Part shown: piece after piece, positions 1-34,696 of the stretch
Numbering within the stretch: the stretch's first letter is position 1
How the letters are laid out: each line of letters begins with the position of its first letter
DNA from: Alphaproteobacteria bacterium
Lineage (GTDB): Bacteria; Pseudomonadota; Alphaproteobacteria; Sphingomonadales; SMXR01
NCBI GenBank assembly: GCA_030634465.1
Contig: DAOWAS010000008.1
Span: 1-34,696 of the forward strand
Direction of reading: 5' to 3'
Length of the DNA stretch: 34,696 nt
Program-made: the position numbers and the translations under genes
Notes under the pieces: generated by a model
The model's input: only the letters and a program-made list of their open reading frames with translations
Databases searched by the model: none
What the model was told of the DNA's origin: nothing

Positions 1-125
1 ATAATGGCTTCAACCATGTCGCTAGTGGCCTCGGCAAATGGTGCCATTTGCTGCAGGTCGTTCATTTTTCCAATATTTTCAATGGTAAAAAGCATATCTT
101 TTGTGGGGGCAGAATAAGGAAACAT
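1..125 (-). CDS. Acyl-CoA dehydrogenase, N-terminal fragment
   Basis: This is the start of a gene that runs off the left edge, about 41 residues. Translation opens MFPYSAPTKDMLFTIENI and continues to a segment reading FAEATSDMVEAI. That pattern (YxAP-x3-DM-x-F, then a short helix and an EAT-D-V-AI block) is the N-terminal extension of a group of FadE-like acyl-CoA dehydrogenases that oxidise acyl-CoA esters with FAD. The ATG is preceded by GGAGAGAA at a good ribosome-binding distance. It is divergent from the t6A synthase gene, with 80 bp between the two starts. Only the N-terminus is visible, so the family call is by remembered pattern and the substrate cannot be judged. Confidence 0.6.
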   Translation of the reverse strand, partial: MFPYSAPTKDMLFTIENIGKMNDLQQMAPFAEATSDMVEAI

Positions 126-205
126 CGTTCTCTCCGTTGCGCTTTGGTAAAAGCGGTATTAAACATAGTTATAACAATAAGTGGCAAAAGATAAGGGCAT
201 TACCC

Positions 206-1177
206 ATGACGGGCAAGCAAAAGACTGATAACTCGGCTAAAATTATCGGAAATGATGATAATTCCATCAAACTTGCCGCTCAAGCCCTTAAAAAAGGCGA
301 GCTTGTTGGCCTGCCCACTGAAACTGTTTATGGCTTAGCCGCAAGTGCGGTTGATGACCGCGCTGTGCTTAATATTTTCAAGGCCAAAGAACGACCATCA
401 TTTAACCCGCTGATTGTTCATGTGGCTGATATAGATATGGCAATGGCTGTGGCTGAGGTAACGCCCATAGCTAAAAAACTAATGCATGCATTTTGGCCTG
501 GCCCTTTAACCATTGTGTTAAAGCGCAATAAAGATTGCCCATTGTCTGAGCTGGTATCAGCAGGGTTGGATACAGTGGCGCTACGCTCGCCCAACCACCC
601 CGTGGCAATGGCACTGTTAAAGACAAGCAAGCTACCATTAGCCGCCCCTAGCGCCAACAAATCTGGCACTATTAGCCCCACCACAGCACAGCATGTCATT
701 GATGGCTTAGGTAGTGAGGTTGCTTATGTATTAGACGGTGGTGCGGCGGCTGTGGGAATAGAATCGACAATTATTTCAGCAACTGACGGCGTTGTTAGCT
801 TGCTTCGCCCCGGCTCAATTAGCAGTGATATGATTGAAGATGTGTTGGGTGAAAAAATAACAACACCCACCACAAGCCCAAACAAAATTACTGCACCCGG
901 TCAACTAGCAAGCCACTATGCGCCAAACAATGCGGTGCGCTTAAACGCTGACAATGCTGAAAATGATGAGTTTTTGTTGGGGTTTGGTGATGTTAATGGC
1001 AAACTAAACCTAAGCCCAAGCGGCGATGTGGATGAGGCGGCGAGAAACCTGTTTACCATGTTGCGTCAAGCTGACAAGCTAAGTTCAGGCGGCATTGCCA
1101 TTGCCCCCATTCCAAACACTGGTATTGGCATTGCAATTAACGACCGCATAAAACGTGCCGCAGCACCCAAGTCATAG
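206..1177 (+). CDS. L-threonylcarbamoyladenylate synthase (Sua5 type)
   Basis: Makes threonylcarbamoyl-AMP from threonine, bicarbonate and ATP, the first step of t6A37 modification of ANN-decoding tRNAs in the cytosol. The product is about 323 residues. A YrdC fold comes first, with the substrate-pocket motif KAKERP, then SPNHP, SANKSG and the STII segment. A linker and a C-terminal Sua5 domain follow, with GQLASHYAP at the junction. The length fits the two-domain Sua5 form rather than the short TsaC form. I chose the ATG at 206 because it follows AAGGG and because the longer open frame from 101 would overlap the divergent acyl-CoA dehydrogenase start. The next gene begins 11 bp downstream, so the two are probably co-transcribed. 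Confidence 0.93.
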   Translation: MTGKQKTDNSAKIIGNDDNSIKLAAQALKKGELVGLPTETVYGLAASAVDDRAVLNIFKAKERPSFNPLIVHVADIDMAMAVAEVTPIAKKLMHAFWPGPLTIVLKRNKDCPLSELVSAGLDTVALRSPNHPVAMALLKTSKLPLAAPSANKSGTISPTTAQHVIDGLGSEVAYVLDGGAAAVGIESTIISATDGVVSLLRPGSISSDMIEDVLGEKITTPTTSPNKITAPGQLASHYAPNNAVRLNADNAENDEFLLGFGDVNGKLNLSPSGDVDEAARNLFTMLRQADKLSSGGIAIAPIPNTGIGIAINDRIKRAAAPKS

Positions 1178-1188
1178 AGAGAAATAAC

Positions 1189-2610
1189 ATGACCATTTCA
1201 ACAGAAAATATTGAAGCATTAAAAAATATTGTTGGTGAAAATGGTTTTCATGAGACGGAAAAGGATATTGCCCCACACGCTGCCGATTGGCGTGGTCGAA
1301 AAAATGGTAAAACACCGCTTGTATTATTTCCAAAATCTACCGAGCAGGTTTCAGATATTGTCCGCACGGCTTATGAAAATAACATAAAACTGGTACCCCA
1401 AGGTGGTAACACAGGTCTGGTTTTGGGCGGCATTCCCAGTGATATTGGCGATGAAATTATCATCAACCTTTCTAAAATGAACAAAATTATAGATGTCGAT
1501 GCCGAAAGCTACACCCTGACCTGCGAGGCGGGGGCGATATTGCAACAGGTGCAAGAAGCCGCACTTGAAAACAACCGTTTGTTCCCCCTAAGTTTGGCGG
1601 CAGAAGGGTCGTGTCAGGTGGGCGGTAACATTGCCACCAACGCTGGCGGCATTCATGTTTTGCGTTATGGCAATATGCGCGAGCAGTTGTTGGGGTTGGA
1701 AGTGGTATTACCAAATGGCGATGTATGGGATGGTTTGAAAGCCCTGCGAAAAGACAATTCTGGTTATGATTTAAAGCAAATGTTTATTGGTGCTGAAGGC
1801 ACATTAGGTGTCGTTACCAAGGCCACATTAAAGCTAGTGCCAAAGCCCACAAGCATAGAAACCGCCATGATAGGAGTTGCTAGCCCTGATGACGCCATAA
1901 GCTTGCTGGCGCATTTACGAGCATCTTTGGGTGACGGCTTAGTTGCGTTTGAAATATTCCCCCACACAGGGTTAGAGATTGTAATAAAAAACATTGCAAA
2001 CTCGCGCAACCCCATGGAAAAACCGTCAAAATGGTATGCCATTTGTGAACTATGGGGGTTTGAGGCCCAAGAAAAACTAAACGACCGCTTTACCCAAACC
2101 CTTATGACAAGTTGTGAAAACGGCTTGGCAGAAGATGTGGTTCTAGCCACAAGCGAGGGGCAGAGAAAAGATTTCTGGAGCCTGCGAGAGAACTTTGCCC
2201 CGGCACTAAAAATGGCAGGTGCTGGTTTTGCCTTTGATATATCGGTTCCTATTTCTAAAATATCAGATTTTTTAAGCGAGGCCGATGCCGCAGTAAAAGG
2301 GCATATAGAGGGTATTAAAACCATTCCGTTTGGTCATGCGGGCGATGGCAACCTGCATTACAACATTGCCCCGCCTGATGGCATGAGCACTGCAAAGCTG
2401 TTGGAGTACCGCGAGGAAATTGTCCGTATAGTGCATGACATAGCTATCAAGCTTGAAGGTAGTATTGCCGCAGAGCACGGCGTTGGCACCCAAAAGGCGG
2501 GTGAGATATTGCGTTATAAAAGCAAAAGCGAAATGGCTTTGTTTAAGGCAGTGAAAAATTCTCTAGACCCAAAGGGAATAATGAACCCCGGACGTATTAT
2601 TAGTCTTTAG
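1189..2610 (+). CDS. FAD-linked 2-hydroxyacid dehydrogenase (D-2-hydroxyglutarate or D-lactate dehydrogenase type)
   Basis: A 473-residue flavoprotein of the GlcD / D-lactate dehydrogenase / D-2-hydroxyglutarate dehydrogenase family. These enzymes oxidise a D-2-hydroxyacid to the 2-oxoacid and pass electrons to an acceptor such as ETF or quinone. The PCMH-type FAD-binding domain carries PQGGNTGLVLGG near residue 70 and GGNIATNAGG near 145. The C-terminal domain carries the metal- and substrate-binding GHAGDGNLHYN and the EHGVGTQKAGEI motif typical of the family. It lies 11 bp behind the Sua5 gene. The D-2-hydroxyglutarate form is favoured by general resemblance, but the exact substrate cannot be read from the motifs. 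Its last 11 bp overlap the convergent small gene at 2600-2848. Confidence 0.88.
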   Translation: MTISTENIEALKNIVGENGFHETEKDIAPHAADWRGRKNGKTPLVLFPKSTEQVSDIVRTAYENNIKLVPQGGNTGLVLGGIPSDIGDEIIINLSKMNKIIDVDAESYTLTCEAGAILQQVQEAALENNRLFPLSLAAEGSCQVGGNIATNAGGIHVLRYGNMREQLLGLEVVLPNGDVWDGLKALRKDNSGYDLKQMFIGAEGTLGVVTKATLKLVPKPTSIETAMIGVASPDDAISLLAHLRASLGDGLVAFEIFPHTGLEIVIKNIANSRNPMEKPSKWYAICELWGFEAQEKLNDRFTQTLMTSCENGLAEDVVLATSEGQRKDFWSLRENFAPALKMAGAGFAFDISVPISKISDFLSEADAAVKGHIEGIKTIPFGHAGDGNLHYNIAPPDGMSTAKLLEYREEIVRIVHDIAIKLEGSIAAEHGVGTQKAGEILRYKSKSEMALFKAVKNSLDPKGIMNPGRIISL

Positions 2611-2848
2611 AAAATATATCAAGAAACACACCGCAAACCCGCTTAAACAGATTTGGGTTTTTATAGACATGCGCATCACGGCAACGATTAACCGCCAACG
2701 GGCAGTTGGTGCATACTGGGTCATTGCACCACTCTAAACTTGAGGCGGTTACCTTAACAACAGCAATTGCGGTTTTTATATCTTTACTAGAGCAGGCTTT
2801 AGACAAAATATCTTCAAGGTATTTTATAGCTTTAATATTTTCAGGCAT
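2600..2848 (-). CDS. Small Cys-rich protein of unknown function
   Basis: An 82-residue protein that I do not recognise. The middle carries a compact cysteine cluster, WCNDPVCTNCPLAVNRC (C-x4-C-x2-C-x6-C), which could bind zinc or an iron-sulfur cluster. The N-terminal half looks helical. There is no signal peptide or membrane segment. The ATG is preceded by AGGGA at a suitable distance. The 3' end overlaps the convergent flavoprotein gene by 11 bp. It has a good start and a clear Cys motif, so I take it as real, but the function is unknown. Confidence 0.6.
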   Translation of the reverse strand: MPENIKAIKYLEDILSKACSSKDIKTAIAVVKVTASSLEWCNDPVCTNCPLAVNRCRDAHVYKNPNLFKRVCGVFLDIFSKD

Positions 2849-2957
2849 TATTTATCCCTAATATTGCCATGAACCATTTATGGCATTGGGATAAATTATA
2901 CATTTTCTATAAAAGCAAACACATCAAAACGGTTCACAAGCCCGTGTGACAGACAGC

Positions 2958-4145
2958 TTAGTAAAAAGCCTGAATACCTGTTTGCTCACGGCCTAATATC
3001 AGCGCATGAATATCGTGGGTACCTTCATATGTATTCACGGTTTCCAAATTCATCATATGGCGAATAACATGGAACTCGTCGTTAATACCGTTGCCACCAT
3101 GCATGTCGCGCGACATACGGGCAATATCTAACATTTTGCCGCAGTTATTGCGTTTTAATAATGAAATACCAGCTGGTGCCAGTTTGCCCTCATCCTTCAA
3201 GCGACCTGCTTGCAAACAAGCGTGTAGCCCAAGGGTTATTTCGGTTTGCATGTCTGCTAGTTTTTTCTGCACCAACTGGTTGGCGGCTAATGGACGGTCA
3301 AACTGTTTACGGTCTAAGGTATATTGTAGCGACGCGTGCCAGCAAAACTCAGCAGCACCAAGAACACCCCACGCAATGCCAAAACGAGCATTATTCAAAC
3401 AACCAAACGGCCCACCAAGACCTTTGGCATCGGGCAACATGTTTTCATCAGGCACGAACACATCGTCCATAACCACTTCGCCAGTAATAGAGGCACGAAG
3501 CGAAAACTTACCTTCAATTTTAGGGGTGGAAAGCCCCTTCATGCCGCGTTCTAAAATAAAGCCACGAATAATGCCATCATCGTCCTTGGCCCAAATAACC
3601 ATTACATGGGCAATGGGTGAATTTGATATCCACATTTTGGCACCATTCATAATATAACCACCATCAACCTTTTTGGCGCGGGTGGTCATAGAGGCAGGGT
3701 CAGAACCTGAATTTGGCTCTGTTAGTCCAAAGCAACCTATCATCTCGCCAGTAGCCATTTTAGGCAGATATTTTTGCCGTTGCTCTTCAGAGCCATAAGC
3801 ATAAATAGGATACATGGAAAGCGAGCTTTGCACCGACATGGCAGAGCGATAACCACTGTCTACGCGCTCTAACTCACGGGTGATAAGGCCATAACCAACT
3901 GAGCTAATGCCCGCACAGCCATAGCCCTCTAGCGTACAGCCCAAAAAGCCCTGCTCGCCCATTTCCAACATAATGTCAGGGTCAAAGTGCTCGACGCGGT
4001 TAGCCTCAATAACACGTGGCATCAACTTGTCTTGTGCATAGGCATGCGCACTGTCACGAATTAGACGCTCCTCTTCATTTAAACAATCATTAAACTGAAG
4101 TGGGTCTTGCCAATTAAACTTGGGCCATTTTGTTGCTTTGCTCAC
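2958..4145 (-). CDS. gcdH: Glutaryl-CoA dehydrogenase
   Basis: FAD enzyme that oxidises and decarboxylates glutaryl-CoA to crotonyl-CoA in lysine, tryptophan and aromatic degradation. The 395-residue length matches the family. [12 protein letters not shown] (flavin and substrate binding) and [18 protein letters not shown] are diagnostic. [16 protein letters not shown] near the C-terminus holds the expected catalytic Glu at about 374. The start is GTG, preceded by AAGGGAGAAAATC, which is a strong ribosome-binding site. The gene stands alone, with a candidate RNA gene or leader upstream ending in a strong terminator (4213-4252). Electrons would pass to ETF. Confidence 0.95.
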
Positions 4146-4212
4146 GATTTTCTCCCTTAACTTTCAACCAACAATTAGCGGTTTCAAGAGCATATTGCAA
4201 TGGACAAAAAAA

Positions 4213-4252
4213 TGGGCAAAAAAAAGCGGTAATTCAAAAAAGAATTACCGCT
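4213..4252 (-). terminator. Strong intrinsic terminator upstream of gcdH
   Basis: A perfect 11-bp stem (AGCGGTAATTC at 4225-4235 and GAATTACCGCT at 4242-4252) with a 6-nt loop. On the minus strand it is followed by a run of eight T, and by a second T-run about ten bases further on. This is a textbook rho-independent terminator for minus-strand transcription. It lies 67 bp before the gcdH start and about 250 bp after the aminotransferase stop. Confidence 0.85.
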
Positions 4253-4428
4253 GAAGTTTGTATGTATCAAAGCAATCAGGCATCGCCCAGACACATATTT
4301 ATTACGTTTGTTGATCGTTCTGGAATGAATTTGCGAAATCGCTGACCAACGCCTATATAATTGCAAAAGCCTTGCCAACTTTTAAAATGCTTTAAAATCA
4401 ACATGTTAGTGAAATAGCGCGTTAGAGC
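4225..4428 (-). ncRNA. Candidate small RNA (or transcribed leader) between aminotransferase and gcdH
   Basis: The 359-bp gap at 4146-4504 has no convincing gene. On the minus strand it holds an extended -10 promoter element, TGCTATAAT, with the hexamer at 4435-4440. The intrinsic terminator lies about 200 nt downstream. A transcript from about 4428 to the terminator would be roughly 200 nt. The 64-residue frame inside it (4184-4378) lacks a ribosome-binding site and runs through the terminator, so it is unlikely to be coding. I do not recognise the RNA family. The alternative is a long 3' untranslated region of the aminotransferase gene, or a regulated leader of gcdH. Confidence 0.35.
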
Positions 4429-4434
4429 TGTACC

Positions 4435-4440
4435 ATTATA
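4435..4440 (-). promoter_or_regulatory. Extended -10 promoter element
   Basis: The minus strand reads TGCTATAAT, a consensus extended -10. Upstream, TTACGG at 4456-4461 is only a poor -35 with a 15-bp spacer, as expected for an extended -10 promoter. It would drive the candidate RNA that ends at the terminator before gcdH. The call is from sequence only. Confidence 0.4.
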
Positions 4441-4504
4441 GCACAAAATATTGCCCCGTAATGATACAGTTTGTAAATTTGCACCAATTTCAGACAGTTA
4501 TATT

Positions 4505-5659
4505 TCAAGATTTAGATAAAGCCTTACCCAGAGCCATTTTCAGGTTCTCAATATCCTTATCATCATTATAAACATGGGGAGCAATTCTTAGTGCCTTGCC
4601 CCTAACGCTAAGGCGAACGCCTTCTTCCCGCAGGGTAGCTACAAAAGCAGGTGACAATTCATTGTCGCTTTCTACACCTAAAATATGTGCGGTTTGTTCG
4701 GGGGCATAACAACCCCTAAAACCCACATCTGCAAAAATATCTCTTATGGTTTTATTTTTTTCTTTTATGGTTTCAGCAATGTTTTCCACACCCCAAGACA
4801 ATATTTGTTTTACAGATTGCTCAGCCTGAAGCATTAGTGAAAAATTAGCCCGCTCACCCACATCAAAACGGCGCGCACCTGCGGCATATTCATCAACATA
4901 ATCAACCAGACCTGCGAAGTTCTCACTGCCCTTCCTATTTATCCAGTTTTCTTCTAGAGGAACCCCATTTTGGTGACGCGGAGCCACATATAAAAAACCA
5001 GTACTATAGGGTGAAAACAACCACTTATAGGCCGCCACCGCTACATAATCGGCATCCACATCCTTAACCGAAAATGGCATAGCCCCAACCGACTGGGTCA
5101 GATCCAAAACCAAAAGTGCGCCAATATTTTTTGCTTTTTTAGAAATTGCCACTAAGTCAATTACACCGCCATCAGCCCAATGCACCGCAGGCAATGCCAG
5201 CAAACCTAGTTTTTCACCACGAGTTTCGATCTCAGCTAATATGGCATTGGTCCATGTGTCAGTTTTTGGTCGCTTAACTTCTATGATCTCTAAGCCCTGT
5301 TCGTCAGCCATGCGCCGCCATGAATAAATGTTGGATGGAAACTGGTCTTCCACCACCAAAATCTCCTGCCCCGCTTCCAGCTTTATATTGCGAGCGGCAG
5401 TGGCAATGCCATAACTGGCGGCGGGCGACATTGCTATGTCATTTGCATTGGCATCAATCAGTTCAGCATACAGGGCTCTAACCCGCTCAACATCAGTGAA
5501 AAAGCCCCCCTCTGTCACCTGCCAAGGTTGGGCGCGCAGGGCAATGCCATCATCACCCGCTGCGATCATGTCTATGGTTTGCGGGGTCATAAAAGCGGCG
5601 TTTAAATAGCAAATATCCCTAGGAAGAGAAAATAAATGTCTTTGTGATGAAATTATCAT
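4505..5659 (-). CDS. Class V aminotransferase-fold PLP enzyme
   Basis: A 384-residue PLP-dependent enzyme of the class V fold, related to cysteine desulfurases, kynureninase and isopenicillin-N epimerase-like proteins. LLVLDLTQSVGAMPF carries the Asp that contacts the PLP pyridine nitrogen. VAVAAYKWLFSPYSTGFLYV carries the Schiff-base Lys in the family's typical YKW context. There is no Cys loop typical of SufS or IscS, so desulfurase activity is unlikely. I chose the ATG at 5659, preceded by GCGGGGG. An upstream ATG at 5692 has no ribosome-binding site. It is divergent from the reductase gene at 5748. The substrate is unknown. Confidence 0.8.
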   Translation of the reverse strand: MIISSQRHLFSLPRDICYLNAAFMTPQTIDMIAAGDDGIALRAQPWQVTEGGFFTDVERVRALYAELIDANANDIAMSPAASYGIATAARNIKLEAGQEILVVEDQFPSNIYSWRRMADEQGLEIIEVKRPKTDTWTNAILAEIETRGEKLGLLALPAVHWADGGVIDLVAISKKAKNIGALLVLDLTQSVGAMPFSVKDVDADYVAVAAYKWLFSPYSTGFLYVAPRHQNGVPLEENWINRKGSENFAGLVDYVDEYAAGARRFDVGERANFSLMLQAEQSVKQILSWGVENIAETIKEKNKTIRDIFADVGFRGCYAPEQTAHILGVESDNELSPAFVATLREEGVRLSVRGKALRIAPHVYNDDKDIENLKMALGKALSKS

Positions 5660-5747
5660 GGAAACCCCCGCTTGTTTTGCTAACCTAAACATAGATAGTG
5701 AAATAATAAATCATATTCAATACCACCTACCAAAAAGGACAAGCCTA

Positions 5748-6713
5748 ATGGCTCGAAAAAAAGTTGTCATTACCGCACACTGGCCGCAAACAGTGGTTAA
5801 AGCTCTAAAGCAAAACTATGACCTAATTATGCCGCCACCTGATGGCGCACTAAAGGGTGACGCGCTAATGACAGCGTTGCAAGGCGCTGATGCTCTGTCG
5901 CCACTGTTTTATGACAAGGTGAACGCAAGCTTCATCGAACAGTTACCCGAAAGCCTTAAAATAATTGCAGGGTTTGGTATTGGCACTGACCATATTGACG
6001 TAAAAACCGCGCGAGCAAAGGGCATAGCCGTTAGCAACACACCTGGGGTGGTAACAACCGACACTGCCGACCTGACATTGGGGCTGATGATAGCAACCGC
6101 AAGACGTTTTTACGAGCGCGAGCAAAATATTCGCACCAACAACTGGCAAGCACTGGCATTAATGGAAGGTTTGGGTCAACGCATAACAGGCAAAACCCTT
6201 GGCATTATTGGCCTTGGTGCCATTGGTCAGGCGGTGGCAAAGCGGGCAAAAGCATTTGACATGAAGGTCATTTACCACAGCCGCACCCGAAAGCCTGAGG
6301 TGGAAAAATCACTAGGCTTGGAACATGTGGGCGACCTGAACCAGCTTTTGACCAACGCTGATATTATAAGCCTGCACGCCGCCCTGACCCCCGACACCCA
6401 CCACATGATAAATAAAGATGCCTTTAAACGCATGAAACCCACCGCCATTTTAATAAACACAGGGCGTGGTGGCTTGGTTGATGAAAAGGCCATGGTAAGC
6501 GCGCTTGCCGCCAGAGAAATTATGGGTGCGGGTTTGGATGTTTATGAGTTTGAACCAAAACTGGCTAAGGGCTTGGCGGAACTGGATAACGTAACCCTGC
6601 TACCGCACATTGGCACCGCCACAGTGGAAACCAGAGAGGCGATGGCAATGCGTGTTAAAGAAAACTTAGACAATTTTTTTGAAGTAGGCGAGCCCCTAGA
6701 CCCAGTGTATTAA
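5748..6713 (+). CDS. D-2-hydroxyacid dehydrogenase (glyoxylate/hydroxypyruvate reductase type)
   Basis: A 321-residue NAD(P)H-dependent reductase of the D-isomer 2-hydroxyacid dehydrogenase family. The N-terminal catalytic domain has GFGIGTDHIDV followed by NTPGVVTTDTADLTLGL. The Rossmann motif is GLGAIGQAVAKRAKAF, followed by YHSRTRK, where the Arg suggests NADPH preference. The catalytic Arg lies in INTGRGGLVDE, the Glu in the GLDVYEFEP region and the His in LLPHIGTAT. These fit glyoxylate or hydroxypyruvate reductases. I chose the ATG at 5748 because it follows AAGGAC at the right distance. The longer frame from 5658 overlaps the divergent aminotransferase start. Confidence 0.88.
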   Translation: MARKKVVITAHWPQTVVKALKQNYDLIMPPPDGALKGDALMTALQGADALSPLFYDKVNASFIEQLPESLKIIAGFGIGTDHIDVKTARAKGIAVSNTPGVVTTDTADLTLGLMIATARRFYEREQNIRTNNWQALALMEGLGQRITGKTLGIIGLGAIGQAVAKRAKAFDMKVIYHSRTRKPEVEKSLGLEHVGDLNQLLTNADIISLHAALTPDTHHMINKDAFKRMKPTAILINTGRGGLVDEKAMVSALAAREIMGAGLDVYEFEPKLAKGLAELDNVTLLPHIGTATVETREAMAMRVKENLDNFFEVGEPLDPVY

Positions 6714-6714
6714 G

Positions 6715-7755
6715 TTATTTCCAACCAGCTCTGTCAAAAACACGCTGTGCTTCAGCTTGGTTGCGGCCAAACACCGATACATTAACCGTGTCCATGTTAA
6801 ACTCGCCCATTTCCAACAATGCTTCGTTTTCTAGCAAACCTTCAACCACGGGGTATTCGTTATTACCCTCGGCAAAATATTTTTGCGCACTGTCGCTGGC
6901 TAAATATTCTAAAAACTTCATCGCATTTTCTGGGTGCGGGGCTGAGTTTACAATGCCTGCACCAGAAATGTTTACATGAGTTCCGCGCCCGTCTTGGTTG
7001 GGGAAAATAATACCTGTTGCCGCAACAACTGCTTTGTCACCATCCATGTTTGAGCGCATTAAACGTGCGTAATAATAGCTGTTAGCCACAGCCAAGCCAC
7101 ACTCACCACTAGCAACTGCTCTAATTTGGTCAGTGTCGCCGCCTTGAGGGTCGCGGGCAAAATGATGCACCACACCCTTGGCCCATGCCTCAGCCTCAGC
7201 CGCACCGTGGTGTTCTATCAGGCTAGCAAGTAACGACAAGTTATACATATTACTGCTTGAGCGAATGCAAATAAGACCGTGCCACTTGGGGTTTGCTAGG
7301 TCTTCATAACTGGTAATATCCTCAGGATTTATCAGTTCTTTATTATAAATAATAAGCCGTGCGCGGGTAGAAAAACCATACCAATTGCCATCAGGGTGGC
7401 GCAGGTTTTGCGGAATTCTGCTTTCTAATATTTCAGATGATGAAGGTGCCAAAAAGCCCGCCTGCTGCGCCCGCCACATGGTGCCAGCATCAACCGACAT
7501 GTAAATGTCCGCAGGGCTATTAATACCTTCGTTCTTAATGCGTTCAATTAGGGCATCGCCGCCGGCTTCAATGCGATTAACTGTAATGCCCGTAAGTTCG
7601 GTAAAGTTGCTATAAAGTGCCTCATCAGTTTGATAATGACGCGAAGTATAAAGGTTCACCACTTGGGCTTCATCTTGCGCCACCACAGCACTAACTTGCA
7701 GCGCCATAACAATAGCCAAGCTTGCGCTTAATAACTTACCAAAAAACATTTTCAT
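6715..7755 (-). CDS. Iron(III) ABC transporter substrate-binding protein
   Basis: A 346-residue periplasmic binding protein of the FbpA/FutA type. It begins with a Sec signal peptide (about residues 1-26, ending SAVVA-QDEA). The mature part starts VVNLYTSRHYQTDEALYSNFTELTGI, typical of ferric-binding proteins. It contains the consecutive tyrosines of NSYYYARL, which in this family coordinate Fe(III). The C-terminal GRNQAEAQRVFDRAGWK is also characteristic. It follows the permease gene by 92 bp of very AT-rich sequence, with AAAGGAAT before the ATG. No ATPase gene is present next to it, so the ATP-binding subunit must be encoded elsewhere. Confidence 0.9.
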   Translation of the reverse strand: MKMFFGKLLSASLAIVMALQVSAVVAQDEAQVVNLYTSRHYQTDEALYSNFTELTGITVNRIEAGGDALIERIKNEGINSPADIYMSVDAGTMWRAQQAGFLAPSSSEILESRIPQNLRHPDGNWYGFSTRARLIIYNKELINPEDITSYEDLANPKWHGLICIRSSSNMYNLSLLASLIEHHGAAEAEAWAKGVVHHFARDPQGGDTDQIRAVASGECGLAVANSYYYARLMRSNMDGDKAVVAATGIIFPNQDGRGTHVNISGAGIVNSAPHPENAMKFLEYLASDSAQKYFAEGNNEYPVVEGLLENEALLEMGEFNMDTVNVSVFGRNQAEAQRVFDRAGWK

Positions 7756-7847
7756 TCCTTTTTGTCTTATTTAGCTTTTTATTTGTCTTTTTATTTCTTA
7801 CTATTCTTCTAGTTAATAATAATTCTTAATTGCATTTACGGCATTAA

Positions 7848-9515
7848 TCAAGCTTTTTTAATTTTGGCTGAGCCCACTATCATGCGGGACAATAACAACA
7901 CTGGCAACATACCCACCACCACAATGGTTAGCGCTGGCACTGCGGCTTCAGCCAAGCGTTCGTCTGAGGCAAAATTGTGCGCCACAACTGCCAAGGTGTC
8001 AAAGTTAAATGGGCGCATAATTAGCGTTGCTGGCAATTCTTTCATTACATCGACAAACACCATTAAAAATGCTGTTAGCAGGCTGACCTTCAACAAAGGA
8101 AAATGCACATCTTTTAACAATCTGTTTTTACTGGCACCAAGACTGCGCGCCGCACTATCTAGCGAGGGGTTAACCTGAGCAAAACCCGCCTCAATTGTTT
8201 GCATGGAAACCGACAAAAACCGCACCAAATAAGCAAATACCAATGCCACAATACTGCCTGTTAATACTAGCCCTGTTGATATGCCGAAGGTTGAACGGAA
8301 AAACCCGTCTAACTGGTTGTCAAACCAGGCAAATGGAATAAGCACCCCAACAGCAATAATGGAACCGGGAATGGCATAACCCAAACCTGACATTCTGCCA
8401 GCTATCGCCAATGGTTTGTGCAATGGGTGCATTCTAATTGCAAACACAACCATAAGACCCAGAAACGCCGCCAATAATGCGGTTATACCGCCTAGGGTTA
8501 CGGTGTTTATTATCAGGTCAAAATAGCGGCTAATTGAAAAGCCCGCATCAACCCGTAACGCCATACTTATAAGCACAATAACAGGCAACAAAAACCCAAA
8601 GCCCAATGGTACGGCGCAAAACAAACTAGCACCCCATGCCTTTAGGCCTGTCAGGGTTATTTTCTCGCCACTATCTTGTCTTGTGCTTTTGTTTTCATAA
8701 CTGCTTTTGCCACGGCTTATGCGCTCCATTGCCAATAACAGCACCACAAACCCAAGCAACATGGTTGCCAACTGTGCCGCCGCCACCTTGTCACCAAACG
8801 AGAACCACGCCCGATAAATGCCCGTGGTAAAGGTTGGCACTCCAAAAAACGATACTGCGCCAAAGTCTGCTAAAGTTTCCATCAACACCAAAGCAACCCC
8901 CGCAACAAGTGCTGGGCGTGCCGCAGGTACGGCAACACGCAAAAACAAGCGTCTGCCGCCACAGCCCAAGGTACGTGCGGCCTCAATAATACCTGTAGAT
9001 TGTTTTAAAAATGCCGCGCGGGCGATTAAATAAACATATGGATAAAGCACAAGGCTGAAAACTATTGCAACCCCACCTAAAGACCTGATGTTGGGCAAGC
9101 GCCATTCACGGGGCGACAGGTCAAATACATCTCGGATAAAGCTTTGCAAAGGGCCTGAAAACTGTAAAAAATCTGTTGTGGCATAGGCCATAACATATGC
9201 AGGAATAGCCAATGGTAATATTAAAGCCCAGCTAAAAAAACTTGCCCCAGGAAAGCGGTACATAACAACCAGCCATGCTGACAATGTGCCCAAAACCAAA
9301 GCACCAATGCCGACCGACACCATCAAATACAGGCTATTGAATATATAGTTGGGTAATACCGTAGTAGACAGGTGTTCCCACTGACCTGTGGATGGTAAAA
9401 ACAAATGAAACACCACCGCAAGCAATGGTATTGAAAAGATAAGCGATAAGGCAAAAACTCCCCAGCCGCTAAAGCCTAGCTCACTAGGCGAGCGCGTCTT
9501 GTCACTTTTGCTCAT
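7848..9515 (-). CDS. Iron(III) ABC transporter permease (FbpB type, fused double permease)
   Basis: A roughly 555-residue inner-membrane protein made of two homologous permease halves, as usual for ferric transporters. Each half has an EAA loop: IIEAARTLGCGGRRLFLRVAVP in the first and LDSAARSLGASKNRLLKDVHFP in the second. About a dozen hydrophobic segments are visible. With the downstream binding protein it forms a ferric-iron importer. Translation probably starts at the ATG at 9515, with GAGGA just before it. An ATG at 9521 and a TTG at 9527 are also in frame. All of these lie inside the 3' end of the DUF2336 gene, so the two are likely translationally coupled. Confidence 0.92.
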   Translation of the reverse strand: MSKSDKTRSPSELGFSGWGVFALSLIFSIPLLAVVFHLFLPSTGQWEHLSTTVLPNYIFNSLYLMVSVGIGALVLGTLSAWLVVMYRFPGASFFSWALILPLAIPAYVMAYATTDFLQFSGPLQSFIRDVFDLSPREWRLPNIRSLGGVAIVFSLVLYPYVYLIARAAFLKQSTGIIEAARTLGCGGRRLFLRVAVPAARPALVAGVALVLMETLADFGAVSFFGVPTFTTGIYRAWFSFGDKVAAAQLATMLLGFVVLLLAMERISRGKSSYENKSTRQDSGEKITLTGLKAWGASLFCAVPLGFGFLLPVIVLISMALRVDAGFSISRYFDLIINTVTLGGITALLAAFLGLMVVFAIRMHPLHKPLAIAGRMSGLGYAIPGSIIAVGVLIPFAWFDNQLDGFFRSTFGISTGLVLTGSIVALVFAYLVRFLSVSMQTIEAGFAQVNPSLDSAARSLGASKNRLLKDVHFPLLKVSLLTAFLMVFVDVMKELPATLIMRPFNFDTLAVVAHNFASDERLAEAAVPALTIVVVGMLPVLLLSRMIVGSAKIKKA

Positions 9516-10488
9516 CTTCATCCTCAATGAGGGTGTTGGTCAATGCTTCCAGATATGCTTCATAAATTATACCGGCTAAGGCATCTGTAACCTTCATTTT
9601 TTCCATAAGCCTGAAAAAATTTCCCTTATCCTGACTGTTAATTATTTTTATAACCTTATCAGCATCAATCCCTGTGCGAATAGAAACAGCAACACTAAAC
9701 TTGCCAATATTTCCACTCTTCAAAATTTGCAAAAGCATGCCGTTGTTTAGCAGGCCATCGTCATCAAGACCGCGGTAATAAACTTCCAACTCGGTAATAG
9801 TGGCCTTGTTTAATTCACCCTCCATTGCGGCTAGTTTGGCTTGTCCTGAGATGTAATGTGCTAAATCTTCGCCAAGTTCATATTTTTTTATTAAGCCAGA
9901 TGCCACCTCATCACCAAGGTGTTCAATAATTTTTGCCACACTGTTCAACGGCAAATCCGCACGTCTGGACATGTTTTCCATTATGCTTGGGTTGTCTTTA
10001 AAGCGATCAGTAACCACAGAACAAACACGCTCTGAAATTACTGCTGTTTTGTTTTCCATCAGGTTTGAAATAGAGCCTTCACCACCAACTTCAGAAATGG
10101 CAAAACTTGCTGGCTCTGGCAAACCATGTCTGGTGGCAAGCACCTCTCTAGCTTTTTCTTCACACTCTCTGGCTAACTCTTCTAGGACAGCATCGTCACC
10201 ACTATCATAATTATGAAGGAAGTTTTTTGAAATTGTCGAAACATCATTAGCAATTTGCGTTGCTATTTCTATTGGCAAATACGGACAGTTTAGCACCTCT
10301 TTAACAAGGCTTTGGCGTACGTTTTCGGCGGTGTCCATGGCTAAAACCTTAGACAGCTTTTCAACAGCAGCGCGCTCAACCTTATCCAGGTCTTGCGACA
10401 GGGCCTTACCCACCTTGGCGGCAATAACCTCACGCTCGCTTTCAGTTTTACCAGTTAAGTCATCTATGACAAAATCACTGTCACTCAT
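9502..10488 (-). CDS. DUF2336 domain protein
   Basis: A 328-residue soluble, acidic, all-helical protein of the DUF2336 family, which is common in alphaproteobacteria and has HEAT-like helical repeats. Typical phrases are VRQSLVKEVLNCPYLPIEIATQIANDV near residues 58-85 and a repeated pattern of PSIMENMSRRADLPLNSVAKII. There is no signal peptide or catalytic motif. The biochemical role of the family is unknown. The C-terminal codons overlap the iron permease start by 14 bp (26 bp if the TTG start is used). The gene follows the gamma carbonic anhydrase by 25 bp, so all sit in one minus-strand series. Confidence 0.8.
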   Translation of the reverse strand: MSDSDFVIDDLTGKTESEREVIAAKVGKALSQDLDKVERAAVEKLSKVLAMDTAENVRQSLVKEVLNCPYLPIEIATQIANDVSTISKNFLHNYDSGDDAVLEELARECEEKAREVLATRHGLPEPASFAISEVGGEGSISNLMENKTAVISERVCSVVTDRFKDNPSIMENMSRRADLPLNSVAKIIEHLGDEVASGLIKKYELGEDLAHYISGQAKLAAMEGELNKATITELEVYYRGLDDDGLLNNGMLLQILKSGNIGKFSVAVSIRTGIDADKVIKIINSQDKGNFFRLMEKMKVTDALAGIIYEAYLEALTNTLIEDEDEQK

Positions 10489-10513
10489 TTTACTTCCTTC
10501 GCTATAATCCCCA

Positions 10514-11038
10514 TTAAGCCCTAACTTCTTCTAATGACGTTAGAAAACGTTCTGAATTCTTTACATAAGTATCAGCCGACAAACGAATTAAAGACATCTC
10601 TTCTTGGCTTAATTCTCTAATAACTCGTGCTGGCGCACCCAAAACCAACACCCCTTCGGGAAACTCCTTACCCTCAGTTAAAACACTTCCCGCGCCAATA
10701 ATAGTATTTTTTCCTATTTTTACGTGGTTCATAACCGTACTGCCCATGCCAACCAACACATGGTCGCCCACCTGACAACCATGTAAAATAACATTATGAC
10801 CCACAGTAACCCCCTCGCCTAAGCTTAAAGGTGCGCCCATGTCAGTATGACAAATAGTGCCATCCTGCACATTGCTGTTTTTACCTATGGAAATTAGCTC
10901 ATTATCGCCGCGCAACACCGCCTTGAACCAAACGCTAGCACCACGCATTAGCTGCACCTTACCTATTAATGAGGCATCAGGTGCAACAAAATTATCTCCG
11001 TCAAGTTGTGGGATATTTCCCTCAAAACTAAAAAGCAT
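10514..11038 (-). CDS. Gamma-class carbonic anhydrase-like hexapeptide-repeat protein
   Basis: A 174-residue left-handed beta-helix protein with repeated hexapeptides, such as VGHNVILHGCQVGDHVLVGMG. The three expected zinc-ligand histidines are visible in TICHTDMG and in GHNVILHGC, so metal binding is conserved. Homologues are called gamma carbonic anhydrase-like, YrdA or PaaY, and activity varies. PaaY-type thioesterases work with phenylacetate genes, and paaABCDE is 10 kb away here, but nothing direct links them. I chose the ATG at 11038, with GGA seven bases upstream, over the in-frame TTG at 11050. It is divergent from threonine synthase. Confidence 0.85.
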   Translation of the reverse strand: MLFSFEGNIPQLDGDNFVAPDASLIGKVQLMRGASVWFKAVLRGDNELISIGKNSNVQDGTICHTDMGAPLSLGEGVTVGHNVILHGCQVGDHVLVGMGSTVMNHVKIGKNTIIGAGSVLTEGKEFPEGVLVLGAPARVIRELSQEEMSLIRLSADTYVKNSERFLTSLEEVRA

Positions 11039-11138
11039 TATTAAATCCAATTGTTACAATAATAATATGCTATATCAACATGCGCAATTTGCACTATAGA
11101 TTTTTTTATAAAGATAATAATAACAGGAATAAATCTTC

Positions 11139-12377
11139 ATGACATTGGAAAGCATACAAAAAAATTATAAAAACTTTGTTACCCATTTAGAATGTGGCCT
11201 TGATGGTGACACTTATGAAGCAGGGGTTGTTCATGGACTGTCAAAAGCGGGGCGGCCACTGTTGGTTAAATATGACCTAGAGGCAGTAAAAAATAGCGTC
11301 AGCAAGGCTGATCTGTTGTCGCGCCCTGTGGACATGTGGCGTTTTCGTGAGCTGTTACCTGTTACAAAAACCGAAAACATCGTTAGCTTGGGCGAAACTG
11401 TAACGCCGTTGCTTAACTGTCCAAATTTGGAAAGCGAAATTGGCTCAGCCAAAGGCTCCATCCTTATTAAAGACGAAGGTCGCTTGCCAACAGGCTCGTT
11501 CAAGGCCAGAGGAATTGGCATGGCGGTTAGCATGGCAAAAGAGTTAGGCATAAAGCGCATTGCCATGCCCACCAACGGCAACGCCGGCGCGGCACTTTCG
11601 GCATATGGCACACGGGCGGGCATAGAAAGCTATATTTTTTGCCCTGATGACACCCCTGAAATTAACATTCGTGAAACCACAACCCAAGGCGGGCGTGTGT
11701 TTAGGGTTAATGGCCTGATAAATGATTGCGGCAAAATTGTTGGTGACAATAAAGAAAAAATGAACTGGTTTGACCTTTCCACCCTGAAAGAGCCTTACCG
11801 CATAGAGGGTAAAAAAACCATGGGGCTAGAGCTGGCAGAACAGCTAGGCTGGCAAGTGCCCGATGCTATTTTTTACCCCACTGGCGGCGGCACTGGCCTT
11901 ATTGGCATGTGGAAGGCGTTTGATGAATTAGAGAAAATTGGCTTCATTGGTAGTAAACGACCAAAAATGATTGCGGTGCAGGCAGAGGGCTGCGCCCCCA
12001 TTGTTAAGGCATATGAAGACGGTGTTGAGCACGCACCACTTTGGCAAAACGCCCACACCATGGCCGCAGGCATTAGAGTGCCAATTGCAGTTGGTGATTT
12101 TTTAATATTACGTGCAGTGCGTGAAAGTGGTGGTTTTGCCATTACGGTAAGTGACGACGCTATAGAAGATGCCCGCACGCTGGCTGGCACTAGCGAGGGG
12201 ATATTACTTTGCCCCGAAGGTGCGGCAACGCTAGCGGCATATAAAAAGTCATTAGCTGAAGGACGCATTGGCAAAAACGAACAGGTTGTGCTGTTTAACT
12301 GTGGCAACGGGGTTAAGTACCCAATGTTGGACACATCAGAATATTTAGATAAAGACCAACCCTTAAACATTGACTAA
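11139..12377 (+). CDS. thrC: Threonine synthase
   Basis: A 412-residue PLP enzyme of fold type II. The PLP lysine lies at about residue 122 in TGSFKARG, followed by a glycine-rich phosphate-binding segment, YPTGGGTGLIGMWKAF. It resembles the plant/archaeal type of threonine synthase, which converts O-phosphohomoserine to threonine, and has a leading segment (HLECGLDGDTYEAG) like the family's N-terminal zinc-ribbon region but reduced to one Cys. A related pyridoxal lyase cannot be fully excluded. AGGA precedes the ATG. The mnmC gene starts 9 bp downstream, so the two are probably co-transcribed. Confidence 0.82.
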   Translation: MTLESIQKNYKNFVTHLECGLDGDTYEAGVVHGLSKAGRPLLVKYDLEAVKNSVSKADLLSRPVDMWRFRELLPVTKTENIVSLGETVTPLLNCPNLESEIGSAKGSILIKDEGRLPTGSFKARGIGMAVSMAKELGIKRIAMPTNGNAGAALSAYGTRAGIESYIFCPDDTPEINIRETTTQGGRVFRVNGLINDCGKIVGDNKEKMNWFDLSTLKEPYRIEGKKTMGLELAEQLGWQVPDAIFYPTGGGTGLIGMWKAFDELEKIGFIGSKRPKMIAVQAEGCAPIVKAYEDGVEHAPLWQNAHTMAAGIRVPIAVGDFLILRAVRESGGFAITVSDDAIEDARTLAGTSEGILLCPEGAATLAAYKKSLAEGRIGKNEQVVLFNCGNGVKYPMLDTSEYLDKDQPLNID

Positions 12378-12386
12378 AGAGCAAAT

Positions 12387-14345
12387 ATGAAGTGGGGCAA
12401 GCTACAATCGCCAAGCATCAATTGGTCTGACACTGGTTCGCCCAGTTCAGAGCAATACGGCGACGTTTATTACAATAATGAAAGCCCACTTTCAGGCATT
12501 GAAGAAAGCCGCATGGTTTTTTTAGATGGCATTGGTGCGCCTGATGTTTGGCAGGGGAAAGACACATTTACCATTGTTGAAACTGGTTTTGGCACAGGGC
12601 TTAACTTTTTTAACACATGGAAATTATGGCAAAAAACAGCATCAAAAAATGCCCGACTTAACTTTATATCCATTGAAAATAGTCCGCTAAATGCTGAGCA
12701 AATTTCAAAAGCACTAGCACCATTTGCCGGGTTTAAGCAGATGGTGACGCAATTTATTGAGCAGTATCCGCCACGGCAAGCGGGCTTTCACAACCTGTTG
12801 CTTGATGATGAAAGTGTGCGCCTAACCCTTATGTTTGGGGATGTTGCTGATATTTTACCAAAACTAAGGGGCGGTGTTGACGCTTGGTTTTTAGATGGTT
12901 TTGCCCCCAGTAAAAATCCTGACATGTGGGGTGACACGCTTTTTAATGAAATATCACGCCTATCAAGCCCCAATGCCAAAGTTGCCACCTTCACCGCCGC
13001 TAGCAAGGTGCGACAGGCATTAGAAGAACAGGGTTTTGTTGTTGAAAAACAAGCAGGTTTCGGCAAAAAACGAGAGCGCATTACCGCACACTTGTCAGGT
13101 AAGGCGGCAACCAGAAACAAAGTAAAATCTATTGCCATTATTGGCGCTGGCATTGCGGGTGCCACACTTGCCCACAAGCTACAAAAACGAGGTGTGGACG
13201 TGACATTGCTTGATCGTCACGCCAAGCCAGCACAAGAAACATCGTCCAACCCCGCGGCACTTATTAGCCCAAAACTGGCTTTAGGCAACGACCCTTATGA
13301 CCGTTTGCTAAGCCTTAGCTACCTGCAAGCTGTGCGCTATTACAACCAGTTTAACGACCTGTGGCTTAACCCCAAGGGGGTGCTGAACATTGCTAAAGAT
13401 GATGAAAACCAGAAATATCTTGATGCCATAAACAGCCATTTCAAAGAAAATTTGGGGTGGGGCAACCTGTTTAGCGCCATTAACAAAGATGAGATAAACA
13501 CTAAATGGTCGCTAAAAACAAAACATAATGGGCTTTATTTCCCCCAAGCAGGAAGCATTGCCACCACCAGTTTAATTAGCCAATTATGTGATGGCATTAA
13601 ATATATAAAAGCTGAGGTTGCTGGGTTGAAGCGCAGTGGTGACAACTGGCAAATTGAAGATGTGGACGGCAATATAATAACAAATACTGACGCTGTTGTG
13701 TTGGCATGTGGGCTTAATAGTTATGGCACGCTAAACGACGAGCAATCGCCCCTAACACCCAACCGCGGGCAAATAAGCATTATTGACGATAACTTTGCTG
13801 AACACCTGCCCTCCCTTAGCTTTGGGCATTATTTAACCGCACAGTTTGAGGGTGAAAATGGTGAAAAACAGCGCATAATTGGTGCTAGCCACACCCGCAT
13901 TGAGCACAGTGAAATAAGTGAAATAAGCAAAATTGGGGGCAATAACTGGCAAAAGTTTGATGATGGTGATGAAGATACACAGCTAGATGCACTTGGCAAA
14001 CTAACTGGAAAGGTACAAACACCCGTGGGTTATAAAACTGGTTTGCGAGCCACGACAATTGACCATATGCCAATTGTTGGCAAACTGGGCTGTGCTGAGA
14101 AAATAAAATCTCTGCCAAAAAACAGGCAGAAAATTTTCCCCTGTGAGTTGGACCAAAGCCACCGCCAAAAGAACATGTTTATAATGGCTGGTTTAGGAGC
14201 CAGAGGTTACCAGTTAGCGCCACTTTTAGCGGAAATTTTAGCTTCGCAAATAGTGGACGAGCCACTGCCAGCAGATAGCGACATTATTGATGCCATAGAC
14301 CCCACCCGCTTTGCCCTAAGGCGCAGACGGCATGAAAAGCTTTAG
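12387..14345 (+). CDS. mnmC: Bifunctional tRNA mnm5s2U34 biosynthesis protein MnmC
   Basis: A 652-residue fusion that finishes 5-methylaminomethyl-2-thiouridine at the wobble base of tRNA. The N-terminal part (about residues 1-245) is the SAM-dependent methyltransferase MnmD, with ETGFGTGLNFFNTW as the SAM motif and DAWFLDGFAPSKNPDMW as the DUF752 signature. The C-terminal part (from about 248) is the FAD-dependent oxidoreductase, with the dinucleotide-binding AIIGAGIAGATLAHKL and the signature SSNPAALISPKL. RPTTIDHMPIVG-like (here RATTIDHMPIVG) and GLGARGYQLAPLLAE occur near the end. Both catalytic halves look intact. It is convergent with the maleylacetoacetate isomerase gene. Confidence 0.95.
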   Translation: MKWGKLQSPSINWSDTGSPSSEQYGDVYYNNESPLSGIEESRMVFLDGIGAPDVWQGKDTFTIVETGFGTGLNFFNTWKLWQKTASKNARLNFISIENSPLNAEQISKALAPFAGFKQMVTQFIEQYPPRQAGFHNLLLDDESVRLTLMFGDVADILPKLRGGVDAWFLDGFAPSKNPDMWGDTLFNEISRLSSPNAKVATFTAASKVRQALEEQGFVVEKQAGFGKKRERITAHLSGKAATRNKVKSIAIIGAGIAGATLAHKLQKRGVDVTLLDRHAKPAQETSSNPAALISPKLALGNDPYDRLLSLSYLQAVRYYNQFNDLWLNPKGVLNIAKDDENQKYLDAINSHFKENLGWGNLFSAINKDEINTKWSLKTKHNGLYFPQAGSIATTSLISQLCDGIKYIKAEVAGLKRSGDNWQIEDVDGNIITNTDAVVLACGLNSYGTLNDEQSPLTPNRGQISIIDDNFAEHLPSLSFGHYLTAQFEGENGEKQRIIGASHTRIEHSEISEISKIGGNNWQKFDDGDEDTQLDALGKLTGKVQTPVGYKTGLRATTIDHMPIVGKLGCAEKIKSLPKNRQKIFPCELDQSHRQKNMFIMAGLGARGYQLAPLLAEILASQIVDEPLPADSDIIDAIDPTRFALRRRRHEKL

Positions 14346-14359
14346 AAAGCCATTAGTTA

Positions 14360-14998
14360 TTATTCAGCATCTGGTTGGTTTTCGGGCGAGGCATCTATAA
14401 ATGCATCTACCTTAGACAGCCTTTCTTCAACACGTAGCAAGTTGGGAAATTTAGACACATCGCAATTAAATCGTCTTGCGTTCCAAATTTGTGGGTAAAA
14501 GAAAACATCCGCCATAGTGACAGCACCACCATAACAAAAACCATCTTTGCCACCATATCTGACAACCATTTCTTCTAATGCCGTGAAGCCACGGTCTACC
14601 CAATGCTCATACCATTCATCTACTGCAGCTTGCTCATGACCAAGCTCGTTTTTCAAATAACCCAACACCGCAATATTGTTTAATGGCTGAATTTCAGCAG
14701 TTACCAAGCCAACCATTGAACGTACCCTTGCCCTAGCCAACGCCCCCATGGGCAACAATGGCATGTTTGGATAACAGTCTTCTAAATATTCAATAATGGC
14801 GATGGACTGGCTTAACACGTCGCCGTCCACCTCAAGCGCGGGGATAAGCCCTTGGGGGTTTATGTCTTTATAACCCTCAGACCTTTGCTCACCCTTAACC
14901 AGATGAACAAACTCAGGTTCATAGCTCAAACCCTTTAGGTTTAACGCTATGCGCGCCCGAAACGATGATGAGCTTCTGAAATAAGTATATAGTTTCAT
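14360..14998 (-). CDS. maiA: Maleylacetoacetate isomerase (zeta-class glutathione transferase)
   Basis: A 212-residue cytosolic GST of the zeta class, which isomerises maleylacetoacetate to fumarylacetoacetate in tyrosine/homogentisate degradation. The N-terminal thioredoxin fold carries the zeta-class active-site motif YFRSSSSFRARIALNLKG. NPQGLIPALEVDGDVLSQSIAIIEYLE holds the glutathione-binding Pro and the QS pair. The C-terminal helical domain ends with YPQIWNARRFNCD. No homogentisate genes are adjacent. It lies one base downstream of the amidohydrolase stop-to-start order on the other side, and a separate transcript cannot be excluded. Confidence 0.9.
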   Translation of the reverse strand: MKLYTYFRSSSSFRARIALNLKGLSYEPEFVHLVKGEQRSEGYKDINPQGLIPALEVDGDVLSQSIAIIEYLEDCYPNMPLLPMGALARARVRSMVGLVTAEIQPLNNIAVLGYLKNELGHEQAAVDEWYEHWVDRGFTALEEMVVRYGGKDGFCYGGAVTMADVFFYPQIWNARRFNCDVSKFPNLLRVEERLSKVDAFIDASPENQPDAE

Positions 14999-14999
14999 T

Positions 15000-16703
15000 T
15001 TAATTCTCCCAACCTAACCAACCGGGGCCACGCACAACCTGACCCGGCATTTTCCCTGTGTGTTCGCCATTACTTAAAACCTGCTCACCATTTACAAACA
15101 CATGTTCCATGCCCACAGCATATTGGTGCGGGTCGCTAAATGTTGCCCTATCGCCAACCATGTCAGGGTCAAACACCACAACATCGCCGTGGTAACCAGC
15201 GATTAAACCGCCACGCGAACGCAGCGACAGGTTTTGCGCTGGTTGGCTGGTAAGCCGTCTGATAGCTTCTTCCAAGCTGATAACACCCTCTTCACGCACA
15301 TATTTACCCAACAACCGCGAAAAGTTGCCATATGCTCTAGGGTGGGGACTGCTGTTTAAAAACACGCCCTCAGTTGCCATCGAACCAGCATCAGAACCAA
15401 AGCTAACCCAAGGTTGGGCTATTTTCTTATGCATGTTTTCTTCGGTCATTAAAAAATAAATAACCCCAACTCTACTGCCATCTTCAACCACCAAATCCAT
15501 AGCAGTGTCTTCTGGGCTAGTGCCACGCATTGCCGCCACTTCGGTTAGGGTTTTGCCTGTATAATGCCTTAGCTCAGGATTTTTAAAGCCACTTAAAATC
15601 ATTTTATCTGGCCCCGCCGCATAATAAAAACTTTCCCAGTCGTCAGCATTGGTGCCCATCTCAGCCTTAACCCGCGCGCGCACTTCAGGGTCTTGCAAAC
15701 GCTGTGCCCACGCACCGTAACCACCCTCTTGCACCCATGGGGGCATGGCGGCATCCAGCCCTGTGGCACCAGCAATATAATTATACATATCGGCTGTTAT
15801 ACGCTGACCATTGGCTCTCGCTTGCTCAACACGGGCAATAACCTCATCCATTTTATACCAGTTGTGCGCACCTGCGGCTTTAAGATGGTAAATTTCAGCA
15901 GGAATGTTGGCCTCAGCCGAAATTGTTATTAGCTCCTCAACAGCTTCTAACAATTTATTACCTTCTGATCGTATATGGGAAATATACATGCCGCCATATT
16001 CTGCCGCTACTTGGTTTAGGGCAATAAGCTCATCAGTTTTTGCATAGAACGCAGGGGCATATATTAATGAAGAACCAACACCAAGCGCACCCTCTTCCAT
16101 GGCTTGCCGCACTTGGGCTTGCATGTCTGATAATTCGTCAGGTGTGGGGGCGCGGTCTTCAAAACCAATGGTGTTTATGCGTACTGTGGTGGCACCAACA
16201 AATGATGCTACATTTGGCGAGACGCCCTTTTCTTCCAAATATTCCAAATATCCACCAAGGGTGCGCCATGTTATATCAAACTTTATGTCGCCTTGACCTT
16301 CTTGTTCCAAAGTTGCGGTTGCTTCGCTAAATGGCCCCATTGACCAACCCTCACCAAACACCTCCAAGGTAACACCCTGTTTAATATCGCCCATGCTACG
16401 GCCATCTTCAATTATGGTGTCTGTTGCCCAGCTAAGCATGTTTATAAAACCTGGGGCAATGGCTTTACCCTCAGCATTAATATGCACACGACCAACAGCA
16501 GGGCCAATGTTGCCAACTGCGGCAATGTAGCCATCGTTTAAGGCCACGTCACCCTTATATGGCACGCCGCCTGTGCCATCATAAATAATGCCATTTGTTA
16601 TTATAACATCATAAACAGGGGCATCACTATCAGACGAGCAAGATGCAATGAACAGTGCGGTGAAGGTAACTAAGAAAATTTTGGATATGGATGAGAGTTT
16701 CAT
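15000..16703 (-). CDS. Lipoprotein amidohydrolase related to N-acyl-D-amino-acid deacylases, metal motif altered
   Basis: A 567-residue protein of the amidohydrolase 3 / D-aminoacylase group. It starts with a lipoprotein signal peptide, lipobox IASC with Cys22, so it should be anchored in the envelope. Two ligand regions remain (ISHIRSEG and IYHLKAAG), as does a late Asp in FGSDAGSM. The usual HxH segment after APGF is missing and reads APGFINMLSWATD. The position of the zinc-binding Cys (normally in a GNCG-like block) reads FGEGWSMGP. Activity may therefore be changed. I chose the ATG at 16703, preceded by GGAAG; the frame stays open to 16748. The substrate is unknown. Confidence 0.82.
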   Translation of the reverse strand: MKLSSISKIFLVTFTALFIASCSSDSDAPVYDVIITNGIIYDGTGGVPYKGDVALNDGYIAAVGNIGPAVGRVHINAEGKAIAPGFINMLSWATDTIIEDGRSMGDIKQGVTLEVFGEGWSMGPFSEATATLEQEGQGDIKFDITWRTLGGYLEYLEEKGVSPNVASFVGATTVRINTIGFEDRAPTPDELSDMQAQVRQAMEEGALGVGSSLIYAPAFYAKTDELIALNQVAAEYGGMYISHIRSEGNKLLEAVEELITISAEANIPAEIYHLKAAGAHNWYKMDEVIARVEQARANGQRITADMYNYIAGATGLDAAMPPWVQEGGYGAWAQRLQDPEVRARVKAEMGTNADDWESFYYAAGPDKMILSGFKNPELRHYTGKTLTEVAAMRGTSPEDTAMDLVVEDGSRVGVIYFLMTEENMHKKIAQPWVSFGSDAGSMATEGVFLNSSPHPRAYGNFSRLLGKYVREEGVISLEEAIRRLTSQPAQNLSLRSRGGLIAGYHGDVVVFDPDMVGDRATFSDPHQYAVGMEHVFVNGEQVLSNGEHTGKMPGQVVRGPGWLGWEN

Positions 16704-16780
16704 TATGCTTCCAATATTATAAATATGCTGAACCAGATAATTCAGCATGATAATATCAGCAAACGTTTTGAAACAAAGTT

Positions 16781-17149
16781 TTAATTACTAGATGTGGATG
16801 AGCTTGTGGTTGCAGTTGTCGTTGTAGTTGTAGTTGTTGGTATTAATATTGTACCTGATGGCAAGTCACTAATTTTACTGCCGTCTGTTGCTGTCTCTAA
16901 AATAACTGCAGCCAGACCACCTACCACTAAACCAGCAACTACAACCTTTGTGGCAAGTCCGTAACCACCAGACCTGTTTGCCACTAATGAAGCATGCATG
17001 CCAGCAGGCCTTGCTTGTGATTGCGCACCAGAACCTGTTGTAGTTTCCGTTGTTTCACTACCTGATGTGCCCTCATCTGATTGCGCCATCAAATAGCTTG
17101 GCTGCAAAAACAAACAGGTGATAAGAGCAAAGAGAAACTTTTTATACAT
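16781..17149 (-). CDS. Small secreted Thr-rich protein, YjbE/GfcA-like (copy 2)
   Basis: About 122 residues. A signal peptide (YKKFLFALITCLFLQPSYLMAQ) is followed by a Thr/Ser/Gly-rich stretch, a hydrophobic Gly/Val/Ala segment (VVVAGLVVGGLAAVILE) and a tail dominated by Thr and Ser (TTTTTTTTATTSSSTSS). The layout matches that of E. coli YjbE and GfcA, small secreted Thr-rich proteins encoded beside YjbF/GfcB lipoproteins in exopolysaccharide or group 4 capsule operons. It is a diverged paralogue of the gene at 17377-17697. An in-frame GTG at 17161 is an alternative start. The function of the family is unknown. Confidence 0.6.
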   Translation of the reverse strand: MYKKFLFALITCLFLQPSYLMAQSDEGTSGSETTETTTGSGAQSQARPAGMHASLVANRSGGYGLATKVVVAGLVVGGLAAVILETATDGSKISDLPSGTILIPTTTTTTTTATTSSSTSSN

Positions 17150-17328
17150 GGGTAAAATCACTTCATTATTAGCGTTTATTATTCAACACACATCAAATAG
17201 CCAAAGTAAATAAACATAGAAATATGACTAAATAGTGTTGGGCTTAATCTAACCAAGTGGTTTATTAGCCCGAACCAAATGCTTAATCAAGAAAATATAG
17301 AAAACAAGCTTGCTTACAACAAAAGAGC

Positions 17329-17360
17329 AAAAAAAAGCCCAGCTTAAAGCTGGGCTTTTC
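17329..17360 (-). terminator. Intrinsic terminator after the YjbE-like gene
   Basis: A near-perfect hairpin (AAAAGCCCAGCTT at 17333-17345 against AAGCTGGGCTTTT at 17347-17359, with a short loop) followed on the minus strand by eight T at 17336-17329. It lies 17 bp beyond the stop of the YjbE-like gene at 17377 and separates it from the second copy, so each copy needs its own promoter. Confidence 0.9.
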
Positions 17361-17376
17361 ATGAAAACTTTATTTA

Positions 17377-17697
17377 TCAAGTACCAGTACCAGTCGCTGT
17401 TGATGTAGAAGTACTTGTTGATGTAGTTGTAGATGTTCCTGTTGGTTCATCTGGAGTTGGAGTAGGAGCAGGTACGTCTTTGTTCCCACTTGAACCCGCC
17501 TCAATAATTACTGCAATCATTGTCGCAGCAACGATACCGCCAACTACTATTGCAGAAACACCTGTACCACCTGCAGAACCTGAAGCTGAACCACCTGCAG
17601 CACTACCAGTAGTAGTGTCTTGTGCTGATGCAAATGTTGGAGCTAAAGCCATGCCAGCCACTACCAAAGCTGTTAATACTAAATTAGATTTTTGCAT
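17377..17697 (-). CDS. Small secreted Thr/Ser-rich protein, YjbE/GfcA-like (copy 1)
   Basis: A 106-residue protein with a clear Sec signal peptide (cut near FASAQ-DTT). It continues with a Gly/Ser/Ala linker, a hydrophobic GGIVAATMIAVIIEAG segment, a Pro-rich hinge (APTPTPDEP) and a tail of alternating Ser and Thr. This is the same architecture as copy 2 at 16781-17149 and as E. coli YjbE/GfcA. AAAGG lies eight bases before the ATG. It is followed by a strong terminator and is preceded by a weaker hairpin, so it is probably a single-gene transcript. Possible roles are a surface or matrix component linked to polysaccharide, by family context only. Confidence 0.62.
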   Translation of the reverse strand: MQKSNLVLTALVVAGMALAPTFASAQDTTTGSAAGGSASGSAGGTGVSAIVVGGIVAATMIAVIIEAGSSGNKDVPAPTPTPDEPTGTSTTTSTSTSTSTATGTGT

Positions 17698-17730
17698 TAT
17701 TAATACCTTTCAATTTTATCAACTCTCGTC

Positions 17731-17762
17731 AAAAAAGGGCAACCCCTATTTTGCTACCCTTT
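17731..17762 (-). terminator. Hairpin with T-run between the YjbF-like and YjbE-like genes
   Basis: On the minus strand a 9-bp stem, including two G-U pairs (17734-17742 with 17754-17762), is followed by six T at 17736-17731. The G-U pairs form only on the minus strand, which supports transcription in that direction. It is 160 bp after the YjbF-like stop and only about 35 bp before the YjbE-like start. It could therefore be the yjbF terminator or an attenuator in the yjbE leader. Confidence 0.5.
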
Positions 17763-17923
17763 AGAATTTCAATCTCTCAATATAACTCTATTAGAATCAC
17801 ATTCAACCTCTATAATATAAATAAACCATTACTACACAATAGTTTTTTATTATAAAACAACCACAACAATACTAGTTTAAGCTTATATTGTTGCATTTAT
17901 ACGTCATATATTTTTAACTTTAT

Positions 17924-18586
17924 TCAACCGAAGGGCTTAAGAATGTTGATCTCCATGGTGTACTTACCATTAACCAGACCTTGACGAGAACGCCAAACAA
18001 AACCTGTATCTTCATCAAGCCAATACAGATTTTCTACTTTCCAACCTGCTGAGGAAGTGCATTTTTCTTCTAAAAGGAGAGTTTCATATGAATAATCAAG
18101 AATCACTATGCTTTCTTCACCTTTGTACTTCACCTCACAATTTAGCCTCTCACTTGAAATATTTGGAGTTTTTGTCTCCATAACAATTTGATATGACCTA
18201 GGTGTTTTATAATCATTAAATTGACTACCTAAAAAATCATCGCCAACGACCTCAAGATAAGAAATATCTTTTTCAAAACCGACAGTATGTACAATTCTAC
18301 CCGCCTTGGTCGACATGCTGACATTGTTGCTGGAAATCCACTGTAAACGTCCGCCATCTACATAACCCAATATCATTAATGCTGGTGGGGTATTTTCCAA
18401 CTGGGCAGTAATTGAAGCATAGGGAATGTTTTCAACTTCTTCTCTGGTCTGAGCAATTTCCTGATCGGCAGATGAAAGCTTCGTCACCAAAACTTCTCTG
18501 GCATTTTGCCAAACGCCGTCCGCACCGCAAGCTGATAGCAATAAAAGCAGTGAAACTGGTAGCAAAGCTGTCTTTATATTTTTCAT
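17924..18586 (-). CDS. YjbF/GfcB-like outer-membrane lipoprotein
   Basis: A 220-residue lipoprotein with lipobox LSAC (Cys20). The body matches the YjbF/GfcB (YmcC) pattern: Y-ASI near residue 56, the segment LMILGYVDGGRLQWISSN, GRIVHTVGFEKDISYLE in the middle, and the end WKVENLYWLDEDTGFVWRSRQ...INILKP. In E. coli these lipoproteins belong to exopolysaccharide (yjbEFGH) or group 4 capsule (gfcABCDE) operons. Here two YjbE-like genes follow on the same strand, whereas E. coli has E before F. YjbG and YjbH are not in this window. The call rests on motif pattern, not on a search. Confidence 0.72.
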   Translation of the reverse strand: MKNIKTALLPVSLLLLLSACGADGVWQNAREVLVTKLSSADQEIAQTREEVENIPYASITAQLENTPPALMILGYVDGGRLQWISSNNVSMSTKAGRIVHTVGFEKDISYLEVVGDDFLGSQFNDYKTPRSYQIVMETKTPNISSERLNCEVKYKGEESIVILDYSYETLLLEEKCTSSAGWKVENLYWLDEDTGFVWRSRQGLVNGKYTMEINILKPFG

Positions 18587-18735
18587 TTATTTAAACTCAT
18601 GCTGTCTGTGTTATATTTATTATTATAAAAAGATAATTAGACTAAATTATGAAGAAATTATTAAATGAAGTTAAACAACGACACAAGTAAACTTCTATTA
18701 AAATTTGCATTGAATTATATAAAGGTTGGTTAGTT

Positions 18736-19593
18736 ATGATAAAAAAGACACCCATACTTATATTAGCAATAGTTGTTATATCTGCACCGTGGCTATATGG
18801 ACAATACTTAAGCTATTCGCAAAGATCAGCTATTGTTAACTCTCGTATTGAGGCATATATCACACCGCCCTCAACCGCCACGCACCACAGCTCAGGGTTG
18901 AAATTTATGATTTTGGAAAATGGTAACAACCAGCCCACTAACGATGCCAATACAATTGTTAGATCCAGAAGCAATGTTTGGGTGAGCAGTGAAAACCCAC
19001 AAAACCAAAACGAAGATGGATTGGATGCCACAGACCCGATTGATCTTGAGGTTAGCCACCCGTTTTTATCTGAAATTTTAAAAGCATCCTCAACAGGTGC
19101 GCATTATCTTTGGTGGGTTGATGCTGAGCTAATACCAGAAGGCACAGCTGGTTTTGAAACCGAAAATACGATGATTGACATTTTTGTTGTTGACCGTGTT
19201 GCACCACTGCCTGCACCTGACGATGTTGCTAGCATTCCAAGCTATGCCACCATTACCGAAGATGGCATTGGCTATTATTTATTAAGCGATGCCACCACAG
19301 GCGCGCACCCAACGCGGGATGACATGGTTGAGGTGCATTATTCAGGTTGGCAAACCGATGGCACCATGTTCGACAGCTCAGTATTACGCGAAGAAACAAA
19401 TACATTTCCCTTGGGTCGTTTAATTGCTGGTTGGCAAAAATCCATACCGCTTATGCGTGTTGGTGAAAAAGCACGCATTTGGATACCTGGCGATCTGGCT
19501 TATGACCTGCGCGAAGACCGCCCTAATGCCCCAAAAGGCATGCTGGTTTTTGATGTGGAGCTTGTGGGCATTTCACCAAAAGAGGAAGAATAA
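18736..19593 (+). CDS. Membrane-anchored FKBP-type peptidyl-prolyl isomerase
   Basis: A 285-residue protein with an N-terminal signal anchor (residues 1-26) and probably a periplasmic body. Residues 30-165 form a region I do not recognise. The C-terminal 110 residues are an FKBP domain: VEVHYSGWQTDGTMFDSS, PLGRLIAGWQKSIPLMRVGEKARIWIPGDLAY and the closing GMLVFDVELVGI. The key aromatic and Asp positions of FKBP are present. The usual YG after IPxxLA is replaced by YD. AAAGG precedes the ATG. It is tail to tail with paaE and its stop codon directly abuts that of paaE. Confidence 0.88.
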   Translation: MIKKTPILILAIVVISAPWLYGQYLSYSQRSAIVNSRIEAYITPPSTATHHSSGLKFMILENGNNQPTNDANTIVRSRSNVWVSSENPQNQNEDGLDATDPIDLEVSHPFLSEILKASSTGAHYLWWVDAELIPEGTAGFETENTMIDIFVVDRVAPLPAPDDVASIPSYATITEDGIGYYLLSDATTGAHPTRDDMVEVHYSGWQTDGTMFDSSVLREETNTFPLGRLIAGWQKSIPLMRVGEKARIWIPGDLAYDLREDRPNAPKGMLVFDVELVGISPKEEE

Positions 19594-20667
19594 TTACTTA
19601 TCGTAATTAAGAACCAAGGTTTTGCTTGTGGGGGTCGACTGGCAGGTTAGCACATAACCTGCCTCGACCTCGTCAGGCTCTAAACCATAGTTTACCGCCA
19701 TTTCGACCGAGCCTTCAATAACCTTGGCACGGCAAGTACAGCACACCCCACCACGGCATGAATATGGCACATCAGCCCCTGTTTTTGATGCCGCATCTAA
19801 AACACTGCCATCACTTGGGGCATAGCTGAATGTGCGTTCAACCCCATCCAAGGTCATGGTAATTTCACAATCGCTCGCTATTACTGCTTTTGCCGAAGCG
19901 TCATCTTGTTTGGCAACGGTTACACCGTCGGTGGTGAAAAGCTCATAATGAATTTTATCTTGTGATGCGCCACCCTCTAACAATGCCTTTTCAATATCGC
20001 CTATCATGCTGCCGGGGCCACAAATGAAATAATGCTCAACCTTGTCCGTAGCTATCATGTTTTCCATAATTTCTTTGGTTTTAGCGTAATCAACAAAGCC
20101 ATTAAAAAATTCAAACTCTTGTTTTTCCTCTGATAAAAAGTGGAAAAAGCTGAAACGGGTCATGAAACGGTTTTTTAACTGCGACAATTCTTGGCGAAAA
20201 ATTGTACTGGCGGGTGAGCGGTTGGCATAAAACAACATAAACTCACTTTCAGGCTCAACCTCCAAAGTGGTTTTAATTATGGACATAATTGGCGTAATGC
20301 CACTGCCGCCAGCAAATGCCACATATGTTTTCTTATTCTTGCCACCAAGCTCAACAAAAAAATGCCCCGATGGTGGGAACACATCAATTGTATCGCCAAC
20401 TTTCAGGTCATTATTGATAAAACCTGACATGCGACCACCCTCAACCGCACGCACAGCAACACGCAATTTGTCCTCAGCCACACTTGAACAGATAGAATAT
20501 GAACGTCTGATATCTTCACCACCAATGTCTGCACGCACGCTAACATGTTGCCCTTGGGTATATTTAAACATGTCTTTCAGGTCATCTGGCACAGCGAAAG
20601 TAAGCGAAACACAATCATCTGTTTCTTTATCTATATTGCTAACCGTTAGGGCGTGAAACTTACTCAT
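19594..20667 (-). CDS. paaE: Phenylacetyl-CoA epoxidase reductase subunit PaaE
   Basis: A 357-residue flavo-iron-sulfur reductase that feeds electrons from NADPH to the PaaABC(D) epoxidase. It has an FAD-binding FNR domain (RRSYSICSS), an NAD(P)-binding domain (FAGGSGITPIMSII, then YFICGPGSMI) and a C-terminal plant-type [2Fe-2S] ferredoxin domain with PYSCRGGVCCTCRAK and a final LTCQS supplying the Cys ligands. It is the last gene of paaABCDE. The ATG at 20667 lies behind AGGAAT, and a longer open frame would overlap paaD. Confidence 0.95.
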   Translation of the reverse strand: MSKFHALTVSNIDKETDDCVSLTFAVPDDLKDMFKYTQGQHVSVRADIGGEDIRRSYSICSSVAEDKLRVAVRAVEGGRMSGFINNDLKVGDTIDVFPPSGHFFVELGGKNKKTYVAFAGGSGITPIMSIIKTTLEVEPESEFMLFYANRSPASTIFRQELSQLKNRFMTRFSFFHFLSEEKQEFEFFNGFVDYAKTKEIMENMIATDKVEHYFICGPGSMIGDIEKALLEGGASQDKIHYELFTTDGVTVAKQDDASAKAVIASDCEITMTLDGVERTFSYAPSDGSVLDAASKTGADVPYSCRGGVCCTCRAKVIEGSVEMAVNYGLEPDEVEAGYVLTCQSTPTSKTLVLNYDK

Positions 20668-20689
20668 ATTTTTATTCCTGATATCTTGG

Positions 20690-21202
20690 TTAAATACATT
20701 TGAAATAATCAAACGGCTCCAAACAGCTTTCACACTTATAAAGTGCCTTGCACGCTGTTGAGCCAAACTCGCTTACTTTTACTGTTTTTTCAGAGCCACA
20801 TTGCGGACAGGCAATTGTAGGATCAATTCCCATAATTGACGCTTTGCTGGTGGATGAATGTAGCGGTGGGCTAATGCCATAAGCACGTAGCTTATCTTTA
20901 CCCTCGTCACTCATCCAATCAGTTGTCCACGGCGGGCTAAGTTGGGTTTTAATGGTTACTTTGCTCGCCCCTGCCATAAGCAAGGCCTCACGAACATTGT
21001 CTTCAATTAGCTTGGTTGCGGGGCAACCTGTGTATGTGGGGGTTAATGCCACCTCTAATGCGCCACCATCACTAAGCTTCAAGTCACGCACCAAACCTAA
21101 ATCAAGCACACTAAGCACTGGCACTTCGGGGTCTAAAACCGCCTCAAGTGCGCGCCAATATTTGGCTGTGTCTTCATTTTCGTTATGTGCTTGCTTGCTC
21201 AT
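20690..21202 (-). CDS. paaD: Phenylacetyl-CoA epoxidase assembly subunit PaaD
   Basis: A 170-residue protein needed for activity of the epoxidase complex, related to MIP18/SufT-like factors. The N-terminal DUF59 domain has LDPEVPVLSVLDLGLVRD and YTGCPAT. The C-terminus has a zinc-ribbon (CPQCGS ... CKALYKCESC), which is typical of PaaD. It starts 3 bp after the paaC stop, so the two are transcribed together. Confidence 0.93.
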   Translation of the reverse strand: MSKQAHNENEDTAKYWRALEAVLDPEVPVLSVLDLGLVRDLKLSDGGALEVALTPTYTGCPATKLIEDNVREALLMAGASKVTIKTQLSPPWTTDWMSDEGKDKLRAYGISPPLHSSTSKASIMGIDPTIACPQCGSEKTVKVSEFGSTACKALYKCESCLEPFDYFKCI

Positions 21203-21205
21203 GGC

Positions 21206-21961
21206 TTACCATTTTGCCCCTGGGTATGCCCGTTGCAAAAACTGCATTTCTGATAGGATATGCCCTAAATGCTCAGAATGATGCCCTTTGAAACGCCCCA
21301 TAATCATGGCTTGGCTTGGTGGTTTTATCAGCCCTGCCTCAACTAAAATCGCGTCAATTTCAGCGTTCCACGGTGCTTCTAAACTGGCGGCATCAACGGC
21401 AATGCCAGCCTCGCACAGGCGTTTTTCACCGTCAGACATGGCGAACAGCTCGCCAGTGAAACGCCACATGTCTTCTAAGCCTTTTTGCACATATGCTTTG
21501 CTTTCATCTGTGCCGTCGCCAAGGCGCAACATCCACTCCGAGGAAAAGCGCTTATGGTACAGCACTTCTTTAATGGCCTTGCCCGCAATGGCTGACAACT
21601 GCTCGTCTTTCGAGTTTTGCAATTGCTCTAAATACAGCGCCATGAAAGTTGAATATAGGAACAGGCGAACCGTGGTTCTGCCCCAGTTTTTATTGGGCTG
21701 TTCTAGCAACAGATAATTTCTAAATTTTAGACAGTCGCGCAAATATGCCAAATCGTCTGCTGACTTACCCTCACCCTCAACCTCAGCGGCGTAATCTAAA
21801 TATAACTGCGCCTCACCTATCAGGTCTAACGACAGGTTAGTTACAGCAATGTCTAGCTCTAACGCGGGGGAGTGTCCGCACCATTCAGCCAAGCGCTGCC
21901 CTAAAATTAAAGCATTGTCGCCCAAGCTAAGGGCATATTCATATAAGTCTTTATTACTCAT
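21206..21961 (-). CDS. paaC: Phenylacetyl-CoA epoxidase structural subunit PaaC
   Basis: A 251-residue ferritin-like protein without a working di-iron site, which pairs with the catalytic subunit PaaA. Recognisable family phrases are LGDNALILGQRLAEWCGHSPALELDIAVTNLSLDLIGEAQ, VLYHKRFSSEWMLRLGDGT and GRFKGHHSEHLGHILSEMQ. AAGGG lies before the ATG. It is 9 bp after paaB. Confidence 0.95.
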   Translation of the reverse strand: MSNKDLYEYALSLGDNALILGQRLAEWCGHSPALELDIAVTNLSLDLIGEAQLYLDYAAEVEGEGKSADDLAYLRDCLKFRNYLLLEQPNKNWGRTTVRLFLYSTFMALYLEQLQNSKDEQLSAIAGKAIKEVLYHKRFSSEWMLRLGDGTDESKAYVQKGLEDMWRFTGELFAMSDGEKRLCEAGIAVDAASLEAPWNAEIDAILVEAGLIKPPSQAMIMGRFKGHHSEHLGHILSEMQFLQRAYPGAKW

Positions 21962-21970
21962 GGGTAACCC

Positions 21971-22258
21971 TTACATGTTTTCAATATTGTCTGGAACTTT
22001 GTAAAAAGTGGGGTGGCGGTAAACCTTGTCACGAGCAGGCTCGAACAAATGCTCCATATCGCCCGGGTCTGATGCCACTATTGATTTTGACGGCACAACC
22101 CAAAGGCTAACCCCCTCCATACGGCGGGTGTACAAATCCCTAGCGTTTTCTATGGCCATTTCGGCATCGGTGGCATGCACACTGCCAACGTGTTTGTGTG
22201 ACAGGCCATTTTTTGAACGGATAAATATTTCAAATAAATCCCAATTACCTTTGCTCAT
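21971..22258 (-). CDS. paaB: Phenylacetyl-CoA epoxidase subunit PaaB
   Basis: A 95-residue subunit that holds the epoxidase assembly together. It begins KGNWDLFEIFIRSKNGLSHKHVGSVHA and contains ENARDLYTRR and VSLWVVPSKSI, which are characteristic of PaaB. The in-frame TTG at 22276 is unlikely to be the start, because AGGAG lies just before the ATG at 22258. The gene sits between paaA and paaC. Confidence 0.95.
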   Translation of the reverse strand: MSKGNWDLFEIFIRSKNGLSHKHVGSVHATDAEMAIENARDLYTRRMEGVSLWVVPSKSIVASDPGDMEHLFEPARDKVYRHPTFYKVPDNIENM

Positions 22259-22282
22259 AATAACTCCTCTTGCCAACCTGCT

Positions 22283-23299
22283 TTATGCGGCGGCGTGTTT
22301 TGCTTTTTGTTTTTCTGCATATGCCTCTGCGGCTTCGCGCACCCACGCGCCGTCAGCGTAAGCCTCAACCCGTGCGTCTAACCGATCGCGGTTACAATGC
22401 CCTTCACCCTTAACCACTGACCAAAACTCGTCCCAGTTCAGATCACCAATTTCATAATGACCAGTCACCTCGTTAAAGCCCAGATCGGGATCAGGCATGG
22501 TCAGGCCAATGGCCTCAGCCTGCGGCACTGTGGCGTCAATAAAACGCTGACGCAGTTCGTCGTTTGAAAAACGCTTGATCTTCCATGCCATTGACTGTGC
22601 TGAGTTTGGACTATCACCATCAGGCGGGCCAAACATCATAAGCGAAGGCCACCACCAACGGTTCATGGCATCTTGCGCCATTTCACGTTGTTCGGCATTG
22701 CCTTCCATCATTACGGTCATAATTTCAAACCCTTGACGTTGATGGAAACTTTCTTCCTTACACACCTTCACCATGGCGCGTGCATATGGGCCGTATGAAC
22801 AACGGCAAAGCGGAATTTGGTTTGTTACCGCCGCACCATCAACCAACCAACCAATGGCACCAATGTCTGCCCATGTCAGGGTTGGGTAGTTGAAAATAGT
22901 TGAATATTTTGCCTTGCCAGTGTGCAACTGCTCTAACAAATCGCCACGCTCAACACCCAGAGTTTCCGCCGCGCTATAAAGGTACAGCCCATGTCCTGCT
23001 TCGTCTTGTACTTTGGCTAGCAATATCAGCTTGCGGCGCAAGCTTGGTGCGCGGCTAATCCAGTTACCCTCAGGCAACATGCCAACAATTTCCGAATGGG
23101 CGTGCTGTGAAATTTGCCTAACCAAAGTTTTACGATACGGTTCTGGCATCCAGTCTTTTGGTTCGATAAATTGCTCATCATCAATGCGGGCTTGGAAGCG
23201 AGCTTCATTTTCACTGGCCTCAACAATTTCGTCTTTGGCACCAGTGTCTTTGGCATCAGCTGCTTTTTGCGCTTTGGTGCGTAGGTCGGTGGTGTACAT
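22283..23299 (-). CDS. paaA: Phenylacetyl-CoA epoxidase catalytic subunit PaaA
   Basis: A 338-residue catalytic subunit with a carboxylate-bridged di-iron centre that forms 2-(1,2-epoxy-cyclohexadienyl)acetyl-CoA. Helical metal-binding signatures are visible, including [18 protein letters not shown] (ExxH) and a later [13 protein letters not shown] (ExxH). It is the first gene of the operon. The leader is about 100 nt long and repetitive, and a TetR-type palindrome overlaps the predicted -35. The phenylacetate-CoA ligase PaaK and the downstream ring-opening genes are not in this window. Confidence 0.96.
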
Positions 23300-23300
23300 G

Positions 23301-23375
23301 GGCTTCTCTTTAAAATTTATTGGCTTTTTTTAAACACGCGGCCTTTTCTTAAAACACATGGCCTTTTTTAAACGG
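23301..23375 (-). repeat. Imperfect tandem repeat in the paaA leader
   Basis: Four copies of a roughly 20-bp motif, about GGC-T-rich-TTTAAA-AC, start at 23301, 23322, 23340 and 23360, with spacings of 21, 18 and 20 bp. On the transcribed strand they read TTTAAAAAA-GGCC-like, resembling a multiplied ribosome-binding region. The unit nearest the gene supplies AAGAGAAG before the ATG. A very short frame starts at 23359: ATG, eight more codons, stop. It may be coincidental. Confidence 0.6.
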
Positions 23376-23400
23376 TATAGGAATTCGTTAAGAGGGTAAT

Positions 23401-23429
23401 GTTTTATAATAAATCGACCGAACGGTCAA
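23401..23429 (-). promoter_or_regulatory. paaA promoter with overlapping TetR-type operator
   Basis: On the minus strand TTGACC (23429-23424) and TAAAAC (23406-23401) are separated by 17 bp, a good sigma70 promoter aimed at paaA. The -35 lies inside the palindrome GACCG-aa-CGGTC at 23416-23427, which is the form of many TetR-family operators such as that of PaaR. Binding would block the promoter. No regulator gene is in the window. Confidence 0.6.
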
Positions 23430-23453
23430 TTAACTACACGCCCCGCCCCACAA

Positions 23454-23521
23454 AATAACCTATTTGGATAATTATGTTGAAATAACAGTGGTTTTTTGTT
23501 AAATTAACCAATTAGGTTATT
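23454..23521. repeat. 14-bp inverted repeat upstream of the M23 gene
   Basis: Arms AATAACCTATTTGG (23454-23467) and CCAATTAGGTTATT (23508-23521) pair with one mismatch across a 40-bp gap, ending 15 bp before the M23 start codon. It could be a regulator-binding pair, or an element end at the left side of the island. Its sequence differs from the 23-bp repeat bracketing the HNH gene. Confidence 0.5.
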
Positions 23522-23536
23522 AACGCAGGTGTAAAT

Positions 23537-24076
23537 ATGTTCAAATGGTTCAATAAAATTAAGCGAAAAAATAAGAAGTTTACAAACCCTACAGGCGGGG
23601 TTGTGCGCAACGACAACTATGGTTTTGGGCATTTTGGCGCACCACGCACTAGCAACTCTAGTAATAGGAAAACCCACAATGGTACAGACTATCTGGCTGA
23701 AGCAGACCAAGAGGTGCGCGCCTGCATTTCAGGCAAGGTTAGTAAAATTGGCTACCCTTATGCTAGCGACCTGCAATATCGCTATGTTGAGATAACCAAT
23801 GATGATGGCTATTCAGTGCGCCACTTTTATGTTTTTCCTGCCAGCGACATAGATGTTGGTACAAAGGTTAAACAAGGGCAAGCCATAGGCCAATGCCAAA
23901 ACCTGGCCAAAAAATATCGTGGTATGAAAAACCATGTTCATGTGGAAATTAAAAAAGATGGCGAACTGTTAAATCCTGAAGGTTTGATAAATAATTATAT
24001 ACTGTCCCCAGATACCCTGAAAGGCAATCACAATCTACAAAATCAGATTAAGAAGAAATACGTCCCTCACAAATAA
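23537..24076 (+). CDS. M23-family peptidase without signal peptide; C-terminus lies in an inverted repeat
   Basis: A 179-residue protein with the LytM/lysostaphin-type zinc site: His47 and Asp51 in HNGTD, and His133-x-His135 in NHVHVE. His96 in SVRHFYVFP matches the position of the usual extra His. The catalytic site therefore looks complete. The N-terminus is short and strongly basic (FKWFNKIKRKNKK), without a hydrophobic signal. Residues from about 152 to the stop are encoded by the 23-bp repeat at 23992-24014 and the following bases, so the original C-terminus may have been replaced by insertion. AGGTG precedes the ATG. The gene overlaps the convergent HNH gene by 29 bp. Confidence 0.75.
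   Translation: MFKWFNKIKRKNKKFTNPTGGVVRNDNYGFGHFGAPRTSNSSNRKTHNGTDYLAEADQEVRACISGKVSKIGYPYASDLQYRYVEITNDDGYSVRHFYVFPASDIDVGTKVKQGQAIGQCQNLAKKYRGMKNHVHVEIKKDGELLNPEGLINNYILSPDTLKGNHNLQNQIKKKYVPHK
23992..24014 (+). repeat. Left copy of a perfect 23-bp inverted repeat
   Basis: Begins TAATTATATACTGTCCC and ends CCAGATA. It is identical to the reverse complement of 25438-25460. Together the two copies bracket a 1,469-bp segment holding only the HNH gene. It lies in the 3' coding part of the M23 gene. Perfect pairing over 23 bp, including the GC-rich core CTGTCCCCAG, is not expected by chance in this short span. Confidence 0.85.
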
Positions 24077-25337
24077 CTTTCATGGCATCTTCACTTATTT
24101 TTCTATTCAATCTTTCACTAATTGCACACTGGTGAGATAACTTATTTAACGATACAAACCAAGTATCTAGCAAATCCTTCATCAACTCTCCGTTCATAGC
24201 TACTTTTTTATGCTCTATTGTTTTTCCTTCGCATAAAATAGCCACCAAGACCTTTAACCATTGGCCACCCTCACTTTGTAAAAACATCCAATATGGAAAC
24301 AACTTATTTAAATTATTAAAATAACTTATTACTTCAGAAATTTCATATAGCTCTCGGGGATCATCATCATACCCATCAACCATAAATTCTATTTTTTGCA
24401 TATAACCTAAAGTAACTTCTCGACAGCTAATAATATTGTTAAGGAATTGTAATATTTCTGAAGTATTTCCAGATTCTATATCTTCCCTAGGTATAGAGTA
24501 TAGAACGAGGCCGAATTCTTTATTCACAATTGCTGAGCTAATATTATCAAAGGGAATGTCATATGTAATAGGGTTATTATACATATGTACTGCAAAGGAA
24601 GAGTATGCATCTAATACTGGTGCTGGAAATATTACTCTTCCGCTATTTTCCAATTTCACACCGTAAGTATTTGCTTTTTTAATAGCCTCAATTAATTTAC
24701 TTTCTTCATAAGAATCCTCATGCTTCAATTTTGGTATAAACATAAAAAATGAATATGAGTTTATTGTTACATGGCGATAAACCCAATTCTGACTATCAAA
24801 TTCAGGAACTCTAAAAACACCAATCCTAAACCAATCAGGCGCATATAACTCACAATTTTCATGCCGAGATGCCAGTGTAATATTCTCGTAGTCATTAATA
24901 TTCGAGGGTGAAATCAAGCCACAATAAACAATTATATTCTCAGGAAGCTCTCGATCTTCAATAAGATATTTTCCATAATCATTTAAAACCTCTAAATCTG
25001 CTTTATTTACTCTCGCTGAATTATAAGATAATTTTATCAGCCATTTACATAGAAGATCATAATTGTATCGCAGATCAATAGTTTCATCTTTAAAAACATG
25101 TTCTATGAAAAAATCATTATACAATGACTTACCGTATGCATCTAAAGCAGATAGCTTTATGTTATTACACTCCGCACAAACATCCTTAATAACTGAGTCA
25201 GTACTTAAAAATTTTCTTGGTACTATTTCTGAAAACTGGATATCATCTGGTGACGGATTTATATTTAGAAACCAGTTTGGAATTATATGTTCCCGCGTCA
25301 ACTTTTTATTCTTTTTACAATATGAACATACCCTCAT
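24048..25337 (-). CDS. AT-rich HNH-type protein in an inverted-repeat-bounded island
   Basis: A 429-residue protein with an N-terminal HNH/zinc-binding site: Cys4-x2-Cys7, Glu16-His17 with Pro20 in EHIIPNWF, and Cys54-x2-Cys57-Asn58 in CAECNN. This is the pattern of standalone HNH endonucleases. The rest (about 360 residues) I do not recognise; it has several aromatic-rich segments. The base composition is clearly more AT-rich than that of neighbouring genes, suggesting recent transfer. It is the only gene between the two 23-bp repeats. It may be a homing, mobile or defence nuclease. There is no transposase beside it. Confidence 0.7.
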   Translation of the reverse strand: MRVCSYCKKNKKLTREHIIPNWFLNINPSPDDIQFSEIVPRKFLSTDSVIKDVCAECNNIKLSALDAYGKSLYNDFFIEHVFKDETIDLRYNYDLLCKWLIKLSYNSARVNKADLEVLNDYGKYLIEDRELPENIIVYCGLISPSNINDYENITLASRHENCELYAPDWFRIGVFRVPEFDSQNWVYRHVTINSYSFFMFIPKLKHEDSYEESKLIEAIKKANTYGVKLENSGRVIFPAPVLDAYSSFAVHMYNNPITYDIPFDNISSAIVNKEFGLVLYSIPREDIESGNTSEILQFLNNIISCREVTLGYMQKIEFMVDGYDDDPRELYEISEVISYFNNLNKLFPYWMFLQSEGGQWLKVLVAILCEGKTIEHKKVAMNGELMKDLLDTWFVSLNKLSHQCAISERLNRKISEDAMKVICEGRISS

Positions 25338-25619
25338 AACTATACCCCTTAATTAACATTAGGTATAATTCTCTATCCGCATGTCAGTTTAGTCAATTTT
25401 AATCGCATTGTGTTTACTTCGGCCTGTATCTGGGAGATATCTGGGGACAGTATATAATTAACCCAACTCATAAAGCCCTGACAACAAAAAACACCTTTAC
25501 ACACCCTACCATCAATTGCGACTAAGACTTATTAGCAACAAGTAATGGGGGATGGGTGGCTTTGACAGGATGGTTAGATGGAAAGAGAGAGGGTAAAAAT
25601 TGCACTTAACTAAAATCGA
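25338..25619. other. Non-coding stretch with the right inverted repeat
   Basis: A 282-bp gap between the HNH and hotdog-like genes. Besides the right repeat copy and an adjoining second copy of ATCTGGGA (25429-25436), I see no gene, terminator or RNA. Confidence 0.5.
25438..25460 (-). repeat. Right copy of the perfect 23-bp inverted repeat
   Basis: Exact reverse complement of 23992-24014. Just outside the core the motif ATCTGGGA is repeated, giving tatctggga-gatatctgggga. No target-site duplication is apparent in the flanks (left ...GATAAA, right ACCCAA...). Confidence 0.85.
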
Positions 25620-26330
25620 CTAGTCGATGCTTATCCATGTGGCATAGCCGCTAGCGATGGCGTCGCCTGATGCATTATAAACCGCACTACCTGCGTAATA
25701 TTTACGACCCTCATGACCCAAGTGCCAAGCCGCAACCACGGCCTTTTCGCCTGTTTTTAGCGTGCCTGTAACCTTAACCTGCATACGGCCTAGTAGTGCT
25801 TTGCCCCTAAACGGTTGGGCGTAAAAACCCGGGCAATCGAGTGCTGAGACGATGTATAAAGGATCGATATTGCCATCATTAGCACCACCTGCTTTGGCAA
25901 AGCTTTCGTCAGGTTGCCAAGGTGCCGCCACCATGCCTTGGGCAGGTGAGCCTGCATAAGTGCCGGCGAACAACCGCAAGCCATCACCCGCGTCACGGTG
26001 CGGCCCGCAAACAAAACAGGTTGGGAAGCTGTGTTCTTCATAACACCTGAAGTTTTTTTCAGCCGCAACCGCCTCATCAAAATTTGGCGGGGTTAGAATA
26101 TCTAATTGCAAGTTGCAGGATTTAGCCTCAGCCACCAGAATGTCACCATCCATCAACTTAATGCCATCAGCATTTTTCACTAGTTGAAGTGGGGTGTCCA
26201 ACGGGGGTGGTACTCGCAGGGTTACCTCGGCACTCCACCCGAGTTCTTTAGCAAGCAAGCCAACAGTATAACCACCGTTGCCAGATTGGGCTGGGCCGCA
26301 AAAGCGGTTGTTTATTATTACTTCACTCAT
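25620..26330 (-). CDS. Hotdog-fold thioesterase-like protein
   Basis: A 236-residue protein that resembles the double-hotdog thioesterase-like group. It opens with NNRFCGPAQSGNGGYTVG, has CFVCGPHRDAGDGL in the middle and ends with a beta-rich SAVYNASGDAIASGYATW segment. There is no signal peptide. No catalytic residues can be assigned with confidence, and the substrate is unknown. It is followed by the non-coding stretch and the HNH island. Its start is close to the rnpB 3' end (26352) on the same strand. Confidence 0.6.
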   Translation of the reverse strand: MSEVIINNRFCGPAQSGNGGYTVGLLAKELGWSAEVTLRVPPPLDTPLQLVKNADGIKLMDGDILVAEAKSCNLQLDILTPPNFDEAVAAEKNFRCYEEHSFPTCFVCGPHRDAGDGLRLFAGTYAGSPAQGMVAAPWQPDESFAKAGGANDGNIDPLYIVSALDCPGFYAQPFRGKALLGRMQVKVTGTLKTGEKAVVAAWHLGHEGRKYYAGSAVYNASGDAIASGYATWISID

Positions 26331-26344
26331 TACAGCCTCACTTT

Positions 26345-26351
26345 AAAAAAA

Positions 26352-26354
<3 letters not shown>
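26345..26354 (-). terminator. T-run at the rnpB 3' end
   Basis: Eight T on the minus strand (26352-26345) immediately after the P1 helix, which can itself serve as the terminator stem. Confidence 0.55.
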
Positions 26355-26726
<372 letters not shown>

Positions 26727-26731
26727 TGCTT

Positions 26732-26760
26732 CATTTACGCTTTGTTGAAAAAATAATCAA
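26732..26760 (-). promoter_or_regulatory. rnpB promoter
   Basis: The minus strand has TTGATT (26760-26755), a 17-bp spacer and TAAATG (26737-26732). The predicted start lies about 7 bases further on, matching the 5' end of the RNase P RNA. Confidence 0.7.
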
Positions 26761-26821
26761 GTTTTGGTGAGCATCTTGAATAAAACATAAAAACAATCAA
26801 ATATAAAAAAAAGGAAAAACA

Positions 26822-27184
26822 ATGATGAACGCAGCGACAGAAGAACACATTATAGAAACGGAAGCTTTAAACAAAAAAGCCGTTGTTAAGTATAAAAATA
26901 TTATTATTGGCGTTACCGAAAATGCCCTAAAAATGAACGAGCAAGATTACGACCCTGTTATTTACATTCCACATGAAGACATAAATACCGAGCATTTAGT
27001 AGAGAGCGATTTTACCAGTTATTGCCCATATAAAGGCGAAGCCCACTATTGGCATTTAGTAAAGAACGGCAGAATTATTAAAGAAAACGTTGCGTGGCAG
27101 TACCAAAACCCCATTGCCGATGTGACTGAGATTAAAAACCATTTGTGTTTTTACAAAGATTTAATCACCCTCGATATTGAGTAG
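26822..27184 (+). CDS. DUF427 domain protein
   Basis: A 120-residue cytosolic protein of the DUF427 family. It carries the conserved core VIYIPHEDI and the signature TSYCPYKGEAHYWHL, followed by NVAWQYQNPI. Members often have no assigned function, though some are linked to nucleotidyltransferase-like folds. AAGGAAAAAC lies just before the ATG; a second ATG follows at 26825. It precedes the MATE gene by 31 bp on the same strand. Confidence 0.85.
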   Translation: MMNAATEEHIIETEALNKKAVVKYKNIIIGVTENALKMNEQDYDPVIYIPHEDINTEHLVESDFTSYCPYKGEAHYWHLVKNGRIIKENVAWQYQNPIADVTEIKNHLCFYKDLITLDIE

Positions 27185-27215
27185 TATTAAGCAAACCAAT
27201 TAGTGAAATTTATTT

Positions 27216-28568
27216 ATGACTAAAGCAAAATTTGTCAGCGGCAACACCATGCGTCATGTACTTGTCATGACCTCAACCGCCAGCATTGGTCTTGCCACAT
27301 TGTTTATGGTGGATCTGGCTGATATTTATTTTCTCAGCCTGCTAAACCAAGTTGAAATTACATCAGCCGTTGGTTTTGGCGGCACCATAGTATTTTTCAC
27401 CGCATCCATAACCATTGGCCTTATGATTGCTATGGGGGCGTTAGTGTCGCGCTCGCTTGGCGAAAAACGCATGCAAAGGGCACGGCGATATTCCACCAAT
27501 ATTGTAATTTATGGCCTTATCCTAACCAGCCTGACCAGCCTTATACTTTGGCCGTTTATTCCTAGCATTTTGACCATGCTTGGCGCCGAAGGGCAAACCC
27601 ACATTTATGCCGAGGCTTATTTGAAAATTGTTGTGGCATCCTTACCCGCCATTGGCGTGGGCATGAGCATAACTGGCATTTTACGTGGTGTAGGCGATGC
27701 CAAGCGCTCAATGTACATAACCCTGATAGGTGCCATAACTAACGCAATACTTGACCCAATTTTCATTTTTGGCTTTGACATGGGTATTGAAGGGGCAGCA
27801 TATGCCACCGTTATCAGCCGCATTGTCATGATGTTTTATGGCATTTATGTTGTGGTTAAGGTTTATGATATTATCGCACCGTTCCACCTGACCCTGTTTA
27901 AAATGCAGGTTAGTAAAATTTCCGCCATTGCCATACCTGCGGTTTTAACCAACATTGCCACCCCCATAGGTGCGGCATACATTACATATTCCATCGCCCA
28001 GTTTGGCGACAGTGCCGTGGCGGGAATGTCCATTATGGTGCGCCTGTCCCATGTTATATTTTGTGGCATTTTCGCCCTGTCTGGTGCCATTGGGCCAATT
28101 TTGGGGCAAAACCTTGGGGCGGGGAAGTTTGACCGCATCAGGTTTGTATTTAAAGACAGCTTATTGTTCATCAGTATTTATGTATTAGTGATGGCACTAA
28201 TATTATTCTTTGGGCGCATGTTCGTGGTTGATGCATTTAGGGCAACGGGCGATGCCGCTGAACTGATAATTTTTTATTGTACATGGATTGCGGCCAGCTT
28301 CTTTTTCTCTGGCGGTACATTTGTGGCCAACGCCGCGTTTAACAATCTTGGCAAGCCAATATATTCCACCCTGACAAACTTTGGCCGCGCCACCATTGGC
28401 ACTGTGCCTTTCGCCTATTACGGTGCAATGTGGTACGGAGCCAAGGGCGTGCTAGTGGGGCAAGCAGTGGGCGGCATATTATTTGGCATAATATCATTTG
28501 TTTTAGCTATTAATTATGTAAAACAACTTGAGAGTAAGTCTAAGTTAGGCCATAAATTGCGGACATAA
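27216..28568 (+). CDS. MATE family multidrug efflux transporter
   Basis: A 450-residue inner-membrane protein with about 12 hydrophobic helices arranged in two repeats. Family features are ALVSRSLGEKRMQRARRYS after the second helix, TGILRGVGDAKRSMYITLIGAITNAILDPIFIFG, and GPILGQNLGAGKFDRIR in the second half. It would export cationic drugs or metabolites in exchange for Na+ or H+. The substrate is unknown. A small lipoprotein gene follows 30 bp later. Confidence 0.92.
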   Translation: MTKAKFVSGNTMRHVLVMTSTASIGLATLFMVDLADIYFLSLLNQVEITSAVGFGGTIVFFTASITIGLMIAMGALVSRSLGEKRMQRARRYSTNIVIYGLILTSLTSLILWPFIPSILTMLGAEGQTHIYAEAYLKIVVASLPAIGVGMSITGILRGVGDAKRSMYITLIGAITNAILDPIFIFGFDMGIEGAAYATVISRIVMMFYGIYVVVKVYDIIAPFHLTLFKMQVSKISAIAIPAVLTNIATPIGAAYITYSIAQFGDSAVAGMSIMVRLSHVIFCGIFALSGAIGPILGQNLGAGKFDRIRFVFKDSLLFISIYVLVMALILFFGRMFVVDAFRATGDAAELIIFYCTWIAASFFFSGGTFVANAAFNNLGKPIYSTLTNFGRATIGTVPFAYYGAMWYGAKGVLVGQAVGGILFGIISFVLAINYVKQLESKSKLGHKLRT

Positions 28569-28598
28569 ATAATTCAGCGAAATTAAGAGAGTAAAAAA

Positions 28599-28829
28599 AT
28601 GAAAAACATACTTCCGGCAAAAACTAATATGGCCTTAATAGCTATTGCGGCTTTCACCCTCTCTAGCTGTAGCTATTTTGACACCGAACACACCATAGAG
28701 GTTGAAACGTCCCATGACCAAATAATCACTACAGGTGATCTGGTTGATAGTGTGCCTGATGGTTTGATAGGTGACACAGAAAACTCTCGCCAAACTAGCG
28801 AGCGTTTGCGTAACAACGACGAAAGCTAA
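28599..28829 (+). CDS. Small lipoprotein of unknown function
   Basis: A 76-residue protein with a lipoprotein signal (about residues 11-23) and lipobox LSSC, Cys24. The mature part is acidic and polar, without further motifs. AAGAGAG precedes the ATG. It follows the MATE gene closely and may be co-transcribed with it. I do not recognise a family. Confidence 0.6.
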   Translation: MKNILPAKTNMALIAIAAFTLSSCSYFDTEHTIEVETSHDQIITTGDLVDSVPDGLIGDTENSRQTSERLRNNDES

Positions 28830-28839
28830 ACCCTTAAAG

Positions 28840-28889
28840 CTGGTTTTCTAATCTTCAGGCCACAGGTTCAAATCCTATCTGGATCACCA
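28840..28889 (+). pseudogene. tRNA 3'-half fragment (resembles tRNA-Arg UCU)
   Basis: The sequence contains a tRNA-like anticodon loop TTTCTAA (anticodon TCT), a T-arm ACAGG-TTCAAAT-CCTAT with one mismatch, and an acceptor 3' strand CTGGATC-A-CCA. The anticodon stem is not well paired. I find no D-arm and no matching 5' acceptor strand (GATCCAG) upstream, so the tRNA is incomplete. A 3' tRNA piece ending in CCA is what element integration at a tRNA gene leaves behind, but no integrase is present in the window. Confidence 0.55.
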
Positions 28890-28985
28890 CCCGCTTACGA
28901 GTTTGAACCTTGTTCAGGATCATCTTTAGGAAACATACTGCTAGCCTAATATGTAATATCTACATATAATAATTTCTAGGAAACA

Positions 28986-29354
28986 ATGATTATGAAAACC
29001 ATATTTATTGCCATTACTGTTATTACTGTTATTACTGTTATTACTTTAGCTAGCATCAGTACACATGCTAGCGCCAGCACTGTGTTAGGCAACTGGTGTT
29101 GGACTATGATACCGAATGATGAAACTACAAATATAGACTTCTCCATAATAGTAAACGAACAGAACAAAACTTACCTATTAATTGGGAAAGAGGACACAGA
29201 GGGCGCATTGTTGCGCTCTATTGGGAGAGGCATTTACGAAAAAGTCGGCGATATTCTTGAAGAGAAGTTCCGCATTGTTCCAAACACTGGAAGCCTTGAA
29301 CTTATAGACAATTATGGATTAATTGGAACTGCACCATATGGTAAATGTGATTGA
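28986..29354 (+). CDS. Small secreted protein with a repeat-encoded signal peptide
   Basis: A 122-residue protein that I do not recognise. It has a hydrophobic signal peptide ending about STHASAS, followed by a compact domain with two Cys (WCWTM and the final GKCD) that could form a disulfide. The signal contains the repeated tripeptide VIT, encoded by tandem 9-bp units at 29013-29048. AGGA lies 5 bases before the first ATG at 28986. A second ATG at 28992 is also possible. It lies alone, downstream of the tRNA fragment. Confidence 0.55.
   Translation: MIMKTIFIAITVITVITVITLASISTHASASTVLGNWCWTMIPNDETTNIDFSIIVNEQNKTYLLIGKEDTEGALLRSIGRGIYEKVGDILEEKFRIVPNTGSLELIDNYGLIGTAPYGKCD
29013..29048 (+). 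repeat. 9-bp tandem repeat inside a signal peptide
   Basis: Unit ATTACTGTT occurs three times (29013-29039) with a fourth degenerate unit (ATTACTTTA). Each unit adds Ile-Thr-Val to the hydrophobic core, so slippage would change the core length without breaking the frame. Confidence 0.8.
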
Positions 29355-29410
29355 TAACTTATTGATATTGCCAGTATATTATGGATCTACCCCAATAGTT
29401 GCATAACATC

Positions 29411-30145
29411 TCAGCTTTGCTTTAACAACAAATCTAACTTTTGCATGGTCTGGGCATCTGCCAAACCCGAGACACCGTTTTGAAACCAGTGGCGCTGAAA
29501 TGCCGTGACACAACTGACCGTTTCTTCACCATAATCACCCGTGACATGCAAACCATAACCGAACTGTTTTAGCTTGCTTTGCAGGTCTGTAATTTCCTCA
29601 GTTGAAGAGTTAGAAGAAATATAAGTTACCCCACCAATGCCTTCATCAGGTGCAACGAACCCCACACCATTATCCGCCAACATTTGCCAGTTGAACAGCT
29701 CGCCAGGGTCGTCTTTGCGCATGAAAGCAACGTCTGAATGACCCACAACCCTGTTCCTAGGAATGCTGTACCGCGCCACAATTTCTTTTGCTAACTGCAG
29801 CACTGCCTGCATTTGAGCATCAGGAAATGCCCGATAACCCCACTCATGGCCGGGGTTTACAATTTCAATACCAATGGAAAAATCATTAACACTATCCTGC
29901 CCCGCCCAGTGGGACACACCCGCGTGCCAAGCGCGGTTTTCCTCAACCACCATCTGTATAATGTTACCATCTTCCTCAACCACATAGTGGGCGCTTACCT
30001 TTGCCTCAACGTCGGCTAATCGCTCAATGGCATCACCACCTGTTTCCATGCCAGTATAGTGCAAAACAAGCATGTCGGGGCGACACCCATTTGGGCGCGC
30101 ATCAAAATTTGGTGACAGACGTTCTGTTATTTTTAGCTTTGCCAT
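29411..30145 (-). CDS. AmiD-like N-acetylmuramoyl-L-alanine amidase
   Basis: A 244-residue zinc amidase that cleaves the MurNAc-L-Ala bond of muropeptides. The amidase 2 domain (about residues 20-160) has LHYTGMETG with the first His ligand, IGIEIVNPG, GHSDVAFMRKDDPGELFNW with the second His and the Asp ligand. The C-terminal 65 residues form a peptidoglycan-binding domain 1 (LQSKLKQFGY...TAFQRHWFQ). There is no obvious signal peptide, so it may act in the cytosol on recycled muropeptides, or be exported in another way. It is the last gene of a minus-strand series after the EamA transporter. Confidence 0.9.
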   Translation of the reverse strand: MAKLKITERLSPNFDARPNGCRPDMLVLHYTGMETGGDAIERLADVEAKVSAHYVVEEDGNIIQMVVEENRAWHAGVSHWAGQDSVNDFSIGIEIVNPGHEWGYRAFPDAQMQAVLQLAKEIVARYSIPRNRVVGHSDVAFMRKDDPGELFNWQMLADNGVGFVAPDEGIGGVTYISSNSSTEEITDLQSKLKQFGYGLHVTGDYGEETVSCVTAFQRHWFQNGVSGLADAQTMQKLDLLLKQS

Positions 30146-30167
30146 GTGCTTACTTTATATTTTCGCA

Positions 30168-31070
30168 TTACATCTTTGTATTGCCTACAGCATCTACCGA
30201 CACCTCGTTTACGGGCAAACTGGGTTTACGCATAATAATAATTCCGGCCCCAAGCAATGTTATTATTGCACCCGCAGCAACACGCAGGGTTAATTCTTCA
30301 CCCAAAAACACCACCGATGCTAACACAGCAAACACCTGTGCCAAAAGTGTTAGTGGCGAAACCATGCTAACGGGGTAGCGTTGTAATAAATAATAAATAC
30401 CGCCATGACCAATAATGGTGGCGGCAATGCCACCAAACAAAACACCACCAATTGCCTTCCAACTAACGTTTACAATATCGCCAAAATGGTCAACGCCTTC
30501 AATCATCGCCGACAATAAAAATAATATTGGAAAGCTGACCAAAGCCACCCATGCCTGCAACCTTAAGGCTGGCACACCTTTTAACTGGCGCATTAATATG
30601 GCGCCAACGGCAAAGAAAAACGCACCCAACATGCCAAGCAACAGGGCATCAACATACTCAAAAACATGGGGGTCAAAGGCCAATAACATAACCCCGCCAA
30701 ACGACAGTATAAGCCCCAAAATACGCCGCCAATGAATGTGCTCGCCCAAGAAAATAACCGCAAGCAACATGGCAAACGGCACGTTGGTAAGGGTGGCAAT
30801 AACCACTGAGGACACGTTTTCGGTTATAGCCAAAGCATAATAAATAATACCAAAATGCCCAGCGCCTAAAACCAAAGCGGCAATTATTAATGGCCTAAGG
30901 GCGGTGCCGTTTAAGCGCAAAAACGGAAATAAAAATATAAATGCCACTAAAAACCGCAACCCTGCTGAGTACAGCGCAGGCAGTTCCATAACCGAATAAC
31001 GGGCGGCAATAAAATTAAACCCCCAAATTATGGTTATGGATAGCATAAGAAGTAGATGATGAAAGCGCAT
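30168..31070 (-). CDS. EamA/DMT-family transporter
   Basis: A 300-residue inner-membrane protein with about ten hydrophobic helices in two EamA repeats. Typical features are TIIWGFNFIAARYSVMELP at the start and TNVPFAMLLAVIFLGEHIHWRRILGLILSFGGVMLL in the first repeat, with the mirror VSPLTLLAQVFAVLASVVFLGEELT in the second. It exports small metabolites such as amino acids, but the substrate is unknown. It begins 16 bp after the stop of the TerB-DnaJ gene. Confidence 0.88.
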   Translation of the reverse strand: MRFHHLLLMLSITIIWGFNFIAARYSVMELPALYSAGLRFLVAFIFLFPFLRLNGTALRPLIIAALVLGAGHFGIIYYALAITENVSSVVIATLTNVPFAMLLAVIFLGEHIHWRRILGLILSFGGVMLLAFDPHVFEYVDALLLGMLGAFFFAVGAILMRQLKGVPALRLQAWVALVSFPILFLLSAMIEGVDHFGDIVNVSWKAIGGVLFGGIAATIIGHGGIYYLLQRYPVSMVSPLTLLAQVFAVLASVVFLGEELTLRVAAGAIITLLGAGIIIMRKPSLPVNEVSVDAVGNTKM

Positions 31071-31086
31071 AGGCCCTCGCTATAAA

Positions 31087-31818
31087 TTAAATGCTTCGCT
31101 CGTTATTAATACGATCATAAGCACCATTTATAGCGGCTAGTTTTTCGTTAGCAATGTCTAAAAATTCTTCGGGCAAACCCTCAGCCATCAAGCGGTCGGG
31201 GTGGTGCTCTTTAATAAGGGCATAATATGCCTTTTTCAAATCAGCGTTACTAACATCACGCTGCACTTTCAAAATAACATATGGGTCAGCAGCGTCTTCG
31301 CCTAAATATTGTGCTTTTAATGATGCGTAGCACTCTTCAGTAAAGCCAAATATCATGGCTACATTTTTAAGAAATTTTAGCTCATCAGGATGAATAGTGC
31401 CATCAGCCTTGGCAATGTGGAACAAAGCGCCCAACAGGTCTTCCAACACTGGCTGGTTGTTTTTAAACAGGTCGGCAACTTGCTTGGCATATGTTTCATA
31501 ACCCGCAACGTCCTTGCGTGCCATGTCGAACACCCGACCAACATTTTTTGCCTCATGGGGCGGAATTTTAAAAATTTCACGAAAGGCATCAACCTCATCG
31601 CGGGTAACAACACCGTCTGCCTTTGCCATTTTGGCAGACAGGGCAATAACACCAATGGTAAAGGTTATTTTGCGGGTGGCATCCTCAGCCGCACGGCCAA
31701 CACCTGATGCCAAGCCAGTGTCCATAGCATGACCAACGCCGGCACCAAGCATGGCACCAAGTGGCCCGCCAATGGCAAAACCCGCCGCACCACCAATAAT
31801 TTTTCCCCAAATAGACAT
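31087..31818 (-). CDS. DjlA-like TerB-DnaJ co-chaperone
   Basis: A 243-residue protein. Its first 35 residues are a glycine-zipper-like segment (IGGAAGFAIGGPLGAMLGAGVGHA) that may insert in a membrane. A TerB-like helical domain (about 45-165) contains AKADGVVTRDEVDAFREIF and AKADGTIHPDEL. A C-terminal J domain has the HPD motif in KEHHPDRLMAEG, so DnaK stimulation is likely. The layout is that of DjlA. AAGGTCGGT precedes the ATG. Confidence 0.88.
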   Translation of the reverse strand: MSIWGKIIGGAAGFAIGGPLGAMLGAGVGHAMDTGLASGVGRAAEDATRKITFTIGVIALSAKMAKADGVVTRDEVDAFREIFKIPPHEAKNVGRVFDMARKDVAGYETYAKQVADLFKNNQPVLEDLLGALFHIAKADGTIHPDELKFLKNVAMIFGFTEECYASLKAQYLGEDAADPYVILKVQRDVSNADLKKAYYALIKEHHPDRLMAEGLPEEFLDIANEKLAAINGAYDRINNERSI

Positions 31819-31878
31819 ACCGACCTTTTAACACCTCATAATAGAAAATGCTAAGACAAATTCTTAACAATTCAAAAA

Positions 31879-34503
31879 TTAATAGCCAAGGTTAGGGCGC
31901 AACCACTGCTCGGCTTGGTCAAACGACACACCACTACGTTTGGCATAGTCCCTGACCTGATCTTCAGCAACCTTGCCAATACCAAAATATTGCGAACGCG
32001 GGTGCGAGAAATAAAACCCAGACACACTGGAAACTGGCATCATGGCAAAGCTTTCGGTCAGGTGAACACCTGTGGTTTGCTCAGCGTTCAACAGCTTAAA
32101 CAATAATGGTTTTTGTGAATGGTCAGGACACGCAGGGTAACCAGGTGCGGGTCTAATGCCATCATATTTTTCTTTGATAATATCTTCATTGGTTAGCTTT
32201 TCATCTGCGGCATAGCCCCAAAATTCGCGCCGCACCCGCTCGTGCATGTGTTCGGCAAATGCCTCAGCCAAACGGTCAGCCAATGCTTTTAGTAAAATAC
32301 TGTTATAGTCATCGTGGTTAGCATCAAAAATAGCCAACTGGTTTTCAATTCCTGCCCCTGCGGTTACCACAAAACCACCGAACCAATCGTCCACACCACT
32401 GTCCTTGGGGGCAATATAATCCACCAACGAATGGTTGGGGCGGCCTTCGCGTTTGCGCACTTGTTGGCGCAACATGGGAAAACGGGCTAGTTCTTCCGCG
32501 CGGGCTTCGTCTTTATATAAAACAATATCGTCATCATCACTATTAGCAGGCCAAAAACCAACTGTGGCATGGGCTGACAGCCATTTTTCAGATATAATTT
32601 TATCAAGCATGGCATTAGCATCAGCAAACAGACTACGTGCTACTTCGCCGTATTTTTCATTTTCCAAAATAGCAGGGTAATTGCCTTTTAATTCCCATGT
32701 TCTAAAAAATGGTGTCCAATCGATACGCTTACGTAGCAAGCCAAGATCATAATTTTCAATATGCTTGGTACCAATAACATTTGGGGTATGGGCTTTGTAA
32801 CCCTTCCAATTAATTTTTTGTTTGTTTGCCCGCGCCTCAGCAATAGGTTGAGACGATTTTTGCGCCCCACCTTCGTAGCGCGCTCGCACATCAGCATGGT
32901 CAGTGCGCACAGTGTCGAGAAAACCTTCTCGTTTTTCGTCGTCCATTAACGAACCAACAACCTTCACTGCCTTGGAGGCATCAAGCACATGAATAGTGCC
33001 TGCTTCATATTCAGGGGCAATTTTTAATGCTGTGTGTGGGCGCGATGTGGTGGCACCACCTATCATCAATGGAATGGTAAAACCCTGACGTTTCATTTCA
33101 GCCGCCACGGTCACCATTTCATCAAGCGAGGGGGTAATAAGACCAGACAGGCCAATAACATCTACATCTTCTTCTTTGGCGCGTTTGAGAATTTCTTGCC
33201 ACGGCACCATTACGCCAAGGTCGATAATTTCATAATTGTTACACTGTAAAACCACACCAACGATGTTTTTACCAATGTCATGTACATCGCCTTTTACCGT
33301 CGCCATAAGAATTTTACCGTTAGCTTTGGCTCCGCCCTCTTTCTCATCTTCCAAAAATGGAAGCAGATAATTTACCGCTTGTTTCATCACCCGTGCTGAT
33401 TTTACCACCTGCGGCAAAAACATTTGGCCTGAGCCAAACAGCTCACCCACCACGCCCATGCCAGTCATAAGCGGGCCTTCGATAACCTCAATAGGGCGGG
33501 CAAATTTTTGCCTGGCTTCTTCGGTGTCCTCTTCAACAAAATCGGCGATACCCTTAACCAAAGCATGGGTCAGGCGTTCTGCCACTGGCTGTTCACGCCA
33601 CAGCAAAACCTCTTCTTCTTTAACCGCGTCACTCCTGTAACTATCAGCCACCTCTAGCAAACGGTCGGTGGCATCTGGGCGGCGGTTAAGAATAACATCC
33701 TCAACCAGTTCTTTTAGGTCATCAGGAATTTCGGCATAAACCCCCAGTTGGCCTGCGTTTACAATGCCCATATCCAAGCCCGCTTTAATGGCATGATACA
33801 TAAACACACTATGCATGGCCTCACGCAGGGCATCGTTACCACGGAAAGAAAACGACACGTTTGATATGCCGCCAGACACATGACAGTGCGGCAGGTTTTT
33901 GCGAATTAAACGCGTGGCTTCAATAAAATTAACCCCGTATGGGTTGTGCTCTTCAATGCCAGTTGCCACGGCAAAAACATTGGGATCGAAAATTATATCT
34001 TCCGCAGGGAAGCCCACTTTTTTAGTTAAAATATCATAAGCACGTTTGCAAATATCGAACTTGCGCTGGGTGGTGTCGGCCTGACCTTTTTCGTCAAAGG
34101 CCATAACCACCGTTGCGGCACCAAACTGTTTGATAATTGTTGCTTGTTTTATAAACTGCTCTTCACCCTCTTTCAGGGAAATAGAGTTTACAATAGCCTT
34201 GCCCTGCACTTGTTTTAGCCCAGTGTGAATAACCTCCCACTTAGAGCTGTCTATCATAATTGGCACTTTTGAAATGTCTGGTTCTGAAGCTATTAATTTA
34301 AGGAAAGTGTCCATGGCTGAAACCGCATCAATCATGGCATCGTCCATGTTGATATCAATTATATTGGCGCCATTTTCTACCTGCTGGCGGGCAACGGTCA
34401 GGGCTTCATCGTAACGCTCTTCGGCTATCAGACGTTTAAACTTGGCTGAACCCGCAACATTGGTGCGCTCACCTATTATGGTAAATTTTGCTAATTCGCT
34501 CAT
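31879..34503 (-). CDS. metH: Cobalamin-dependent methionine synthase, folate/B12/activation part (split MetH)
   Basis: An 874-residue protein lacking the N-terminal homocysteine domain of full MetH. In order it has a pterin-binding domain ([26 protein letters not shown]), a cobalamin cap and binding domain with the axial-ligand motif [13 protein letters not shown], and an activation domain with [16 protein letters not shown], where SAM binds for reactivation. Together with the upstream protein it forms a complete enzyme that moves methyl from 5-methyl-THF to homocysteine. The ATG overlaps the upstream stop by four bases (ATGA), indicating translational coupling. Confidence 0.95.
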
Positions 34504-34696
34504 GATGCCACCGTTAATGGTTCTAAACCTGACAAACGAAGTGCTGGCTCTAAGTGTGGTACATGGCGGCTATCATAGTTTTTAACCACTTCGCTTATGG
34601 CTTTAATGTGCGCAGGCGTGGTACCGCAACAACCACCAACAATGTTTAAAAAGCCAGAGCTTGCCCATTCATCTAACTCATGGGCGGTAACATCAG
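34500..34696 (-). CDS. Homocysteine S-methyltransferase domain of split methionine synthase, C-terminal part
   Basis: The last 65 residues of a gene running off the right edge. The reading includes [26 protein letters not shown], the C-terminal Zn-binding GGCCGT motif of MetH/betaine-homocysteine methyltransferase domains, and ends with the stop overlapping the start of the next gene as ATGA. It supplies the homocysteine half of methionine synthase as a separate polypeptide. The size of the missing part cannot be seen. Confidence 0.9.

Follow-up and report, generated by a model that had tools for sequence, protein, structure and literature searches.

A candidate passenger-gene unit with TIRYT-type ends at the 3' end of an alphaproteobacterial M23 metallopeptidase gene

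The REP and TIR repeats of Y1 transposases are usually seen as tiny movers that mobilise only themselves. TIRYT genes have been defined as flanked by inverted repeats, many of which carry the motif GGGGWSAS (Di Nocera et al. 2013, PMC3733652), and most of them have been placed in subclass 2.1 of TnpA-Y1 (Quentin et al. 2018, PMC6006769); REP transposases cut and rejoin single strands beside the repeat (PMC8266576). Mobile insertion cassettes such as MIC231 and mic-qnrD, the latter a 1,519-bp cassette with 24-bp repeats, bring a passenger and no transposase, and those cited in PMC3913671 have ends of the IS231 type or of an unidentified kind. Here we describe a unit found in a stretch of 34,696 nucleotides from an alphaproteobacterium (assembly GCA_030634465.1, contig DAOWAS010000008.1; hereafter the window), which resembles the mobile insertion cassettes in its size of ~1.5 kb, its inverted repeats of about 24 bp, its passenger and its lack of a transposase, but which has ends of the TIRYT/REP type. 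A passenger gene between TIRYT-type arms appears to be a new combination, and the unit, of which a single copy is known, would work, if mobile as we suppose, in the manner of a mobile insertion cassette.

A sequence-only reading of the window had pointed to exact 23-bp inverted repeats around one foreign-looking gene, and both observations were borne out (Table 1). The two arms are exact reverse complements of each other and form the longest separated perfect inverted repeat of the window, as compared with a maximum of 19 bp (median ~15) in 40 Markov-randomised windows. They bracket 1,469 bp with a single substantial ORF and a G+C content of 32.0%, versus 44.8% for the rest of the window, where no other stretch of that length falls below 35.9% (n = 152, mean 44.8, sd 2.6). 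In the 2.16-Mb assembly (160 contigs, 95.8% complete), the two arms are the only exact occurrences of the 15-bp core of the repeat; a 12-bp core with 1 mismatch allowed gave 6 matches, both arms included, versus 8 for the control, which is background only, and there is no second copy of the unit in the genome. Across genomes, the conserved part of the repeat is TATACTGTCCCC followed by a short tag, which is AGATA in the window. As the TAATTA next to each core is its own reverse complement, repeat arm and duplicated target are not separable there, and target duplications of 0, 2 or 6 bp are all compatible with these flanks; AT-rich bases inside TATA are frequent in repeat copies elsewhere (AAATTA in G709, for example).

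Table 1. Features of the M23/HNH locus, in window coordinates.
Feature	Position	Strand	Remarks
M23 metallopeptidase ORF	23537..23997 (frame runs on, stop at 24076)	+	homologue's end corresponds to codon 151-152
Left inverted repeat TAATTATATACTGTCCCCAGATA	23992..24014	+	conserved core 23998-24014; AGATA side towards the HNH gene, i.e. inward
TAATTA beside left core	23992..23997		palindromic; repeat arm or possible target duplication
429-aa passenger protein	24048..25337	-	HNH_5-like N-terminal half (~1-230) and Crr6/DUF1817-like C-terminal half (~277-422)
Weak sigma-70-like promoter match TTGACT-17-GAGAAT	25368..25396	-	within the unit, 5' of the HNH gene; based on consensus alone
Right inverted repeat	25438..25460	-	exact reverse complement of left arm; tag duplicated on AGATA side (CCCCAGATATCTCCCAGATA)
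TAATTA beside right core	25455..25460		second copy of the left-side TAATTA

The unit sits on the stop codon of the M23 gene, whose reading frame continues across the left repeat and into the inserted unit, the original stop being displaced. The best family relative of the M23 protein (41% identity over 144 positions) ends in ...VDPTTLIP*, one residue past the last aligned residue of the window protein, which continues from ...LNPEGLINN into the repeat. When the unit is removed and the flanks are joined under models with a 6-, 2- or 0-bp duplication, the protein ends as ...PEGLINN* (153 aa) or ...PEGLINNYN* (155 aa); the empty site predicted by the 6-bp model is GGTTTGATAAATAATTAACCC, and the 2-bp and no-duplication joins are closely similar. 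The extra 24 to 26 residues, which overlap the 3' end of the HNH gene, are most simply read as translation through into inserted DNA, and no other direct evidence speaks as strongly for an insertion. The interrupted M23 tail, together with the TIRYT/REP type of the ends described below, also supports the earlier proposal of a small, mobile-looking unit with a foreign passenger and devoid of a transposase. The repeat is absent from family-level relatives of the source organism, to which the locus is not common, and their homologues of M23 and its flanks are too distant for an empty-site comparison.

The first 230 residues of the passenger protein match HNH_5 weakly (E 1e-4, under Pfam's cut-off), share 27-33% identity with stand-alone proteins of ~250 aa and keep the CxxC/EH/CxxCNN residues, those invariant including C4, C7, E16, H17, C54, C57, N58, N59 and D66. 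The C-terminal half matches Crr6/DUF1817 with a Pfam E of 0.004 and is resembled by separate 'chlororespiratory reduction 6' genes of plasmids (E down to 8e-16). Since no protein in plasmid records covers 80% of the 429-aa protein, the HNH-Crr6 fusion looks rare. Relatives of the HNH half were found on plasmids, in one genome (G386) directly behind a gene reading as alaS, and on a Vibrio alginolyticus plasmid, where the relative is a cassette in an integron-like array with attC-like repeats every ~0.4-1.3 kb, copies of which flank it on both sides (3871-4003 and ~4776-4928 of locus L016). None of the relatives found carries the unit's repeat. Searches of genomes and viral contigs with degenerate patterns confirmed no relative of the HNH protein, and none was found in phages; PADLOC gave no match, a PDB search gave nothing significant, and an AlphaFold model made without an alignment reached a pLDDT of 33. 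A ribosome-binding-like AAGGGG precedes the ATG of the gene; the sigma-70-like consensus search behind the promoter match of Table 1 found fewer sites than in shuffles. With relatives of its HNH half found in settings typical of cargo, the protein, a putative nuclease encoded by a foreign AT-rich gene, is probably a passenger rather than a mobility enzyme.

The exact 17-mer TATACTGTCCCCAGATA was scanned over 84,980 genomes (257 Gb). The 28 loci recovered are about the number expected by chance in 257 Gb, so that only paired, tandem or transposase-linked loci, approximately half of them, count. Among these, (i) a Y1_Tnp gene lies directly between two copies of the 17-mer in L034, L052 and L057, the latter two from one genome (Pfam searches covered L034 and L052, with L057 almost a duplicate of the latter), (ii) tail-to-tail dimers of the repeat are present in L032, L035, L039, L045, L048, L058 and L059, and (iii) tandem copies are present in L044 and L056. 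Furthermore, both arms contain GGGGACAG, which fits the published TIRYT consensus GGGGWSAS, and the right arm of the window shows the repetition of the tag just outside the core that 10 of 50 copies of the family have. Judged by these matches to TIRYT ends and REPIN-like dimers of other proteobacteria, the arms belong to the TIRYT/REP repeat family. The likeness to REP-like ends that had been proposed for them stood, while the conserved core had to be corrected to the one given above and the outer TAATTA proved ambiguous. The same dimers occur with other tags in other alphaproteobacteria, and two of them form strong single-strand folds (z -6 and -13). Dimers such as those of L085-L092 differ from copy to copy in the tag that follows the core; within a dimer, both arms mostly share a tag in inverted form, and the tag is often tandemly repeated outward, a pattern that may reflect how the elements insert.

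In the TIRYT elements, or TIRtrons, of L034, L052 and L057, the Y1_Tnp gene has the 17-mer on either side. The unit has an HNH passenger in place of a Y1/HUH transposase, and its motif points inward instead of outward; without a transposase and in the opposite orientation, it does not qualify as a TIRtron. In the three TIRYT loci and in the dimers the tag side is turned outward, whereas around the HNH gene it is turned inward. Close pairs in other loci (n = 26) comprised 17 tail-to-tail, 9 direct and no head-to-head arrangements, all 17 inverted pairs facing outward, and no head-to-head close pair was found in 2.9 million viral contigs. REPINs and TIR dimers share with the unit the repeat core, the tag and an AT-rich side next to TATA; REPINs, however, are 60-80 bp long, tail-to-tail and strongly folding, whereas the arms of the unit are solo copies, head-to-head and 1.42 kb apart, and its single ends form no hairpin. 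Compared with autonomous elements, the ends of the unit match TIRYT in sequence and not in orientation, while one IS3 element, L040, partly matches in both.

The closest parallel to the window unit is a Kordiimonadales S139_36 MAG of the same order (G091), where all 10 copies of the repeat (<=2 mismatches) fall within three contigs and single genes, among them those for a DUF547 protein and a lipoprotein-like protein, lie between inward-facing copies. Some array edges consist of half-dimers, and at two loci a stretch of 192 bp, made up of a cassette end and a dimer, recurs with 97% identity. Both genomes have the 17-mer, its inward orientation and a single gene of lower G+C content in between, but the Kordiimonadales cassettes have full dimers between the genes, IS30 remnants inside and unrelated passengers. 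As fragments of an IS30 transposase C-terminus open two of the cassettes, these are mosaics and not a clean proof of gene mobility. No Y1_Tnp was detected in this assembly, which is incomplete. The three clusters (L032, L039 and L045), with their repeat dimers, IS30 remnants and single genes, may represent a gene-cassette array. IS30 was considered as the owner of the repeat, because its C-terminal fragments adjoin the repeat there, and was rejected as IS30 relatives end in ATTCAACxxATAAGTGCAACGC-like sequences. An integron-like attC reading of the Kordiimonadales dimers was likewise rejected, as they disagree with it in both box order and bases; by eye, neither these dimers nor the arms of the unit conform to RYYYAAC...GTTRRRY.

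We prefer, and give an even chance to, a reading in which the passenger gene arrived by horizontal transfer within a non-autonomous unit that has TIRYT-type ends and was mobilised in trans. Two solo arms from the REP/TIR family of Y1/HUH tyrosine transposases bracket, facing inward, an HNH-Crr6 gene with its own ribosome-binding site; a trans-acting transposase, most likely of the TIRYT kind, would cut at or beside both arms; and the unit would be joined into the AT-rich 3' end of the M23 gene in place of the stop codon. Mobilisation in trans had been suggested from the sequence alone, and this presumed mode fits the absence of any Y1 transposase (PF01797) from the source genome (G000), as far as the incomplete assembly reaches. 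As no Y1_Tnp is detectable in this genome or in the Kordiimonadales MAG, the mobilising enzyme may have come and gone, may lie in missing sequence or may belong to another family; it is from the type of the arms that we infer TIRYT-driven movement. Several points count against the preferred reading, namely the orientation opposite to that of TIRYT elements and REPINs, the ends without a hairpin, the absence of Y1_Tnp from both incomplete assemblies, the single copy of the unit, the overlap of any target duplication with a palindromic arm, the inward pairs around apparently ordinary genes (a phosphate transporter-like gene in L041 and a peptidase gene in L059) and the IS30 remnants of the Kordiimonadales cassettes; the last two imply that an inward arrangement need not mean gene mobility. 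As to an invertible segment, the ORFs adjoining the unit include no recognisable recombinase.

The main rival, which we regard as possible and clearly less probable, is that the arms are passive flanks: in a donor genome rich in the repeat, REP/TIR copies would have inserted independently into the intergenic gaps on either side of the HNH gene, and the whole REP-HNH-REP segment, without being transposable itself, would have arrived by another route (recombination, phage or plasmid). Inward copies 0.7-1.7 kb apart around single genes at other repeat loci, L041 and L059 included, speak for such an origin, as does the orientation of the arms, away from the side on which transposases and dimer spacers are found. 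It is weakened by the identity of the arms over 23 bp, their position exactly at the unit borders with the left one on the M23 stop, and the lack of any further repeat copy in the genome; nor are homologous flanks known that could have guided recombination.

Instead of a TIRYT-type enzyme, a DDE transposase might have mobilised the unit as a mobile insertion cassette, a reading that we hold to be unlikely. It stays among the rivals because of L040 (positions 3544-4896, from a Sulfurospirillum MAG), an IS3-family ISAba14-like element with inward-facing ends TATACTGTCCC, the transposase of which is bracketed by the 13-bp inverted repeat AATATACTGTCCC that shares the core and is oriented as in the window; the 17-mer lies at its left end, and its ends almost equal TIRYT ends. 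The similar size and make-up of mic-qnrD (PMC3913671) also fit. Against this, the two ends of L040 are imperfect and have no subterminal sequence in common with the window, the 3-bp target duplications of the IS3 type seen in two relatives are absent at the unit, where only 2 or 6 bp are possible, and the duplicated tag of the right arm is a trait of the REP/TIRYT copies.

It is very improbable that the arms are the halves of one palindrome (TATACTGTCCCCAGATATCTGGGGACAGTATA) behind the M23 gene with the HNH gene inserted into its loop, for although the would-be palindrome centre AGATATCT is found at the right arm, its bases are accounted for by the usual tag duplication of the family, and head-to-head close pairs number none of 26 in the other loci and none in the viral contigs. 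The further suggestion of the sequence-only reading, that the HNH protein itself moves the unit by homing or transposition, found the least favour and is hardly credible: it draws on the protein being the only substantial gene product of the unit and on its conserved HNH_5-like residues, whereas its relatives are stand-alone cargo with no tie to the repeat. Homing is not known to create terminal inverted repeats, which we also count against it.

That such ends enclose the gene of a putative nuclease in a 1.47-kb unit suggests that REP/TIR repeats can also carry genes, which would give the widespread domesticated Y1 transposases a role in horizontal gene transfer. A more far-reaching and quite unlikely possibility is that solo Y1/HUH-associated arms are recombination half-sites which circulate single passenger genes among alphaproteobacteria, as cassettes with inward-facing ends that form dimer-joined arrays in Kordiimonadales S139_36 and single insertions between half-sites here, and which would constitute a second, integrase-free gene-cassette system.

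Elsewhere in the window, the M23/HNH locus is directly adjoined by a phenylacetyl-CoA epoxidase (paa) cluster (19594-23299, minus strand), PaaA having been assigned by TIGR02156 and the other members by sequence reading only. A complete class A RNase P RNA gene (Rfam RF00010, 325 bits) occupies 26352-26723 on the minus strand. On the same strand, 16781-17161 and 17377-17697 encode adjacent small, secreted-looking proteins, probably paralogues, whose Thr/Ser-rich tails derive from repeats with a 12-bp period.
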